64,000 bases of DNA from an uncultured Clostridia bacterium (GTDB lineage Bacteria > Bacillota > Clostridia > Saccharofermentanales > Saccharofermentanaceae): assembly GCA_946187935.1 (NCBI GenBank), contig CAMHSJ010000001.1:159102-223101 (forward strand), read 5' to 3'. A program made the translations under genes and the position numbers. The notes under the pieces were generated by a model that saw only the letters and a list, made by a program, of their open reading frames with translations, had not been told where the DNA came from and made no database searches. This document shows positions 1 to 64,000 of the stretch, piece after piece. How positions within the stretch are numbered: the first letter of the stretch is position 1; every line of letters begins with the position of its first letter.

Positions 1-1731
1 TTCAATGAAGTCCTCGCAGCAAAGGGACTTTCCGATAAGGCTACTGTAAACCAGGTCGGCTGCTTCGGCTTCTGCTCACAGGGACCTTTCGTAAAGATCT
101 ATCCTGAGGATACACTCTACAGAATGGTTTCCATCGACGACGTTGAAGAGATCGTTGACACTGATATCGCCGGCGGTCAGATCGTAGAGAGACTCCTCTA
201 TGTTGATCCTAACTCGCAGGATAAGGTTACAAAGCAGGAAGACATCAACTTCTATAAGAAGCAGCGCCGTGTTGCACTTCACGGATGCGGTGTCATCAAT
301 CCTGAAGATATCAATGAAGCGCTCGGAATGGGTGCTTTCCAGGGTCTCAAGAAGGCTCTTTCAATGACTCAGCAGGAAGTTATCGATGAAGTATTGGCTT
401 CCGGTTTGAGAGGCCGCGGCGGCGGCGGATTCCCCACAGGAAGAAAGTGGCAGTTCGCTCTTAACGTTCAGGCTGATCAGAAGTATGTTGTATGTAACGG
501 CGACGAGGGCGACCCGGGTGCATTCATGGACCGTTCGATCCTCGAAGGAAACCCCCTTGCAGTTATCGAAGGTATGATGATCGCAGGTTACGCATTCGGC
601 GCATCTGAGGGTTACTTCTATGTACGTGCCGAGTATCCTATCGCAGTTAACCGTCTTAAGATCGCTATCGCTCAGGCTAGAGAGATGGGTCTTTTGGGTG
701 AGAACATCATGGGCTCAGGCTTCAATTTCGACTGCTTCATCAGACTCGGTGCAGGCGCATTCGTTTGCGGTGAGGAGACAGCTCTTCTCAACTCCATCGA
801 AGGTAAGCGCGGTATGCCTCGTCCGAGACCTCCGTTCCCTGCTATCAAGGGTCTCTGGGGCAAGCCTACCTGCGTTAACAACGTAGAGACTCTGGCATGT
901 GTTCCTTACATCCTCCGTGAGGGTGCAGCAGATTTCGCTTCTGTTGGAACAGAGAAGTCCAAGGGTACAAAGGTATTCGCACTCGGCGGTAAGGTAAACA
1001 ACGTTGGTCTCGTTGAGATCCCTATGGGTACAACCTTAAGAGAGCTCATCTACGATATCGGCGGCGGAATCCCGAACGGCAAGAAGTTCAAGGCTATCCA
1101 GACCGGTGGTCCTTCAGGCGGCTGCCTTACAGAGGAATTCTTAGACGAGCCTATCGACTTTGATAACCTCGTACAGAAGGGTTCCATGATGGGTTCCGGC
1201 GGAGCCATCGTCATGGACGAAGACAACTGTATGGTCGACGTTGCCAAGTTCTATATGGAATTTATCTGCGACGAGTCATGCGGTAAGTGCTCACCCTGCC
1301 GTATCGGTACCAAGAGGATCCTCGAGATCTTAACAAAGATCACAGAGGGCAAGGGTACTATGGAAGATCTTGATGAGCTCGAAGAACTCTCCAAGACGAT
1401 CAAGACAAACTCACTCTGCGCTCTCGGCCAGACAGCTTCCAACCCTGTTAACTCCACTCTTGCTCACTTCCGTGACGAGTACATCGCTCACATCGTTGAC
1501 AAGAAGTGCCCTGCACACGTTTGCAAGAGCCTTATGCAGTACAAGATCGACAAGGATAAGTGTATCGGATGCGGCATGTGCGCTAAGAACTGCCCTGCTT
1601 CCTGCATCACAAGAACAGAGTACATCCCTGAGGGTCACAAGCTCGCTTCGTTCGAGATCGATCCCGAGAAGTGCGTTAAGTGCGGTCTGTGCATGAGCAA
1701 CTGTAAATTCAGTGCAATATCCAAAGCTTAA
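1..1731 (+). CDS. hydB: NADH-binding (NuoF-like) beta subunit of [FeFe] hydrogenase, HydB-like; 5' end outside window
   Basis: Reading frame is open from base 1 (FNEVLAAKGLSDKATVNQVGCFGFCSQGPFVKIYPED...), in frame with the listed ORF at 124; GRGGGGFPTGRKW, GDEGDPGAFMDRS, SCGKCSPCRIGTKR and two C-terminal CxxCxxCxxxC ferredoxin motifs. Confidence 0.92.
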   Translation, partial: FNEVLAAKGLSDKATVNQVGCFGFCSQGPFVKIYPEDTLYRMVSIDDVEEIVDTDIAGGQIVERLLYVDPNSQDKVTKQEDINFYKKQRRVALHGCGVINPEDINEALGMGAFQGLKKALSMTQQEVIDEVLASGLRGRGGGGFPTGRKWQFALNVQADQKYVVCNGDEGDPGAFMDRSILEGNPLAVIEGMMIAGYAFGASEGYFYVRAEYPIAVNRLKIAIAQAREMGLLGENIMGSGFNFDCFIRLGAGAFVCGEETALLNSIEGKRGMPRPRPPFPAIKGLWGKPTCVNNVETLACVPYILREGAADFASVGTEKSKGTKVFALGGKVNNVGLVEIPMGTTLRELIYDIGGGIPNGKKFKAIQTGGPSGGCLTEEFLDEPIDFDNLVQKGSMMGSGGAIVMDEDNCMVDVAKFYMEFICDESCGKCSPCRIGTKRILEILTKITEGKGTMEDLDELEELSKTIKTNSLCALGQTASNPVNSTLAHFRDEYIAHIVDKKCPAHVCKSLMQYKIDKDKCIGCGMCAKNCPASCITRTEYIPEGHKLASFEIDPEKCVKCGLCMSNCKFSAISKA

Positions 1732-1745
1732 AGGAGGTTACTACT

Positions 1746-3521
1746 ATGGCGATGATTAATATTAAAATAGAGGGCGTCTCCTATCAGGTCGAGGAAGGAC
1801 TTACCATTCTCGAAGCTGCAAAGAAGTGCGGATATGAGATCCCTTCACTCTGTGCATTCAACCACGGTGAGTGCAATCAGGGTTCCTGCCGTGTTTGTCT
1901 CGTAGAGGCAACAGGCGCAAGAGGACTCGTTGCAAGCTGCGTTTACCCTGTATCTGAGGGTATGGAGATCAAGATCTCCTCTCCTGCTGCAACAGCAGCA
2001 AGAAGACACAGCGTCGAGCTCCTTCTTTCCAACCACAACATGAACTGCCAGCAGTGCGACAAGAACGGCCAGTGCGAACTTCTCCACGTTGCTAACGTTA
2101 CAGGCGCAAGAGAAGGCGCTTTCCAGGGCGTTCATTCCGAGACTCATTACGATGAATTAGCTCCCGGACTCGTAAGAGATACTTCCAAGTGTATCCTCTG
2201 CGGCAGATGTATCGAGAGATGTAAGAATGCTCACGGTCTCGGAATCTTAGGATTCGAGAACAGAGGCTTCAACACATTCGTTGCACCTGCAGAGAACAGA
2301 TCTTTTGCAGATTCACCTTGTATCCAGTGCGGCCAGTGCGTTAACGTTTGCCCTACAGGCGCTCTCATGGAGCACTCAGAGATCTCCAAGATCGATGAAG
2401 CACTCGCAGCAGGCAAGACAGTTATCGCTCAGGCAGCTCCTGCAGTTAGAGCAGCTCTCGGCGAAGAGTTCGGCTATCCCATCGGAACACCTGTTACAGG
2501 CAAGATGGCTGCCGCTATGAGAAGACTCGGTTTCACAAGAGTTTACGATGTAAACTTCGGTGCTGACCTTACGATCATGGAAGAGGGCACAGAGCTCCTC
2601 GGCAGACTCCAGAACGGCGGAACACTTCCTATGATCACTTCCTGCTCACCCGGATGGATCAACTATGCAGAGTACAACTACGGAGATCTTCTCCCTCACC
2701 TGTCTTCCTGCAAGTCTCCTCACCAGATGCAGGGTGCCATCATCAAGTCTTACTGGGCAGAGCAGAACGGCATCGATCCTAAGGATATCTTCGTTGTTTC
2801 CGTTATGCCTTGTACAGCTAAGAAGTTCGAGAGACAGAGAGAACAGCTCAAGGTCAACGGCATTGATGATGTTGATGCTGTTATCACAACAAGAGAGCTC
2901 GCTCGTATGATCAAGCGCGGCGGTATCCTCTTCGACAGACTCCCTGATGAGGATTGGGATCAGGATATCATGGGCGATTACACAGGCGCAGGTGTTATCT
3001 TCGGTGTAACAGGCGGCGTTATGGAAGCAGCCCTCAGAACTGTTTACTTCAAGCTCACAGGCAAGGAATCAGAGCCCATCGAGTTCACGGCAGTACGTGG
3101 CCACGATGCAGGTATCCGTGAAGCATCTATTGATATCAACGGCACAACAGTCAATGTTGCTATCGCTTCCGGCATGAAGAGCGCTAAGGTTCTTTTAGAC
3201 GAGATCCGTGAAGGAAAGTCCAAGTATCAGTTCATCGAGATCATGGGATGCCCGGGCGGTTGTATCAACGGAGGCGGACAGCCTTATGTAAGAGAGTGCT
3301 TCCTGCATGGCGAGTCTGATGACATCATGGATACATACAAGGAAAAGAGAGCTCAGGCACTCTACTCCGAGGATGAGAGACAGACACTCCGTCAGTCCCA
3401 CAACAATCCCCAGATCATCGAACTCTATGAGAAGTTCCTCGGTGAGCCTAACAGCCATAAGTCTCACGAGCTCCTGCACACAACATACGCTGCAAGAGAA
3501 GGCTTCAACGAAGTTAAGTAA
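1746..3521 (+). CDS. hydA: [FeFe] hydrogenase catalytic subunit
   Basis: N-terminal 2Fe-2S and ferredoxin motifs; H-cluster signatures TSCSPGW, MPCTAKKFE and MGCPGGCINGGGQP. Confidence 0.95.
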   Translation: MAMINIKIEGVSYQVEEGLTILEAAKKCGYEIPSLCAFNHGECNQGSCRVCLVEATGARGLVASCVYPVSEGMEIKISSPAATAARRHSVELLLSNHNMNCQQCDKNGQCELLHVANVTGAREGAFQGVHSETHYDELAPGLVRDTSKCILCGRCIERCKNAHGLGILGFENRGFNTFVAPAENRSFADSPCIQCGQCVNVCPTGALMEHSEISKIDEALAAGKTVIAQAAPAVRAALGEEFGYPIGTPVTGKMAAAMRRLGFTRVYDVNFGADLTIMEEGTELLGRLQNGGTLPMITSCSPGWINYAEYNYGDLLPHLSSCKSPHQMQGAIIKSYWAEQNGIDPKDIFVVSVMPCTAKKFERQREQLKVNGIDDVDAVITTRELARMIKRGGILFDRLPDEDWDQDIMGDYTGAGVIFGVTGGVMEAALRTVYFKLTGKESEPIEFTAVRGHDAGIREASIDINGTTVNVAIASGMKSAKVLLDEIREGKSKYQFIEIMGCPGGCINGGGQPYVRECFLHGESDDIMDTYKEKRAQALYSEDERQTLRQSHNNPQIIELYEKFLGEPNSHKSHELLHTTYAAREGFNEVK

Positions 3522-3548
3522 TACTTCAAAGCAGACTTAAGTTATTTC

Positions 3549-3575
3549 GGGCACCTCAAACGAGGTGCCCGTTTT
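3549..3575 (+). terminator. Rho-independent terminator after hydA
   Basis: GGGCACCTC-aaac-GAGGTGCCC followed by GTTTT. Confidence 0.85.
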
Positions 3576-3745
3576 AATGTGATAAGGTTTTTTAGTGATA
3601 ACCGGATGAAATGAGATCCGACTTTTTGTACAGCTGTTTTCGAAAAAACCTGTCTCAAAAGTAGGAACTACTTAATTTTCCAGGTTTTTTGAAAGGTAAA
3701 ACAGCAAACAGGCGGAAGAAAAGCTGGAATCCTCGCTGCCTGTGC

Positions 3746-6346
3746 TTAGTAGATCTTATAGACTGTCGTTCCCTCTTCTGCAAAGTATGCAGCCTGAGTG
3801 AAGTTGCTCCTGAAGAACTCCGCGTTATAGACGATCCCGTCTGTGTAGGTGTTCATGAAGAACTCGGGATCTTCTATGACATACTTGATGCCGCGCTCCT
3901 GGCAGTATCTTACGAACTCATCTTTGTTGCCGTTGCATCCTGTAAGGAGCCAACAGTAGATAGTATCTCTCGTGTAAGTATCATGACCTGCAGACCATGC
4001 GTAGTAAGGCCAGCCGTAGTACATAGGGCGTCCTGCCAGGGTAAATCTGTTTATGTGCCACATGGGAGTAAGGAATACATCAGAAGGATCAGTATTAGCC
4101 TCGATCCAGGTGGTCAGGGGCGACTTGGTATTTATCTGCCACGACTGCTTATTAATGTTGATGTATGTCATCCACTCGGATACGCCTGTTGCAGTCAGAG
4201 GCACCATCAGCATAATGGCAAGAAGTACTCCGACGATCTCAATAGCGATCCAGGCAGGGAGTGACAGGCCCTTGTTCTTCTTGGAAGGTTCTTCTATGTG
4301 GGTATGCTCAGAGGGAGCTTCGATCGCTGCAGCAGAAGGAGTTTTTTTGGCTTCCTCTGATTCAGGCTCTTCATCAGCAGTTTCTTCTGATGTTTCTTCG
4401 GTCTCATCAGACTGATCCTCAGAAGAGATCTCTGTTACAGGATCCTCAAGTTTAACGTTTTCTTCATCTCCGAAGGAAACTGCTTCGGGAACCGCTGTGC
4501 CGAAGTCAGCCATATCCTCATCATCTAATCCGAGCTCGAAGGGCTCGTCTTCTTCAGAGGGCTCATCTCCGAAGCTTACTTCGGAAGCTTCAGCTGCGTC
4601 ATCTTCAGAGCCGTCAGTCCCGGCATCCGGCGCAGCCTCTTCTTTGACTTCTTCTCCGGAAGGCAAAGGCTCGGGAGTGCCGGTGATGCCAACAGGCTCT
4701 TTTGCTTCCTTCTTTTTTATCTTGAACGGGATGCTGATGAGATTTGCGATAAGGACTGCAACAAAAGCATCAAGAAGGATAAGGGTTATCTGAATGAACT
4801 TGTGGTTAGCGAGCATCTCCAGTGTAACCTGATAGTTAAATGCGAATATCAGGGGTATAAGGAAACTGATAAACAGTATCAGGCGGTATACGGGACGCTT
4901 CTTTACGATGTCTTTTATCAGCATGAAGATGCATGTGATAAGAGCAAGGATCAGTGTCAGGCCTGTGACTATGAGAAGGTATTTGGCTGTTCCCGGAAGC
5001 GTAGCCTTTTCGCCCAGGATAAATCCTGTCTCATGCTTCATGCTGACAACGTTGCCCGCGCCGCCCGAAAAGGCCATCGACTGTACAAATGCAGAAACGA
5101 CAGAGACAGCTGCGATGATGATGTGCATGAGCCTGCTCTCGGAGAACATGGCCATTACGGCGAGTATCAAGAGCATCGCGATCGTGCATGAGCCGTGGAA
5201 ATAAGGGAAGAACAGTGCAAGAAGGCCTGTCAGTATAAGGAGTTGCCAGGGCATAAGAGGATCTGATCTTCGCGGCAGCCATGCATTGCGGCTTGCAATG
5301 AAGGCCTTGATGCCGTCTCTCATTATCGAGATGCACATCCTTCTGACAAAAGGGATGAACAGTATTATGAATATCAGTATCACGGACACGCCGAGCATCA
5401 GGTGACGCTGGTTGGGATATACGTTTATGGCCCATATGCCCCAATTATCGTAGTCTGTAGCTACATACCAGGAAGAGGAATGGATGATGTTCTTAAGAGC
5501 TGATCTCATAGTCTCGCCATTGCCGAGCAGCTGCCTTATCTGAAGGAACACATTGAGCGAACTGCGGAACAATACCAGCACAGGCGCGATAAGGAAGGCG
5601 GGGCGCTTGCCTGAGATAAGCACTGCAAGAAGTCCGAGCAAAGTGAAGGCGCACACCATAACGATTATCGAAGGGACGTTTATGGCAAGGTCTATGGGAA
5701 GCCCCAGATACTCCAAAGATCCGCACAGGAAATAGAACAGGAAATGGTACTGGATCCCGTCTCCCGAGAAGTGCATGTACTGTGTCGGGAAGTTATAGCC
5801 CACGCCAAATGAGGATACCATGGCCGTATGCGGGGCAAGATCAGAACTGGTCGAGTAACCGACGTTCAGAATATCACCATTCATACGGTACGTATAGAAC
5901 ATCAGGAATGTCGCGAGGACTGTAAAGATCACTACGGACAGACCATAGAAGACTGAGTTGAATACGCTGTATTCATATATGCCTGCTGAAGCATCAGTTT
6001 CCTCGCTGTCCATCTTCTTTGCCCTTCTTCTGGCAAGAAGGATGACGGATGACAGCGTGATCCAGACAGCCAGGCCCAGAGTGATGAGCAGGCCTGCCTT
6101 TTTGACCAGCGACTGGTTCTCGATGAAGTATGAAAGGCCAAGGGTTATGTAGTATTGAACGAAACTCACGCTCATGAGGCCTGTGATCAGGCCCACGGGC
6201 ACTACGAACAATGTGCTCGGTATATTGTCTATCGCTTTCTTTGACGGGGCACAGCCGAGATAGAGCCTTCTTACGTCGGGAATGAGGTAAGAAGTAAGCG
6301 TTATGCCCAGAAGAGCGCAGATGATTATGTATAAAAATGCAAACAT
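3746..6346 (-). CDS. Large polytopic membrane protein (glycosyltransferase-C-like) with a long acidic insert
   Basis: 866 aa, many hydrophobic helices, about 150-aa Glu/Asp/Ser-rich insert before the last TM helix and C-terminal domain. Confidence 0.7.
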   Translation of the reverse strand: MFAFLYIIICALLGITLTSYLIPDVRRLYLGCAPSKKAIDNIPSTLFVVPVGLITGLMSVSFVQYYITLGLSYFIENQSLVKKAGLLITLGLAVWITLSSVILLARRRAKKMDSEETDASAGIYEYSVFNSVFYGLSVVIFTVLATFLMFYTYRMNGDILNVGYSTSSDLAPHTAMVSSFGVGYNFPTQYMHFSGDGIQYHFLFYFLCGSLEYLGLPIDLAINVPSIIVMVCAFTLLGLLAVLISGKRPAFLIAPVLVLFRSSLNVFLQIRQLLGNGETMRSALKNIIHSSSWYVATDYDNWGIWAINVYPNQRHLMLGVSVILIFIILFIPFVRRMCISIMRDGIKAFIASRNAWLPRRSDPLMPWQLLILTGLLALFFPYFHGSCTIAMLLILAVMAMFSESRLMHIIIAAVSVVSAFVQSMAFSGGAGNVVSMKHETGFILGEKATLPGTAKYLLIVTGLTLILALITCIFMLIKDIVKKRPVYRLILFISFLIPLIFAFNYQVTLEMLANHKFIQITLILLDAFVAVLIANLISIPFKIKKKEAKEPVGITGTPEPLPSGEEVKEEAAPDAGTDGSEDDAAEASEVSFGDEPSEEDEPFELGLDDEDMADFGTAVPEAVSFGDEENVKLEDPVTEISSEDQSDETEETSEETADEEPESEEAKKTPSAAAIEAPSEHTHIEEPSKKNKGLSLPAWIAIEIVGVLLAIMLMVPLTATGVSEWMTYININKQSWQINTKSPLTTWIEANTDPSDVFLTPMWHINRFTLAGRPMYYGWPYYAWSAGHDTYTRDTIYCWLLTGCNGNKDEFVRYCQERGIKYVIEDPEFFMNTYTDGIVYNAEFFRSNFTQAAYFAEEGTTVYKIY

Positions 6347-6489
6347 AATTTCTCCTTTATAGTAGGTATATTATATCAATTAATAAAGGAGCTAATTTTA
6401 CAAGCATATAACAATTGGGAAATTACGGCATTTTTCTTACATTCATAAGAGTATAATCTGTCTATTACTATTAGTGGCGAGGCATTAAC

Positions 6490-7533
6490 ATGAAGATCAC
6501 AGTTCTTGGAGGCGGCTTATCACCGGAAAGAGACGTCTCACTGAAATCAGCAAGTCTTATAGCGAATGCTCTTTTGAGCAAGGGTCACGAGGTTGCATTG
6601 GTCGACCTGTACGACGGCATCGAGAACGATAAGCCGGCAGAGAGCTTTTTCAGGAGAGGAACGGTCGATCTTTTCTCTTATGAGATCCCTGAGAAAGAAC
6701 CTGATCTTGAAGAGATAATCGCTTCCCATGGCGGCAGACGCCAGTGGATCGGCCCCAGGGTCATCGAGATGTGCCAGTATGCCGACAGGGTCTTTCTTGG
6801 CCTTCACGGAAGCTATGGCGAGAACGGTGAGGTCCAGGCAGTGCTCGGAGCATACGGCGTTAAGTTTACAGGCTGCGGCTACTTGGGCTGCGCGATTGCG
6901 ATGGACAAGGACGTTTCCAAGTCGCTCATAGCAGGTGCGGGCTACAAGACCGCCAAGTGGATAACGGATAAGGCTGAGAACATAACTTTTGCAAGAGTTA
7001 AAGCAGAGGTCGGCCTTCCTTGCGTAGTAAAGCCTATAGGTGCGGGCTCTTCCTGCGGCGTATCTATAGTCAAGGAAGAGAAGGAATTTGCAGCAGCCCT
7101 TGACTATGCAGCCTCTTACGGACAGCTTGTCCTTGTTGAGGCATTCATCAAGGGAAGAGAGATCACCATCTCCATCTTGGACGGCAAAGCGCTGCCCATT
7201 ACCGAGATCATTCCTCACGAAGGTTTCTACGACTATAAGAACAAGTACCAGGACGGCCTTACCACGCATGTATGTCCTGCCCAGATAGTTGAGGAAGACT
7301 ACCTGAAGGGCCAAAGAACCGCTCTTGAGATGTTTAATACCCTAAGGATGAACCAGTACGGCAGGATCGACCTTATCTACGATGAAGATGCTCATGACTT
7401 CTGGTTCATAGAGGCCAACAACCTCCCGGGCATGACCAATCATTCGCTCCTGCCTGAAGCTGCAAGAGTATCCGGTATCGAGTACGGGGATCTCTGCGAG
7501 AAGATCATAAGGAGCTGCGATCTGCAGTCTTAA
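6490..7533 (+). CDS. ddl: D-alanine--D-alanine ligase
   Basis: GGGLSPERDVSLKSA, LHGSYGENGEVQ, PCVVKPIGAGSSCGVS, WFIEANNLPGMTNHSLLPEAA. Confidence 0.9.
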   Translation: MKITVLGGGLSPERDVSLKSASLIANALLSKGHEVALVDLYDGIENDKPAESFFRRGTVDLFSYEIPEKEPDLEEIIASHGGRRQWIGPRVIEMCQYADRVFLGLHGSYGENGEVQAVLGAYGVKFTGCGYLGCAIAMDKDVSKSLIAGAGYKTAKWITDKAENITFARVKAEVGLPCVVKPIGAGSSCGVSIVKEEKEFAAALDYAASYGQLVLVEAFIKGREITISILDGKALPITEIIPHEGFYDYKNKYQDGLTTHVCPAQIVEEDYLKGQRTALEMFNTLRMNQYGRIDLIYDEDAHDFWFIEANNLPGMTNHSLLPEAARVSGIEYGDLCEKIIRSCDLQS

Positions 7534-7594
7534 TTGTAACTGAGCTTTCAATAAGATAAAATTAGTATCTACGATCTTTCGGAGGTAAACTGCC

Positions 7595-8080
7595 ATGGGC
7601 TCAAAAAGAGAAGACTATATCAGCTGGGATGAATACTTCATGGGTGTTGCCACCCTTGCATCCAAGCGTTCCAAGGACCCTAACACACAGGTTGGAGCCT
7701 GCATAGTCGACAAGGACAATTACATAGTCTCTGTAGGATATAACGGAATGCCCATAGGCTGTTCAGACGAGGATTTCCCCTGGGAGAGAAGCGGCGGCAC
7801 ATTAGAGACCAAGTACGCTTTCGTTACCCACGCAGAACTCAACGCGATATTAAATTCCAAGACAGCCAACCTGGAGGGCGCCACTGTCTATGTAACTCTG
7901 TTCCCTTGCAACGAGTGCACCAAGGCTCTCATCCAGAAGAGGGTTAAGAAAGTCGTATATCTTCAGGATAAGTACCACGATATGGATACCACGGAGGCTG
8001 CACGCCGCATGCTCGATGCTGCAGGCGTTATCTACGAGCAGTATCAGTCTTCCGGCAGAAAGGTAGATATCGACCTGTGA
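7595..8080 (+). CDS. Deoxycytidylate (dCMP) deaminase family protein
   Basis: HAELNAI ... PCNECTK zinc motifs; SKDPNTQVGACIV. Confidence 0.88.
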   Translation: MGSKREDYISWDEYFMGVATLASKRSKDPNTQVGACIVDKDNYIVSVGYNGMPIGCSDEDFPWERSGGTLETKYAFVTHAELNAILNSKTANLEGATVYVTLFPCNECTKALIQKRVKKVVYLQDKYHDMDTTEAARRMLDAAGVIYEQYQSSGRKVDIDL

Positions 8081-10005
8081 GTCATTTCAGATCACGGATA
8101 GCTCTTTTGATTGCAGTAATCGTAACAGCTGCATTCTTTGTTCCTTGTGTTGTTTGGGCAGATCCTTCAGGTACGGCCAGCAGCAATTGCTGGGGCAATG
8201 GAGGACAGCTCGAAGTTGCGCTTTCAGGCTGCAGCGGATATGGCGAGATAACAGTAGTAGCTGAGTTCAGCGGAACTGTTACAAGTGCATCAGGCTGGGG
8301 GTTTGACACATATACAGTTGACGGCAGCAGGGTCACTGCCACGGTATCCGCATCGGGTCCCAACAGCTGGGGCTTTGACAGTAACGTCGGCATTCAGGTA
8401 ACGGGATCAGGCATCACATCAGCTTCGCTCATTTCGGTAACGGGCAGCGGAAGCGGCAGCACTAATAACAACAATAACAATACCCAGCAGACTCAGCAGA
8501 CATCTTCGGGAACAGTTCCCGAGGCACCTGCGGTCCAGGGCGTGGCCGGTGACGACTGGCTTACGACAAACGGCAATCAGATCGTTGACATGAACGGGAA
8601 GGCCGTATGGCTTACCGGCTGTAACTGGTTTGGATATAACACAGGAACGAATCTTTTCGACGGTGTCTGGAACTGCAATCTCGAACAGTCGCTCAAAGGG
8701 ATCGCAGACAGAGGTTTCAATGTCTTAAGAGTCCCTTTCTCTGCTGAACTCATCCTTCAGTGGAAGAATGGCAATTTCCCTCAGGCCAACTACAACAACG
8801 CATATAACGAGACACTTAATTCAATGAACTCGCTCGAGATATTTGACTATGTCCTTAGTCTCTGTGAGCAGAATGGTCTTAAGGTTATCATAGACATCCA
8901 TACTGTTAAGACTGATGCTTCAGGTCATAACTATCCTTTATGGTACAGGGAAGACATGACCGAGGAAGACTTCATCGAAGCTCTGGTGTGGCTTGCTGAC
9001 CGTTACAAGGACAACGACACGATAATAGGACTCGATCTTAAGAACGAACCTCACGGCAAGGCTTCCGAGACAGACCATGCGATATGGAACGACTCTGATG
9101 CCGCGAATAACTGGAAGAGGGCAGCCGAGGCTGCAGGCAATGCCGTATTAGACGCTAATCCTCATCTTCTGATAATAATCGAGGGCATCCAGATGTATCC
9201 CATAGATCCCTCGAGCAATGATTTCACTTCAGCAGATGACGATGATTACTATAACACCTGGTGGGGAGCCAATCTCATGGGCGTTAAGGATTACCCTATA
9301 GATTTTGGGAGCCCTGAGCGAAATGCGCAAATAGTTTACTCCCCTCACGATTATGGTCCTATCGTGTACATGCAGCCCTGGTTTGAAGGAGGCTTTACAT
9401 ACGACTCGCTTATGGAAGATGCCTGGTCAGATTACTGGCTCTATATAAGTGATGAAGGCATCGCTCCCATCTTTGTAGGTGAGTGGGGCGGCTTTATGGA
9501 AGGCGACAATCTCACTTGGATGGAGTATTTCAGGGATCTTATTGCAGACAGGCATCTGAACCACACATTCTGGTGTTATAATGCCAATTCGGGTGATACG
9601 GGCGGACTCGTCAAAGACGACTTCGTTACCTGGGACGAAGAGAAATATGAGTTTGTAAGGCCGGTGCTCTGGCAGACTGAAGAAGGACAGTTCATAGGAC
9701 TTGACCACGCCATTCCGCTTGGAGCAAACGGCATCAGCTTATCTGACTACACGGGAGAGATAGTAACTCCCGTATTGCCGTCTCATGAGACATCTGAGAG
9801 CGCTGTTGCATCAGGCGGGAGCGAAGCTTCGGCTGCTGCGGGATCTATAGAGACAATGCCTGCCGCAGTCCCCAAAAGAGGCAGCTTATCCGGCAGGGAT
9901 GTGATCGCGATGCTCGTATTCACGCTCATCGGATTAGGTTTTGTTTCGGGTATAGTGTTTATCGGGTTTAAGCTTTATAATCTAGTGAAGAAAGATACGA
10001 AGTAA
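8077..10005 (+). CDS. GH5-family glycanase/cellulase with N-terminal CBM-like domain and C-terminal TM anchor
   Basis: GTG start overlapping the preceding stop; signal peptide; beta-rich N-terminal domain; Asn/Gln linker; GFNVLRVPFSAE, DLKNEPHG, VGEWGG typical of GH5; C-terminal TM helix then KLYNLVKKDTK. Confidence 0.85.
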   Translation: MSHFRSRIALLIAVIVTAAFFVPCVVWADPSGTASSNCWGNGGQLEVALSGCSGYGEITVVAEFSGTVTSASGWGFDTYTVDGSRVTATVSASGPNSWGFDSNVGIQVTGSGITSASLISVTGSGSGSTNNNNNNTQQTQQTSSGTVPEAPAVQGVAGDDWLTTNGNQIVDMNGKAVWLTGCNWFGYNTGTNLFDGVWNCNLEQSLKGIADRGFNVLRVPFSAELILQWKNGNFPQANYNNAYNETLNSMNSLEIFDYVLSLCEQNGLKVIIDIHTVKTDASGHNYPLWYREDMTEEDFIEALVWLADRYKDNDTIIGLDLKNEPHGKASETDHAIWNDSDAANNWKRAAEAAGNAVLDANPHLLIIIEGIQMYPIDPSSNDFTSADDDDYYNTWWGANLMGVKDYPIDFGSPERNAQIVYSPHDYGPIVYMQPWFEGGFTYDSLMEDAWSDYWLYISDEGIAPIFVGEWGGFMEGDNLTWMEYFRDLIADRHLNHTFWCYNANSGDTGGLVKDDFVTWDEEKYEFVRPVLWQTEEGQFIGLDHAIPLGANGISLSDYTGEIVTPVLPSHETSESAVASGGSEASAAAGSIETMPAAVPKRGSLSGRDVIAMLVFTLIGLGFVSGIVFIGFKLYNLVKKDTK

Positions 10006-10024
10006 TAAGAAACGGAAATATCAG

Positions 10025-10846
10025 ATGGATAAGATCATCAATTGGTACAACGCCGAGATAGGCATGGAAGGCACACTGGTAATAATGTTCGTTGTTGCCG
10101 TCCTGTTTATCTTGTGGTTTATCGCACTGATCCTGCGCGCCAAGGACAAGAGCAAGGATAAGAACACGAACAGATGGATCAAGAAGAAGCGCGAGATCCA
10201 GGTCATCAAGGGTGTTGCCGAGAGGCAGAGGGTTGATGACGGCAGCAATCAGGAACTCAAGCCGGTATTCATCAATACAGAAGGCGAGCCTACAGTTATC
10301 AACGGCTACTATCAGAAATCAAATACAGCCCCCATAAGGCCTGTATATTCAAATACCCATACTGCGCGCCGTGTTCAGATGGAAGAACTCGAATCTGAGA
10401 GGATAGGTGCGGAAGCTTATACTTCAGCTCTTGTCATGAATTCTTCTGCTCCTTCAGCAGTGCTCGAGACAGGATCTGTTCCTCAGAAGGTCAAACCTAC
10501 AAAACTTAAGCGTCCGACGGCTGCGAAGACCTCTGCTTCAGACGTTCAGCCTGCTGAAGCTGTGAATCCTGATGATGGAGAAGACAGCGCTTCTGCTTCC
10601 ATGTATCAGGGAGGCATCCGCCCTACTGTCGGAAGCGAAGTTGCCAATGCCGTAACCGAGCGTCCTGCAGAAGTTCAGGAAGAGAAGCCTGATATCTTAA
10701 AGTACGGTGAAGAGGCCATAATCCCTGCCGCAACGGCTCCTGCTCCGGGATTTGCTTCAGCAAAGAAGGGTCCCATCAAGCGCCCCAAGTCAGCATCGAT
10801 AACAAAAAACATTAAGGAAGATGAACCTTCTGGAACCGAAGACTGA
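10025..10846 (+). CDS. N-terminally membrane-anchored protein with low-complexity tail carrying an IKRPK motif
   Basis: One TM helix near the N-terminus; tail contains APIRP, KLKRP, GGIRP and GPIKRPKSASITKN. Confidence 0.75.
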   Translation: MDKIINWYNAEIGMEGTLVIMFVVAVLFILWFIALILRAKDKSKDKNTNRWIKKKREIQVIKGVAERQRVDDGSNQELKPVFINTEGEPTVINGYYQKSNTAPIRPVYSNTHTARRVQMEELESERIGAEAYTSALVMNSSAPSAVLETGSVPQKVKPTKLKRPTAAKTSASDVQPAEAVNPDDGEDSASASMYQGGIRPTVGSEVANAVTERPAEVQEEKPDILKYGEEAIIPAATAPAPGFASAKKGPIKRPKSASITKNIKEDEPSGTED

Positions 10847-10884
10847 TCCGTGTCAGATTTCGGTGAAAAATTAATCAAATTTGA

Positions 10885-10913
10885 TTGCATTTACGTAATC
10901 ACCCCTCTATAAT
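10885..10913 (+). promoter_or_regulatory. Sigma-A-type promoter for the 10980 gene
   Basis: TTGCAT - 17 nt - TATAAT. Confidence 0.65.
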
Positions 10914-10915
10914 GA

Positions 10916-10940
10916 ACATGTTAACAAATTGTTAACATGT
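10916..10940. promoter_or_regulatory. 25-bp odd palindrome at the predicted transcription start
   Basis: ACATGTTAACAA-A-TTGTTAACATGT, 12-bp perfect arms. Confidence 0.75.
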
Positions 10941-10979
10941 GTTTTTCAGGCAGCGCGTATCCGTGGGGGGTCATGCTTA

Positions 10980-13268
10980 ATGAGTAATAAGAGCAATAAG
11001 TTGTCCAAAGTTATTGCAGTCTTGATCTGTGCAGTATTTGCATTTTCGTTAGGTTTATCATTCAGTCAAAGAGAAGTTTACGCAGACGGTACCGTTGAAG
11101 TCGGTATGCAGGGCGGCGGTGATGCAGACCACCAGATCTTTTATATCAACAGCTGGGGTTACGGCAGTGATGTAACATCCATCACGGTCACGGTAAACCT
11201 AAACCATTCAGCCGACGGATTAAACGAGCCCTGGGGTGCATCAGGCAACGTTTTAAGTCTGAGCGGCGAGTACAGCCAGAATATCACGGTCAAGGTCAAG
11301 CCCAACAAGTGGGTAGCGATCGAAGTATCGGGCACAAATATCGATGACCTCAGCGCGACCAAGGGCAATGTATCTGTTCAGAGGTCATCTGCTGCACCTA
11401 CAACCCAGACGACGACAGCTCCTACGACCAGAGCTACAACAGCTCCGACCACACGTGCTACTACTGCTGCAACACAGGCACCGACACAGGCTACCACCGC
11501 AGCAACACAGGCTCCTACTCAGGCAACTACTGCTGCGACACAGGCAACCACTGCGGCAACACAGGCTGCACCTGTAGTCCAGACCACTGCTGCAACACAG
11601 GCAACAACTCAAGCTACTCAGGCCTCAACTACAACAGCAGCTACTACTGAAGCTGCGGAAACGACTCAGACAGAAGCTGCTCTTGCAGGTGATGACACAG
11701 AAGAAACAAGTGAAGCCACTCTTGTTTCCGCAGTCGGGGAAGTCGTTGAGGGCGAGACCTACGATGAGACAGTGGTAATGGATGAGACTCACGAAGACGG
11801 AACACCTGTAGTAATGGGATTTGTTCATGTAAACCCCGATCAGGCATCTCCCAATACCCCCAATGGAAAAGCTTCAGCTAAGTGGTTATGGTTCATTTTC
11901 CCTGTGCTCCTTGCAGGCGCAGCTTACTTCAGATTCAGGAATCTCAAGAACAAGGGTATGGACGGCAAGGACATAGCTCTTAACTTTATCCCCGGAACAT
12001 CCGGAATAGTTTATGCAATAGGAAACATCATTCCTTCCAAGCAGACAGTTTCGGCTGACGCATCTTCAACCCAGAAGTTCAACCAGGCAACTGCCATGAA
12101 GGAATTAAGACAGATGGAAGAGGCTAATGCCAGGGAGGATGCTAAGATGCATACTACCCAGCATGCTCCGATCAAGCGTCCCAAGGAACTCTCGGTTAAT
12201 AGAGCCCAGGCAGCAGTTACTGCTCCTGCGGTCAAGGCAGCTCCCACTCAGCATGCGCCCATCAAGAGACCCAAGGAATTATCTGTTAACAGAGCCGCAC
12301 AGGCATCTTCCGTTGCAGCAACAACAGCTGCGGTCAAGACAAGACCTGCTGCTCAGGCTGCGGCAAAGACCAATTCAGATAATCCTGCCGTTATCGCTGC
12401 AAGACAGAGGGCTGAAGCTGCCAAGGCTCAGATCGAGATGCGCAAGCAGGAAGAAGCACGTAAGAACAACGAGAAGAAGCTGGAGGAGATCAGGCAGCGC
12501 CCCCCAATAAAGAGACCTAAGAACCTTTCTGTCAACGCTGCCCAGATAAAGGCACAGCAGGCTCCCGCTGCCAAGGAACCCGTAATGGGCATTGGTACGG
12601 CTGCATCCGTTAAGGCTGCCAGGGAACTTGCAGACATGAAGGCCAAAGAGGTAGCAAAAGCAAGACAGGAAGCTGAGAGAGCTCAGCAGGAGATGATAAA
12701 GGCTGCTATAGAAGCCAGAGAGGCGGAGGAAAGAATGCAGACGATAGGTGCCGTTGAGAAGACAGCTAATGACAGTGTCTATATGCCCCGTGAACACAAG
12801 AAGACCGGTTCAGACAACAACCAGCTTGGAAGTCTCATGAACGGCAAGGTACAGAATTCCGCATCAAGGGCACCTGTTTGGGCAGCTCCCGGAATGGCAG
12901 GCATCAACCCTTTCAAATCTAATGTTTCAGAAGAACCTGCTATTGAAGAGAAGAAGAATGAGCCCAAGGCTTCAGTTCCTGAACAGCCGCAGCAGCATGC
13001 CAGCATTGCTGACCAGACGACGAAGAGATCCGCTTTCTTCGACAGGGCAAAGGCAAGAGCAGAGGCAAACGCGGCTGTCGCATCTGCTTACGGCGGCATC
13101 GTAAGACCTTCTGCCGCAGCAGATGATGAAAGAGATACCAATAAGGCACCTGCCATGGGCGCAGCGCTTGAAGGTCAGCGTCCTGCGATAATGAACAACG
13201 GTACTGATCCGGCGCCCACGGCGACCAGACCTCTTGCCGGATTCAAGGGCTCAGAAGAAAGCGTTTGA
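10980..13268 (+). CDS. Single-pass protein: signal peptide, CBM-like domain, Thr/Ala/Gln linker, TM, long tail with IKRPK repeats
   Basis: ATG at 10980 after a G-rich RBS (the listed start at 10929 is a TTG inside the palindrome); MSNKSNKLSKVIAVLICAVFAFSLGLSFSQREVYA signal; linker about 11391-11670; tail repeats HAPIKRPKELSVNRA x2 and PPIKRPKNLSVNAA. Confidence 0.8.
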   Translation: MSNKSNKLSKVIAVLICAVFAFSLGLSFSQREVYADGTVEVGMQGGGDADHQIFYINSWGYGSDVTSITVTVNLNHSADGLNEPWGASGNVLSLSGEYSQNITVKVKPNKWVAIEVSGTNIDDLSATKGNVSVQRSSAAPTTQTTTAPTTRATTAPTTRATTAATQAPTQATTAATQAPTQATTAATQATTAATQAAPVVQTTAATQATTQATQASTTTAATTEAAETTQTEAALAGDDTEETSEATLVSAVGEVVEGETYDETVVMDETHEDGTPVVMGFVHVNPDQASPNTPNGKASAKWLWFIFPVLLAGAAYFRFRNLKNKGMDGKDIALNFIPGTSGIVYAIGNIIPSKQTVSADASSTQKFNQATAMKELRQMEEANAREDAKMHTTQHAPIKRPKELSVNRAQAAVTAPAVKAAPTQHAPIKRPKELSVNRAAQASSVAATTAAVKTRPAAQAAAKTNSDNPAVIAARQRAEAAKAQIEMRKQEEARKNNEKKLEEIRQRPPIKRPKNLSVNAAQIKAQQAPAAKEPVMGIGTAASVKAARELADMKAKEVAKARQEAERAQQEMIKAAIEAREAEERMQTIGAVEKTANDSVYMPREHKKTGSDNNQLGSLMNGKVQNSASRAPVWAAPGMAGINPFKSNVSEEPAIEEKKNEPKASVPEQPQQHASIADQTTKRSAFFDRAKARAEANAAVASAYGGIVRPSAAADDERDTNKAPAMGAALEGQRPAIMNNGTDPAPTATRPLAGFKGSEESV
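11391..11670 (+). repeat. Thr/Ala/Gln-rich degenerate repeat coding for an extracellular linker
   Basis: Repeated ATTAATQAPTQATTAATQ units with synonymous variation. Confidence 0.8.
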
Positions 13269-13282
13269 TAAGAAACGGTAAG

Positions 13283-13311
13283 TCCCGCGGCACAAAAGAC
13301 CGCGGGATTTT
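13283..13311 (+). terminator. Rho-independent terminator
   Basis: TCCCGCGG-cacaaaaga-CCGCGGGA-TTTT. Confidence 0.85.
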
Positions 13312-13395
13312 CATTGCCATATTGAGGGTGTGAACCTACAGATTACATCAGATCTGTGATAAGATTTATACATATTAGTTAAGCGGGAGTATTCA

Positions 13396-14292
13396 ATGAA
13401 GAATATTGCAATCATTACCGGAGCATCTTCCGGCATCGGCAGATCCTTTCTCAGATTGATTGCTAAGGAACGTGGAGTTTATAACAGCCTTCCCTTTGAC
13501 GAGATATGGGCAGTTGCCAGAAGGGCAGACAGACTTCTCGAGGTTACTTCTTCTATTGGAGATGACAGGATCATTCCCGTAACAGCAGACCTTACATCCC
13601 CGGACGACATGGATGAGATAGCCTTAAGGCTTCAGGATGAGGACATCAGGATAGGCCTTCTGATCAACTGCGCAGGCATGGGGTTTAAGGGTTTAGCAGA
13701 GGACATCAGCGTCAATGATATCGAAGCGGAACTGCAGCTTAACTGTGTGGCTTTAGGAAAGCTTTCGAGGATATGCCTGCCTTATATGATCGATAAACAG
13801 CCTTGCTTTTCGCTAAGTGAAGGCCCCAGGATGATAAATATCGCTTCATCTGCGGGATTCCTTCCGCAGCCCGGTTTTGCAGGTTATGCAGCGAGCAAGG
13901 CATATGTCATTTCTTTCTCCAGAGCATTAGGCGTAGAGCTTGCGCCATATAATATTGCGGTCACGACTGTTTGCCCGGGACCCGTTAAGACTGAATTCCA
14001 GAGCAAGGCGACACACGGCGCATCTTCTGAGTTTACGGGTTTCCGCAAACTGGTAGCCGTTGATCCTGATAAGCTTGCCGAGGCAGCTATCAAGGCTTCC
14101 AGAAAAGGCCGCAGGATGCTGGTGTACGGTTTCTCGCAGAAAGCGCTTCATGTTGCATCCAAAGTGCTGCCGACAAGTGTCATACTTGCCATAGAGAGCA
14201 AGCTGATGCCTAAGGCAGATGCATCACAGAGAAATGACAAGATCACGGGCATTACACCTTTGCCCATATCAAGCGAGGAGGAATCTGTATGA
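13396..14292 (+). CDS. SDR-family short-chain dehydrogenase
   Basis: TGASSGIG, NCAGMG, YAASKAYV. Confidence 0.9.
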   Translation: MKNIAIITGASSGIGRSFLRLIAKERGVYNSLPFDEIWAVARRADRLLEVTSSIGDDRIIPVTADLTSPDDMDEIALRLQDEDIRIGLLINCAGMGFKGLAEDISVNDIEAELQLNCVALGKLSRICLPYMIDKQPCFSLSEGPRMINIASSAGFLPQPGFAGYAASKAYVISFSRALGVELAPYNIAVTTVCPGPVKTEFQSKATHGASSEFTGFRKLVAVDPDKLAEAAIKASRKGRRMLVYGFSQKALHVASKVLPTSVILAIESKLMPKADASQRNDKITGITPLPISSEEESV

Positions 14293-14621
14293 AGAAAGTC
14301 GAACCCAGATTCGGAAGCATCTACAAGGCGGTCGAGGAGAAGAGTGCCAAGGCGGAATTCCTTAAAGACACTGCCACCCAGATCACATTGAACGGCATCC
14401 TCGACAACCAGCCGTTATACGTTAAGATCGATGAAGGCACGGTTGAGGTTGCCCCTTACGAATACATCAACGCTCCGTTCTATATCGATGCTGACGCCGA
14501 AGTCTTCGCTGCGGTGCTCAGCAAAGAGAAGGATTTCTATGCTGCACTTGCTCAGGGCAGCATTACGGTCAACGGAGATGCAGGTGAGGCGGCACTCTTT
14601 ATCCACAGCATGTTTGGATAA
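14289..14621 (+). CDS. Small SCP2-like protein (tentative)
   Basis: 110 aa, overlaps upstream SDR stop; lipid-transfer-like C-terminal pattern GSITVNGDAGEAALF. Confidence 0.5.
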   Translation: MKKVEPRFGSIYKAVEEKSAKAEFLKDTATQITLNGILDNQPLYVKIDEGTVEVAPYEYINAPFYIDADAEVFAAVLSKEKDFYAALAQGSITVNGDAGEAALFIHSMFG

Positions 14622-14683
14622 AGTTAACACTAATTTGACCTTGGATATTTAAAACAATAAATAGTGAGCGGTATAATAAGAGC

Positions 14684-16261
14684 ATGGCAATTAAACTGAA
14701 CGGTATTTTTAAGGATGGGATGGTCTTCCAGTGGGGCGCTGAACTGCGCGTCTTTGGAACGGCTGACCATGCGTGCACCATAAGATGCGATATCATGGAT
14801 GACGGCAAGCCCGTATATTCCGGCGCTGCGGGCACGGAAGAGGACGGCAGTTTCCTCGTATGCGTTACCCCTACAGAAGAACCGGGCGGTCCTTATCAGA
14901 TAGTAGTCTACGAGAACGAGCAGGAAGTCCTGACGATCAATGATGCATATGCAGGAGAGGTATGGCTCGCTTCGGGACAGGACAACATGGAGTATCCTCT
15001 GTACCGCACGGAATTTGCCAAGTTTGTTCTTCCCAAGATAGGTGAAACGGACATCAGGTTATATACCGTTCCTTTCGCAGGTTTCATGGATAAGGCTCAG
15101 GCCAAGGCAGAAGAAGAGTCTAAATGGATCCCCATTAACTCTGATACTGCAGGGCAGATGAGCGGCATCGCTTTCTATTTTGCTTATTCGCTCAACACCA
15201 GACTCGATGCCAAGATCGGCATCATAAGCTGCTGCGCATACGGCTCAACCATTGACTGCTGGACTTCTGTTGACAGCCTTAAGGAGAGCAAGGAAGGCCT
15301 TCAATATATCAACGATTTTGATGAAGCAGCTTCTGAGATGACAGATGCCGAGTATGAGGAAGAAGCAGAGCTTTATAATTCCGCCAAAGCAAAATACGAT
15401 GCCAATCTGGCTTTAGCTCTTGAAGAGAAGCCTAATCTTACATATCTGGAAGCGGATACCCTCATAGGACCCGCACCCTGGCCTCCGCCGGTAGGATATG
15501 CCGCAGTAAGAAGACCAGGCTCATTCTTCGAGAACATGATATTAAGGATCGCGCCTTACACCTTAAGAGGCGTAATATTCTATCAGGGTGAATCAGATAC
15601 ATTCGGCCACCAGGCTGAATACGGCAAGGTGTTCAAGACCATGATCTCCGAGTGGAGGATGGTATTCTTTGACGATGAGCTGCCGTTTATCTTCTGCCAG
15701 CTCCCGATGTATATCTCCAAAGACCGCAAGTATATGGGCTACGACGATATGAGCTGGCCTACGCTCCGTGAGCAGCAGCAGATCGTTGCTATCGATACGC
15801 CGAATGTTTATATGGCTGTCATTGCCGACTGCGGTGAGTTCGACAACATGCATCCTTCAGACAAGAAGACTCCCGGCGACAGGCTTGCGCTCCTTGCCCA
15901 GAAGTTCGTATACGGCTTTGAGAATGTCGATGCGGTAGCGCCGTATATTATCGATGCAAGGCGCGGCGAAGGCGTAGAGATCACATTCGGAGGCGACTAC
16001 ATGCTCCTCAACATCTCTTCGGATTTCGGAGGCAACGAATCCGGATTTGAAGTGGCAGGTGAGGACGGCGAGTATTTCCCTGCTGATGCGGCTGTTGATT
16101 TTGACGGCAAGACCGTCCTTCTGGCCTGCCCTAAGGTCGAGTATCCCTGCAAGGTAAGATACGGCTACTTCTCATACGGCCCCACGGCTCTTCATGCCCA
16201 GAACGGACTTGCGGCGACACCTTTCCAGGTCCGCATAGACAAGGATCTCGGCGGCATCTGA
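14684..16261 (+). CDS. Sialate O-acetylesterase-like SGNH protein with altered nucleophile motif
   Basis: AGEVWLASGQDNMEYPL, FYQGESDT, MHPSDK blocks; usual GQSNM reads GQDNM. Confidence 0.8.
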   Translation: MAIKLNGIFKDGMVFQWGAELRVFGTADHACTIRCDIMDDGKPVYSGAAGTEEDGSFLVCVTPTEEPGGPYQIVVYENEQEVLTINDAYAGEVWLASGQDNMEYPLYRTEFAKFVLPKIGETDIRLYTVPFAGFMDKAQAKAEEESKWIPINSDTAGQMSGIAFYFAYSLNTRLDAKIGIISCCAYGSTIDCWTSVDSLKESKEGLQYINDFDEAASEMTDAEYEEEAELYNSAKAKYDANLALALEEKPNLTYLEADTLIGPAPWPPPVGYAAVRRPGSFFENMILRIAPYTLRGVIFYQGESDTFGHQAEYGKVFKTMISEWRMVFFDDELPFIFCQLPMYISKDRKYMGYDDMSWPTLREQQQIVAIDTPNVYMAVIADCGEFDNMHPSDKKTPGDRLALLAQKFVYGFENVDAVAPYIIDARRGEGVEITFGGDYMLLNISSDFGGNESGFEVAGEDGEYFPADAAVDFDGKTVLLACPKVEYPCKVRYGYFSYGPTALHAQNGLAATPFQVRIDKDLGGI

Positions 16262-16262
16262 T

Positions 16263-16703
16263 ATGAACATAGCATTCTTTACCGTTCCCAAGCAGGACGT
16301 AGTCTTCGTCTATAACGATTTTACCGTAAGACAGGTTCTCGAAAAGATGCACAACAGCCGTTATACCGCTGTTCCCGTCTTGGACCGTGAGGGCCATTAT
16401 CTCGGCACCGTTTCGGAGGGAGACCTTCTCTGGTTTATCGTAAAGGGTGAGGGCGGAGAACCTCATACAATGGCCATAGAGAGTCTTGAGGACTTCCACC
16501 TGACAGACATGTTCCCGCTGTCTGCCAAGAACCCTCCATGCCTTATATCTTCATCAATAGACGATCTCATAATCAGGTCGATGGAAACTAATTTCGTTCC
16601 GATCGTGGATGACAGGTCGATGTTTATCGGCATCGTTACCAGAAGATCCATAATAAAGCACTTCTACGACAAGCATATCTTCCCGCTCCCGGGAACCAAC
16701 TGA
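16263..16703 (+). CDS. Paired CBS-domain protein
   Basis: VLEKMHNSRYTAVPVLDREGHYLGTVSEGDLL and MFIGIVTRRSIIKH. Confidence 0.85.
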   Translation: MNIAFFTVPKQDVVFVYNDFTVRQVLEKMHNSRYTAVPVLDREGHYLGTVSEGDLLWFIVKGEGGEPHTMAIESLEDFHLTDMFPLSAKNPPCLISSSIDDLIIRSMETNFVPIVDDRSMFIGIVTRRSIIKHFYDKHIFPLPGTN

Positions 16704-16750
16704 TTATTGTCTTATAAGTGCGTGTATGCTATACTTCAACAGTTGATTTT

Positions 16751-16826
16751 GCCTCTATAGCTCAGTAGGTAGAGCGCATCCATGGTAAGGATGAGGTCTC
16801 CGGTTCAAGCCCGGATAGAGGCTCCA
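16751..16826 (+). tRNA. tRNA-Thr (anticodon GGT), CCA encoded
   Basis: GCCTCTA/TAGAGGC acceptor, CATCC-ATGGTAA-GGATG anticodon arm, GGTTCAAGCCC T-arm; upstream TTGTCT-17-TATACT. Confidence 0.95.
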
Positions 16827-16832
16827 AAACTC

Positions 16833-16900
16833 ATGACCCTTATGTTCGCTTAAGTCCTCCGCGCTTTGCTCGTGCGGAAGAAAGCTTACATAAGGGTTAT
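16833..16900. terminator. Long imperfect hairpin after tRNA-Thr, probably bidirectional terminator
   Basis: ACCCTTATGT ... ACATAAGGGT outer arms with inner GCTT/AAGC and TCCGC/GCGGA. Confidence 0.6.
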
Positions 16901-16903
16901 TCA

Positions 16904-18046
16904 TTAGATGTACATTAATATCAATCCTGAGATGAGTGCTGCGAGGCTTGCGCAGACGGCAACGGTGAGAAGGGACTTTTCGAGATAGCTTGATATGAGA
17001 GCTGCGGCAAGGCCTATGGAGGCTGTTAATACCGATCCTGTCGCATACAGTATGGCTGGGAATGTCATTGCTGACAGCACAGTATATGGAATGTATTCGA
17101 AGAAAGCCTTAACGCTCTCATTTGTCAGTTTCCTGGTAAAGAGCGTAAAGGGGATCATGCGCACGAGATATGTGGTAAGAGCCATTGTAATAAGAAGCGG
17201 GATGAAGACATTCCACCCTATGGAAGATCCGTCTATTGTTTCTTTGGAAGACTGAACTTCGTAAGAGGGGACAAAGACGAGCGCAAAGGCTGTGACAAGT
17301 ATGAGCGTTGCTGCGGAAAGACCGTTAAGTATCTTGCGAGATACCCTGACCTTATTTAGCAAGACTCCCAAGACGGCTGCGATAACGGCCGATATGATAA
17401 CTGCAAAACCTGAGTTTATCCTGGTGTAAAGGACAGGGATAAAGAAGAGAACAGAGGATATCAGGCACGATATTGAAGACGAGCACATAATGGTCTTATC
17501 CTGCTTGGCCTTGGGCAGTACGATGGAAACGAACATGCCGTATATACCTATGGCAAGAGCGTTAGTCAGGACAGGTGAGAAGATATTGCCTAAGACGGCT
17601 CCTATTGCAGTTCCCGTGACCCAGCCTGCTACCGGAAGCACTGTAAGTCCTGCGAAGTATCTTGCACCTATATCATGCTTTCTGGATATGGCGACACCGA
17701 ATATCTCATCAGTGATGCCGTAGGCCAAAAGTATCCTCATAAGAGGCGTCATAGTCTTATCTGTCTTCTGTGAAAGCGAGATGGCCATCAGGGAATACCT
17801 GATGTTTATTACGATCTGGGACAGCACCATCGCGATAAAACCGCCGCCTGATGCGATTATCCCAACTCCTGCGACCTGTCCTGCTGAAGTAATGTTAAAA
17901 AGCGATACAAGAATAGCCTGAAGAGGTCCAAGTCCATGGGTGATCGCCATTATCCCGAATGAGAAAGAGACTGACAGATAACCGAGGCCTATCGGGAGAC
18001 CGTCACGGACGCCCCGTGCGAAAGAATTGTCATTAGCCTCAGCCAT
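16904..18046 (-). CDS. AzlC-AzlD fused branched-chain amino acid exporter
   Basis: N-terminal AzlC (RDGLPIGLGYLSVSFSFG...) and C-terminal AzlD-like (TTYLVRMIPFTLF..YIPYTVLSAMTFPAIL). Confidence 0.8.
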   Translation of the reverse strand: MAEANDNSFARGVRDGLPIGLGYLSVSFSFGIMAITHGLGPLQAILVSLFNITSAGQVAGVGIIASGGGFIAMVLSQIVINIRYSLMAISLSQKTDKTMTPLMRILLAYGITDEIFGVAISRKHDIGARYFAGLTVLPVAGWVTGTAIGAVLGNIFSPVLTNALAIGIYGMFVSIVLPKAKQDKTIMCSSSISCLISSVLFFIPVLYTRINSGFAVIISAVIAAVLGVLLNKVRVSRKILNGLSAATLILVTAFALVFVPSYEVQSSKETIDGSSIGWNVFIPLLITMALTTYLVRMIPFTLFTRKLTNESVKAFFEYIPYTVLSAMTFPAILYATGSVLTASIGLAAALISSYLEKSLLTVAVCASLAALISGLILMYI

Positions 18047-18644
18047 AGACAGCTGTTATATCTTCGAAAGAAAGATACATATCAAGCTCTGCGCTGAGCT
18101 GATCTTTATCCTGAGTATTTATGTCTGCAACGGTGATAAGTGTTTCCGTCTCACGGTCAAGCTTATAGGCGATGCCGTCCTTTATGTAGTACTTAACGGG
18201 TGATTCGTAAGTGTTGTCTGTAAGATCAAAAACAGTGTGCACCATATAGAAGGCGTCTTCGAGGTCAAAGTACTCATCAACGACTCTGGTCTGTTCGTCT
18301 TCACGTACCATCTGCAGGGATCTGTACACTCCGTTGTCAGAAACCGTATATGTGCATTCAGCACTGTAGCCTGCAGGCGTTGTCCCGTCGACAGTATTAA
18401 CATAAGCTTCCTGGATGTGGTCCTTCATGTAAGCATTGATATCAAGCGTATACTGATCGATGCGCGATTTTATGCTCGCATAATCAATAGGTGTGACCGT
18501 CGCTTCCGTGACTGTGGTGGTCGTCATATCAGCCGTCATCTGAGGATCAGAGTAGATCTTCTCCGAACAGCCTGCAGATAAAAGGGCAGCTGAACATACA
18601 GCAAGAGCCATTGTACGAACAAAGAGTCTTCTATAATTAGCCAT
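18039..18644 (-). CDS. Small lipoprotein
   Basis: Signal with lipobox LLSAGC. Confidence 0.7.
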   Translation of the reverse strand: MANYRRLFVRTMALAVCSAALLSAGCSEKIYSDPQMTADMTTTTVTEATVTPIDYASIKSRIDQYTLDINAYMKDHIQEAYVNTVDGTTPAGYSAECTYTVSDNGVYRSLQMVREDEQTRVVDEYFDLEDAFYMVHTVFDLTDNTYESPVKYYIKDGIAYKLDRETETLITVADINTQDKDQLSAELDMYLSFEDITAVYG

Positions 18645-18735
18645 AATGACCTCCGTATTTAACCGATAAATTATAGCATATTAAGTTGACAAAGGTGCCT
18701 AAAGATTATACAATCATTGAGCATTTTATATCTAT

Positions 18736-18828
18736 GGAGAAGTCGCCTAGCCTGGTCGAGGGCGCACGACTGGAAATCGTGTAAACCCCAAAAGGGTTTC
18801 GAGGGTTCGAATCCCTCCTTCTCCGCCA
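18736..18828 (+). tRNA. tRNA-Ser (anticodon GGA), CCA encoded
   Basis: GGAGAAG...CTTCTCC acceptor, long variable arm, CACGA-CTGGAAA-TCGTG; upstream TTGACA-17-TACAAT. Confidence 0.95.
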
Positions 18829-18835
18829 AAAGAAA

Positions 18836-18887
18836 TGAAGTTACCCCCGTAAGTTGGACAGCGATGTTCCGATTTACGGGGGTACTT
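18836..18887. repeat. Long imperfect hairpin resembling an IS3-type terminal repeat, abutting tRNA-Ser
   Basis: GAAGTTACCCCCGTAAGTTGGAC ... GTTCCGATTTACGGGGGTAC; left arm matches the window-end IS terminus at about 20/26 bases. Confidence 0.55.
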
Positions 18888-18990
18888 TATGCTTATCACA
18901 AGAGAAACCGGGCCGGAAATCGTGAGAAAGCAACTGAAAGACGTTGTTGCGTTGAAGGATCTATTTTGATCAATTTGTGACCGTTTCTGT

Positions 18991-19018
18991 TTGACATTGA
19001 TCTTTTTGCGGTTATAAT
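18991..19018 (+). promoter_or_regulatory. Consensus sigma-A promoter
   Basis: TTGACA - 16 nt - TATAAT. Confidence 0.8.
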
Positions 19019-19052
19019 CTGCATTAATATTCTCAGAAGGAGGCACATCATC

Positions 19053-19136
19053 ATGAAGTCATCAATAATGACAGTTCGAAGAAGATCCCTTATCGTGGCA
19101 GCGGAAAGTGCCTCTGCATTGTGCGTTCAGAATTAA
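19053..19136 (+). CDS. 27-aa small ORF (MKSSIMTVRRRSLIVAAESASALCVQN)
   Basis: AGGAGG upstream of ATG, consensus promoter before it, terminator-like hairpin after it. Confidence 0.5.
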   Translation: MKSSIMTVRRRSLIVAAESASALCVQN

Positions 19137-19166
19137 GATCATATTTCGATAACAGATCATCAATGG

Positions 19167-19197
19167 GAACGCCGCAATTCATTGAGGCGTTCTTTTT
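19167..19197 (+). terminator. Rho-independent terminator after the 27-aa ORF
   Basis: GAACGCC-12 nt-GGCGTTC-TTTTT. Confidence 0.75.
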
Positions 19198-19218
19198 CAT
19201 CTATACGAGGCAAATACT

Positions 19219-19908
19219 ATGACAAGGATCTTTATTACAGGTGATACTCACTGTGACCGCGATTGGGAGAAGCTGAATACACGTTCTTTTCCCGAACAAA
19301 AGAAACTCACAAAGGATGACTTTGTGATCATTGCGGGTGATTTTGGCGGCATCTGGGCGCAGGATAAGACAGATGAATTCATAATCAAGACGTATGATAA
19401 GCGTAACTTTACCACGCTCTTTGTCGACGGCAATCATGAAAACCATGACGTCCTTGCTCAGTATCCTGAAGAGGAATGGCACGGCGGAACGATCCACAGG
19501 ATCTCGGATTCTGTTGTCCACCTGATGCGCGGACAGGTTTATGAGATTGGCGGAAAGACATTCTTTGCTATGGGCGGAGCCGAATCTTCCGATAAGTGGT
19601 GCCGTAAAGAAGGTATATCATGGTGGACAGGTGAGATGCCGTCAGATGCAGAATATGAAGAGGCAATAAGGAACCTCGAAGCGCATGAATTCAGGGTCGA
19701 TTACATCATCACGCACTGTGCACCGGAAGACTATCTCTATTCTACGGAAATGGACATAGCAAGGCGTCTGAACAAGTTGACGGCATTCTTCTCAGAACTC
19801 ATAACCGGCCGCGGTATTGAATTTGAAGGATGGTATTTCGGACACTACCATGAAGATACTGACTTTGGTAAGTTTCATTGTATCTACAACAGGATCGTAG
19901 AGATCTGA
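19219..19908 (+). CDS. Metallophosphoesterase
   Basis: GDTHCD, GDFGG, GNHENH, THCAPED, GHYHED. Confidence 0.85.
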   Translation: MTRIFITGDTHCDRDWEKLNTRSFPEQKKLTKDDFVIIAGDFGGIWAQDKTDEFIIKTYDKRNFTTLFVDGNHENHDVLAQYPEEEWHGGTIHRISDSVVHLMRGQVYEIGGKTFFAMGGAESSDKWCRKEGISWWTGEMPSDAEYEEAIRNLEAHEFRVDYIITHCAPEDYLYSTEMDIARRLNKLTAFFSELITGRGIEFEGWYFGHYHEDTDFGKFHCIYNRIVEI

Positions 19909-19951
19909 ACACATCCGGCTGACATCCCGGAGATGATATAATCATACCATT

Positions 19952-20506
19952 ATGAACGAACGCATGGTGACAAAAGAAGAACGCCAAACACTGCTGTCTC
20001 ATCCTGAGCTTGTGATGTTTGATGCCTACAGAGGCGATAAGAATCAATTCTTTTCCAGGTCTTTGCTGACTGCAAGCATAACTATAGGAATCTCTATGGG
20101 GATCGGGGCAGCACTATGTTTTACGCCTTTTGCCGTGTCTCACCCCGGTTTGATCGTCGGGTTTAGTATCTTCCTGATGATATTCTCGATCATTGCATTC
20201 GCCGTAGTCTTCGACAGAGCCGAGACCAGACGTATAGAAAAAGAAAGGCAGACACATTACATAGATCATCTTAAGAAGAAACTCCCGGAAGAGCTCTTCG
20301 TAAAGACCATAAGAGTTACGGCTGTAGTCATAGAAAAATGCGAAGGCAAATGCATCGATGACGGTAAGGAGCAGTGGTTCAGCTACAGCAGTTTCCAAAA
20401 CGTCTTCGTTCCTCCAACAGACGCGGATCTGGCGGTAGTAACTGACCACAATGGTTTTTGCGCATTTATCAAGCGCGACAGCGCAACTGAGAGTTTCTAC
20501 CTGTGA
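19952..20506 (+). CDS. Two-TM membrane protein of unknown function
   Basis: Hydrophobic segments; Shine-Dalgarno not obvious. Confidence 0.55.
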   Translation: MNERMVTKEERQTLLSHPELVMFDAYRGDKNQFFSRSLLTASITIGISMGIGAALCFTPFAVSHPGLIVGFSIFLMIFSIIAFAVVFDRAETRRIEKERQTHYIDHLKKKLPEELFVKTIRVTAVVIEKCEGKCIDDGKEQWFSYSSFQNVFVPPTDADLAVVTDHNGFCAFIKRDSATESFYL

Positions 20507-20515
20507 TAGATCCGG

Positions 20516-21367
20516 TCAGCGCTTATTGTTCTTAAAGTAGTTTACAGCAGATAAGAATAAGACCGTGTTCGATGAGATAGCTGCGATCTTCGAATAGAGA
20601 GCCGACTTTGATGCATGCTTCTGAAGCTCTTCCAGCTGCTTCTGGATCTGGCTGTTTCTGTTGTCCTGTAAGATGACATTTATGGCTTCCTTAATGCTGT
20701 CTGCACGTCCTTCTGCTATCGTTGCTTCAATCTTGCGAAGATCGTTAGGGTGTGTGTTAGGGAAACTGACAGGGCAGTCGTTGCCATTAGCCTCTTTGTA
20801 CTTGAGGTAGTAATCCTCAAGTTCTGAAACTATTGAACTGTTGATCTGTTTCATCCCATTTATATAATCTCCACGCTCCTGTCTCTTTGTGTTACCTGAC
20901 TTGACATGCCTAACGATCCCGATGATAAGAAGAATAAGTCCGAGGACAAGAAGTGATGCAAAAACAGAAATAAGGATGACAGTGCACTGTTCTTCGGTAA
21001 AGTACTCAGCATTGCCGGTGAAGTGTTCGCATAACACCCCAATGAGAGAAACCAAAGCTAATGTGATCGGAAAACTGAAGAGCATAAGCAAGCCGCCTAT
21101 AACGATCTGCAAGGTTCCCTTTTCTTTGCTGTAGCGCACCCGTCTCGGATGTTCGATTTCATTCATGCAATCGGTAAGAGCATTGTAAAGGTGTTCCTTC
21201 TTGCCGAAATATGAGATCATGTCCCTGATCTTGGCAAGGCTCTCTTTACGGAGAGCAGAGACATTGTTTGATACTGAAGGCGCAGCGCCATTGACCGGCG
21301 AACCGCACTTGCCGCAAAAACCATTTCCATCAGGGATCATGTTGCCACAAACAGAACAATAGGACAT
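20516..21367 (-). CDS. Zinc-ribbon membrane protein
   Basis: Likely start MSYCSVCGNMIPDGNGFCGKCGSP (CxxC-CxxC), preceded by GAGGTG; two TM helices. Confidence 0.75.
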   Translation of the reverse strand: MSYCSVCGNMIPDGNGFCGKCGSPVNGAAPSVSNNVSALRKESLAKIRDMISYFGKKEHLYNALTDCMNEIEHPRRVRYSKEKGTLQIVIGGLLMLFSFPITLALVSLIGVLCEHFTGNAEYFTEEQCTVILISVFASLLVLGLILLIIGIVRHVKSGNTKRQERGDYINGMKQINSSIVSELEDYYLKYKEANGNDCPVSFPNTHPNDLRKIEATIAEGRADSIKEAINVILQDNRNSQIQKQLEELQKHASKSALYSKIAAISSNTVLFLSAVNYFKNNKR

Positions 21368-21444
21368 ATTACACCTCACAAGTTTTTCTATTAAGCACAA
21401 TTCTAACACTATAATAATACAAATAATGGGACAGGCTTTGTGGT

Positions 21445-22041
21445 ATGGTTATCTTGACCCCAAATAGAATGATCAGTCAAGAAGTCATAAATATGTTATC
21501 ATTAACACTTGAAGGCAGGTTGATGTGGATCGATATGGATAGATATTTTGACAGAAGACGACTTAACTCGATCAAGAAGGTAATGATTGGCTGTTACATT
21601 ATGTTCGGTGTTATCCTGCTGCCCCTGATCGTCATACTGATATCTGGAATTCAGGAAGGTGAGATGGGAGAAGTCGTTATCGTAACGATACTTCTCCTGA
21701 TTCTTTTGACCGAGTTTATTGCCCTGATCATTTTGGGCAAGAGAGCCCGCAGGGGCCTGAGGTATGCTTCTATTTTTGAGGAAGATCATGACGGCATAAT
21801 CACCTATAAGCGCATCCAGGAGATGACGGGTTATGGAATGGCAAGGATCAGGAAGGATATCGAATGGCTCATTAGAGCGCAGCATCTTACGAATGCCGTT
21901 GTTGACGGCGACAAGATCGTAATGCTCAGTGAGACCGAGTTTATCGATATCACATGTCCCACATGCGGAGCAGTCAATCAGGTAAGGTTCGGCAGTTCCA
22001 ACAAGTGCAAGCATTGCGGTTCATACTTAAGGAGACGCTGA
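21445..22041 (+). CDS. Membrane protein with C-terminal zinc ribbon (start uncertain: 21445, 21493 or 21523)
   Basis: Two TM helices; CPTCGAVNQVRFGSSNKCKHCGSYLRRR. Confidence 0.7.
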   Translation: MVILTPNRMISQEVINMLSLTLEGRLMWIDMDRYFDRRRLNSIKKVMIGCYIMFGVILLPLIVILISGIQEGEMGEVVIVTILLLILLTEFIALIILGKRARRGLRYASIFEEDHDGIITYKRIQEMTGYGMARIRKDIEWLIRAQHLTNAVVDGDKIVMLSETEFIDITCPTCGAVNQVRFGSSNKCKHCGSYLRRR

Positions 22042-22057
22042 TAAGGAGATCCTGATA

Positions 22058-22594
22058 ATGTATAAGAACAAGAACAGAGCTTCCACAACGCTGGTATGGT
22101 CCATACTTGGACTTGTATTCGGCATCCTGCCGACATTGTTCTGGCTGTTGATGTTCATTGCATGCATAGCGACCGGCGAACTCGAGATCTCCGTTATGGT
22201 ATTCAGCCTGTTTTTCATTGCAGTAGGAGTACTGTTTACGGTGCTCGGAATAAGAGGACTTTCTATAGTTTCAGCAGTATCGTTCTGTAATGGCGTTTTC
22301 GAGAAGGATCCTGACGGTATCGTTGAGATGGATTCGCTGCTTAAGAGGAAGGGAGCCGGAAGGGGCTCTTCATTTGAGAAGAGAGTCGTAAGGGCAGTCG
22401 AGAAGGACTATTTCGCGAAGCTTACTTATGACCGCACATACAGGGTCTTCGAGATGTCTGACCGTGTGCACAACATGGAAGAATACAAGAACCGTTTTAT
22501 CGGCATCAACTGCCCCAACTGTGCAAACCCGCTCAAGATCAAGCACGGCATGTCTGTTATCTGCGACCGCTGCGGCCGCGAGGTTAAGGCCTGA
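22058..22594 (+). CDS. Tandem paralogue of the preceding membrane/zinc-ribbon protein
   Basis: Same architecture; CPNCANPLKIKHGMSVICDRCGREVKA. Confidence 0.72.
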   Translation: MYKNKNRASTTLVWSILGLVFGILPTLFWLLMFIACIATGELEISVMVFSLFFIAVGVLFTVLGIRGLSIVSAVSFCNGVFEKDPDGIVEMDSLLKRKGAGRGSSFEKRVVRAVEKDYFAKLTYDRTYRVFEMSDRVHNMEEYKNRFIGINCPNCANPLKIKHGMSVICDRCGREVKA

Positions 22595-22609
22595 TCAGGT
22601 ATCCGTAGA

Positions 22610-24004
22610 ATGAATAAAGCAGAAAATAGCAAACGGACAGTTATCTTCTGTTTGATCCTCTTGGTTTTCTCATTTATCAAGGTGATATTCTGGCGGTTCG
22701 GAGATCTTGATGAATTCTGGAATTACAATATGAGCAGGAGCATCGCTATTGGACTTGTTCCGTACCGTGATTTCAATATGGTTCAGGTTCCGCTATATGC
22801 GTTTGTCAATGCCGCCGTTCTTAAAGTGAGCAGGACTCTTATTGCATACCGCATATCGTGTTCGTTCCTGTGTTTTGCATTGCAGCTACTGGTCCTTAAG
22901 ACTATTTCAGACAGGACAAATGGGTTTTATGCATTGCCGGCAGCACTTATGAGTCTTCTGATATTGGGAACTGTTTCTTATAACACTCTGTTCATGGTTT
23001 TTGCCTTCGGTATTTATATGCTTTTGGGCAGAGGAAACACTGATAAACGGAATATGGCAATAGGTATCCTTACGGCCTTGGCGGCTTTGTCAAGGCAGAC
23101 TTCGGGCGGGATATTAATCCTTATAGTTTTTGTTATCCTGACAAGACAGGAGCGCAGGGCGAGGAGTGTTCTGATGTGTGTTGCAGGCGGCGCCATTCCC
23201 TGCATTTTGCTTCTGATCTATCTTCTTATCACAGGTTCTTGGGGAGCTTTTTGGGATTACTGCCTTTTCGGACTGTTCTCCTTCGGAAGCGGTAATTTCC
23301 TTATGAGGGCAGCTTCAGTTCCATATCTGCTCACAGCGCTGACGGGAATAGTATGTGATATCGTGAGACTTAAGACTGACCGCGAAGATGCTTTGAGTCA
23401 TCTTCTTATCGGTATCCCGGTGCTGCTGATGTGCGTGCCTATCGTTGACGAGCATGCTTCTTTTGCAGCAATATGGTTCCTTGTTCCTGTAGCCTGCGTC
23501 ATCAGGGATAAGGCGGGCAAGTCACTTACTGTCAGGATGTCTCACATAACGGCGGCTTGTTGTTTGATCGCAGTCTTGATCGTGACATTTATGAACGTCA
23601 TGGGAAATGCTTTTTGCACCGGTTATACTGAACTTAAGGGCGTTCTGGCTGACACTGCTCTTCTTGATGACTATTCTGTGCTCCTTGCCCAAAACAGGGA
23701 GTTTGAAGAACAGGGCAGAAAGGTGACAGTCCTGTCCTCTTCAGCGGTTGTCTTGTCGGTAATGTCTGGCAGGAATGCTCCCGTCTTTGATATGTTTATC
23801 AATGGAAATCTCGGTACCCGTGAGCCTCTTTTATTTGTTCAGGAAGTGATAGATGACCCTGATGCCATCATATTGATGCCCGATGATTACGATACCGAAG
23901 GCTGGCAGAATCCTGACGGCATATATGAATATGTCACAAGTCACTGTGAGCCTGTTGCTTCTTACGGAAGGTTTGTCTGGTATAAGCCGTCCCTGTTGCA
24001 GTAG
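22610..24004 (+). CDS. Polytopic membrane protein, GT-C/ArnT-like
   Basis: FWRFGDLDEFWNYNMSRSIAIGLVPYRDFNMVQVPLY motif and multiple TM helices. Confidence 0.6.
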   Translation: MNKAENSKRTVIFCLILLVFSFIKVIFWRFGDLDEFWNYNMSRSIAIGLVPYRDFNMVQVPLYAFVNAAVLKVSRTLIAYRISCSFLCFALQLLVLKTISDRTNGFYALPAALMSLLILGTVSYNTLFMVFAFGIYMLLGRGNTDKRNMAIGILTALAALSRQTSGGILILIVFVILTRQERRARSVLMCVAGGAIPCILLLIYLLITGSWGAFWDYCLFGLFSFGSGNFLMRAASVPYLLTALTGIVCDIVRLKTDREDALSHLLIGIPVLLMCVPIVDEHASFAAIWFLVPVACVIRDKAGKSLTVRMSHITAACCLIAVLIVTFMNVMGNAFCTGYTELKGVLADTALLDDYSVLLAQNREFEEQGRKVTVLSSSAVVLSVMSGRNAPVFDMFINGNLGTREPLLFVQEVIDDPDAIILMPDDYDTEGWQNPDGIYEYVTSHCEPVASYGRFVWYKPSLLQ

Positions 24005-24549
24005 AAAAGGATCTTTTCGATACAAGACCGTTTGAATCTCGCCTCAGCATTCCACTCAGGGTAGAGTTTTACGAGCTGCAGTCTGTCAGAAGACAAAGCC
24101 GCGATGAATGAGATATGGTGTTCTTTGGTCATGCCGTGGTCTATCTGCACGAAGTACTCGTCTTCAACAGCGCTTACCGTCACTTCATGTCTGTCGTCTG
24201 CAGTTTCAGCTTCAAGAGGGTTTAAATCTATCCCGTGGCAGCTGATGACGGCTCTGCCCATACTGTGTAGCACATTGCCGCAGACAGGACATACATAGAA
24301 TTTCGAGCGCAGCATATTGGATGAAACATTGGCGTTAGTTATGGTATTTCCTGATATCAGTTCCGTAAGCGACACGCCGAAGGTCTTTGCTATGGGTTCG
24401 AGCAAAGTGATGTCAGGATATCCGTTCCCCGTCTCCCACTTGGATACGGCCTTATCGCTGACACCGAGTCTTTCAGCGAGAACGCTCTGTGTCATGCCTG
24501 TCTTCTCGCGGAGCTGCTTTATTATCTGTCCTGTTACATATTGATTCAT
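23962..24549 (-). CDS. XRE-family regulator fused to a zinc-ribbon and superoxide-reductase-like domain
   Basis: HTH: LREKTGMTQSVLAERLGVSDKAVSKWETG; FYVCPVCGNVLHSMG; SOR-like YFVQIDHGMTKEHHISFIAAL and FYCNRDGLY. Confidence 0.8.
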   Translation of the reverse strand: MNQYVTGQIIKQLREKTGMTQSVLAERLGVSDKAVSKWETGNGYPDITLLEPIAKTFGVSLTELISGNTITNANVSSNMLRSKFYVCPVCGNVLHSMGRAVISCHGIDLNPLEAETADDRHEVTVSAVEDEYFVQIDHGMTKEHHISFIAALSSDRLQLVKLYPEWNAEARFKRSCIEKILFYCNRDGLYQTNLP

Positions 24550-24647
24550 GGTTATGTCCTCCTGATGCGATTGTATATCCGCCGGAAGCTCATTACCACC
24601 TACTTAAAGTAGAGTCAAAATGTATAACAGCAGAGATAATGCCCGTC

Positions 24648-25328
24648 TCAGGCGCGGGATTTTAATTCCTTCTTGCGTTCATACATTAGAAGGTCCGCAT
24701 GCTCGAAAACAGCATCAAATCCTGTATATTCTTCATCTAAGATGCACATTCCCGCCGATACGACAGGTCCGCCGGAGGACATGTTCTTTTCGACCAGTTC
24801 ATTGAAGGAAGAATAAAGGCTGTCCCTGTCTTCCATCCTGAAAGCCCTAATAAGAGTGTATACGGATACCATGGCAAACAGCACGATCTGGACGTAGAGT
24901 ATCAGCGATCTTGCGATCCCCGGGACGTATTCGCCCTCAGGCGTGAAGGTGAACATCAGGGGCAAAAAGATATTCGCGATAAGAGAGGACAATTCGATTA
25001 TCAGAAGCGCCCAGGCAACATAGCTCAATAAGGTGCTCCAGATATTACGCCTGTTTAAGAACACCTGGATGAACCTGATCCAGAAGAACACTGACAATCC
25101 CATCGTTGCAAAGAAAGCTACGCTGAGGATATAAGCCGGCAGAACGCTCTTCTGTTCGATCAGTATTCCCCACAGAAAATCTGCGAGAAAGAAGAACAGG
25201 ACGGAGAAAAGAAACACCCTGTATCTCAGAGGCACAGGACTGGAAGTCTTGTGCTTCTTGAACAGGGCGGATGCATTTATGATCACATGCAGTATTATTG
25301 CAAGCATTCCGACGCGAGAATAATACAT
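24648..25328 (-). CDS. Multi-TM protein with only the C-terminal tail of a GGDEF domain
   Basis: Ends DRDSLYSSFNELVEKNMSSGGPVVSAGMCILDEEYTGFDAVFEHADLLMYERKKELK, matching the C-terminal part of the GGDEF in the 38275 gene; no GGDEF motif. Confidence 0.75.
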   Translation of the reverse strand: MYYSRVGMLAIILHVIINASALFKKHKTSSPVPLRYRVFLFSVLFFFLADFLWGILIEQKSVLPAYILSVAFFATMGLSVFFWIRFIQVFLNRRNIWSTLLSYVAWALLIIELSSLIANIFLPLMFTFTPEGEYVPGIARSLILYVQIVLFAMVSVYTLIRAFRMEDRDSLYSSFNELVEKNMSSGGPVVSAGMCILDEEYTGFDAVFEHADLLMYERKKELKSRA

Positions 25329-25352
25329 ACGGGATCGAAACTTTTTTAAGTA

Positions 25353-26972
25353 TCAGAGCTGAGGCGTTACGTTGTACTGCGTTCTCTTCGACTTATCAAC
25401 ATGGATGAACATGTTGTGCAGGAGGTTGACGCTGGTCAGGATGACCTCACCCTGATTGAGCTTACGTACATGCTTGATCGCGTAATCGTCAAGGTGGCTC
25501 TCGACGGCCTTGATCTCGTCGTTGAGCATGAGTCTGTGGATAAGTATCGTACCGATCTGACCGAAGAGGACAGGTGATACGTCCTTAGGGTTCTGTGTCG
25601 TCAGGTAGAGGAAGATACCCTTCTTACGGCCTTCTCTTGCAAGGAGCGTCAGACCGCCGTGGAACTCTGCGTCAGAGTACTGTGACTTGGCATATCTGTG
25701 TACCTCGTCTATGAAGAATACGAACGGGCAGATATTATCCTGCATGATAACGAAGTTGCTTACGAGGTCGATTACCATTCCGCCGATACCTTCAGCCGCA
25801 CCGAGCTGGGAACAGTCGATGTAAAGGCTCTTCTCGGGGAGGTGGCAGAACTCTGCGATAACATCGAGAAGGTTGTACATATTAGGATCGTCAGAGAAGA
25901 ATGAGAGGAATCTCGTATTCGTCATCTGATACTGGATCTTCAGGATGAGAGAGCTGTTGGAGTTCGCCTTGAGCGTATCGTAGCGGTACTTGAAGTTGTA
26001 GTTGTTGTCTCTGTCAGGTTCGCAGACAGACTCTGCCTGGATCTGCTCAGGGAGGAGGGCAAGATTGAACTCGGTATCGTCCTTGCCGACCTTGGCGAGG
26101 TTCTCCTGGACTTCCTCTATGTCTTCACCGATCTTCTGATAGTAGGTGTCCTCACCGATCTTGCGCATATACCTGAGGGAAGTGATGGCTTCTGCAAGAA
26201 CAGCACCCTCACTGTTGCTTCCCGTCTCGAAAAGCTTCTCCCACTGCTGCATCGTAACCCTGCCGGGGGAGATGGTGGTATCAACGCCAAGTGTGAGCTT
26301 GGTTATCTCGTCATCGGAGAAAGCGTTCCTGTACTCGCCTGTAGGGTCAACGATGAGCGCCTTGCGCTTTGTCGATACGACCTTATCAAGGATGGAAAGA
26401 GCAGTTGTGGACTTACCGCTGTTCGTAGCACCTACGCACATAAGGTGACGGTTGAAAAGTGTGCTCGGCTTAAGGGTAACATCTGCCGTTGCTCTGTTGA
26501 TGTATGTGGCGAACGGAGGAAGAGGTTCGTCGTCGTCATTGGTAAATTCGAGTGAATTAAGGAATATCTGATAGACCTCGTCTGTAGCCATATAGACCTT
26601 GTCAGTGATACCGAGAGTCTTGAAGCCTGCAAGGTCGAACTTCTTGCCGTCTGGCTTCATGAGAGCGATCGTGTCGATACTGATCTCGTGGTAATCGGCA
26701 GCAGGTTCATCTGCAAGGGAAGACATCTCGTAAATGTTCTTTCTGGATGCCTTGTTCTCGAAAACCTCACCGAGGAACAGACCGGGGGTGGAGTCTATAA
26801 TGACAAAATAGTTGATGGTGTTAGGCAGGAAGGAATTCCTGAGCTTGCTCCTGTCGGCCATGAGTTCAAGGTTGTCGACCTGTGCGATGCTGCAGCCTCT
26901 GTAAACCTGTGTTACTTTGCCTATGTAATAGTCCTGTAAGTTTAATCCCTCGTATAACGTTTCCAGTGTCAT
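25353..26972 (-). CDS. HerA-like/DUF87 ATPase
   Basis: HAS-barrel-like N-terminus; Walker A GATNSGKST; Walker B FVFFIDEVHRYA; TTQNPKDVSP. Confidence 0.85.
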   Translation of the reverse strand: MTLETLYEGLNLQDYYIGKVTQVYRGCSIAQVDNLELMADRSKLRNSFLPNTINYFVIIDSTPGLFLGEVFENKASRKNIYEMSSLADEPAADYHEISIDTIALMKPDGKKFDLAGFKTLGITDKVYMATDEVYQIFLNSLEFTNDDDEPLPPFATYINRATADVTLKPSTLFNRHLMCVGATNSGKSTTALSILDKVVSTKRKALIVDPTGEYRNAFSDDEITKLTLGVDTTISPGRVTMQQWEKLFETGSNSEGAVLAEAITSLRYMRKIGEDTYYQKIGEDIEEVQENLAKVGKDDTEFNLALLPEQIQAESVCEPDRDNNYNFKYRYDTLKANSNSSLILKIQYQMTNTRFLSFFSDDPNMYNLLDVIAEFCHLPEKSLYIDCSQLGAAEGIGGMVIDLVSNFVIMQDNICPFVFFIDEVHRYAKSQYSDAEFHGGLTLLAREGRKKGIFLYLTTQNPKDVSPVLFGQIGTILIHRLMLNDEIKAVESHLDDYAIKHVRKLNQGEVILTSVNLLHNMFIHVDKSKRTQYNVTPQL

Positions 26973-27100
26973 GTGACGTCGTCCCTCCGGTAGTGATTGC
27001 TTATCGTTCAAAAGAACCTTTTTATTATAGTATATTTGTGCGTCTTTGTGTTGCCAAAAACACAGATAGTTGATATTTTTGCAAGATTTCTGTCAGGCAT

Positions 27101-27130
27101 GAAAAAAGTCCGGAACCTAAGTTCCGGACT
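27101..27130 (-). terminator. Terminator for the 27157 gene
   Basis: AGTCCGGAAC-ctaa-GTTCCGGACT with a T tract on the minus strand. Confidence 0.8.
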
Positions 27131-27156
27131 CTGACCTCAGCTTTCCTGCCAGCTGA

Positions 27157-27396
27157 TCACCATTTTCTTAAAGGTTCGCCTACGTTGTCCCTGAAAGAAC
27201 CGAGGCAGATCTTGATAAGGTCGATGATCCAGCCGATACCGAACAGACCGGCGGTAAACAGGTAGAGAAGACCTGTACCGATCTTGCCTACATAGAACCT
27301 GTGTGCACCGAACTCACCTAAGAAGATGCACAGAAGGAGTGCGACAAGCCTGCTCTTGTTTGAAGTATTTGTTACATAGTGTGTCATATCTATCAC
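27157..27396 (-). CDS. TM2-domain protein
   Basis: LLCIFLGEFGAHRFYVGKIGTGLLYLFTAGLFGIGWIIDLIKI. Confidence 0.9.
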   Translation of the reverse strand: MIDMTHYVTNTSNKSRLVALLLCIFLGEFGAHRFYVGKIGTGLLYLFTAGLFGIGWIIDLIKICLGSFRDNVGEPLRKW

Positions 27397-27457
27397 CTCC
27401 TAAACCAAGAGGATTATAGATTAACAACTGTAAAAAATCAAATATGCATAATATAAT

Positions 27458-27829
27458 ATGCGCATGAAAAACAGAGCGCTCAAGAGAACAGCGATAGATA
27501 TAGCCTTCACGGGACTTGCGGGTCTTTCGTACTATGCTTTTATCCGCATTACGGGACTCAGCATCCCGTGTTATATCCATAAGCTCACGGGGCTTTTGTG
27601 CCCCAGCTGCGGCATCACCAGGATGTTCTTATATCTGGCGAAGTTTGATCTTAAGAGTGCCTTTGAGGCAAACCGGCTGCTCTTCTTTATGTGGCCGTTT
27701 GCAGCGGGAATGGTCTTTTACGTGCTCTATAAGTTCCATGCCAAAGAGGATCTGCCTAAGCTTTCTTATATTTTGATGTTCATAATGATTGGAATTTCCG
27801 TAGTTTTCGGTATAATAAGGAATGTTTAA
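27458..27829 (+). CDS. DUF2752-family membrane protein
   Basis: GLLCPSCGITRMFLYLAKFDLKSAFEANRLLF. Confidence 0.85.
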   Translation: MRMKNRALKRTAIDIAFTGLAGLSYYAFIRITGLSIPCYIHKLTGLLCPSCGITRMFLYLAKFDLKSAFEANRLLFFMWPFAAGMVFYVLYKFHAKEDLPKLSYILMFIMIGISVVFGIIRNV

Positions 27830-27855
27830 CATTTTGGATCAATGGAGGAATAGAT

Positions 27856-28368
27856 ATGAACGATATAATCTGTCCTAACTGCGGAACACCGAATTCCCCG
27901 TCAGCTAACTTCTGTGAGAGCTGCGGCGGTTCTTTAGAGTCTGCCAAGGCTGCAGTTGCTGCTGCCCAGGCTTCCAAGGATTATGCTGAGCCCCAGCCGG
28001 CTCCCGCACCCGCACCTGAGCCCAGCTATCAGAGCACATATCAGGAGCCCGCATACCAGCAGCCCACATACACTTACGATGACAACACAGATACTTTTGC
28101 TAACGATACTGCTGACAAGCAGGCTACAGCTTCAGTTATCCTGGGCATCGTAGGTCTCTGCCTTTGCTGCTGCATGCCCTGCGGTATCGCAGGTCTCATC
28201 TGCGGTATCCTCGCCAAGAAGGGCGGCGCCCAGGGCAAGGCTACGGCAGGTATCGTAATGGCTATCATCATCATCGTTCTGAACGTTCTGTCAGGTGTCT
28301 ACTACGCAGTAGCAACTGCAATGGGCGCTTCAAACGAACTGATCGATGCTATCAACAGCTACTATTGA
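27856..28368 (+). CDS. Zinc-ribbon plus DUF4190-like membrane protein
   Basis: CPNCGTPNSPSANFCESCGGSL; Pro-rich linker; SVILGIVGLCLCCCMPCGIAGLICGILAKK. Confidence 0.8.
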   Translation: MNDIICPNCGTPNSPSANFCESCGGSLESAKAAVAAAQASKDYAEPQPAPAPAPEPSYQSTYQEPAYQQPTYTYDDNTDTFANDTADKQATASVILGIVGLCLCCCMPCGIAGLICGILAKKGGAQGKATAGIVMAIIIIVLNVLSGVYYAVATAMGASNELIDAINSYY

Positions 28369-28391
28369 TAGATACCGGTTCTTGACTTCAG

Positions 28392-28418
28392 ACAGCCGCC
28401 ATATGGCGGCTGTTTTTG
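28392..28418 (+). terminator. Rho-independent terminator
   Basis: ACAGCCGCCATATGGCGGCTGT-TTTTG. Confidence 0.85.
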
Positions 28419-28481
28419 TTTCCCGCACTATTAGTTTCGTGTTATATTTGGGATAAGTATTAAGTTCAAAAAAGAGGGCAC

Positions 28482-29537
28482 ATGAAGACAGTAATAATCA
28501 TTCCTTCACTAAATCCTGACGATAAGCTCATCGGTTATGTTGATGAGCTGATAAAAGCGGGGCAGAAGGATATACTGCTCATCGATGACGGCAGTGATGC
28601 TGAGCACCGCAAGCATTTCGATGAGATCATAGCGAAATACGATGTCATGCTCCTGACCCATGCGGTCAACATGGGCAAGGGAAGAGCCCTCAAAGATGCA
28701 TTTAACTATTGCCTGACAGAGCTTAAGGACTTTGACGGTGTAATCACCGTGGATTCGGACGGACAGCACACCGTAGCAGACGTCCTGCGCATGAAAGAGG
28801 CTCTCGAAGAGAATAAAGACAGCCTTATCCTCGGAGCCAGGAACTTCAGCAAGTCAAATGTTCCGCCCAAGAGCGAGTTCGGCAACAAGGTGACCCGCGT
28901 GGTAATGAAGCTCCTTTACGGAGGGAGCATCACCGATACCCAGACAGGCCTCAGGGCAGCATCTTACGAAGTCCTCCCCAAGTTCATCACTCTGTTTGGC
29001 GAGAGATTCGAATATGAGACAGGTATGCTCATCGAAGCATTAAAGCAGGAGATCCCGATAAAGGAGATCGAGATAGAGACCATCTACTTGGAAGAGAACA
29101 AGGGCACTCACTTCAGGCCTCTTGTTGATTCCTGGAAGATATATAAGCTGATACTGGGAACATTCCTTAAGTATTCTTTGGCATCAATCCTCTCAGCCGT
29201 ATTAGACCTTGGACTCTTCCATCTGCTCGTAAACCTGTTTGGCAGTTTTGCGCTCGGAAAGGCTGTATGGCTCGCAACAGCCGGTGCAAGAGTCGTCTCA
29301 TCCATATTTAATTACCTTGTGAACAAGAATGTTGTTTTCGAAGCAGGGAAGAGCAAGGGAACACTCGTAAAATACTATCTTCTCTGCATTATCCAGATGT
29401 GCCTGTCAGCAGGTCTTGTATGGCTTTTGTGCAGTGTCATAGGACTTCCCAAGGTCCTGATCAAGGCCATTGTAGACGGCATACTCTTCCTTATCAGTTT
29501 CAGAGTGCAGAAGAAGTGGGTCTTTAAGGACAAGTGA
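28482..29537 (+). CDS. GT2 glycosyltransferase fused to GtrA-like domain
   Basis: PSLNPDDKLIGYVDELI, DDGSD, TVDSDGQHT; C-terminal GtrA-like helices with NYLVNKNVVF. Confidence 0.88.
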   Translation: MKTVIIIPSLNPDDKLIGYVDELIKAGQKDILLIDDGSDAEHRKHFDEIIAKYDVMLLTHAVNMGKGRALKDAFNYCLTELKDFDGVITVDSDGQHTVADVLRMKEALEENKDSLILGARNFSKSNVPPKSEFGNKVTRVVMKLLYGGSITDTQTGLRAASYEVLPKFITLFGERFEYETGMLIEALKQEIPIKEIEIETIYLEENKGTHFRPLVDSWKIYKLILGTFLKYSLASILSAVLDLGLFHLLVNLFGSFALGKAVWLATAGARVVSSIFNYLVNKNVVFEAGKSKGTLVKYYLLCIIQMCLSAGLVWLLCSVIGLPKVLIKAIVDGILFLISFRVQKKWVFKDK

Positions 29538-29610
29538 CCGTTCGACCATCTTTGTTATCTGTGATAAAATCAAGCCGTATTTATAATTAATACTTATGGA
29601 GGATAGTGTT

Positions 29611-30717
29611 ATGGCGAAATTTTGCTCTAACTGCGGCAACGCTTTAAGCGGAACCGAGAAGTTCTGCGGTTCATGCGGTACCCCGATCATAACTGCTGAA
29701 CCTGCAAAAGAAGAACCTGCAGTTGAGGCGGTCAAGGAAGAAACACCTGCAGCTGAACCTGCAGCAGAGCCTGTGAAGGAAGAAGAACCTGCTTCTGAGC
29801 CGGTGGCTGAAGAAACGCCCGCCGAGGAACCGGAAGCAGAGGCAGTTCCTGCTGAAGAACCTGTATCAGAGCCGGAAGCAGTAGAAGCTCCTGCAGCAGA
29901 ACCTGCAGCTGAACCGGTTATTGAGGAAGAACCTGTTGTTGAAGAGGCACCTGCTTCAGAGCCTGAAGTTCAAGAGGTTCCTGCCGAGGCCATTGCTGCA
30001 ACAGAAGCACCCAAGCCCGCTCCGGCACCTGCTCCCGCACCCCCGCCGCCGGCACCTGCACCGGCTGAGCCCGCAGTCCAGCCTGCAGCTGAGACACCTG
30101 CTCCCGTGAAGGCAAAGAAGGAGAAGGTTAAGAAAGAGAAGAAAAAGAAGAGTGCGGCAGGCGTCGTGATCGCGATAATAATCATTCTCGTTGTCCTCTT
30201 AGGACTCGGCATAGCATCACTGTTCGTCCTTCCGATGTTCGGAGTTGATATGCCTTCGATCGATCTTCCGTTCATGAAGACTTTCCTCGATGAGATCGAG
30301 AGTGAGAAGCCTGCAGATTCAGGTAAGAACTATGCTTACTATGATGACGACTTCGCAGATATCGTAACTGACCAGGACTGGGTATCTTATTCTGACACCA
30401 TGAAGAAGGATGCAGTATACTATTCCGATTCTGACGAACTGGTATTCAGGATCTTCGTTGAGGATTACGATGCTGATGACATCTACTATGTTGTTTACTA
30501 CAGCGAAGACGATAACTTCACATCTTCTGATCTCAAGAAGCCTGTATTGTCAGATGACGCTGAGCTTCAGGATGATTCAGGATACGAGCCTTTCTACCTT
30601 CTTGAATACTCCAAGAAGATAAGACCCGGACACTATGTATTCATCGCTTATGAGAATGACAAGTGCAAGACCGTATATGCAGTAGCTTATTGTGAGGTCC
30701 TTGATAAGGAATCCTGA
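29611..30717 (+). CDS. Zinc-ribbon protein with Ala/Glu/Pro repeat region, TM helix and extracellular domain
   Basis: MAKFCSNCGNALSGTEKFCGSCGTP; EEPA/PAAEP repeats; KK-rich stretch then TM. Confidence 0.75.
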   Translation: MAKFCSNCGNALSGTEKFCGSCGTPIITAEPAKEEPAVEAVKEETPAAEPAAEPVKEEEPASEPVAEETPAEEPEAEAVPAEEPVSEPEAVEAPAAEPAAEPVIEEEPVVEEAPASEPEVQEVPAEAIAATEAPKPAPAPAPAPPPPAPAPAEPAVQPAAETPAPVKAKKEKVKKEKKKKSAAGVVIAIIIILVVLLGLGIASLFVLPMFGVDMPSIDLPFMKTFLDEIESEKPADSGKNYAYYDDDFADIVTDQDWVSYSDTMKKDAVYYSDSDELVFRIFVEDYDADDIYYVVYYSEDDNFTSSDLKKPVLSDDAELQDDSGYEPFYLLEYSKKIRPGHYVFIAYENDKCKTVYAVAYCEVLDKES

Positions 30718-30738
30718 GTTAAGCTTAAGTCAATGAAT

Positions 30739-30770
30739 AAGGGGTTCGCTTCTTTCGAAGTGAACCCCTT
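30739..30770. terminator. Bidirectional terminator hairpin
   Basis: AAGGGGTTCGCTTC-tttc-GAAGTGAACCCCTT. Confidence 0.8.
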
Positions 30771-30797
30771 ATAGTTTGCGTGTTTTTTGATCTGAGA

Positions 30798-31391
30798 TCA
30801 GAATACCTTGAGGCCAAGAGCATCGATGAAGCTATCGATCTCTTTCTTGGCATCAGCCACATCGCTCTCGGAAGAAACGTCGATCCATGCGATGAATACA
30901 ACGTTGTCCTTGAGGACTATGATGTCGTGGTAAACAGAGTAAGTTGTATCTGTCTCAAACTCACCGTCTAAGATGATGTACGAAGCGCCGTCTTCGATAA
31001 CAACGCCCTTGCGTCCTGTGAACTTGCCGCCGTTGTTCTCAAGAACATCACTGTAGGTTCCTTCGTAGTAGTAATCGAAAAGATCCTGAGCTGTCTCATC
31101 GTCAACACATACTGCATAAGAATAATATGTGGTGGAAGTCGTAGCATCGATGTCTGTTTCAACATAGTAGTACTTTGAAGGATCTGATGAGAAGTTGAAA
31201 TAATCGTCTTCATAGATAACGATATCGTCATCATCTACACCGATCTCATCGAGTGCGTCCATAAATTTCGAATTATCGATATCATCTAATGAATCAATGT
31301 CAAAGTCGATCTTTGTGAGACTGCAGCCTGCTGCCATTCCAAGTACTACAGTGCTTGCGAGAAAAAGAGATGTTATCTTCTTGAATGCCAT
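30798..31391 (-). CDS. Small lipoprotein, paralogue of 31470
   Basis: Lipobox MAAGC; shared FTDALEEIGI/FMDALDEIGV and INAFTDALGIKVF/IDSFIDALGLKVF ends. Confidence 0.78.
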   Translation of the reverse strand: MAFKKITSLFLASTVVLGMAAGCSLTKIDFDIDSLDDIDNSKFMDALDEIGVDDDDIVIYEDDYFNFSSDPSKYYYVETDIDATTSTTYYSYAVCVDDETAQDLFDYYYEGTYSDVLENNGGKFTGRKGVVIEDGASYIILDGEFETDTTYSVYHDIIVLKDNVVFIAWIDVSSESDVADAKKEIDSFIDALGLKVF

Positions 31392-31469
31392 TTTATGGTC
31401 CCCCTTGTTTTAGGTTAATCGTGGCAATTATAACACAATATACGGATTAAGAAATACGGATAGATCTAT

Positions 31470-32057
31470 TTAGAACACCTTGATGCCAAGTGCATCTGTG
31501 AAGGCGTTGATCTCTTTCCTTCCGTCTGCGACAACGGATTCCGAATAAGAATCAAGGGCGATGTGAAGGACCTTGTTATCCTTAAGGATGGTCGCAGAAT
31601 AGATGATGTAATATGTGTCGCCTTCCGTGTACTCGCCGTCGACTATATAGTAAGCGCCGTCAGCTCCGTCGTAGTCACCCATGCGTCCCGAGAAGCTGCC
31701 TCCGCCGTTATCGATAGCATCCTTCATGGGGCCTATCTCGTAGTCAAAAAGGCGCTTTGCCTCTTCAGCGGTAGTACAGGAGATAAGGAAATAAAGCGTC
31801 TTGTCAGTCTCTGTTGAAAGGGAATACTCGACATCGAACCTGCTTTCATATGTATTGTCGAAATACACGTAGTCAACATAGTAGTCGACTTTGTCTTTCT
31901 CAATGCCGATCTCTTCTAATGCATCAGTGAACCTGGTGCCGCCTATGCCGTCCATCTGGTTAAGATCGAAGTCGAGCTTAAAGGAGAAACATCCCGTAAA
32001 AAGGATCAGGGCAGCTGTTATTGCTGATGTAACAGTAAGCAGTCTTGAGTGTCTCAT
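31470..32057 (-). CDS. Small lipoprotein, paralogue of 30798
   Basis: Lipobox LFTGC; tandem homology to 30798. Confidence 0.78.
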   Translation of the reverse strand: MRHSRLLTVTSAITAALILFTGCFSFKLDFDLNQMDGIGGTRFTDALEEIGIEKDKVDYYVDYVYFDNTYESRFDVEYSLSTETDKTLYFLISCTTAEEAKRLFDYEIGPMKDAIDNGGGSFSGRMGDYDGADGAYYIVDGEYTEGDTYYIIYSATILKDNKVLHIALDSYSESVVADGRKEINAFTDALGIKVF

Positions 32058-32139
32058 AGTATCTCCTTTTTCAGATTGAACTAACTAATTCTATCATATA
32101 GAATCAAGCTATATTAATACCTAAACCGGAGGTGATCAC

Positions 32140-32658
32140 ATGGATTTTCTCGAACTGGCTAAGAGCAGGTACTCATGCCGCGCATTTACTGACAGACCCG
32201 TAGAAGATGAGAAACTTGAGAAGCTGATCGAAGCTGCAAGGATAGCTCCCACCGGCAAGAACAACCAGCCTCAGAGGATATACGTCCTTAAGAGCGAAGA
32301 TGCATTAGAGAAGATAAACTCCATCTGCAGATGCATCTATGGTGCGACTACTGTGTTCATGATCGCCGTAGATAAGGACAGGGAGTGGCAGAGCTCATAC
32401 GAGGAAGGTTTTACTTCAGGTGTCCAGGATGTTGCGATAGTAGCAAGCCACATCATGCTCGAGGCTCAGGATCTCGGTCTTGCATCGTGCTGGGTAAACG
32501 CATTCCCCCAGACAAAAGCGGAAGCGCTCTTTTCGATCCCTGAAAATGAGAGAGTTATCCTTTTGCTCCCCGTAGGATATGCTGACCCTGAAAAGGGCGG
32601 TCCGTCCCCAAGGCATACTGAATCCCGCGAAGACACGGAGATGATCCAGCTTAAGTAA
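32140..32658 (+). CDS. Nitroreductase-family protein
   Basis: SRYSCRAFTDRPVEDEKLEKLIEAARIAPTGKNNQPQR. Confidence 0.9.
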   Translation: MDFLELAKSRYSCRAFTDRPVEDEKLEKLIEAARIAPTGKNNQPQRIYVLKSEDALEKINSICRCIYGATTVFMIAVDKDREWQSSYEEGFTSGVQDVAIVASHIMLEAQDLGLASCWVNAFPQTKAEALFSIPENERVILLLPVGYADPEKGGPSPRHTESREDTEMIQLK

Positions 32659-32683
32659 GGGGCTTTGATAAGACGCAAAAAGA

Positions 32684-32721
32684 AGATCGCAGAACCTTTA
32701 TAAGACTCTGCGATCTTTTTG
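32684..32721. terminator. Terminator hairpin between convergent genes
   Basis: AGATCGCAGA ... TCTGCGATCT-TTTTG. Confidence 0.75.
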
Positions 32722-32756
32722 TTTATGAAGAGCTAACCGGAGAAGTCTTCTGTTTT

Positions 32757-34379
32757 TTACTTAACGTCTTCCTCGGTGAGAACCTGGCCCTGTACGACTG
32801 CTGCGATGAGTTCTGTTGCGCGGTCTACCGTTGACTGGTCAGGATACATTACCCAGAGCTTCGTGCCTCTCATCGAGTAGGTGATCTCGTAGCCGCCTCT
32901 TCCTGAAACAGCATAAGAGAGCACGTTCCAGTCAGCCATATCGTTAAGCTGCATCCTTACGAGATCCTGGATCTCTTCTGATGTGAAGTCCGTGATGAAC
33001 ATGCCTGTCATGTCTTCCATGATAGCTGAGTAGTTTGTAAGTGCGGTGGTGCCTGATGAGAGCTTCTTGATGATGGCCTTGATGATCCTCATCTGGTTCT
33101 GGCCACGCATGTTGTCGCCGTCTGCAAAAGCATATCTCTCACGTGCATATACGAGAGCCTGCTCACCGTTCAGTGTGATGTCGCCCTTGGAGAAGGAGTA
33201 ACCTCTTACATTACCGGAATTGAAGCCGACAGGGTTGTAGAAGGATACGCCGCCGATATCGTCTATAAGCGTCTCGAAGCCCGTGAAGTTGAGCTGGCAG
33301 TAGTAGTTGATGTCGCAGCTGTAGAGTGTCTCAAGACCCTGGATCGAGCAGTCGACACCGTAGTTGGCAAGGTGAGTGAGCTTGTCCAATGAACCATGGC
33401 TTGATGCCGGGTTCGGGATGAAGTAGTCACGGGGAGTATTTACGAGAAGGATCTGCTTGGTCTGGGGGTTAACTACCATGAGGATGTTAACGTCAGATCT
33501 GGATACCTTGAGGAGCTTCGATCTCGTGTCGTTTCCGCTTATATAGAGGATGAACGGATCTGCAGTAAGGTCTTCTACACCCTCGGATGAATCTGCGATA
33601 ACGGCAGGAGCTTCAATGCCCAGGGTCGCGAGCTTCTCGTCAGTGATGTCACACTCGTAAACGAGCCTTGTGCTGTTCTTGAAATCGCCTGTAAAACCTT
33701 CGCTCTCGCCGAGCATGTCAGCATAGCTCTCGTTCATAATGATGGCCTGTGTCTGACCTGAGAGAAGTGATGTTGCAAGTTCTTCACCGGATTCGAATTC
33801 GACGGGTGAAAGAGCCTGGCCTAAGATCTCGCCGACTTCGTTTACCGTTGCCATGGTGTAGGCGCTGTCGTAATCGGAATGCATGGTGCCGAATGAGTAA
33901 CCCTTGCAGTCAGACAATTCCTGAGCGGGATCTTCTGCTCTAACATAGACGCCGATGACAGCGCGGATAGGCGATGTCTCGACAGTGGTAATTGTGTCTA
34001 CTGTCCTGTTTGCCTTGGAAGCAACATCTCCGACATATACCGAACCTGCGCTGAAAGCAATTACAAGAAGGATAGCCAGAAGTTTTCTTCCGATGCCGGG
34101 AGCTTTCTTCCTGCCGTCCTTTGTCTTCTTCTTGACAAACATCAATGCAAACTCAAGGAGCAATACACCGAGGAAGAAAACAATGATGACTGCCATATAC
34201 TTCATAGGGAGCATATTGAGCTTTTTGAGCATAGAGAAACAGAAGATGTCCGAGCCTGCCTGTATCAGGAGCAGGATCAGCGCGAAAACAGTCCATGCGG
34301 AACTCTTTTTCTTCGGCGTAACTCCGTACTGCTCACCGGGATTCTGTCCGTGTTTTTTCATTTCTTCATACCTTCCCAA
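32757..34379 (-). CDS. LytR-CpsA-Psr (LCP) family protein
   Basis: LLVNTPRDYFIP, DKLTHLANYG, DDIGGV, YARERYAFADGDNMRGQNQMRI. Confidence 0.9.
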   Translation of the reverse strand: MGRYEEMKKHGQNPGEQYGVTPKKKSSAWTVFALILLLIQAGSDIFCFSMLKKLNMLPMKYMAVIIVFFLGVLLLEFALMFVKKKTKDGRKKAPGIGRKLLAILLVIAFSAGSVYVGDVASKANRTVDTITTVETSPIRAVIGVYVRAEDPAQELSDCKGYSFGTMHSDYDSAYTMATVNEVGEILGQALSPVEFESGEELATSLLSGQTQAIIMNESYADMLGESEGFTGDFKNSTRLVYECDITDEKLATLGIEAPAVIADSSEGVEDLTADPFILYISGNDTRSKLLKVSRSDVNILMVVNPQTKQILLVNTPRDYFIPNPASSHGSLDKLTHLANYGVDCSIQGLETLYSCDINYYCQLNFTGFETLIDDIGGVSFYNPVGFNSGNVRGYSFSKGDITLNGEQALVYARERYAFADGDNMRGQNQMRIIKAIIKKLSSGTTALTNYSAIMEDMTGMFITDFTSEEIQDLVRMQLNDMADWNVLSYAVSGRGGYEITYSMRGTKLWVMYPDQSTVDRATELIAAVVQGQVLTEEDVK

Positions 34380-34551
34380 AATAAAAAAATCTTAATAAAC
34401 GCGTGAATTTTAATAATAAAAGCGGCTTAAGTCCACACGAATATTAGGTCGAAATGTGGCAGAAATATAGGCGATTTGCCATTCCCAGGCAAGTTTTTGT
34501 TGAAATCTTAATTGCGAATGATTATCCTTATCTGATCGTGGAGGGAATTAA

Positions 34552-35127
34552 ATGGGCATAGCAGAACTCGTTCTCATCGCTATAGGTCTGAGCATGGATG
34601 CTTTTGCAGTATCAGTCTGCAAGGGTCTTGCTTCGCGCAAGGCTGACTTCATCAAGATGTTCAAGTGCGGCATATGGTTCGGAGGATTCCAGGGACTTAT
34701 GCCTCTTATCGGTTTCTTCCTCGGCAGATCGTTCGAAAAGTATATTACCGCGATCGATCACTGGATCGCATTTGCCATCCTTGCCCTCATCGGCATAAAC
34801 ATGTTAAGGGAAGCCTTCTCCTCCAAGGACGAATCTGACGATAAAGACGACGACTATTCAGCCGGCAAGATGTTTACCCTCGCTGTTGCAACTTCTATCG
34901 ATGCTCTGGCAGTAGGAATCTCCTTTGCTCTTGCAGGAGACACCAATATCTGGATTGCCGTAGCACTCATAGGCGTCATTACTTTTGTTCTGTCTTTTGC
35001 AGGCGTTAAGATCGGCGTTGTATTCGGCAACAAGTTCGAGAAGGGCGCGCAGATAATGAGCGGCGTGATCCTCATACTGATAGGCACCAAGATCCTCTTA
35101 GAGCACCTGGGCGTTATCAATTTCTAA
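34552..35127 (+). CDS. mntP: MntP-family manganese efflux pump
   Basis: IGLSMDAFAVSVCKGL and ATSIDALAVGISFAL. Confidence 0.9.
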   Translation: MGIAELVLIAIGLSMDAFAVSVCKGLASRKADFIKMFKCGIWFGGFQGLMPLIGFFLGRSFEKYITAIDHWIAFAILALIGINMLREAFSSKDESDDKDDDYSAGKMFTLAVATSIDALAVGISFALAGDTNIWIAVALIGVITFVLSFAGVKIGVVFGNKFEKGAQIMSGVILILIGTKILLEHLGVINF

Positions 35128-35211
35128 GCCTGTTTCCGGGTTTAATAATTGTTTAAGGATTAAGATCTTCAAGCATGTTACCATAAGCCCATAAACAAGG
35201 AGGTAACACGT

Positions 35212-35679
35212 ATGAAAGACTATGAGATCAGCATTAAGAACGCTAAAGAAGTGTCCATCTATAAAACAGATAACGATACACTTGTAATTCCTTCCTCATC
35301 AGCTATCGAGACAGATAAGAACAATACCGAGATCAAAATTAAGGATGTTGAAGAGGCGGTTATCGGGATCCCCAAAGAAGCAGGACACATCGAGCTCTCC
35401 ATAGAGGATGCCTCATTAACAGTCAAGGGCATATCCTTTGAGAGGATGGAGATAGACGGCAAGGGCAAGCTCGTTATCAACCTTGATGATATAGCCGGAA
35501 GCATTGACGTAAACCTCATTGACGGCAGCGCAGAGATGACGGTTCCTTCCGCTTATTCTTTTAAGGCGCGCACTGAAGGCAAGAACAACACGATCGACTG
35601 CCAGGCACAAGAAGATGCAGCTGCTGAGAATATTATCGAGCTCAACGGCAGGAACAGCACGCTCCTTATCCGCAATTGA
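35212..35679 (+). CDS. Small beta-rich protein, DUF4097-like
   Basis: 155 aa, repeating beta-strand pattern; good RBS AAGGAGG. Confidence 0.5.
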   Translation: MKDYEISIKNAKEVSIYKTDNDTLVIPSSSAIETDKNNTEIKIKDVEEAVIGIPKEAGHIELSIEDASLTVKGISFERMEIDGKGKLVINLDDIAGSIDVNLIDGSAEMTVPSAYSFKARTEGKNNTIDCQAQEDAAAENIIELNGRNSTLLIRN

Positions 35680-35704
35680 ATAAACAGACTATCTTAAATA
35701 CTAT

Positions 35705-35734
35705 CAGCCGCTTTCACTGAAGGCGGCTGTTTGT
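35705..35734 (+). terminator. Rho-independent terminator
   Basis: CAGCCGC ... GCGGCTG-TTTGTTT. Confidence 0.7.
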
Positions 35735-35799
35735 TTGGGGAAGGTAACAGGAAGGCTTATGTGTTAATATGGACTCATCAGGATATTTAGGAGGTTCAC

Positions 35800-36918
35800 A
35801 TGGGTAAGTCTTATAGAAAAGCATTTATGGTGATCTTAAGCATCACATTGGCATTGTCACTTGCAGCATGCTCTTTCCCGGGCAGCAATAAGAAAGCCGA
35901 AGAACAGTATGACGAATACATCGATAAGGCTGAAGACTATATGGATGACGGCAAATACAAGAAAGCCATATCAGCCTACGAGGATGCCATAGAGATCTTC
36001 GATGACAGGGATGAGCCCTATATCGGGATAGCAATGGCTTATATCGAACTTGGCGATCTTGACAGCGCTCTTGATATACTGAAGAAGGGCAAGAAGGCAG
36101 TAGAAGATAACGATGACATACTCGATCTGATAGACGATATCAATGACGGCAAATACGATCCCGTTCCCATCGAAACAGTGGCTTCTTTGCCGTCTGAGAC
36201 ATCGGAGACGATCGCTGCTCCTACGCCCACACCCACGCCGGCTATGCCTGACATGAATGCCGTTAACAGCGCATATCTTTCTGTCATTGCAGCAAGGAGC
36301 GAAGACATACTGTGGTTCCAGAACAATTACGGTTATAACACCCAGGTAAAATGCGCTTCACTGTTTGATATCACGGGAGACGGAATACCTGAACTCTTCT
36401 TTGCTTATTCTGAAGACCACAATAACGGAGACTATCTTCTCTGCGGCCAAATATCAGTCTATACCTACGATCCTGTTACCGGCCAGGCTGAGGAAATGAT
36501 CACATTTGAAAATGCATATATGATAGCTGCCGGCGGTTTCAGATCAGACATCGTATTAGAGGACAACGGCAACATCGTTGTTTTCTCTGACGGAGGCGAT
36601 GAGGATTGGATCTACACCGCGACTGAATATGAGATCACACCTGATAACAGACTCAGTATGGTAAACACTATCTCAGATTACTCCAATTACGATTATGATA
36701 CTGACAGCCAGATCGATGAATACACACAAAACTTTGGGGAGATAGATGAAGCCACCTTCAGGTCTCTTTACGACGGATATCTTGGATCTGCAGTTGCAAC
36801 GGTATTCATCTCGCCTGATTATGAGCTCTATGATTATTCTTCGGATCAGATCGATCTTCTGAATTCTATGCTCGGTACGATGTACTATTACGACGGTCTT
36901 ATAAGCGCTCTGTCATAA
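35800..36918 (+). CDS. TPR-containing lipoprotein
   Basis: Lipobox SLAAC; YKKAISAYEDAIEIF TPR pattern; Pro/Thr linker. Confidence 0.75.
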   Translation: MGKSYRKAFMVILSITLALSLAACSFPGSNKKAEEQYDEYIDKAEDYMDDGKYKKAISAYEDAIEIFDDRDEPYIGIAMAYIELGDLDSALDILKKGKKAVEDNDDILDLIDDINDGKYDPVPIETVASLPSETSETIAAPTPTPTPAMPDMNAVNSAYLSVIAARSEDILWFQNNYGYNTQVKCASLFDITGDGIPELFFAYSEDHNNGDYLLCGQISVYTYDPVTGQAEEMITFENAYMIAAGGFRSDIVLEDNGNIVVFSDGGDEDWIYTATEYEITPDNRLSMVNTISDYSNYDYDTDSQIDEYTQNFGEIDEATFRSLYDGYLGSAVATVFISPDYELYDYSSDQIDLLNSMLGTMYYYDGLISALS

Positions 36919-36930
36919 GGAGGTCTTATT

Positions 36931-38271
36931 ATGAGTGTTGAAGTCATCAAGTGTCCTGCCTGTGACGGGATGATCGATTGTGACGGCAGCTTAGAATTTA
37001 TCAAGTGTGCTCACTGCGGAAACACACTGCATCTGAAGTTCTCTTCAGCACCGAAGGAGCCTTCCGTCATGAAGTTCACGGACAAGGCCTTGAATATCCC
37101 TTTGGCTTCATGCGGCTTGGGTGATGATTACACTGCCAGCGGTTCTTTGATGCCTGATTCTGCCAGCTATACTTACCCCATGCCTGTAAGGTGTGCGGCG
37201 GCAAATAAGTTCGGAACGGCATTCTCGTTCTTTACGGGCGAGGCATATACGGATGACACAAAGTGTCCGATGCTCTCAGGTCCTTATGCCACTGTGGTAA
37301 ACCAGATCAGTAAGATACATTTCAGGCCGTTTATGGATGCAGCGACATATGGCGACAATTACATTAAGGCCATGATCGGCGGCGGCAAGATGACAAATGC
37401 CTGTTTTGTCGAGTCAAGACCTTTCCCTGCGGCAGGTTTTAACAGGAAAGATGCCCTCGACGGCTGGATCAAGTATCAGGAGCTTGAAGCTCAGAAAGCG
37501 GGCACGGCAGGCACCATAACAGGCAAGGCCTATTATCTTGAAGAATCCTGCAAGGTATATGAAGCGGATGTGGGACCGGTGAGGTTTCGTATCGCCGCAG
37601 CATTTATCCTGAGGGGATTCAGATACCAGTTGCCTGACATGTTTGCCATGGGGAATATCTTCGGCGGGCTTTTCGGACAGCGAAAGCCTCAGAACGCTAA
37701 TGGCGCTCCTCAGGGGTCATTCGGCGACATCCCGAACAACGGCGCGATCGAGTGGTCTAGCAGCGGCATCTTTACGATGTTTTGTCCCAAAGACCGTTTT
37801 GATGAGGACTATAAGGATTTCGAGAAGTTCGTGAGCACTTTTAAGATCGATCCTTACATCTTGCAGGAATCTCTTAACATGCAGAATAAGATGAGCATGG
37901 AGGTTGCCAGATACACCCAGCAGAACATCGCACAGCAGAATGCAAATTTCCAGGCGATGCAGCAGGCTAACAGATCGCTTCAGGAAGCTTACGATTCGGC
38001 TAATCAGGCATGGTGGAACAGGAGCAATGCCCACCACGCGCAGGTAATGTCTTCTTCAAGATCCGCATTTGGAGAGACATCACAAGACCGTATCTCAAGG
38101 ATGCAGTCTGAGGCCATAAGGGGAGTCAATACCTATGTAAGAGAAGACGGCTCCACCGTCGAAGTATCCGTGGATTATGACCACGTGTACTCCAATAATC
38201 TCGGTGATACTCTGGCTACGAACAGTTCGTTCGAACCGGGCGGGAACTGGAACAGCACTACGAAGATATAA
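36931..38271 (+). CDS. Zinc-ribbon N-terminal protein of unknown function
   Basis: CPACDGMIDCDGSLEFIKCAHCGNTL; 446 aa; Gln-rich segment. Confidence 0.65.
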   Translation: MSVEVIKCPACDGMIDCDGSLEFIKCAHCGNTLHLKFSSAPKEPSVMKFTDKALNIPLASCGLGDDYTASGSLMPDSASYTYPMPVRCAAANKFGTAFSFFTGEAYTDDTKCPMLSGPYATVVNQISKIHFRPFMDAATYGDNYIKAMIGGGKMTNACFVESRPFPAAGFNRKDALDGWIKYQELEAQKAGTAGTITGKAYYLEESCKVYEADVGPVRFRIAAAFILRGFRYQLPDMFAMGNIFGGLFGQRKPQNANGAPQGSFGDIPNNGAIEWSSSGIFTMFCPKDRFDEDYKDFEKFVSTFKIDPYILQESLNMQNKMSMEVARYTQQNIAQQNANFQAMQQANRSLQEAYDSANQAWWNRSNAHHAQVMSSSRSAFGETSQDRISRMQSEAIRGVNTYVREDGSTVEVSVDYDHVYSNNLGDTLATNSSFEPGGNWNSTTKI

Positions 38272-38274
38272 GAC

Positions 38275-41200
38275 TTAGTATCTCTTGGTCTCAAGCCTTG
38301 CTTCGAACTCTTCCTTGGGCAGGGGCTTGTCGTAGAAATAACCCTGAGCGAGGTCGCACCCGTACTCTTTCATCTTCTCTATCTGGAATTCGGTCTCGAC
38401 GCCTTCAGCGATACACTTGTATCCCAGAGCATTCGTAAGGGATACTACGCTCTTGAACATTATGCATTTCTCGCTGAGTTCGTCATCCCCCTCTTCGGGA
38501 AGGAAGTTCTTATCGATCTTGAGCGTTGTCCACGGGATCCCCTTAAGGATGTTAAGGGAAGAGTAGCCCATACCGAAGTCGTCGATCGAAGTCGGAATGC
38601 CCTTCTCGTGAAGACCTGCAACGACTCTTCTAAGATCACTGAATTCCACGTCAGTCGTAGTCTCGGTGAGTTCTATTTCGATACAGTCATGAGGTATCCG
38701 GTATTTGTCCATGATCTTCTCGATAGTATCAGGCAGGTCAAGGTTCATGATGTTCTTTCTGGAGAAATTGATGGACATGGGAATGAGGGTCCTGCCTTCG
38801 CCTCCGTCAAGCCATTTGCGCTGATCACGGCATACATGTTCCAACATATAAAGATCAAGCTTACAGATGTCGCTTGACTGTTCCAGGGCAGGGATGAAGT
38901 TTGCGGGAGTGATCATGATGCCCTTATGGAACCATCTGCAGAGGGCCTCGCCTCCTATGATCTCGCCTGTGTTGATATCGACCTTGGGCTGATAGTAAGG
39001 CTTGAACTCCTCATTAGCCAGAGCGTCCGAGAACTGTCCCTGGATGGTGGCGAGCTTCTGCTTTCTTCTCATTATGTTCTCGTTGAAGAATACGACTCTG
39101 TCAGAACCTCCGCTCTGGGCAACCCTGAAAGCGTTGATGGCAGCACCCATGATATCTCCCTGATTATCAGCCTTAAACCCCTCATAGTAAACAAGCACTC
39201 CTGCACTTGAAGGGATCTTAACGCTGCTGTTCTCGTCGATCCTGATAACGGCCTCGAAAAGGAAATCCCTGACGGCATCCGCTTTATCCTTGGGACATAT
39301 GAGGAAGAAGTTATCACCGCCGAGCCTGCCTATGAAACCCTTGTCTCCGATGATATTCAAGAGGGCATCGTAGTGGGCTCTCATGACCTTGTCTCCGACC
39401 TCTCTTCCAAACTCCTGATTGATCAGCGAGAAGTGGCGGAGGTTATATCTTGCCGCCATCATATCCTTAAAGCCGTTTTGTGCGATCTCAGCTTCAAGTC
39501 TGCCTATGAGGCTCCTTAAGTTCGGGTATCCTGCATCATCGTAATAAGCAAGTTCGTAAACGATGTCTTTAAGCCTGTTGCGGCTGATAAAGCTCAGTAC
39601 CGTCCTTATGACCAACTCGACTTTCTTTAATTCTTCCGCGCTGAGAGGTTCTTCCTTGGGATCCATATAGACTGTCATGCTCGCACTCGACATGACACTG
39701 GTAACCACCCTTAAGGATAAGACCTCGTTGCCTTCCCCGGTGTTAAAAGTGCAGATAGTCTCTCCGCGTCCCTCTTTTTCCTCCTGGGGATTCTTATAGA
39801 TCCTCGTTACGCCCTTGCAGAGCCTGAACATCCTGGAGATCCTGTCAAGGAGGTTTTCTATCAGCGGGACATCCGGTGTATCGAATGAGACGAATGCGGT
39901 CAGTAACTGTTCATAGAGTTCATAGAACCTGACGAAAGAGTAACTCTCTATGGCCTGAGCTTCCTCGTTGACAGGCTGGTTCTTGAAGCGGTTCTTGTTC
40001 TCATACATGAGATTATCGGCGCGCTCAAAGACATCCTGGGTCCTGTTATCGAGTCCGGGATAGTATTCAGCCATTCCGTAAGCTAATGTTACCAGACCTT
40101 TATGCCTGTTATCGACCTGCCTGTTGTAGAACTCTTTAAGAAGATCCAGCCTGTTATCGTAATCCGTTCCCTTGAGAAGGACTACGAACTCGTCTCCTCC
40201 GATCCTGAATACAGGGCTGTGATCGAATACTTCGCATATGATACTGCACGCATCTTTTATGAAGATATCACCGGCGCTGTGTCCCTGTTCGTCGTTGACC
40301 TGCTTGAGGCCGTTGATATCACAGATGACTATGCCGAAATTACTCTCTTCACCAGAGGAGATCTGTTCATCAAGTTGTGATTCGATATTTACATATGCAT
40401 GCTTGTTCTTAACGCCGGTGAGAGCATCTCTGTTGGCCATATCGATCGCAAATCCGAGTTTGTCCTCGTATTCCATCTCTCTTCTCTTTGCCTCATCGAC
40501 GTTCTCGACTGCGACGATGATGAAATCAGAATTTTCGTCAGCGCGCATTATTACGAGCGAAACGTATTGGGGGCGTCCTCCGAGATTGAGCCTGTAATTG
40601 AGGATTATCTTATTTGTCGTCTTGAGCTGCTCTAAGATGTTTTCCTTGAGGATCGCCTTGGCCATCATGGGATAGTCTTCCTCGTAGATATCCTGCTTCA
40701 TGTTTTCCTGGGAATCCGCGAAAAAGTCATCGCCCCTGTTGCCCACTTCGAGCTTGGTGTATTCCGCACTTGAACTATACTCGTAATATTCGTTGGTATT
40801 GATGTCTACGCGGTAGATGACCTCATATCTTGTTGCAAGAGCCATGACAATTTCGTTGAAGAGCTTGTTCTCGGCAAGGATATTCTGCTCATTCCTCATC
40901 TGGGCATCTATGTTCATGAGACCCATGACGATGTGATCCCTGTCGTTCTTGGGTTGTACTACGTTAAGCGTTACATATTTAAGGCCTTCACCTAACTGCT
41001 GCCTGTAAGACAGAGAAACAGTACCGCTGTGTTCCAGATTCTTGAGAAGGGTCTTCTTGTCTAATTCTCTTAAGACGTAATCGATATCCTCTTTGAAAAG
41101 GATCTTCCTGACGTCGGCTGTGAGTTCATTGAAGAAATCAGAGCCGGTTACAGTCGTTCCGAGATCCGCATACTCTTCGCTCAGGGAATAAGCCGTGTAT

Positions 41201-41706
41201 TCATTTGTCTTGATGTTTATGTAGTAGATGGCCTCGTAACGGCTCGCCAATGCGCCTGCTATGTAGCGGTATGTGTTGAGCTGCTCATCGGCATCGAGTT
41301 CTTTTTTCCTCTGCTTATCCACATTCTGAACGCCGATGATGACCTTCTGATCTCCGCCCTTGATCGTCTTAAGGAAGTAGTGGTAAGGCTTGCCATTTAT
41401 CATCAGTCTGTAGTTGAGCGTGAATGACTTGCCGTTCTTCTGTATCTCCGTGACATTTTCTTTTTTGAATGAGTTAATGAAGTAGTCCTGATCTTCGGGA
41501 TAAACGTTGGTGCGGCAGTTACGGATGACATCTTCATAGAAGTTACTTCCTGAAGCTCTCTTAACAAGCTCCTTGTTGTCGCCCTCGGCAAGATACTCGA
41601 CATAAGAGTCGTCTAAAGCGTCGATAACAAATATGCTGTCATAATCACCTGCAAGAGCAAGAGCGATCTCGCTGAAAGTGATAGGTTTTCCGGATCTGCT
41701 TTCCAT
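38275..41706 (-). CDS. Three PAS-like repeats - GGDEF - degenerate GGDEF - EAL protein
   Basis: Three ~130-aa repeats (YDSIFVIDALDDSY / YEAIYYINIKTNEY / YEVIYRVDINTNEY); FRIGGDEFVVLL; second domain GRLGGDNFFLI; EAL GGEALCRW, IDDFGMGYSSL. Confidence 0.88.
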   Translation of the reverse strand: MESRSGKPITFSEIALALAGDYDSIFVIDALDDSYVEYLAEGDNKELVKRASGSNFYEDVIRNCRTNVYPEDQDYFINSFKKENVTEIQKNGKSFTLNYRLMINGKPYHYFLKTIKGGDQKVIIGVQNVDKQRKKELDADEQLNTYRYIAGALASRYEAIYYINIKTNEYTAYSLSEEYADLGTTVTGSDFFNELTADVRKILFKEDIDYVLRELDKKTLLKNLEHSGTVSLSYRQQLGEGLKYVTLNVVQPKNDRDHIVMGLMNIDAQMRNEQNILAENKLFNEIVMALATRYEVIYRVDINTNEYYEYSSSAEYTKLEVGNRGDDFFADSQENMKQDIYEEDYPMMAKAILKENILEQLKTTNKIILNYRLNLGGRPQYVSLVIMRADENSDFIIVAVENVDEAKRREMEYEDKLGFAIDMANRDALTGVKNKHAYVNIESQLDEQISSGEESNFGIVICDINGLKQVNDEQGHSAGDIFIKDACSIICEVFDHSPVFRIGGDEFVVLLKGTDYDNRLDLLKEFYNRQVDNRHKGLVTLAYGMAEYYPGLDNRTQDVFERADNLMYENKNRFKNQPVNEEAQAIESYSFVRFYELYEQLLTAFVSFDTPDVPLIENLLDRISRMFRLCKGVTRIYKNPQEEKEGRGETICTFNTGEGNEVLSLRVVTSVMSSASMTVYMDPKEEPLSAEELKKVELVIRTVLSFISRNRLKDIVYELAYYDDAGYPNLRSLIGRLEAEIAQNGFKDMMAARYNLRHFSLINQEFGREVGDKVMRAHYDALLNIIGDKGFIGRLGGDNFFLICPKDKADAVRDFLFEAVIRIDENSSVKIPSSAGVLVYYEGFKADNQGDIMGAAINAFRVAQSGGSDRVVFFNENIMRRKQKLATIQGQFSDALANEEFKPYYQPKVDINTGEIIGGEALCRWFHKGIMITPANFIPALEQSSDICKLDLYMLEHVCRDQRKWLDGGEGRTLIPMSINFSRKNIMNLDLPDTIEKIMDKYRIPHDCIEIELTETTTDVEFSDLRRVVAGLHEKGIPTSIDDFGMGYSSLNILKGIPWTTLKIDKNFLPEEGDDELSEKCIMFKSVVSLTNALGYKCIAEGVETEFQIEKMKEYGCDLAQGYFYDKPLPKEEFEARLETKRY

Positions 41707-41833
41707 TTGGCGCCACCCTCCCCAAAGGATAGATACTTACTATTTTACAGGCAAAATGGGTTAAATAGTTACATATTTGTTAAAAACCTGATTAAATTTA
41801 ATAAATAAAACTGCCCGTTTTGATCATGTCAAA

Positions 41834-44413
41834 TCAAAGTATCCTGCCGGCAAGGTCCCTATAATCGCTCACGAGCTTGCCGTGATTTGCAAGAATATAA
41901 GAGGCATCCTCTGCTGCGGCTGCTTCTTCGAGTTTTCTTGCCTGAGCGGATATATCATCAGCCCCGACTGTCTTTGATGCGCTCTTGATCGAATGGACAA
42001 GGATCTTATAGTTCTTCCAGTCCTTATCATTAAGGAATCTTTCAAGGTTATCTGTCTTCTCTTTTGCATCTGTGGCATAGTCTTTAAGGATCTCGAGGTA
42101 GAAATCGATGTCGCCTCCCAGGTATCCCATGCTCTCTTGGACATTGAGACCTAATGCTTCGGCTTTTTCCCTGCTTAGTTCACCTGACAAGTCAGCAGAA
42201 GGAACATCGCTTAATGCAGGTTCTTCTGAAGGGGCTGCGACCGCTGAATCCGGCAGATAGCAGGAAAGCATCTTTTCGAGCCCGTCAAGATCGATGGGTT
42301 TGCTGAGATAATCGTCGAAACCTGCATTAAGGTACTGTTCTCTTGCGCCTACGACGGCGTTTGCCGTAAGGGCTATGACTACGGTGCCTTTGATGAGATG
42401 ACGCTCTTTAAGAGTCTTAAGTGTTTCGATGCCATCCATCTTAGGCATCATGTGATCGAGGAAAATGATGTCGAATCTCTCAGATCGGCACAGCTCGATG
42501 GTCTCGAGGCCGGAAGAGCAGGTGAGGGCTTTGATGCCGAAGAAACTGAGAAGATTAGATGCGACCTTAAGGTTCATGGCATTGTCGTCTGTTACGAGCA
42601 CCTTTGCCTTGGGAGCTTTAAGCCTGGCCCTGTCTTTAGAAGTAACATCTGAAGAAGACTTCCTCTTTCCGTCATATTCTCCAATGGGCGAAGCCTCTGC
42701 TACAGGCAGGGTAAGATCAAAGGCAAATTCCGAACCTTCGCCGTAAGTGCTCTTGATATCCAGTTTGCTGTCCATCAGGGCAAGGAGTTTGGTTACTATG
42801 GATATGCCGAGGCCCGTTCCTTCTATGTGACGGTTTCTTCTCTCCTCAACGCGTTCGAAAGATCCCGTAAGCTTGCCGAAGTCTTCCTCCTTGATGCCTA
42901 TGCCCGTATCGATGACCTCGAATCTCAGATCGGCAAGATCCTCTCTTCTGCCCAAGTCTTTTACGCGGAGAGTTACGCTGCCTTCTTCAGTGTACTTGAC
43001 CGCATTTGTAAGAAGGTTCATGAGGACCTGGCTGATCCTGACATCATCTCCTCTGAGTTTTGACGGGATCGATCTGTCAACATCCACCTTAAGCTCTAAC
43101 CCCTTGGAATGCGCACGTTCGCTGATGGAGTCGATGAGCGCCGTTATCAGGTCTTCGGTATGGAAATCAGCAGGGACAAGAGTCATCTTTCCTTCCTCTA
43201 TCTTGGAGAAGTCCAGGATGTTGTTGATGATGGAAAGAAGCGTGCCTCCCGCGTGCTTGATGCCCGAGGAGTATTCCAGGATCTCCTTGTCAGTTGATCT
43301 GTTCAGTATCATCTCGTTCATGCCGAGGACTGCGTTGATCGGGGTCCTTATCTCGTGGGACATATCCGCCAGGAATTCGCTCTTGGCCTTGTTGGCATTG
43401 TCGGCCGCAGTCTTCTCGAGCATGAGGATCTTGGATTCGTATTCTCTCTTCTGCTCCTTTGCCTTCATGGCTTCGATCCTCTTATTCGTCCTCATCTGGA
43501 ATCGGTATCCCAGGATATAGAATGCAGACAGGAGCGCAAATACACACAGGTTGATAAAGATGCTTATGACAAGAAGGGAACTCGGAGCTGCGAAGAACTC
43601 GCTGTTTTTGGTTACGATGATAAGAGACCACTGATCCAGGACCTCATCGACAAAGACAGTGCATTTCTCACCGTCTATTACAGTCGTGAAATTACCTTTG
43701 CGTATTTCGAGAGCCTTGGCATAGAGCTCGGCGCCGCCGGGCTGGTCATAGCAGTAAGAACCATTTAATGACCTGTCGGGATGGGCTATTATCATTCCGT
43801 CGTTATTGAGGATGAAACCGTAACCTGTTCCGTTGATATCGATCTGCTCGACTATCTCCTGAACGCCGGAAAGGGTCAGATCCAGGGACAGCACATTATC
43901 CGGATCGCTCAGGCTTTTGCATATGGAGATGATAACGTTGCCGGTCTGCGCATCGACATAAGGGGAGACTATGACGACTTCGCTGTTTGCGGAAACTGCC
44001 GTGGTGTACCAGTCGCGCAGGGTGGGATCGTAGCCTTCTGGCGGGGTCCAGCCGACGCCGTCAACATATTCGCCGTTTATGACACCGTAGATACCTGTAT
44101 AGGACGCGTCGAACTGTGCTTCTGTATTAGTGGATTCGCGGGTGATGTAGTTAATGATCTCTCCGTTTGTTGCTCCATTTACGAGCATGTGGTCAACGGT
44201 ATCGGCAGCGACCCAGAGAACGGACTTGGCATTCTCCAAGTAGTTCTCGAGATCTGCCGTTATGGCGGAAGTCCTGTCTTCACCGATCTCGTAAACGGAA
44301 TTATAAGACGTCCTGAAGACGACCCTTACCGTGAATATGGTCAGCAGCGTCATCAGTATGAACGTTGCCAAAAGCGTTATGACCGTTGTAAGAGTCTGGC
44401 GGCTCTTCATCAT
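41834..44413 (-). CDS. Hybrid sensor histidine kinase: dCACHE-like sensor, HisKA, HATPase, REC, HPt
   Basis: MSHEIRTPINAVLGMNE; GTGLGISIV; VLVTDDNAMNLKV..FLDHMMPKMDG; HSIKSASKTVG. Confidence 0.9.
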   Translation of the reverse strand: MMKSRQTLTTVITLLATFILMTLLTIFTVRVVFRTSYNSVYEIGEDRTSAITADLENYLENAKSVLWVAADTVDHMLVNGATNGEIINYITRESTNTEAQFDASYTGIYGVINGEYVDGVGWTPPEGYDPTLRDWYTTAVSANSEVVIVSPYVDAQTGNVIISICKSLSDPDNVLSLDLTLSGVQEIVEQIDINGTGYGFILNNDGMIIAHPDRSLNGSYCYDQPGGAELYAKALEIRKGNFTTVIDGEKCTVFVDEVLDQWSLIIVTKNSEFFAAPSSLLVISIFINLCVFALLSAFYILGYRFQMRTNKRIEAMKAKEQKREYESKILMLEKTAADNANKAKSEFLADMSHEIRTPINAVLGMNEMILNRSTDKEILEYSSGIKHAGGTLLSIINNILDFSKIEEGKMTLVPADFHTEDLITALIDSISERAHSKGLELKVDVDRSIPSKLRGDDVRISQVLMNLLTNAVKYTEEGSVTLRVKDLGRREDLADLRFEVIDTGIGIKEEDFGKLTGSFERVEERRNRHIEGTGLGISIVTKLLALMDSKLDIKSTYGEGSEFAFDLTLPVAEASPIGEYDGKRKSSSDVTSKDRARLKAPKAKVLVTDDNAMNLKVASNLLSFFGIKALTCSSGLETIELCRSERFDIIFLDHMMPKMDGIETLKTLKERHLIKGTVVIALTANAVVGAREQYLNAGFDDYLSKPIDLDGLEKMLSCYLPDSAVAAPSEEPALSDVPSADLSGELSREKAEALGLNVQESMGYLGGDIDFYLEILKDYATDAKEKTDNLERFLNDKDWKNYKILVHSIKSASKTVGADDISAQARKLEEAAAAEDASYILANHGKLVSDYRDLAGRIL

Positions 44414-46767
44414 AATTCCCTCATCGTGTATCCTGTATCCTCATCGATCATGCGGATCATGACATCCGCGATCTTAGGATCAAACTGGGTTCCTTTGCCA
44501 TTCTCGATCTCTTGCCTTACCTTATCCTGAGGCATGATCTTTCTGTAGCTCCTGTTGCTCGTCATGGCATCATAGGCATCTGCAACGGCAATGATGCGCG
44601 CGATCTCAGGGATATCCTCACCTGACAGGCCGTCAGGGTAACCTGAGCCGTCGTATCTCTCGTGATGCCATCTGGCGCCTACGGAAAGCTGGGGCATCTC
44701 ACCGATCTTCTGAAGGATCTGATAGCCTGTGACAGGATGCTTTTTGATATATTCGAATTCTTCATCCGTCAGCTTGCCGGGCTTGTTGATGACCGCGTCA
44801 GGAACGCCGATCTTGCCGACATCATGGAGCATGGCGATGATATAGATATCGCTCTGCTCACTGCTGCTATATCCGTAGTTTCTCGCTATCTTTCTGGAGT
44901 ATTCGGCTACTCTTCCCGAATGTCCGTTAGTGTAGGTGTCTTTGGCGTCGATCGCGCCTGCCAGAGAACTGACGACGTTTAAGAAGAGCTGTTCGTTCTC
45001 TCTGGTCTTCTTGGCGACTTCATCCGCAAGATGTTTCTGGAGCTTTATGAGCTCAATGATCTGTCTGATCCTGAGGGTAAGGACTTCGGGGACAAATGGT
45101 TTGGTGATGAAGTCCAGAGCTCCGAGGCTGAGGCCTGTCTTCTCGGCTGCACCGTCAGTATCGGAGGTGAGGAATACTACAGGTATATCGGCGATCTCCG
45201 ATTCTTTTGCCCTGAGGAGCCTTATGGTCTCGAATCCGTCCATCTCAGGCATGTTGATGTCGAGGAGTATAAGGTCAGGGCGGTTGTCAGATACAAACTC
45301 CAAGAGCTCTTTGCCTGAAGAGAGCGTTGATACGCTCATGTCGTTCTTGCCGAGGATACGGCTTGCTATCTTAAGGTTCATCGGATCGTCATCCACTATT
45401 ATGACCCACGGCTTATCAGCGCCGCCGTTTCTTGCTGCATCGGTCTTGATGAACTCGACCTCATAGGTAATGATGACCTTCTCTCCGTGTTTCTTGCGCC
45501 ACTGCCTTATTATGTTTCCTACGACCTGTTCGACGGCATCTTCCTTGATGTCAGTCAGGAATACAAAGAACTGGTCCTTTGAATACTGCATGAGAAGGTC
45601 GCTCTTGCGCAGACAGTCGCTGACATGCTCAGCGAAGACAGAAGTCAGCTCATCATATTCCTCATCAGTCTCGTTGCTGCTCTTAGACAGGGACAGAAGG
45701 AGCTTGCAGGCATCCTTGTGATATCTGATCAGGTATCTTACGACAAACCTGTATACGTCGATGAATGAATCGAGATCGAGCTTGAGAGCGGAATTGGAGA
45801 TATTGCGCTCCGAGAGTATCATGGAGAGCTTCTTAAGATTGACACGGCCTTCCGGATCTTCGGCCTTGCCGCTTATGGAATATCCGTGCTTGCCGTTTTG
45901 CTTGACGCTGAGAAGAGCTCTGTCTGCTTCAGCAAGGCGGGCTTCAAGATCAGTGTCAGTTCCTGCTACATACACTGCGCCGACTGATACACCGAGATGG
46001 ATATCCATGCCTGAACCCAGAATGTCTTTTGTGTTATTGATCAATTCCTCGTTAACACTTCGGGTAAATGCCGCTATATCGTCCTCAGACGAGAAAGAAG
46101 GAGCATATAAAGCAAATTCATCTCCGCCTACGCGTCCCAATATGTCGGTTTCCTTAATGTGCTGCCTTACTATATCCGCGAAGGCTCTTAGGACCTGGTC
46201 TCCTGCATCGTGACCGTATATGTCGTTTACGAGCTTGAAGGAATCTATGTCCGTCATCATCAGGAATCCTGATCTTTTGCCCATCTCAAAGGCTATCCTC
46301 TCAGATGCCGAAGCTTTGTTGAGGCAGCCTGTCAGCTGATCGGTCGATGCTTCCTTCTGGTATCTGTTGATCTGGTCCTGTTTGGACAATACATTCTCAA
46401 CACGTCTTAAGAGTATTTCTGAATCGAAGGGCTTTCTTATGAAGTCAGATACTCCCACCTCAAAGCCTTTGTTCTCGACATCTGTCTCGCTCTCGGCAGT
46501 AAGGAATATGACAGGCGTTTCATCGAGCCCCAGATCCTTTTCGATCTGTCTTAGTCTTCCGAGCGTCTCAAACCCGTCCATCTCCGGCATCAGTATGTCT
46601 AACAGGATAAGGTCCATCCTGCTGTCAGTAATGTGATCGAGAAGATCCTTGCCGCTCCTGAAAGCGGTTATAGTCATCCCGTTCTTGCTGAGGATATGTC
46701 CTGCAACTTTAAGCGTCAAAGCGTCATCGTCGACGACGGCAATCTTGTAGGGCATGTCTGACTCCAA
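44410..46767 (-). CDS. REC - GGDEF - degenerate GGDEF-like - REC - HD-GYP response regulator
   Basis: Two REC domains (LLDILMPEMDG, LLDINMPEMDG); GRVGGDEFALYA; HD-GYP HHERYDGSGYPDGL; 4-nt overlap with the kinase gene. Confidence 0.9.
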   Translation of the reverse strand: MESDMPYKIAVVDDDALTLKVAGHILSKNGMTITAFRSGKDLLDHITDSRMDLILLDILMPEMDGFETLGRLRQIEKDLGLDETPVIFLTAESETDVENKGFEVGVSDFIRKPFDSEILLRRVENVLSKQDQINRYQKEASTDQLTGCLNKASASERIAFEMGKRSGFLMMTDIDSFKLVNDIYGHDAGDQVLRAFADIVRQHIKETDILGRVGGDEFALYAPSFSSEDDIAAFTRSVNEELINNTKDILGSGMDIHLGVSVGAVYVAGTDTDLEARLAEADRALLSVKQNGKHGYSISGKAEDPEGRVNLKKLSMILSERNISNSALKLDLDSFIDVYRFVVRYLIRYHKDACKLLLSLSKSSNETDEEYDELTSVFAEHVSDCLRKSDLLMQYSKDQFFVFLTDIKEDAVEQVVGNIIRQWRKKHGEKVIITYEVEFIKTDAARNGGADKPWVIIVDDDPMNLKIASRILGKNDMSVSTLSSGKELLEFVSDNRPDLILLDINMPEMDGFETIRLLRAKESEIADIPVVFLTSDTDGAAEKTGLSLGALDFITKPFVPEVLTLRIRQIIELIKLQKHLADEVAKKTRENEQLFLNVVSSLAGAIDAKDTYTNGHSGRVAEYSRKIARNYGYSSSEQSDIYIIAMLHDVGKIGVPDAVINKPGKLTDEEFEYIKKHPVTGYQILQKIGEMPQLSVGARWHHERYDGSGYPDGLSGEDIPEIARIIAVADAYDAMTSNRSYRKIMPQDKVRQEIENGKGTQFDPKIADVMIRMIDEDTGYTMREL

Positions 46768-46833
46768 TCTGTTTATTATTTTGTATCAGTCAGCCTATAT
46801 TATACTGTCTTAGGCATGTTTTTTCCTTAAAGA

Positions 46834-47670
46834 TCAGCAGTTTCCCGTGTAAACGTATCTGAGATCCTGCCTTGCTATATCTCTGAGGGCATATATGGTA
46901 TCAAGAGGGGTAGGTGAGGCGTCTTTCATGTGAAAGCACGGGAAGAACCTTGATATATGGAGCGGTATATCTGAACTTATCCCTGCGATCCATCTGCTCA
47001 TATCACGCATCTTCTCCGGGCTGTCACTTATCCCCGGGACTATAAGGCAGGTTATCTCAACATGAGATGTCTCAGAGGCCCCCTTGATGAAATCCATGGT
47101 CATATCAAGATCACCGCCAAGGACCGACTTATAGGTATCGCGGTCAAAACACTTAAGGTCTATGTTCATGGCATCTATGTAAGGGCTTATCTCCTCAAGG
47201 ACGCTGACAGCAGCAGTTCCGTTTGTAACAAGGACGTTCTTCATGCCCTTATCCTTAACGAGCCTTGCGGTATCACGGACGAATTCATATCCTGTCAGAG
47301 GTTCGTTATAGGTAAATGCAACGCCTATGTTGCCCATAGCTTTATACTTGAGTGCAAGATCAGATAACCTTTCAGGTGTTATCTCATCCGATGAAAGAAG
47401 GATATCCCTTGCCTCATCTCCCCAGGAGATCTCACTGTTCTGACAGAACGGACATCTTAAGTTGCAGCCGGCACTTCCCACGGACAGGATCTTCGATCCG
47501 GGCATAAAGCGCCTTAGGGGCTTCTTCTCAATGGGATCAAGAGCGATGGAAGATATCCGGCCGTAATTAGAACATACTACACCCTCAGCGCTTCCTGTTC
47601 TCGCGCCGCAAAAACCCAAAGCGCCTTCTTTAAGTTCGCAGTGTCTGAAGCAGACATGGCATCTTGTCAT
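46834..47670 (-). CDS. amrS: AmmeMemoRadiSam-system radical SAM enzyme
   Basis: GCNLRCPFCQN radical SAM motif; adjacent MEMO-AMMECR1 gene. Confidence 0.87.
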   Translation of the reverse strand: MTRCHVCFRHCELKEGALGFCGARTGSAEGVVCSNYGRISSIALDPIEKKPLRRFMPGSKILSVGSAGCNLRCPFCQNSEISWGDEARDILLSSDEITPERLSDLALKYKAMGNIGVAFTYNEPLTGYEFVRDTARLVKDKGMKNVLVTNGTAAVSVLEEISPYIDAMNIDLKCFDRDTYKSVLGGDLDMTMDFIKGASETSHVEITCLIVPGISDSPEKMRDMSRWIAGISSDIPLHISRFFPCFHMKDASPTPLDTIYALRDIARQDLRYVYTGNC

Positions 47671-49010
47671 CTGTGACGCACCACCTCAAAACGCTGAAGA
47701 CAGATCTTCTCGCTTGCTTTGATCCCGCCTTTTTGCATGGCTATCATGACCTGGTCCTCTACGGTATCGACGCCCTCTAAGTCAGGAAGCAGAAGGCCTC
47801 TCCTGCCGTCAGGTGTTGAGACTATCACACCATATCTTTTGACATCCAGCTTATCGAGTGAATCGATGTCTTCGGGCTCTTTAAGGACGTCGACATTTAC
47901 CTCCAGTGATGAGAGTTCATCTTCTCTTATGGCAGTAAAACGCGGATCACATGTGGAAGCGCTTACCGCGTTGTCAGCGATCTCCTGCATAAGGCTGGAT
48001 GCAAGAGGGGAGATGGTGCCTATGCAGCCTCTTAAGTCACCATCCTTATGTATGGATACAAATGCTCCCGCCCTTGAAGATGTCAGCTCCGGGGGAGGAG
48101 TCTTACCTTCAAGAAGGCTTATAAGATCATCAGGAAGAGCAAGTCTTTTTCCCGTGCGGATATACTTTTCGATCGAAAGCGTGGCCAGCCTTACGTAGAT
48201 GTCAGGACCTGTGTCAGGATAGAAGGAACATATGCCGTAGCCTACGCCTGTCTGATCCTCGTGTGAATAAGCTCTGGAGATGACCTTACTGCCTTGCCAG
48301 GCGCCTGCCATTATAACGAACGATCTGTGTCCGCATTCAGCAGCCAGGTCAAGGAAGTCTTCGTCAAAATCCAGGAGCTGCTCAAACGCGCCGCGGCTCA
48401 TGACGTCCATGATCCTCTCATCGTAAATGGCACCTTCAGGGGAAAGACCGTAGGGGCCGTCTTCTTTAAGCTTGTGCGAGAGGTCACCGCTTGCGACTAT
48501 GACGGTCCTGCGGCCAGTGGAATCTATTGCTTTTCCGATGATGCCGCCCAAGGCATAGTGATCTTTAAGAGGCAGGCCCGACAGACCGAGACGCACTATC
48601 TTGCCGCCTTTATAGCTGTTTCTGATAAACCACAATGGCACCATGGTCCCGTGGTCTAGCCCGGGATCCCTTTCTCCGAGAGTGCCGCATGGAAGATCAG
48701 AGTCATCACAGTATCTTACGATCTGTTCTCTAAGTTCTTCATCGTATTCTTCATCGAACGTGACATCAGGCGCTCTGAAAGAAGCAAATGAGCCGGACGC
48801 TCTTTTGCCGGGCGAGATATGGAAATAGTCCTGATAAATCACAGAGTGAGGGCTTATTATCACTATGGTCTCGGGAGATAAGTCTGCTATCTCATCTGCT
48901 ATGGCCTTATATGAATCAATGGTCTTTTGGACCGCACGCTCACTTCCTTTGCCGACGGAAGGAACTATAAGAGGGGGATGCGGGACCATGAATGAAGCAA
49001 GTAAAGGCAT
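47667..49010 (-). CDS. MEMO1 (LigB-like) - AMMECR1 fusion of the AmmeMemoRadiSam system
   Basis: N-terminal PHPPLIVPSVGKG and SGDLSHKL; C-terminal GAFVSIHKDGDLRGCIGT. Confidence 0.87.
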   Translation of the reverse strand: MPLLASFMVPHPPLIVPSVGKGSERAVQKTIDSYKAIADEIADLSPETIVIISPHSVIYQDYFHISPGKRASGSFASFRAPDVTFDEEYDEELREQIVRYCDDSDLPCGTLGERDPGLDHGTMVPLWFIRNSYKGGKIVRLGLSGLPLKDHYALGGIIGKAIDSTGRRTVIVASGDLSHKLKEDGPYGLSPEGAIYDERIMDVMSRGAFEQLLDFDEDFLDLAAECGHRSFVIMAGAWQGSKVISRAYSHEDQTGVGYGICSFYPDTGPDIYVRLATLSIEKYIRTGKRLALPDDLISLLEGKTPPPELTSSRAGAFVSIHKDGDLRGCIGTISPLASSLMQEIADNAVSASTCDPRFTAIREDELSSLEVNVDVLKEPEDIDSLDKLDVKRYGVIVSTPDGRRGLLLPDLEGVDTVEDQVMIAMQKGGIKASEKICLQRFEVVRHR

Positions 49011-49022
49011 ACAAGACCTCCC

Positions 49023-49343
49023 TTAACCTTTCTTCTTTTTCTTCGGTTCAGGGAGCTCTGTGTACATCCTCTCTATAAGTTCTTTAAGAAACTCCCGGTT
49101 ATCGACCTCGTCAACGAGCAGCATTTCCTTGGCGCCTTCGTAAGGCGATTCCAACTGCGCGTCAGGCATCATCTCAAGCGCGGATCTGACAGGCTTTACC
49201 AGGAACCTGTCATCGTAAATGCCGCCTATTATCCTGCCGCGGAAGTAAAGGATATATTCGCCCATCATCGCCTTGTAAGTGATCTCATCTGACAGTGAGA
49301 GCTGCTCTAAGATAAACTCCAGATATTCCTTGCTCGATGCCAT
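49023..49343 (-). CDS. TfoX N-terminal-domain protein
   Basis: KAMMGEYILYFRGRIIGGIYDDRFLVKP. Confidence 0.85.
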   Translation of the reverse strand: MASSKEYLEFILEQLSLSDEITYKAMMGEYILYFRGRIIGGIYDDRFLVKPVRSALEMMPDAQLESPYEGAKEMLLVDEVDNREFLKELIERMYTELPEPKKKKKG

Positions 49344-49355
49344 AGCTGCCTCCTT

Positions 49356-49790
49356 TCAGAGCCATTGGATAAAGGCCGTCTTATCGCTGCTGTTATAGCC
49401 TGCGCCCTCATAGAAGCGAAGGGTGGAAGATTCCTTCGAGCCCGTCAGCAGCATCATCTTGTAGCAGTTCTCACGCCTTGCTATATCCCTTGCAAAGTCA
49501 AGGCATTCACGGGCAAACCCGCGCTTTCTAAAGTCTTTATGAGTTACGACATTTTCTACAAACGCATAAGGCCTTACGCTTCTTGTCAGGTTGGGTATTA
49601 TCACGCATACACATGAGCTGACTATCCTGCCGTCAACTTCATTTACTATCAGATGGTGATCAGGATCATTTACTATCTGATCCCATGTATCCTGAAGGTG
49701 CTGATCATGCTCAGGGATACTGTCTTCATGAAGATCAAGATACAGCTCCAGGATGGCATCTAAGTCTTCTGTTCTTGCTTCTCTGACCAT
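49356..49790 (-). CDS. GNAT acetyltransferase
   Basis: VENVVTHKDFRKRGFARECLDFA. Confidence 0.85.
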   Translation of the reverse strand: MVREARTEDLDAILELYLDLHEDSIPEHDQHLQDTWDQIVNDPDHHLIVNEVDGRIVSSCVCVIIPNLTRSVRPYAFVENVVTHKDFRKRGFARECLDFARDIARRENCYKMMLLTGSKESSTLRFYEGAGYNSSDKTAFIQWL

Positions 49791-50831
49791 TTAAGCCTCC
49801 GGCCTTACAAGCTCCATAAAGATGTCTTTGTCGTTTCTTTTGTATTCTTTAAAACCGCACTTCTCATACAGATGTATCGCGCGGGCATTATCCGTAAACA
49901 CGGTGATCAGGATGCGCCTGAGCCCCAGTTCGTTAAAACCGTAGTCTATAGATCTCATCAATGCTTCCTTGCCGTAACCTTTGTTTTGCATATTGAAGGG
50001 AAGAACGATGCCCCATTCTGCTGTGTCACCATTCCTGTCAAAGAATTCGATATTTCCTATAAACCTCATCGTGCCCTTCTCGAGCATTGAGAACATAGAG
50101 GCGTTCCTGCCTATCCTCTCACTTATGTAGGCGGTCTCTTCTTCCTCGGTGTAAGGCTCGCGCCTGTCTCCTATGAATCTTGCGACGTTATCGATGTCGT
50201 TTACCATCTTTAGGTATTCGGGCACAAGATCTAAAGACGGAGGCACGAATATGATGTTCTCTGAATCAAAAACGGTCTTGTCAGACATGTTGATAAGAGA
50301 GAAGAACATCCTTCCTTCGAATGTGCCGTCAGGCATCCTGAAATAATCTCTTAATGTTCCCTCATATACGAACCCGCATTTCTCTATTACCTTGCGGGAA
50401 GACAGGTTCAGCGGCCTTACGCATACCTGCACCTTGTGAAGCCCGATGACTTCAAACCCGTATCTTATTACGGACAGACAAGCTTCTGTCGCATATCCCT
50501 TGCCCTGGAAAGCGGTGCCGATGCAGTATTCTATCTCTGCGAATTCGTTTTTTGCATCCACCAGGAAATATGCTGTCTGACCTATGCATTCGCCGGATGA
50601 CTTCTCGATTATCGCCCAGCGGTAGTAATTAGGAGAGGAGTATCCGTTGATGTACTTTTGAAGAAGGGGCATTAATTCTTCTTCCGTGGAATAAACGGGC
50701 TCACCGTATTCAAGCTGCACTTCGGGAAGAGATGCCCAGTTCTTAAGTACAGATGATGAATCAGAAAACTCGAACTTTCTAAGCATTAGCCTTGCTGTAT
50801 CTATTGTCTGAGTGTAAGTTTCTTTAAGCAT
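49791..50831 (-). CDS. Tandem-GNAT (RimJ/RimL-type) acetyltransferase
   Basis: Two GNAT cores: IGTAFQGKGYATEACLSVIRYGFE and LPFNMQNKGYGKEALMRSIDYGF. Confidence 0.85.
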   Translation of the reverse strand: MLKETYTQTIDTARLMLRKFEFSDSSSVLKNWASLPEVQLEYGEPVYSTEEELMPLLQKYINGYSSPNYYRWAIIEKSSGECIGQTAYFLVDAKNEFAEIEYCIGTAFQGKGYATEACLSVIRYGFEVIGLHKVQVCVRPLNLSSRKVIEKCGFVYEGTLRDYFRMPDGTFEGRMFFSLINMSDKTVFDSENIIFVPPSLDLVPEYLKMVNDIDNVARFIGDRREPYTEEEETAYISERIGRNASMFSMLEKGTMRFIGNIEFFDRNGDTAEWGIVLPFNMQNKGYGKEALMRSIDYGFNELGLRRILITVFTDNARAIHLYEKCGFKEYKRNDKDIFMELVRPEA

Positions 50832-50947
50832 CTTTGTAACCGTCCTATGAGACAGATTATACCATTAGAGCTCAGGTAAATACGGATGGCCGATGCATGT
50901 TATAATCTCAGTATTATCGATGATCGATCATCTGTCAGGAGGGGCTT

Positions 50948-51976
50948 ATGAAGAGAACAAAACTGCTTGCATCGGTTATTGTCTTATCGATGCTCTTGTC
51001 GTTAAGCGGCTGCAGCGGCAAGAAGAAGGAAGTTATTACGGCAGCAGATGAATTTGCGAAAGCGGTCATTGATTTTGACACTAAAGATATCGCCGGATTA
51101 ATGGCAGATGAAGAGTCAGCGGCTTCTGAACTTGCTTCATACAAATATTCGTATGAGAGAAGTGAAGACAGCAAGGCGATCTTTGATGCGATATTTGATT
51201 CCATGACATATGAAGTCGACAGGAAAAGCATTAAGATCTCCAAGGAGGATGAGGCAAGCGTAGATATCAGGTTTACCTTTGTTGATTTTGAGGAAGTCTA
51301 TGAAAATGTTTATGATGACGGCGGAAATGTCGAAGACTATATCGATGCGCTTGAAGACGATGGCGGAGCGAACACCAAAGAACTGACATTGTCAGTTAAG
51401 TTCGTCCTTAAAAGAGACGATTGGCTCGTGAAGGATAAGAACAACAAGACTCTCTATAAGATGTTCGGTTTCATATATGACGTTAATGATTATACCTGGT
51501 GCAATTACACGAATGTAAGCGAATCACGTTTTATCAGTGTTCTTGAGGATGAGTTGAGTATGGAAGAGAACTGTGACATTTTAGTGTTTGATGAGCCCGG
51601 GGATATTGATTATTATGAATATGATACGTTCGTCAGCGGTATATACGGACCCTGTTTCTTTGCTTATGTTGAATTTACCGACGAGGAAGAAGCTTCAGAC
51701 TTTTTCGAGGACAGGATCTATGATGTCTTTGATGACATGATCGACGATAACGATTTCGACGGCGATCACAACATGAATTTTAACTACAGGGAATATGCCG
51801 GTTATGTGACTGTAGACGGGTACAGTTATTCTGACGAATTCATGTACGGCGATCTCTACGGCGGGGTCTATTGTAAAGATAACATAGTGGTCATGGTAAT
51901 GGCCAACAGTGATGAAGCCTCATACAGGGAAGATGTCGATAATGTATTGCGGGAGATAGGATATCCTTTGCCGTAA
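50948..51976 (+). CDS. Lipoprotein, paralogue of the 62133 gene
   Basis: Lipobox LSGC; shared SMTYEVD.KS and DDGGN.EDYI.ALED blocks. Confidence 0.78.
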   Translation: MKRTKLLASVIVLSMLLSLSGCSGKKKEVITAADEFAKAVIDFDTKDIAGLMADEESAASELASYKYSYERSEDSKAIFDAIFDSMTYEVDRKSIKISKEDEASVDIRFTFVDFEEVYENVYDDGGNVEDYIDALEDDGGANTKELTLSVKFVLKRDDWLVKDKNNKTLYKMFGFIYDVNDYTWCNYTNVSESRFISVLEDELSMEENCDILVFDEPGDIDYYEYDTFVSGIYGPCFFAYVEFTDEEEASDFFEDRIYDVFDDMIDDNDFDGDHNMNFNYREYAGYVTVDGYSYSDEFMYGDLYGGVYCKDNIVVMVMANSDEASYREDVDNVLREIGYPLP

Positions 51977-51982
51977 GAACTT

Positions 51983-52465
51983 TTATTCAGTATATCCGCC
52001 GACGGAGATGACCTCTTTATCGTCCGTTATAAGTGACATGACATTTATCCCGACCAGATCAGGATCCTGATGAACGGCATAGCTCATGTAGACGATCTCA
52101 TCGTAGGTGACGCCTTCGTCTGTCGTTACATCCCTGAACGTTACCTGAAGCATTGCGCGTGTCGTCTTCCAGTCATCGACCCACTCTTCCACGATAGACA
52201 CGTCTATGCGGCCGTAAGATTCGATATCCCCGTCGATCTCATCAAAGAAGTCATCAAGCTGCCTGTCAAGATCAGCTGCTCTTGAGGCATTATCTGCGAA
52301 AAGCTCTTCTATACTTTCTATGTCTTCATCCTGAAGATAACCGAAGAGCACTTTTGCTTTCTTATGCTCCCTGCGCCTCATACCTGCGCCGGAACCGATA
52401 TAACAACCGCACGTCCCAAATACGAAAAGGACACATATCAAAAGCGAAAAGACTCTTTTATACAC
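51983..52465 (-). CDS. Small lipoprotein, DUF5104-like
   Basis: Lipobox GTCGC; resembles 56563 product in the LF.D.A / YGRI regions. Confidence 0.65.
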   Translation of the reverse strand: MYKRVFSLLICVLFVFGTCGCYIGSGAGMRRREHKKAKVLFGYLQDEDIESIEELFADNASRAADLDRQLDDFFDEIDGDIESYGRIDVSIVEEWVDDWKTTRAMLQVTFRDVTTDEGVTYDEIVYMSYAVHQDPDLVGINVMSLITDDKEVISVGGYTE

Positions 52466-52475
52466 AGCAAATACC

Positions 52476-53390
52476 TCACGCGAGTTCAGGGCTGATTATG
52501 CCCATCCCATCACAGAATCTGTTCATTATATCGAGGCCTTTCTTGTCTGAACTCAGTTCCTTTAAAGTGATGAAGACAGCTCTGTTGCCACTGGTATAGA
52601 AAGCGACATAAGCGCCTGAACCTTTGGGATATCCGCCGCTCTCAGCAAAAGAATCCGTTATGAGATATTTGGCAAGAAAAGCTCTTGAATCAGCGTTCTC
52701 ATAAAGACTTACGGAAGACTGATACATATCGTTGCTGGGAAAAGCGGTGTCAAGATTCTCCATCATCTCGGACACAGCCCTTTTGTACCAGGTTGTTAAT
52801 GTTTCATCATCGCCGGCCTCATAGCAGACCACTATGACCTGATAACCGTCAGCTGCAGGATCAGCAGCTGTGAAAAGACACATTGAGGTAAGACCGCCTG
52901 TAATGTCCGCATCACCTGAAGAAGGGTCGCCGAAGTCTTCTATCAGCTCAGTAACGTTGTCGTGACCGGAAGCCACTATGGCGATCCCGTCATGGAATGT
53001 GTCCATTGCATCTTCTTGCCTGAGCTTGATCCTGTCAGTCAGATCGATGAAGTCGTCAACATTGTAATAGACAGCTGCTCCAAGAGCATCAGATGTTTCG
53101 GCAAAAACATCTTCGCTCAGAAGGAAAGGATACACACTGCCATCCAGATCACTTGCTTCATAATCGAATTGGATCTCGCTTGCCTCAGTCTCCTCAGATT
53201 CCGTTGTCTCTTCTGAAGACTCAGCGGTGGTCTCGGATTCTGACGGTTCAGCAGAAGCAGTCTCAGATGCAACGGATTCGGAGACCAGACTCTCTTCTGA
53301 GCTCTCTTCGGTTTCCTTTTTGCATGATGCTGCCGTGAGCATCATAGCGGCAGCAAGAATAAGTGCAGCACTCTTAGTTAGTTTCTTCAT
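52476..53390 (-). CDS. Lipoprotein with Ser/Glu linker
   Basis: MKKLTKSAALILAAAMMLTAASC; SEESLVSESVASETAS linker. Confidence 0.72.
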   Translation of the reverse strand: MKKLTKSAALILAAAMMLTAASCKKETEESSEESLVSESVASETASAEPSESETTAESSEETTESEETEASEIQFDYEASDLDGSVYPFLLSEDVFAETSDALGAAVYYNVDDFIDLTDRIKLRQEDAMDTFHDGIAIVASGHDNVTELIEDFGDPSSGDADITGGLTSMCLFTAADPAADGYQVIVVCYEAGDDETLTTWYKRAVSEMMENLDTAFPSNDMYQSSVSLYENADSRAFLAKYLITDSFAESGGYPKGSGAYVAFYTSGNRAVFITLKELSSDKKGLDIMNRFCDGMGIISPELA

Positions 53391-53502
53391 ATCTGATCCC
53401 CCATTCAAATTGATCTGATATCAATTATACCATCAGGGGTTTCCCTTATCTTCCCAAATAGGTTACAGTAAGCTTAAGATCCGGGGCAGGAGATACATAG
53501 AC

Positions 53503-54135
53503 ATGGATGAATATAAGATAACCAGAGTCAAAGGCGGGACAGATAACTGCTATATCGTATCCGCAGGCAAGGATGCTGTTTTGTTTGATACCTCGAGCAA
53601 GGCCTCGTTAGATATGGTATTAGATGCACTTGACGGTTACGACCTAAAGCTCATAGTACTGTCTCATACGCATTTCGATCATGCGGAAAATGCAAAGGTA
53701 ATCTCAGATAAGTTCGGCGTTCCTGTAGCATATCACAGAGCAGATGATGAGCTCTTTGACGACTACGATGCTCAGCCCTTAAGATCGTTTGGCCTGGTCG
53801 GTTTTGTCGTGCTCAAGCTGTCCATAAAACAGCTTAGGGAAACGAAGGCAGCAAGGCCTGCCGATCCGATATTCATAAAAGAAGGCGATACCCTGCAAGA
53901 TTACGGATTTCCTGATATCAAGGTCATTGAACTGCCCGGTCACACCAGGGGGTCCATAGGTCTTCTTATATCAGGAACTTTTCTTCTGTTAGGAGACGCA
54001 ATGGATAACTGGATCAGACCATCCATAGGACACCTGTACTGGGACATGGATGTTCTGAAGAAGACATACGACCGCATCAGATCTCTTGGCGTTAAGACCA
54101 TCTATTACGGGCACGGGAAAGAGACTGAGCTGTAA
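53503..54135 (+). CDS. MBL-fold metallohydrolase
   Basis: LSHTHFDHAEN; LPGHTRGSIGL; YYGHGKE. Confidence 0.88.
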   Translation: MDEYKITRVKGGTDNCYIVSAGKDAVLFDTSSKASLDMVLDALDGYDLKLIVLSHTHFDHAENAKVISDKFGVPVAYHRADDELFDDYDAQPLRSFGLVGFVVLKLSIKQLRETKAARPADPIFIKEGDTLQDYGFPDIKVIELPGHTRGSIGLLISGTFLLLGDAMDNWIRPSIGHLYWDMDVLKKTYDRIRSLGVKTIYYGHGKETEL

Positions 54136-54148
54136 CTGTCAGCTTCCG

Positions 54149-55327
54149 TTAGATCTCTGCGTCAGATGCTATCTGATAGATGTTAGCGACATCTTGGGGT
54201 TTAAGGTGAACAAATCCGCCGGTCTCACTTCCTATGCCCATCTTCTCTACCATCTCCGGGATATCTTTAACGTCTGCGCCGAGCTCTTTGAAGTTGATCG
54301 GCATTCCAATGGATCTGAGGAACATCCTGAATCGTTTTATGCCTTCAAGAGCTGTAAGCTCAGGATTAAAGAAATCCATCTTAACACCCCATACGCGGAC
54401 TGCCGCCTGGGCAAATCTCATGACATCGTGCTTATAGACATACTCCATCCAAGCGGGCATGATAACAGCAAGCCCGGCCCCGTGTGCGCAGTCGTATTTG
54501 GCTGACAGCTCGTGCTCTATTCCGTGGCTGTTCCAGTCCTGCTCTCTGCCGACGCCGACGAGGTTCGTATGAGCTACTGTGCCTGCCCACATGATGTTGG
54601 CTCTGGCCTCATAGTTGTAAGGATCGGCAATGACCCTGGGAGTCTCTTTGATCATCGTCATGAGCACTGCTTCGCAAAGCCTGTCAGTGATCTCAACTTC
54701 CTTAGTATTCGTAAAATACCTCTCGAAAACATGAGCCATAATATCTGTCGCGCCGCAAGCCGTCTGGTAGGGGGGAAGGGTATAGAGCAGTTCAGGATTC
54801 ATTATGGAGAACTTTGGCCTTAACGCATCGCTTCCGGCGCCTCTTTTGAGCATGCCGTCTTCTTTGGTGATGACCGAGTCGCCTGATCCTTCGGAACCTG
54901 CCGCTGCGATAGTCAGGACCGTGCCTACGGGGAGCGCCTTTTCGATATGCGTCTTATAGCTGTAAAAATCCCAGAAATCGCCATCGTAGAGGCTGCCTGC
55001 CGCTATGGCTTTGGCGCTGTCTATCGTTGAGCCTCCGCCTGCAGCAAGGATGAAATCAATGCCTTCTCTTCTGACGGTTTCTATGCCTTCATAGACTTTG
55101 GAATCCCTTGGATTCGGTTTGACCCCGCCAAGTTCGATATAAGGGATATTCTCTTTTCCGAGTGATGCCTTGATGCGGTCAAGAAGGCCTGATCTGACGA
55201 TCGAACCTCCGCCGTAATGGATGAGGACTTTCGAGCCGCCGTACTTTTTAACGTATACGCCTGCGTCATTCTCGCGGTCCTTGCCGAAGACGAATTCAGT
55301 GGGGCTAAAGAAATTGAAATTATCCAT
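54149..55327 (-). CDS. Iron-containing alcohol dehydrogenase
   Basis: GGGSTIDSAKAIAAG; HGIEHELSAKYDCAHGAGLAV. Confidence 0.9.
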   Translation of the reverse strand: MDNFNFFSPTEFVFGKDRENDAGVYVKKYGGSKVLIHYGGGSIVRSGLLDRIKASLGKENIPYIELGGVKPNPRDSKVYEGIETVRREGIDFILAAGGGSTIDSAKAIAAGSLYDGDFWDFYSYKTHIEKALPVGTVLTIAAAGSEGSGDSVITKEDGMLKRGAGSDALRPKFSIMNPELLYTLPPYQTACGATDIMAHVFERYFTNTKEVEITDRLCEAVLMTMIKETPRVIADPYNYEARANIMWAGTVAHTNLVGVGREQDWNSHGIEHELSAKYDCAHGAGLAVIMPAWMEYVYKHDVMRFAQAAVRVWGVKMDFFNPELTALEGIKRFRMFLRSIGMPINFKELGADVKDIPEMVEKMGIGSETGGFVHLKPQDVANIYQIASDAEI

Positions 55328-55457
55328 AAAGAGTCTCCCTTCAAGCAGATATGACTATAGGATACCCCCGGGAGGCAGTCCGGATATACAAGATAGAGAT
55401 GCATTTATAAAAGATTTCAGATATTTTCCGAGGGCATATGAAGGTATAATCGTATAT

Positions 55458-56558
55458 ATGGATACTTTACGTTTTGCTTTGTGGATCTTTCTGTCAGCCC
55501 TGTTTTTCGGGGTGCTTCAGATCTTGCAGATCCCTGTCAGAAAAAAATGCGGATATCAGGTCCGTTTTGTACTGTTTGCCGTAAAATTCCTGCTGTCCGT
55601 TCTGATCGCTTATATCATTGTCGCGACAGACGAACTTATAGCATGGAGATCCGGCTTTCTGTTTGCGGCAATCTACGTTGCGCTGTTCGGCGATGCGTTA
55701 TCAGATATCGTCACCCTTCCGTATGTCATCTATAAGAAACACAAAGACTGCACTAAGATCCAGATCATCTCAGGCGCATGCCTGACAGCAGCTTATCTTA
55801 TATATGGCACCTTAAACATGCAGATAGTGACGCCTAAGCATTTTGAGATGCATTCGCCCAAGCTCGAAAGCGGTTATACGATAGTCTTTCTTTCTGACCT
55901 TCATGTCGGATCATCTCAGAGTTTTGATACTGCACTAAACACTTTGCAGATGATCAGGGATGAGAAGCCGGATCTGATCCTTCTGGGAGGAGATATTACT
56001 GATGAATACACGACGCTGGAAGAAATGAAAAAGACTTACGAGATGATCGGACAGCTTGGTGCTCCTGTTTATTTCATCTACGGAAATCATGACAGACAAA
56101 CACATTCTGATCTGACGGGGGGAAGGACTTATTCTGACGAAGACCTGTTAAACGCTCTCGAGTCGAACGGGATCGTCATACTTGAAGACAGCTGGACAGC
56201 TTTTGCAGATGATCTTGTCATTCTCGGCAGGGGAGATGCTGGCTGCGAAAACGGACGTATCCCGACCGGTCAGATCCCGGAAAGACCATCAGATTCATTC
56301 GTCATATCAGTTGACCATACTCCGTATGAGACAGAAGACATCATCGAGGCAGGCGCCGATCTTCAGCTCTCGGGACACACCCACGCAGGGCAGCTGTTCC
56401 CTCTGAGGTTCCTTTATGAACTGACAGATCATGATGCATGTGGAGTCTATCACTATGGAAACACCGAGTTGTATGTGAGCTCGGGTGCATCAGGATGGAG
56501 CTTTCCTTTCAGAACTGAGGCTGCCTGCCATTACGATGTAATATCACTCTCAAGATAA
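55458..56558 (+). CDS. Membrane-anchored metallophosphoesterase
   Basis: Likely start ATG 55458; LSDLHVGSS, LGGDITDE, GNHDRQ, LSGHTHAGQLFPL. Confidence 0.88.
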   Translation: MDTLRFALWIFLSALFFGVLQILQIPVRKKCGYQVRFVLFAVKFLLSVLIAYIIVATDELIAWRSGFLFAAIYVALFGDALSDIVTLPYVIYKKHKDCTKIQIISGACLTAAYLIYGTLNMQIVTPKHFEMHSPKLESGYTIVFLSDLHVGSSQSFDTALNTLQMIRDEKPDLILLGGDITDEYTTLEEMKKTYEMIGQLGAPVYFIYGNHDRQTHSDLTGGRTYSDEDLLNALESNGIVILEDSWTAFADDLVILGRGDAGCENGRIPTGQIPERPSDSFVISVDHTPYETEDIIEAGADLQLSGHTHAGQLFPLRFLYELTDHDACGVYHYGNTELYVSSGASGWSFPFRTEAACHYDVISLSR

Positions 56559-56562
56559 TTCA

Positions 56563-57135
56563 TCATTCATATACATATACACCGGGTCTGTCGTCTTCTC
56601 TGTGTATGGTATGGTCATTATCTTCATAAGCTTTCATACTGATCAGCTGTATTGAATGAATACCCTGTCTTTCAGGGTTTTCTGAATCCCCCTCTATCCA
56701 GATCACTTCAAGAAGGTACACATCGCCATTATCGCATTTGATCCAAACAACCGGTTGATATAGATAAAAGTATTCTGAAGAACCCCTGTTATGACTTCCA
56801 AACTCAGAACAACCGCGGTTATACAGTTCATCGATATCCTCAGGAAAGCTTTCCAGATAAAGAGTGATCTCATCTTCCAGGTTTTCATCCTCTTCTAAAG
56901 CGTGATCCGAGAAGAGTTCCAAGATCCTATCACTATCTTGTTCATAAGAAGCAGCAAGGATCTCATCTAACAGTTCGTTCTTGCCGAAATCCTTGGCATT
57001 GTGATCGTAGTGTCTGGTCTTTATCTGTTCGCCGATCGAAAGATTTGGATCGTGCCTGCCGTTAAGACATCCTGAACACAGGACAAGGGTGATCATCAAT
57101 GCTAAAACTGTTGCTTTTCTCTTTAAATGGATCAT
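56563..57135 (-). CDS. Small lipoprotein, DUF5104-like
   Basis: Lipobox LCSGC; ILELFSDHALEEDENLEDEI. Confidence 0.65.
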   Translation of the reverse strand: MIHLKRKATVLALMITLVLCSGCLNGRHDPNLSIGEQIKTRHYDHNAKDFGKNELLDEILAASYEQDSDRILELFSDHALEEDENLEDEITLYLESFPEDIDELYNRGCSEFGSHNRGSSEYFYLYQPVVWIKCDNGDVYLLEVIWIEGDSENPERQGIHSIQLISMKAYEDNDHTIHREDDRPGVYVYE

Positions 57136-57208
57136 AGGACTATTATAACAATCACATCAGTCTGTTTCAGGCAGATCAGGGACAGGGAAATGGCAAGAGG
57201 ATCAAAGA

Positions 57209-58045
57209 TCATTGCCCCTCAGACGCATCATGCACACTGGTTTTTTCTGTGTTTTTCAATCTGTCATATAACACACAGATCAGAATGGCCATAAGAGGCA
57301 GTATCAAAAGATCGATAACTGTTCTTATACTATCGACAGACTTGCAAAAGAACGAATCACGCGCATAGCCGAATAAACCTTTTACTATCCTGAAAGTACT
57401 GTCACTCAGTGTATGAAGCAGGATCACAAGGAGAAGGTTGTCAGACAGCATATAGACCGCAGCGATAAACATTCCCCACATCATTGTTGAAGGGCACTGC
57501 AAAAGAGGGTTTTCACCGAAAAGTATATTCGGGAAATGCCCTAATCCGAAAAATGCTCCAGTGATAAATACAGTAAACAAACGCTGTTTAACGGTACCGG
57601 TATTCAGCTTGATAAGCCCATTCATCATAAGGGCACGCTGAGCAGTTTCCTCATAAAATCCGACTGCAAACTGCTGAAAGATGACCAGACAAACCAATCC
57701 CAATACTTCTGAAGCGAAAGCAAAAGCAGTAAACAGTTTTAAAAACGGCAACAGAATGCTGATGATAAAAGGTATCAACACGAGCCATGTCTTTGCCGGT
57801 ATCCTGTTGGTAAATAACTGTTTGACCGTATACTTGCTCTCGCCACGCACGGAATGTTTGTGCAATAACACCAAGGACACAGTTCCCAGTGCAATTCTCA
57901 GAATGATATCGGCTGTGAGCAGCATGCTGTACTCAGGGAAAACATCCAGCCAGACCATTGGTATCTCAAATGCATAGAATACCGCCATTATCACAGCAGT
58001 CTGCACGACAGGTCTTGTTATCGCTTTTTTCTTGTCCATTTCCAT
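57209..58045 (-). CDS. CPBP-type intramembrane protease family protein
   Basis: FYEETAQRALMMNGL, GAFFGLGHFPN, LHTLSDSTFR. Confidence 0.75.
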   Translation of the reverse strand: MEMDKKKAITRPVVQTAVIMAVFYAFEIPMVWLDVFPEYSMLLTADIILRIALGTVSLVLLHKHSVRGESKYTVKQLFTNRIPAKTWLVLIPFIISILLPFLKLFTAFAFASEVLGLVCLVIFQQFAVGFYEETAQRALMMNGLIKLNTGTVKQRLFTVFITGAFFGLGHFPNILFGENPLLQCPSTMMWGMFIAAVYMLSDNLLLVILLHTLSDSTFRIVKGLFGYARDSFFCKSVDSIRTVIDLLILPLMAILICVLYDRLKNTEKTSVHDASEGQ

Positions 58046-58059
58046 CTTCCAGGTGATCC

Positions 58060-58668
58060 TCAGTCCTTAAGACGCTCGAAAAATCTATTGAACTTATTCT
58101 CTTTGGCAAATCTTTCGTAATCAATGAACAGGCCGTCTTTTGAATACGCAGTGACATGCCCGTCATATACGAAGATCAGATACAGGTTCCCCTCATATGT
58201 ATATTGGAACAGATTTGAAGCACTGCTCATCTCTTCGCTGTCAGCAGAAGGGAGGTCCGGATCTTCAGCTATATCTTCAAATTCAACAGGTTCAAATGCC
58301 TTGAGATCCGTGATCTCAGTGGAGATTATCGTAACGATGGGAACATATCCGAAGGAGCTGGCGATCACTCTGAGATCTGCTGTGACCTTTGCGAACTGAC
58401 CGTCTTCCAGAACAGGTAAGAGTGACGGATCTTCTGCAGTAAGCAGATCGGCAGAAAAATCGGTATCTGAAAGCTTATAGTAATCTCCGTTTACCCGAAT
58501 GCAATAGAAGGACTGACCTTCTATCAGGTTTTCATAAGGATCACCGAGCATGACAGACATCTGCACAGAACTGGTGTCAGTACTGTTTTTTGCAAAAGCG
58601 TTTGAACACCCTGATATGGAAAGCGTAATAATGAGCAGTATAGAGATCAATGCACGAGTCTTAGACAT
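58060..58668 (-). CDS. Small lipoprotein
   Basis: Lipobox SISGC. Confidence 0.7.
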   Translation of the reverse strand: MSKTRALISILLIITLSISGCSNAFAKNSTDTSSVQMSVMLGDPYENLIEGQSFYCIRVNGDYYKLSDTDFSADLLTAEDPSLLPVLEDGQFAKVTADLRVIASSFGYVPIVTIISTEITDLKAFEPVEFEDIAEDPDLPSADSEEMSSASNLFQYTYEGNLYLIFVYDGHVTAYSKDGLFIDYERFAKENKFNRFFERLKD

Positions 58669-58814
58669 AATCGATCACATCCCCAGCCGTCGGCCTGTCT
58701 TGTTAAACCTGTTTTTTGTTTCCGGATAGAATGATTATATCATCCTTATCCACAGACTCCACATTGAACGCTGCATCGTTTTCGGTGTATCATTCAGGAC
58801 AAGGACTCTTGCAT

Positions 58815-61409
58815 ATGACGTTTCTCTCAATGCTTTATACGTTTTTGATCGCACCTTTAAAGCTTCTTTTTGAAGTTGTCTTTTCTGTGGCTGATACGCT
58901 TACAGGCAACGCCGGATTGTCGATTATGATCTTAAGTCTTGCGGTCAACCTGCTTGTTCTGCCTCTGTACAAGAGAGCAGATATGCTGCAGGCAGAAGAG
59001 CGGGATATCCAGTCGAAAATGGCTGTGCAGATCAAGCGTATAAAGAGCGCATTCAAAGGCGATGAGCGCTACATGACGCTTCAGGCTTATTACCGCATCA
59101 ATCACTACAAGCCGGTATACGCACTCAGGAGTTCGATATCCCTTCTCCTTCAGATCCCGTTCTTTATAGCTGCCTATGATCTCCTGTCGGGGATGCTGAG
59201 CCTTAAGGGCACTTCTTTCGGTCTTATCTCTGACCTGGGAAGCGCTGATGCCATGTTCACGTCAGGAGGCCTCACTTTAAATATCCTTCCGGTCCTCATG
59301 ACTCTGATCAATATAGTTTCGGGGATCATATACACTAAGGGGCACCCTTTAAGCGAGAAGATTCAGGTCTATGGACTTGCAGCGGTATTCCTGGTGCTTC
59401 TTTACAACTCGCCTTCAGGACTTGTGCTCTACTGGCTTATGAATAATGTCTTCTCTCTTCTGAAGAGCATTGCCGGCAGATATCTGAAAGGCAAAAGAGT
59501 TCATTCCGTCAAAGACAACAAGAAAACATATGAGTTTAAAAATGATACAGCCGTATTCTTCTCCGGAACGATACTCCTGGCTTTGGTCACGGGGTTCCTG
59601 ATCCCGTCTTCGGTAATGGCTTCATCTCCGCAGGAATTCATAACAGATGCCGATACCGGCAGTCCTTTCGTTTATCTAACGAATTCCATTATCCTGGCGT
59701 TCGGCTGCTGGGTCTTATGGGGCAGCGTTTACTATTTTCTGGTGAGCGGCAGGTTTAAAGCTGCCCTCGGCAGAGCGGCCTGGATGACATGCGGAATAGC
59801 GGTTGCGGATTATCTGCTTTTCGGAACGGATCCCGGCACGCTGTCATCGACATTGCAGTATCAGATCATGCCGGTCTTTGGGACAGGCCGCTGCCTGCTG
59901 AACATTTTGATCGTACTCATGCTGGCAGTGGTCTTATATATCACTTACAGGGATCATCAAAAGACCGCAAGGACCATCCTTATTGCAGGTATCGCAGCAG
60001 TGACCGCAACAGGTATCTTCAACACGGTAAAGATCGCCAACGGGTGCAGCAGTTATCAGAATAATGACAACGGAGCATTTGAGATACCCGAGCTGCCTTT
60101 GAGCAAAGACGGCAAGAATGTCGTAGTACTCATGCTGGACCGTTCGTGCGGAGGTCTTGTGCCTTTCATCTTCAACGAGAAGCCTGAACTGACAGAACAA
60201 TTTGACGGCTTTACTTACTATCCGAATACGATATCGTACGGCCCGTGCACGAATATCGGTTCTCCGGCATTGTACGGCGGTTATGAATATACACCTGACA
60301 GGATCAATGCCAGGTCTGATGAAAGCCTTGAGAGCAAGCAGAACGAAGCATTAAAGGTCATGCCTGTGTTATTCAGTTCAATGGGATATACCGTTACCGT
60401 GTGTGATCCGCCGTGTGCAGGTTATACCTGGATCCCGGACCTGTCGATCTATGATGACTATCCTCAGATCAACTGCTATTCCGCCGCAGGATATTCAGGC
60501 TATTTCGGAGAAGATGATCTATCGCGTCTTAACGGCCTTCTGAGCCGCAATTTCTTCTGCTTCTCGCTTATGAAGATATCCCCTCTGGTCTTACAAGAGT
60601 TTCTCTATGATGACGGACACTATAACGAACCCGATTCAGTCTCCAGGAATCAAATGCTCATTCAAAACATGAACGGCCTTTCACAGAGCACGGGATATAA
60701 CCCGGAGTTTGTCGAAGCGTACTCCGTACTTGAGACGCTCCCGGATATGACAACAGTAAACGACAGTACCGACAACACATTCCTTATGATGGCTTTTGAT
60801 GCGACACATTCCCCGTGCCTTTTGCAAAAGCCTGATTATGTTCCTTCGATAAATGTTGACAACACTGTTTACGATACGGATTGGGTATCAGGAAATGTTG
60901 TTAACGGCAGAACAATGAACATGACGACTGAAGAGCAGGTGAAGCACTACCACATCAACATGGCGACATTTATAGAGATCGGAAAGTGGCTCGATCATCT
61001 GCGCGAAACAGGCGTCTATGACAACACGAGGATCATCCTGGTTTCAGACCATGGTTACGGTCTGGACCAGTACGGCACATGGTGCAATGGCATCGATATG
61101 GAATTCTTCATGCCGCTTCTTATGGTCAAGGATTTTAACGCCGCCGGCTTTACAGTCTGCGAAGATCTCATGACCAACGGCGATACACCCGTACTGGCAA
61201 CTTCCGGACTGATCGAAGATCCCGTCAATCCCTTTACGGGAAATCCCATTACTTCAGATCTTAAGAACGGACCGCAGACGGTATTCTTCTCCGATAAGTG
61301 GAACACATATGAGAACAACGGAACAGTCTTTCTGCCGGGCAAGTGGTACACTTTCGGCGGCACAGATCCCCGCGATGCCGGCAGCTGGATGTTTATAGAC
61401 GAGCACTGA
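58815..61409 (+). CDS. YidC/Oxa1-like domain fused to a membrane-anchored sulfatase-like (alkaline phosphatase superfamily) domain
   Basis: Likely start MTFLSMLYTFLIAPLKLLFEVVF; YidC-like NAGLSIMILSLAVNLLVLPLYKRADMLQAEERDIQ and LLLQIPFFIAAYDLLSG; C-terminal VVVLMLDRS, DATHSP, LVSDHGYG. Confidence 0.8.
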   Translation: MTFLSMLYTFLIAPLKLLFEVVFSVADTLTGNAGLSIMILSLAVNLLVLPLYKRADMLQAEERDIQSKMAVQIKRIKSAFKGDERYMTLQAYYRINHYKPVYALRSSISLLLQIPFFIAAYDLLSGMLSLKGTSFGLISDLGSADAMFTSGGLTLNILPVLMTLINIVSGIIYTKGHPLSEKIQVYGLAAVFLVLLYNSPSGLVLYWLMNNVFSLLKSIAGRYLKGKRVHSVKDNKKTYEFKNDTAVFFSGTILLALVTGFLIPSSVMASSPQEFITDADTGSPFVYLTNSIILAFGCWVLWGSVYYFLVSGRFKAALGRAAWMTCGIAVADYLLFGTDPGTLSSTLQYQIMPVFGTGRCLLNILIVLMLAVVLYITYRDHQKTARTILIAGIAAVTATGIFNTVKIANGCSSYQNNDNGAFEIPELPLSKDGKNVVVLMLDRSCGGLVPFIFNEKPELTEQFDGFTYYPNTISYGPCTNIGSPALYGGYEYTPDRINARSDESLESKQNEALKVMPVLFSSMGYTVTVCDPPCAGYTWIPDLSIYDDYPQINCYSAAGYSGYFGEDDLSRLNGLLSRNFFCFSLMKISPLVLQEFLYDDGHYNEPDSVSRNQMLIQNMNGLSQSTGYNPEFVEAYSVLETLPDMTTVNDSTDNTFLMMAFDATHSPCLLQKPDYVPSINVDNTVYDTDWVSGNVVNGRTMNMTTEEQVKHYHINMATFIEIGKWLDHLRETGVYDNTRIILVSDHGYGLDQYGTWCNGIDMEFFMPLLMVKDFNAAGFTVCEDLMTNGDTPVLATSGLIEDPVNPFTGNPITSDLKNGPQTVFFSDKWNTYENNGTVFLPGKWYTFGGTDPRDAGSWMFIDEH

Positions 61410-61414
61410 TCGCT

Positions 61415-61506
61415 TCAGGTCAATTTAGAGCCGCAATTGGAACAGAAAGTCCCCGATTTTCCGGTTGCATTCCGCATTCAGTACAGAACCCGGGGCGTGA
61501 CGATCT
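61415..61506 (-). pseudogene. Decayed zinc-ribbon C-terminal tail downstream of the 61507 gene
   Basis: In frame after the TAA: RSSRPGFCTECGMQPEN, then +1 frame GTFCSNCGSKLT*. Confidence 0.6.
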
Positions 61507-61974
61507 TTAAGCACCTGTTATAGCAGCAGCCTTTTTGTTCTTTATAGTACCTGCTGCTAATGTAAAGACAATTCCTATAATGGCCACAGCAAATCCGGCT
61601 ATATCGATAACTGATACTCTGACGTTGGAGCTGTCGGTAGAGAGCTCCGGGATCTTAGGTGCAGGGTTTAAGATCAATATCAGTGTGTATGCGATCATCA
61701 AGCCGAAACTTAAAGCGGCAAGACCGTGGATGATCACCTCGCGCTTCATGTATTTCTTGACCGGCGCTTTTCTATAGCCTGCAAACTGCATTATCCCGCC
61801 GATCAGCGAGAAGAAGAATCCGGTAAAGAACAAAAGGAAGAATACAGGAACTTCAATTATCTCTATGCCGTCGAGATATGGTAGGCTGACCAGGGTAGAT
61901 AAGCCAATGAACAATGCATCCGGAAGCATCAGCAATAAAGTAACAATATGCAGTATTAGATTGGTCACTCTCAT
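61507..61974 (-). CDS. Four-TM membrane protein, possibly truncated at its C-terminus
   Basis: 155 aa, four hydrophobic segments; see decayed zinc ribbon downstream. Confidence 0.7.
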   Translation of the reverse strand: MRVTNLILHIVTLLLMLPDALFIGLSTLVSLPYLDGIEIIEVPVFFLLFFTGFFFSLIGGIMQFAGYRKAPVKKYMKREVIIHGLAALSFGLMIAYTLILILNPAPKIPELSTDSSNVRVSVIDIAGFAVAIIGIVFTLAAGTIKNKKAAAITGA

Positions 61975-62132
61975 ATAGTAACTCCGCGTAAAAACCTAAA
62001 TGTTTTCAATTCACTTATCATAGATCTCTTAGCAACAGGCAAGCATATAAGCTTACATTCTACACGAACTCAGGTGAAAGTATAACATATATCAAAGATA
62101 TGTTATCATTCGGAAAACGGAGGCGAATGGGT

Positions 62133-63149
62133 ATGAAAAGAGAAAAGATAATAGGCCTGGTCCTTATCGCATCACTTCTGCTGTCACTTTGCGGATGCAG
62201 CAGCGATGACAAGAATGTTATCAAAGCAGCGGACGAATATGCAAAAGCTCTTATTGCTTTTGACAGTGATAATATCACTGAACTCATGGAAGACGGGGAT
62301 GAGGCAGAAGAGATACTGGCTGAACTCGAAGAGGTCAGAATCAGCAGTGAATACATGGAGCGCATTACCGCTGCCATATTGGATTCCATGACATATGAGG
62401 TGGACAGCAAGTCTGTCAGCTCTTCGAAGAAAGATAAGAGCGCAACGGCAGACGTCATCTTTACGATTGCCGACTATGAAGGCATTTATAATGATGTTCT
62501 TGATGACGGCGGAAACATAGAAGACTATATCGAGGCGCTTGAAGATAATAACGGAGAGCATACGTCCGAGATAAAGATATCAGTCATCTTTACGCTGAAG
62601 GAAGGCAAGTGGGTCGTAAAAGACAACAATGCCAAGAACATCAAGAAGGTCTTTGAATTCATGGAGGAGATCCCTTATTACAACTGGTTCAACTTCAAGG
62701 CCGTCGGAGAGGATGAGTTCAAGGATGCGCTGTGTTCGGTCTTAGGGATCGGTGACGATGAGATCTCTGTGACTGAGGGTGCTGATTACAGCAGGGAGAT
62801 CAGTTACGCTTCTGACGACTTATTCTTCTATTTAACCATATACGATGATCCGGCAGATGCCGCCGGTGAATTCGAAATGATGTATGACTACTGGGAATCC
62901 GGAAATGACGGAACTAGCAAGTGTTATTACGATGAAGAAGACGGATACGGTTATATCCTCTTTGACGGTAACACTGATCTGGGTGACGCTAACTATGGCG
63001 GAGTTTATCTGTACGGCGGCATGTACCTGAGAGATAATACTCTTGTCAGGGTCATGACATCTGATACGCAGCCGCGGGACGGGAATTCGGAGGATCAAAA
63101 TACTCTGGATGCTTTCTTTAACGAGATAGGTTACCCTCTGCCGTATTAA
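62133..63149 (+). CDS. Lipoprotein, paralogue of the 50948 gene
   Basis: Lipobox LCGC; KNVIKAADEYAKALIAFD aligned to KEVITAADEFAKAVIDFD. Confidence 0.8.
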   Translation: MKREKIIGLVLIASLLLSLCGCSSDDKNVIKAADEYAKALIAFDSDNITELMEDGDEAEEILAELEEVRISSEYMERITAAILDSMTYEVDSKSVSSSKKDKSATADVIFTIADYEGIYNDVLDDGGNIEDYIEALEDNNGEHTSEIKISVIFTLKEGKWVVKDNNAKNIKKVFEFMEEIPYYNWFNFKAVGEDEFKDALCSVLGIGDDEISVTEGADYSREISYASDDLFFYLTIYDDPADAAGEFEMMYDYWESGNDGTSKCYYDEEDGYGYILFDGNTDLGDANYGGVYLYGGMYLRDNTLVRVMTSDTQPRDGNSEDQNTLDAFFNEIGYPLPY

Positions 63150-63191
63150 CCGCTTATCATATTAACCTCTAAGAGATATGGTTAAGACAAA

Positions 63192-63235
63192 ACTACTTTA
63201 AGATTTTTTGCGAGTCAATAAAATCTTAAAGTAGT
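63192..63235. repeat. Perfect 16-bp inverted repeat with 12-nt loop
   Basis: ACTACTTTAAGATTTT-ttgcgagtcaat-AAAATCTTAAAGTAGT. Confidence 0.85.
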
Positions 63236-63589
63236 ATTTAATGATAATCGAATCAATAATATTATCTTAAAAGTTTGTTGAATTATTTCTGTTTTTGCTC
63301 CGTATCAGTATTCAGTCTTAACTAAGAAAGAGTTCGAGAACGATCTCCTGCCCTATAACGAAGCTACCATTAAAGAATTTGTCGAAACCTATGGATAAGC
63401 CGTGTGATACAACTGTAGTATGGGGCGGAGCTCTGGCGGTTCTTCTGTCTCGGATTCAAAGAGCACCTTATAAGGTGGCTCATATTAAGCACGATGTAAA
63501 CGGATTTATCAAGAGAATCGGCGTCTATTACATGTGCATTGATGATCTTCCGCTATAATCATTCAATAAATAAGCCTCGGATTTTGAAG

Positions 63590-64000
63590 TGAACCCACAA
63601 AGTTGGACGGCTTAAAACGAGTATAAGGACTGATTCCTTGCCTGGCAAGGAGTCAGTCCTTTCAGTTTGACCTGGATTCTCTCTTTGTTGTAGTACTCAA
63701 TGTATTCTTCCATAGCTTTTTGTAACTGCTCTAATGTCTTGAATTCATATTCGTGTCCGTAGAACATCTCATTCTTCATCTTTCCGAAGAAGTTCTCCAT
63801 TGGGCTGTTATCTAAGCAATTTCCCTTGCGTGACATGGATTGTGTTATTCCTCGCTCTCTTAATGCCTTGTGGTATTGGTACATCTGATACTGCCAACCC
63901 TGATCTGAATGGAATATGAGATTACTGAGGTCATCGTACTTGTTGAATGCCTTATTCAACATGTCTGTTATCTGCTTGTATCCAGGATGCTTTGAAATGC
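63590..64000 (-). mobile_element. IS3-family insertion sequence, 3' end; remainder outside window
   Basis: Terminal repeat TGAACCCACAAAGTTGGACGGCTT followed by transposase ORF. Confidence 0.85.
63612..64000 (-). CDS. IS3-family transposase OrfB (rve/DDE) C-terminal part
   Basis: Frame open to window end: ISKHPGYKQITDMLNKAFNKYDDLSNLIFHSDQGWQYQ...SRKGNCLDNSPMENFFGKMKNEM...YIEYYNKERIQVKLKGLTPCQAR. Confidence 0.93.
   Translation of the reverse strand, partial: ISKHPGYKQITDMLNKAFNKYDDLSNLIFHSDQGWQYQMYQYHKALRERGITQSMSRKGNCLDNSPMENFFGKMKNEMFYGHEYEFKTLEQLQKAMEEYIEYYNKERIQVKLKGLTPCQARNQSLYSF

Follow-up and report, generated by a model that had tools for sequence, protein, structure and literature searches.

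Results

Architecture of the locus

The window, by which we mean the whole 64,000-nucleotide stretch of DNA that was analysed, contains a GH5 cellulase gene followed on the same strand by the genes of a small transmembrane (TM) protein and of a scaffold-like type I membrane protein. The features of the locus are as follows.

8077..10005, + strand: GH5 cellulase with an N-terminal beta domain and a C-terminal TM segment (PF00150, E=1.3e-49)
10025..10846, + strand: small TM protein, 273 aa (ORF; 19-sequence orthologue alignment)
10301..10357, + strand: near-invariant motif NGYYQKSNTAPIRPVYSNT, with NGYLQKSNTAPIRPVYSNT in most orthologues (orthologue alignment)
10496..10528, + strand: second basic-proline motif PTKLKRPTAAK, PTALKRPTAAR in most orthologues
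10772..10798, + strand: PIKRPKSAS, fourth copy of the motif, within the small TM protein
10980..13268, + strand: scaffold-like type I membrane protein, 762 aa (ORF; AF2 architecture)
11085..11381, + strand: extracellular beta-sandwich-like domain, similar to the one at the N-terminus of the neighbouring GH5 enzyme
11886..11951, + strand: TM helix, then the basic stretch FRFRNLKNKG (AF2 helix 303-324; conserved juxtamembrane block)
12168..12200, + strand: motif copy 1, PIKRPKELSVN, in a predicted disordered segment (AF2 pLDDT<50)
12258..12290, + strand: motif copy 2, PIKRPKELSVN (AF2 pLDDT<50)
12396..12446, + strand: helix AARQRAEAAKAQIEMRK ahead of copy 3 (AF2 helix 469-506)
12504..12536, + strand: motif copy 3, PIKRPKNLSVN, conserved in the relatives L031 and L032
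Wild-type motif peptide: KPPIKRPKSASVNRA

The order GH5, small TM protein, scaffold, SDR and carbohydrate esterase is kept in most loci of the genus, which was sampled as Saccharofermentans-like rumen MAGs (one close relative has been submitted under the name Saccharofermentans sp.). A search at E<=1e-5 detected scaffold homologues in 52 of 59 genus genomes, a count that includes the query itself. In one subclade, a radical SAM/SPASM protein (closest to TIGR04133 of the rSAM/lipoprotein system at 267 bits, below the 425 cut-off) is accompanied by a small protein with repeated VYGPPP between scaffold and SDR (L055:12231-13313, L040:12283-12594, L044:7263-7601); this is apparently a peptide-modification pair inserted into the locus, and the window is without it.

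The scaffold-like protein is composed of a signal peptide, a beta-rich ectodomain, a Thr/Pro linker, one TM helix and a tail of ~437 aa, and neither the protein nor the tails gave a Pfam, NCBIfam or PDB-sequence match. Its ectodomain is 31-33% identical to the N-terminal domains of the GH5 enzymes; the AF2 model of this domain is all-beta with a pLDDT of 68, and a Foldseek search with it returned no significant match (best E 0.007, to a chitinase, with weak hits to CBM, CBD and Ca-binding beta domains). By the positive-inside rule, the C-terminus would be cytoplasmic. The tail, with a pI of about 9.8, is predicted to be largely disordered: in the AF2 model, which was built on a 3-sequence alignment, it has low confidence except for its helices, and all three motif cores lie outside helices at pLDDT<50. 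On the extracellular side, the juxtamembrane block VVEGETYDETVVMDETHEDGTPVVMGFVHVNPDQ at 11700-11880 is almost invariant in the window, L031 and L032, while the adjoining linker varies.

The small TM protein has an N-terminal TM segment followed by a predicted cytoplasmic tail with three KRP/IRP-type motifs. A second motif, NGYLQKSNTAPIRPVYSN, was matched in 45 of the 59 genus genomes against 0 for the control, and as a rule a genome has a single match. Some species carry it in the small protein and others in the tail of the scaffold, indicating that modules are exchanged between these tails.

Copies of the motif

The preliminary description had placed a three-copy PIKRPK(E/N)LSVN repeat in the scaffold tail and a related copy in the neighbouring gene, and both were recovered: PIKRPK starts at 12168, 12258 and 12504, and PIKRPKSAS at 10772. 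Searched as a DNA pattern, PIKRPK has exactly 4 matches in the whole 1.95-Mb assembly, every one at this locus (control 0), and when the tail was shuffled 100,000 times, 115 shuffles held at least one P[IV]KRP and none held at least two; these counts rule out a chance origin of the repeated motif. A proteome-wide spread is likewise ruled out by the 10 matches to P[IV]KRP in the genome, four of which lie at this locus, one in a coiled-coil protein described below and one in a polynucleotide phosphorylase (GVPIKRPVAG), the others being in short or unlikely frames. An enzyme with the segment GVPIKRPVAGI, presumably polynucleotide phosphorylase, also matches the pattern in L128, L107, L112 and L113; the segment is conserved, the enzyme is unrelated, and we take its match to be a coincidence.

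Copies 1 and 2 encode identical peptides although 5 of the 11 motif codons differ; 9 codons and one amino acid separate copies 1 and 3, and 6 codons and one amino acid separate copies 2 and 3, as expected from the earlier statement that the peptide is kept while synonymous positions diverge. The 60 nt flanking the copies are only 23-42% identical, and matching copies are present in relatives, three in L031 and two in L032. Dissimilar flanks, synonymous divergence and copies common to orthologues rule out a recent DNA duplication, in agreement with the preliminary description. Yet copies 1 and 2 most likely arose by an internal duplication long ago and were afterwards kept by purifying selection, because the 17-aa segment TQHAPIKRPKELSVNRA is common to both, and their origins would then not be independent.

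Selection and sequence logo

The codon-level comparison proposed in the preliminary description was made with NG86 between the window and the orthologue L031. The motif windows (3x13 aa) gave a dN of 0.051 and a dS of 1.76, against a dN of 0.309 and a dS of 1.49 in the rest of the tail; dS is near saturation, and the safe number is the roughly sixfold contrast in dN at similar dS, drawn from a motif sample of 39 codons. Purifying selection thus bears on the motif far more strongly than on the tail around it.

A logo of 64 scaffold instances and 23 instances from other proteins reads [KR][AP]-P-[IV]-K-R-P-x-x-[LFYA]-[ST]-x-N-[HR]-A, with 3-4.3 bits over P-[IV]-K-R-P and about 1 bit upstream. 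The residues P, R and P show practically no variation (>4 bits), the first P being fixed by construction of the collecting pattern (of the type P-[IV]-[KR]-[RK]-[PS]), which left the Arg and the second P free. Lys replaces the Arg in 0 of the 64+23 instances, though the pattern allowed K. Ser is found at its position in 47/64 scaffold instances and in 21/23 of those in other proteins. In one subclade PI[KR]RPKNELTPEQ replaces the standard form, and several species retain only the PI[KR]RP core, with xNELTPE after it, so that the SVN half must be dispensable in some of them.

Distribution and natural variants

The pattern P[IV]KRPxxxSxN is present in 78 of 87 same-genus genomes and in 4 of 103 others in the order (the genus split was counted from the table), the latter being near the rate of a reversed-pattern control, which matched 7 of 190 genomes. 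The preliminary description had named orthologues lacking the motif or varying freely within it as evidence to the contrary; this objection fails, as the motif persists across the genus, and selection on a short linear motif is supported jointly by this distribution, the dN contrast and the logo.

Beyond what had been described, the motif is also present in an unlinked soluble coiled-coil family, and homologues in a sister genus (g5) are without it. Proteins of the soluble family are about 440 aa long and begin with a short N-terminus, M-x-x-I-L-x-V-F-K-G-K, followed by the helix ARERAEAAKAQIEARKA, the motif LKPPIKRPxSASINRAQ and a long Ala/Glu coiled coil with a pI of about 4.7; the member in the genome under study lies at C8:51877. 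The profile built from this family (A5) matches the stretch at 12396..12446 with E=2.6e-11, and the helix-then-motif module is common to the family and the third scaffold copy. This longer shared module makes common descent of the two copies by shuffling likely. At E<=1e-8 the profile of the family matched 52 of 59 genus genomes, with G011 and G015 matched only through the scaffold. These two genomes (loci L032 and L031, respectively) are the nearest relatives of the window and have 2-3 scaffold copies of the motif, and the profile did not find the coiled-coil family in them, which reflects either loss or gaps in the MAGs. It follows that the coiled-coil protein is not strictly required, unless it is simply missing from these MAGs.

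All 23 genomes of g5 are without the strict pattern, and ten of its coiled-coil homologues as well as the scaffolds of three genomes are without PIKRP. Scaffold homologues of g5 occur as tandem pairs beside a citrate-synthase-like gene, not GH5 (L182:7446-10488, L183:3491-6515, L185:3625-7090), and their tails carry NGYLQKP...IRPVRSN. In one aberrant species, G013, the scaffold and coiled-coil homologues are again both without PIKRP; in the GH5 tree, which was used only to place this species, it forms a long branch beside G130 and G038. The co-absence in g5 and G013 supports a shared role, and it may represent a single evolutionary event. The motif also persists through gene fission: G012 and G120 have separate genes in place of a single one with the scaffold tail, encoding a TM protein, a soluble protein with PIKRP and a tiny one with NGYLQ...IRP, and the motifs are retained.

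Discussion

At the level of sequence, the motif described here works like a short linear motif (SLiM). It lies in segments predicted to be disordered (low AF2 pLDDT and no helix at the three cores, with only 3 sequences aligned), it is conserved above its flanks in both dN (0.05 vs 0.31) and information content, and it recurs across the scaffold, the small TM protein and the soluble coiled-coil protein. An Arg that is never Lys, together with fixed prolines, points to recognition by a specific pocket rather than bulk charge. We propose, with a probability of roughly 0.55, that PIKRP-x-x-[LFYA]-[ST]-x-N is a SLiM that docks three client types on one putative cytoplasmic hub and thereby clusters a surface complex. 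On the cytoplasmic face of the membrane, the motif would dock into a hub pocket that is shared by all three clients, namely the scaffold-like TM protein, in which as many as four copies occur, its small TM neighbour and the unlinked soluble coiled-coil protein. Such docking could cluster a surface complex of the GH5 cellulase and the carbohydrate-binding-like ectodomain, and could tie this complex to a cytoplasmic coiled-coil rod.

Several other explanations have to be weighed against docking on a common hub. The basic motif region of the scaffold could bind the acidic coiled coil directly, with no separate hub, as would suit the pI values of the tail and the coiled coil (about 9.8 vs about 4.7) and the co-occurrence of the two proteins in most genus genomes. 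We consider this unlikely, since the coiled-coil protein itself bears the motif, which would be odd in a pure receptor, since G011 and G015 keep the motif with no coiled-coil protein detected, and since charge alone is insufficient where Arg is never Lys. Even less probable are basic-proline patches that would bind acidic lipids or nucleic acid with no specific protein partner: a basic motif within a basic tail is in line with them, but the invariant prolines, the Arg-not-Lys preference and the downstream S-x-N-[HR]-A exceed what charge would need, and the tail of the small protein is near neutral (pI 6.6).

Two further explanations concern the second half of the motif. The conserved Ser (Thr in the LTPE form) could be phosphorylated and read by an FHA-type protein, an idea slightly less likely than direct contact with the coiled coil; its frequency among the instances and the presence of at least one FHA domain in each of 13 tested genomes are in its favour, but FHA domains are found equally in the motif-lacking G013 and g5 genomes. 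FHA domains moreover prefer phospho-Thr, and S-x-N-[HR]-A is also compatible with a helix N-cap. Alternatively, the motif could be a structural joint or helix cap that starts adjacent helices with no partner at all, as the helices on its flanks would allow and as the xNELTPEQIAERE form, which apparently continues directly into a long helix, would suggest; the upstream P-I-K-R-P and the recurrence in three protein contexts are not required for capping, however, and of the four explanations this appears the most improbable.

Two candidates of known type were rejected. A bactofilin-linked complex was dismissed on finding bactofilin in 0 of 13 genomes, and an SH3-type polyproline ligand with a PxxP core on the spacing of the invariant prolines, which is P-x-x-x-P.

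Short linear docking motifs are known from the disordered tails of bacterial proteins, the C-terminal peptide of FtsZ being one example. Like such peptides, the PIKRP motif is short, repeated or recurring, and strongly conserved in a fast-evolving disordered tail near membrane or coiled-coil parts; unlike them, it is of basic-proline type, occurs in three families (two membrane, one soluble) and is confined to one genus as far as searched. A literature search for the peptide string 'PIKRPK' found no precedent.

With regard to polysaccharide degradation, RsgI anti-sigma factors of cellulolytic clostridia have an N-terminal cytoplasmic domain and a C-terminal sensor (PMC12203970, PMC4711584). 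The scaffold-like protein resembles them in the degradation context and in a general plan that joins, through a TM segment, an ectodomain for polysaccharide binding to a signalling part in the cytoplasm. It is opposite in orientation, with the signal peptide and ectodomain N-terminal, and this, together with the lack of a Pfam or NCBIfam match, led us to reject an RsgI-type anti-sigma factor. It also resembles cellulosome scaffoldins, being a candidate non-catalytic organiser that has a carbohydrate-binding-like domain and whose gene adjoins that of a GH5 cellulase, but its repeated elements are predicted to lie inside the cell, not outside, and a scaffoldin was rejected as no cohesin or dockerin Pfam match was found in it.

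Networks in which a docking motif joins several proteins have been well characterised in eukaryotes, but far less in bacteria. In the present case, the motif is sharply defined by orthologues of dozens of species, and nature also offers variants with several copies, with a split gene or with no motif. If its partner ties a surface cellulase complex to a coiled coil, the system would illustrate a way in which a rumen bacterium without a cellulosome could arrange the breakdown of fibre on its surface. An integrin-like linkage from outside to inside, in which the TM carbohydrate-binding protein would connect through KRP motifs and the hub to a coiled-coil filament and cluster the cellulase at the plant fibre, is a speculative extension that we hold about as improbable as phospho-regulation.

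The scaffold tail contains other conserved peptides at 12800-13130, NQLGSLM, APxWAAPGMAGINPFK, RSAFFD and YGGIVRP, which are probably further motifs.
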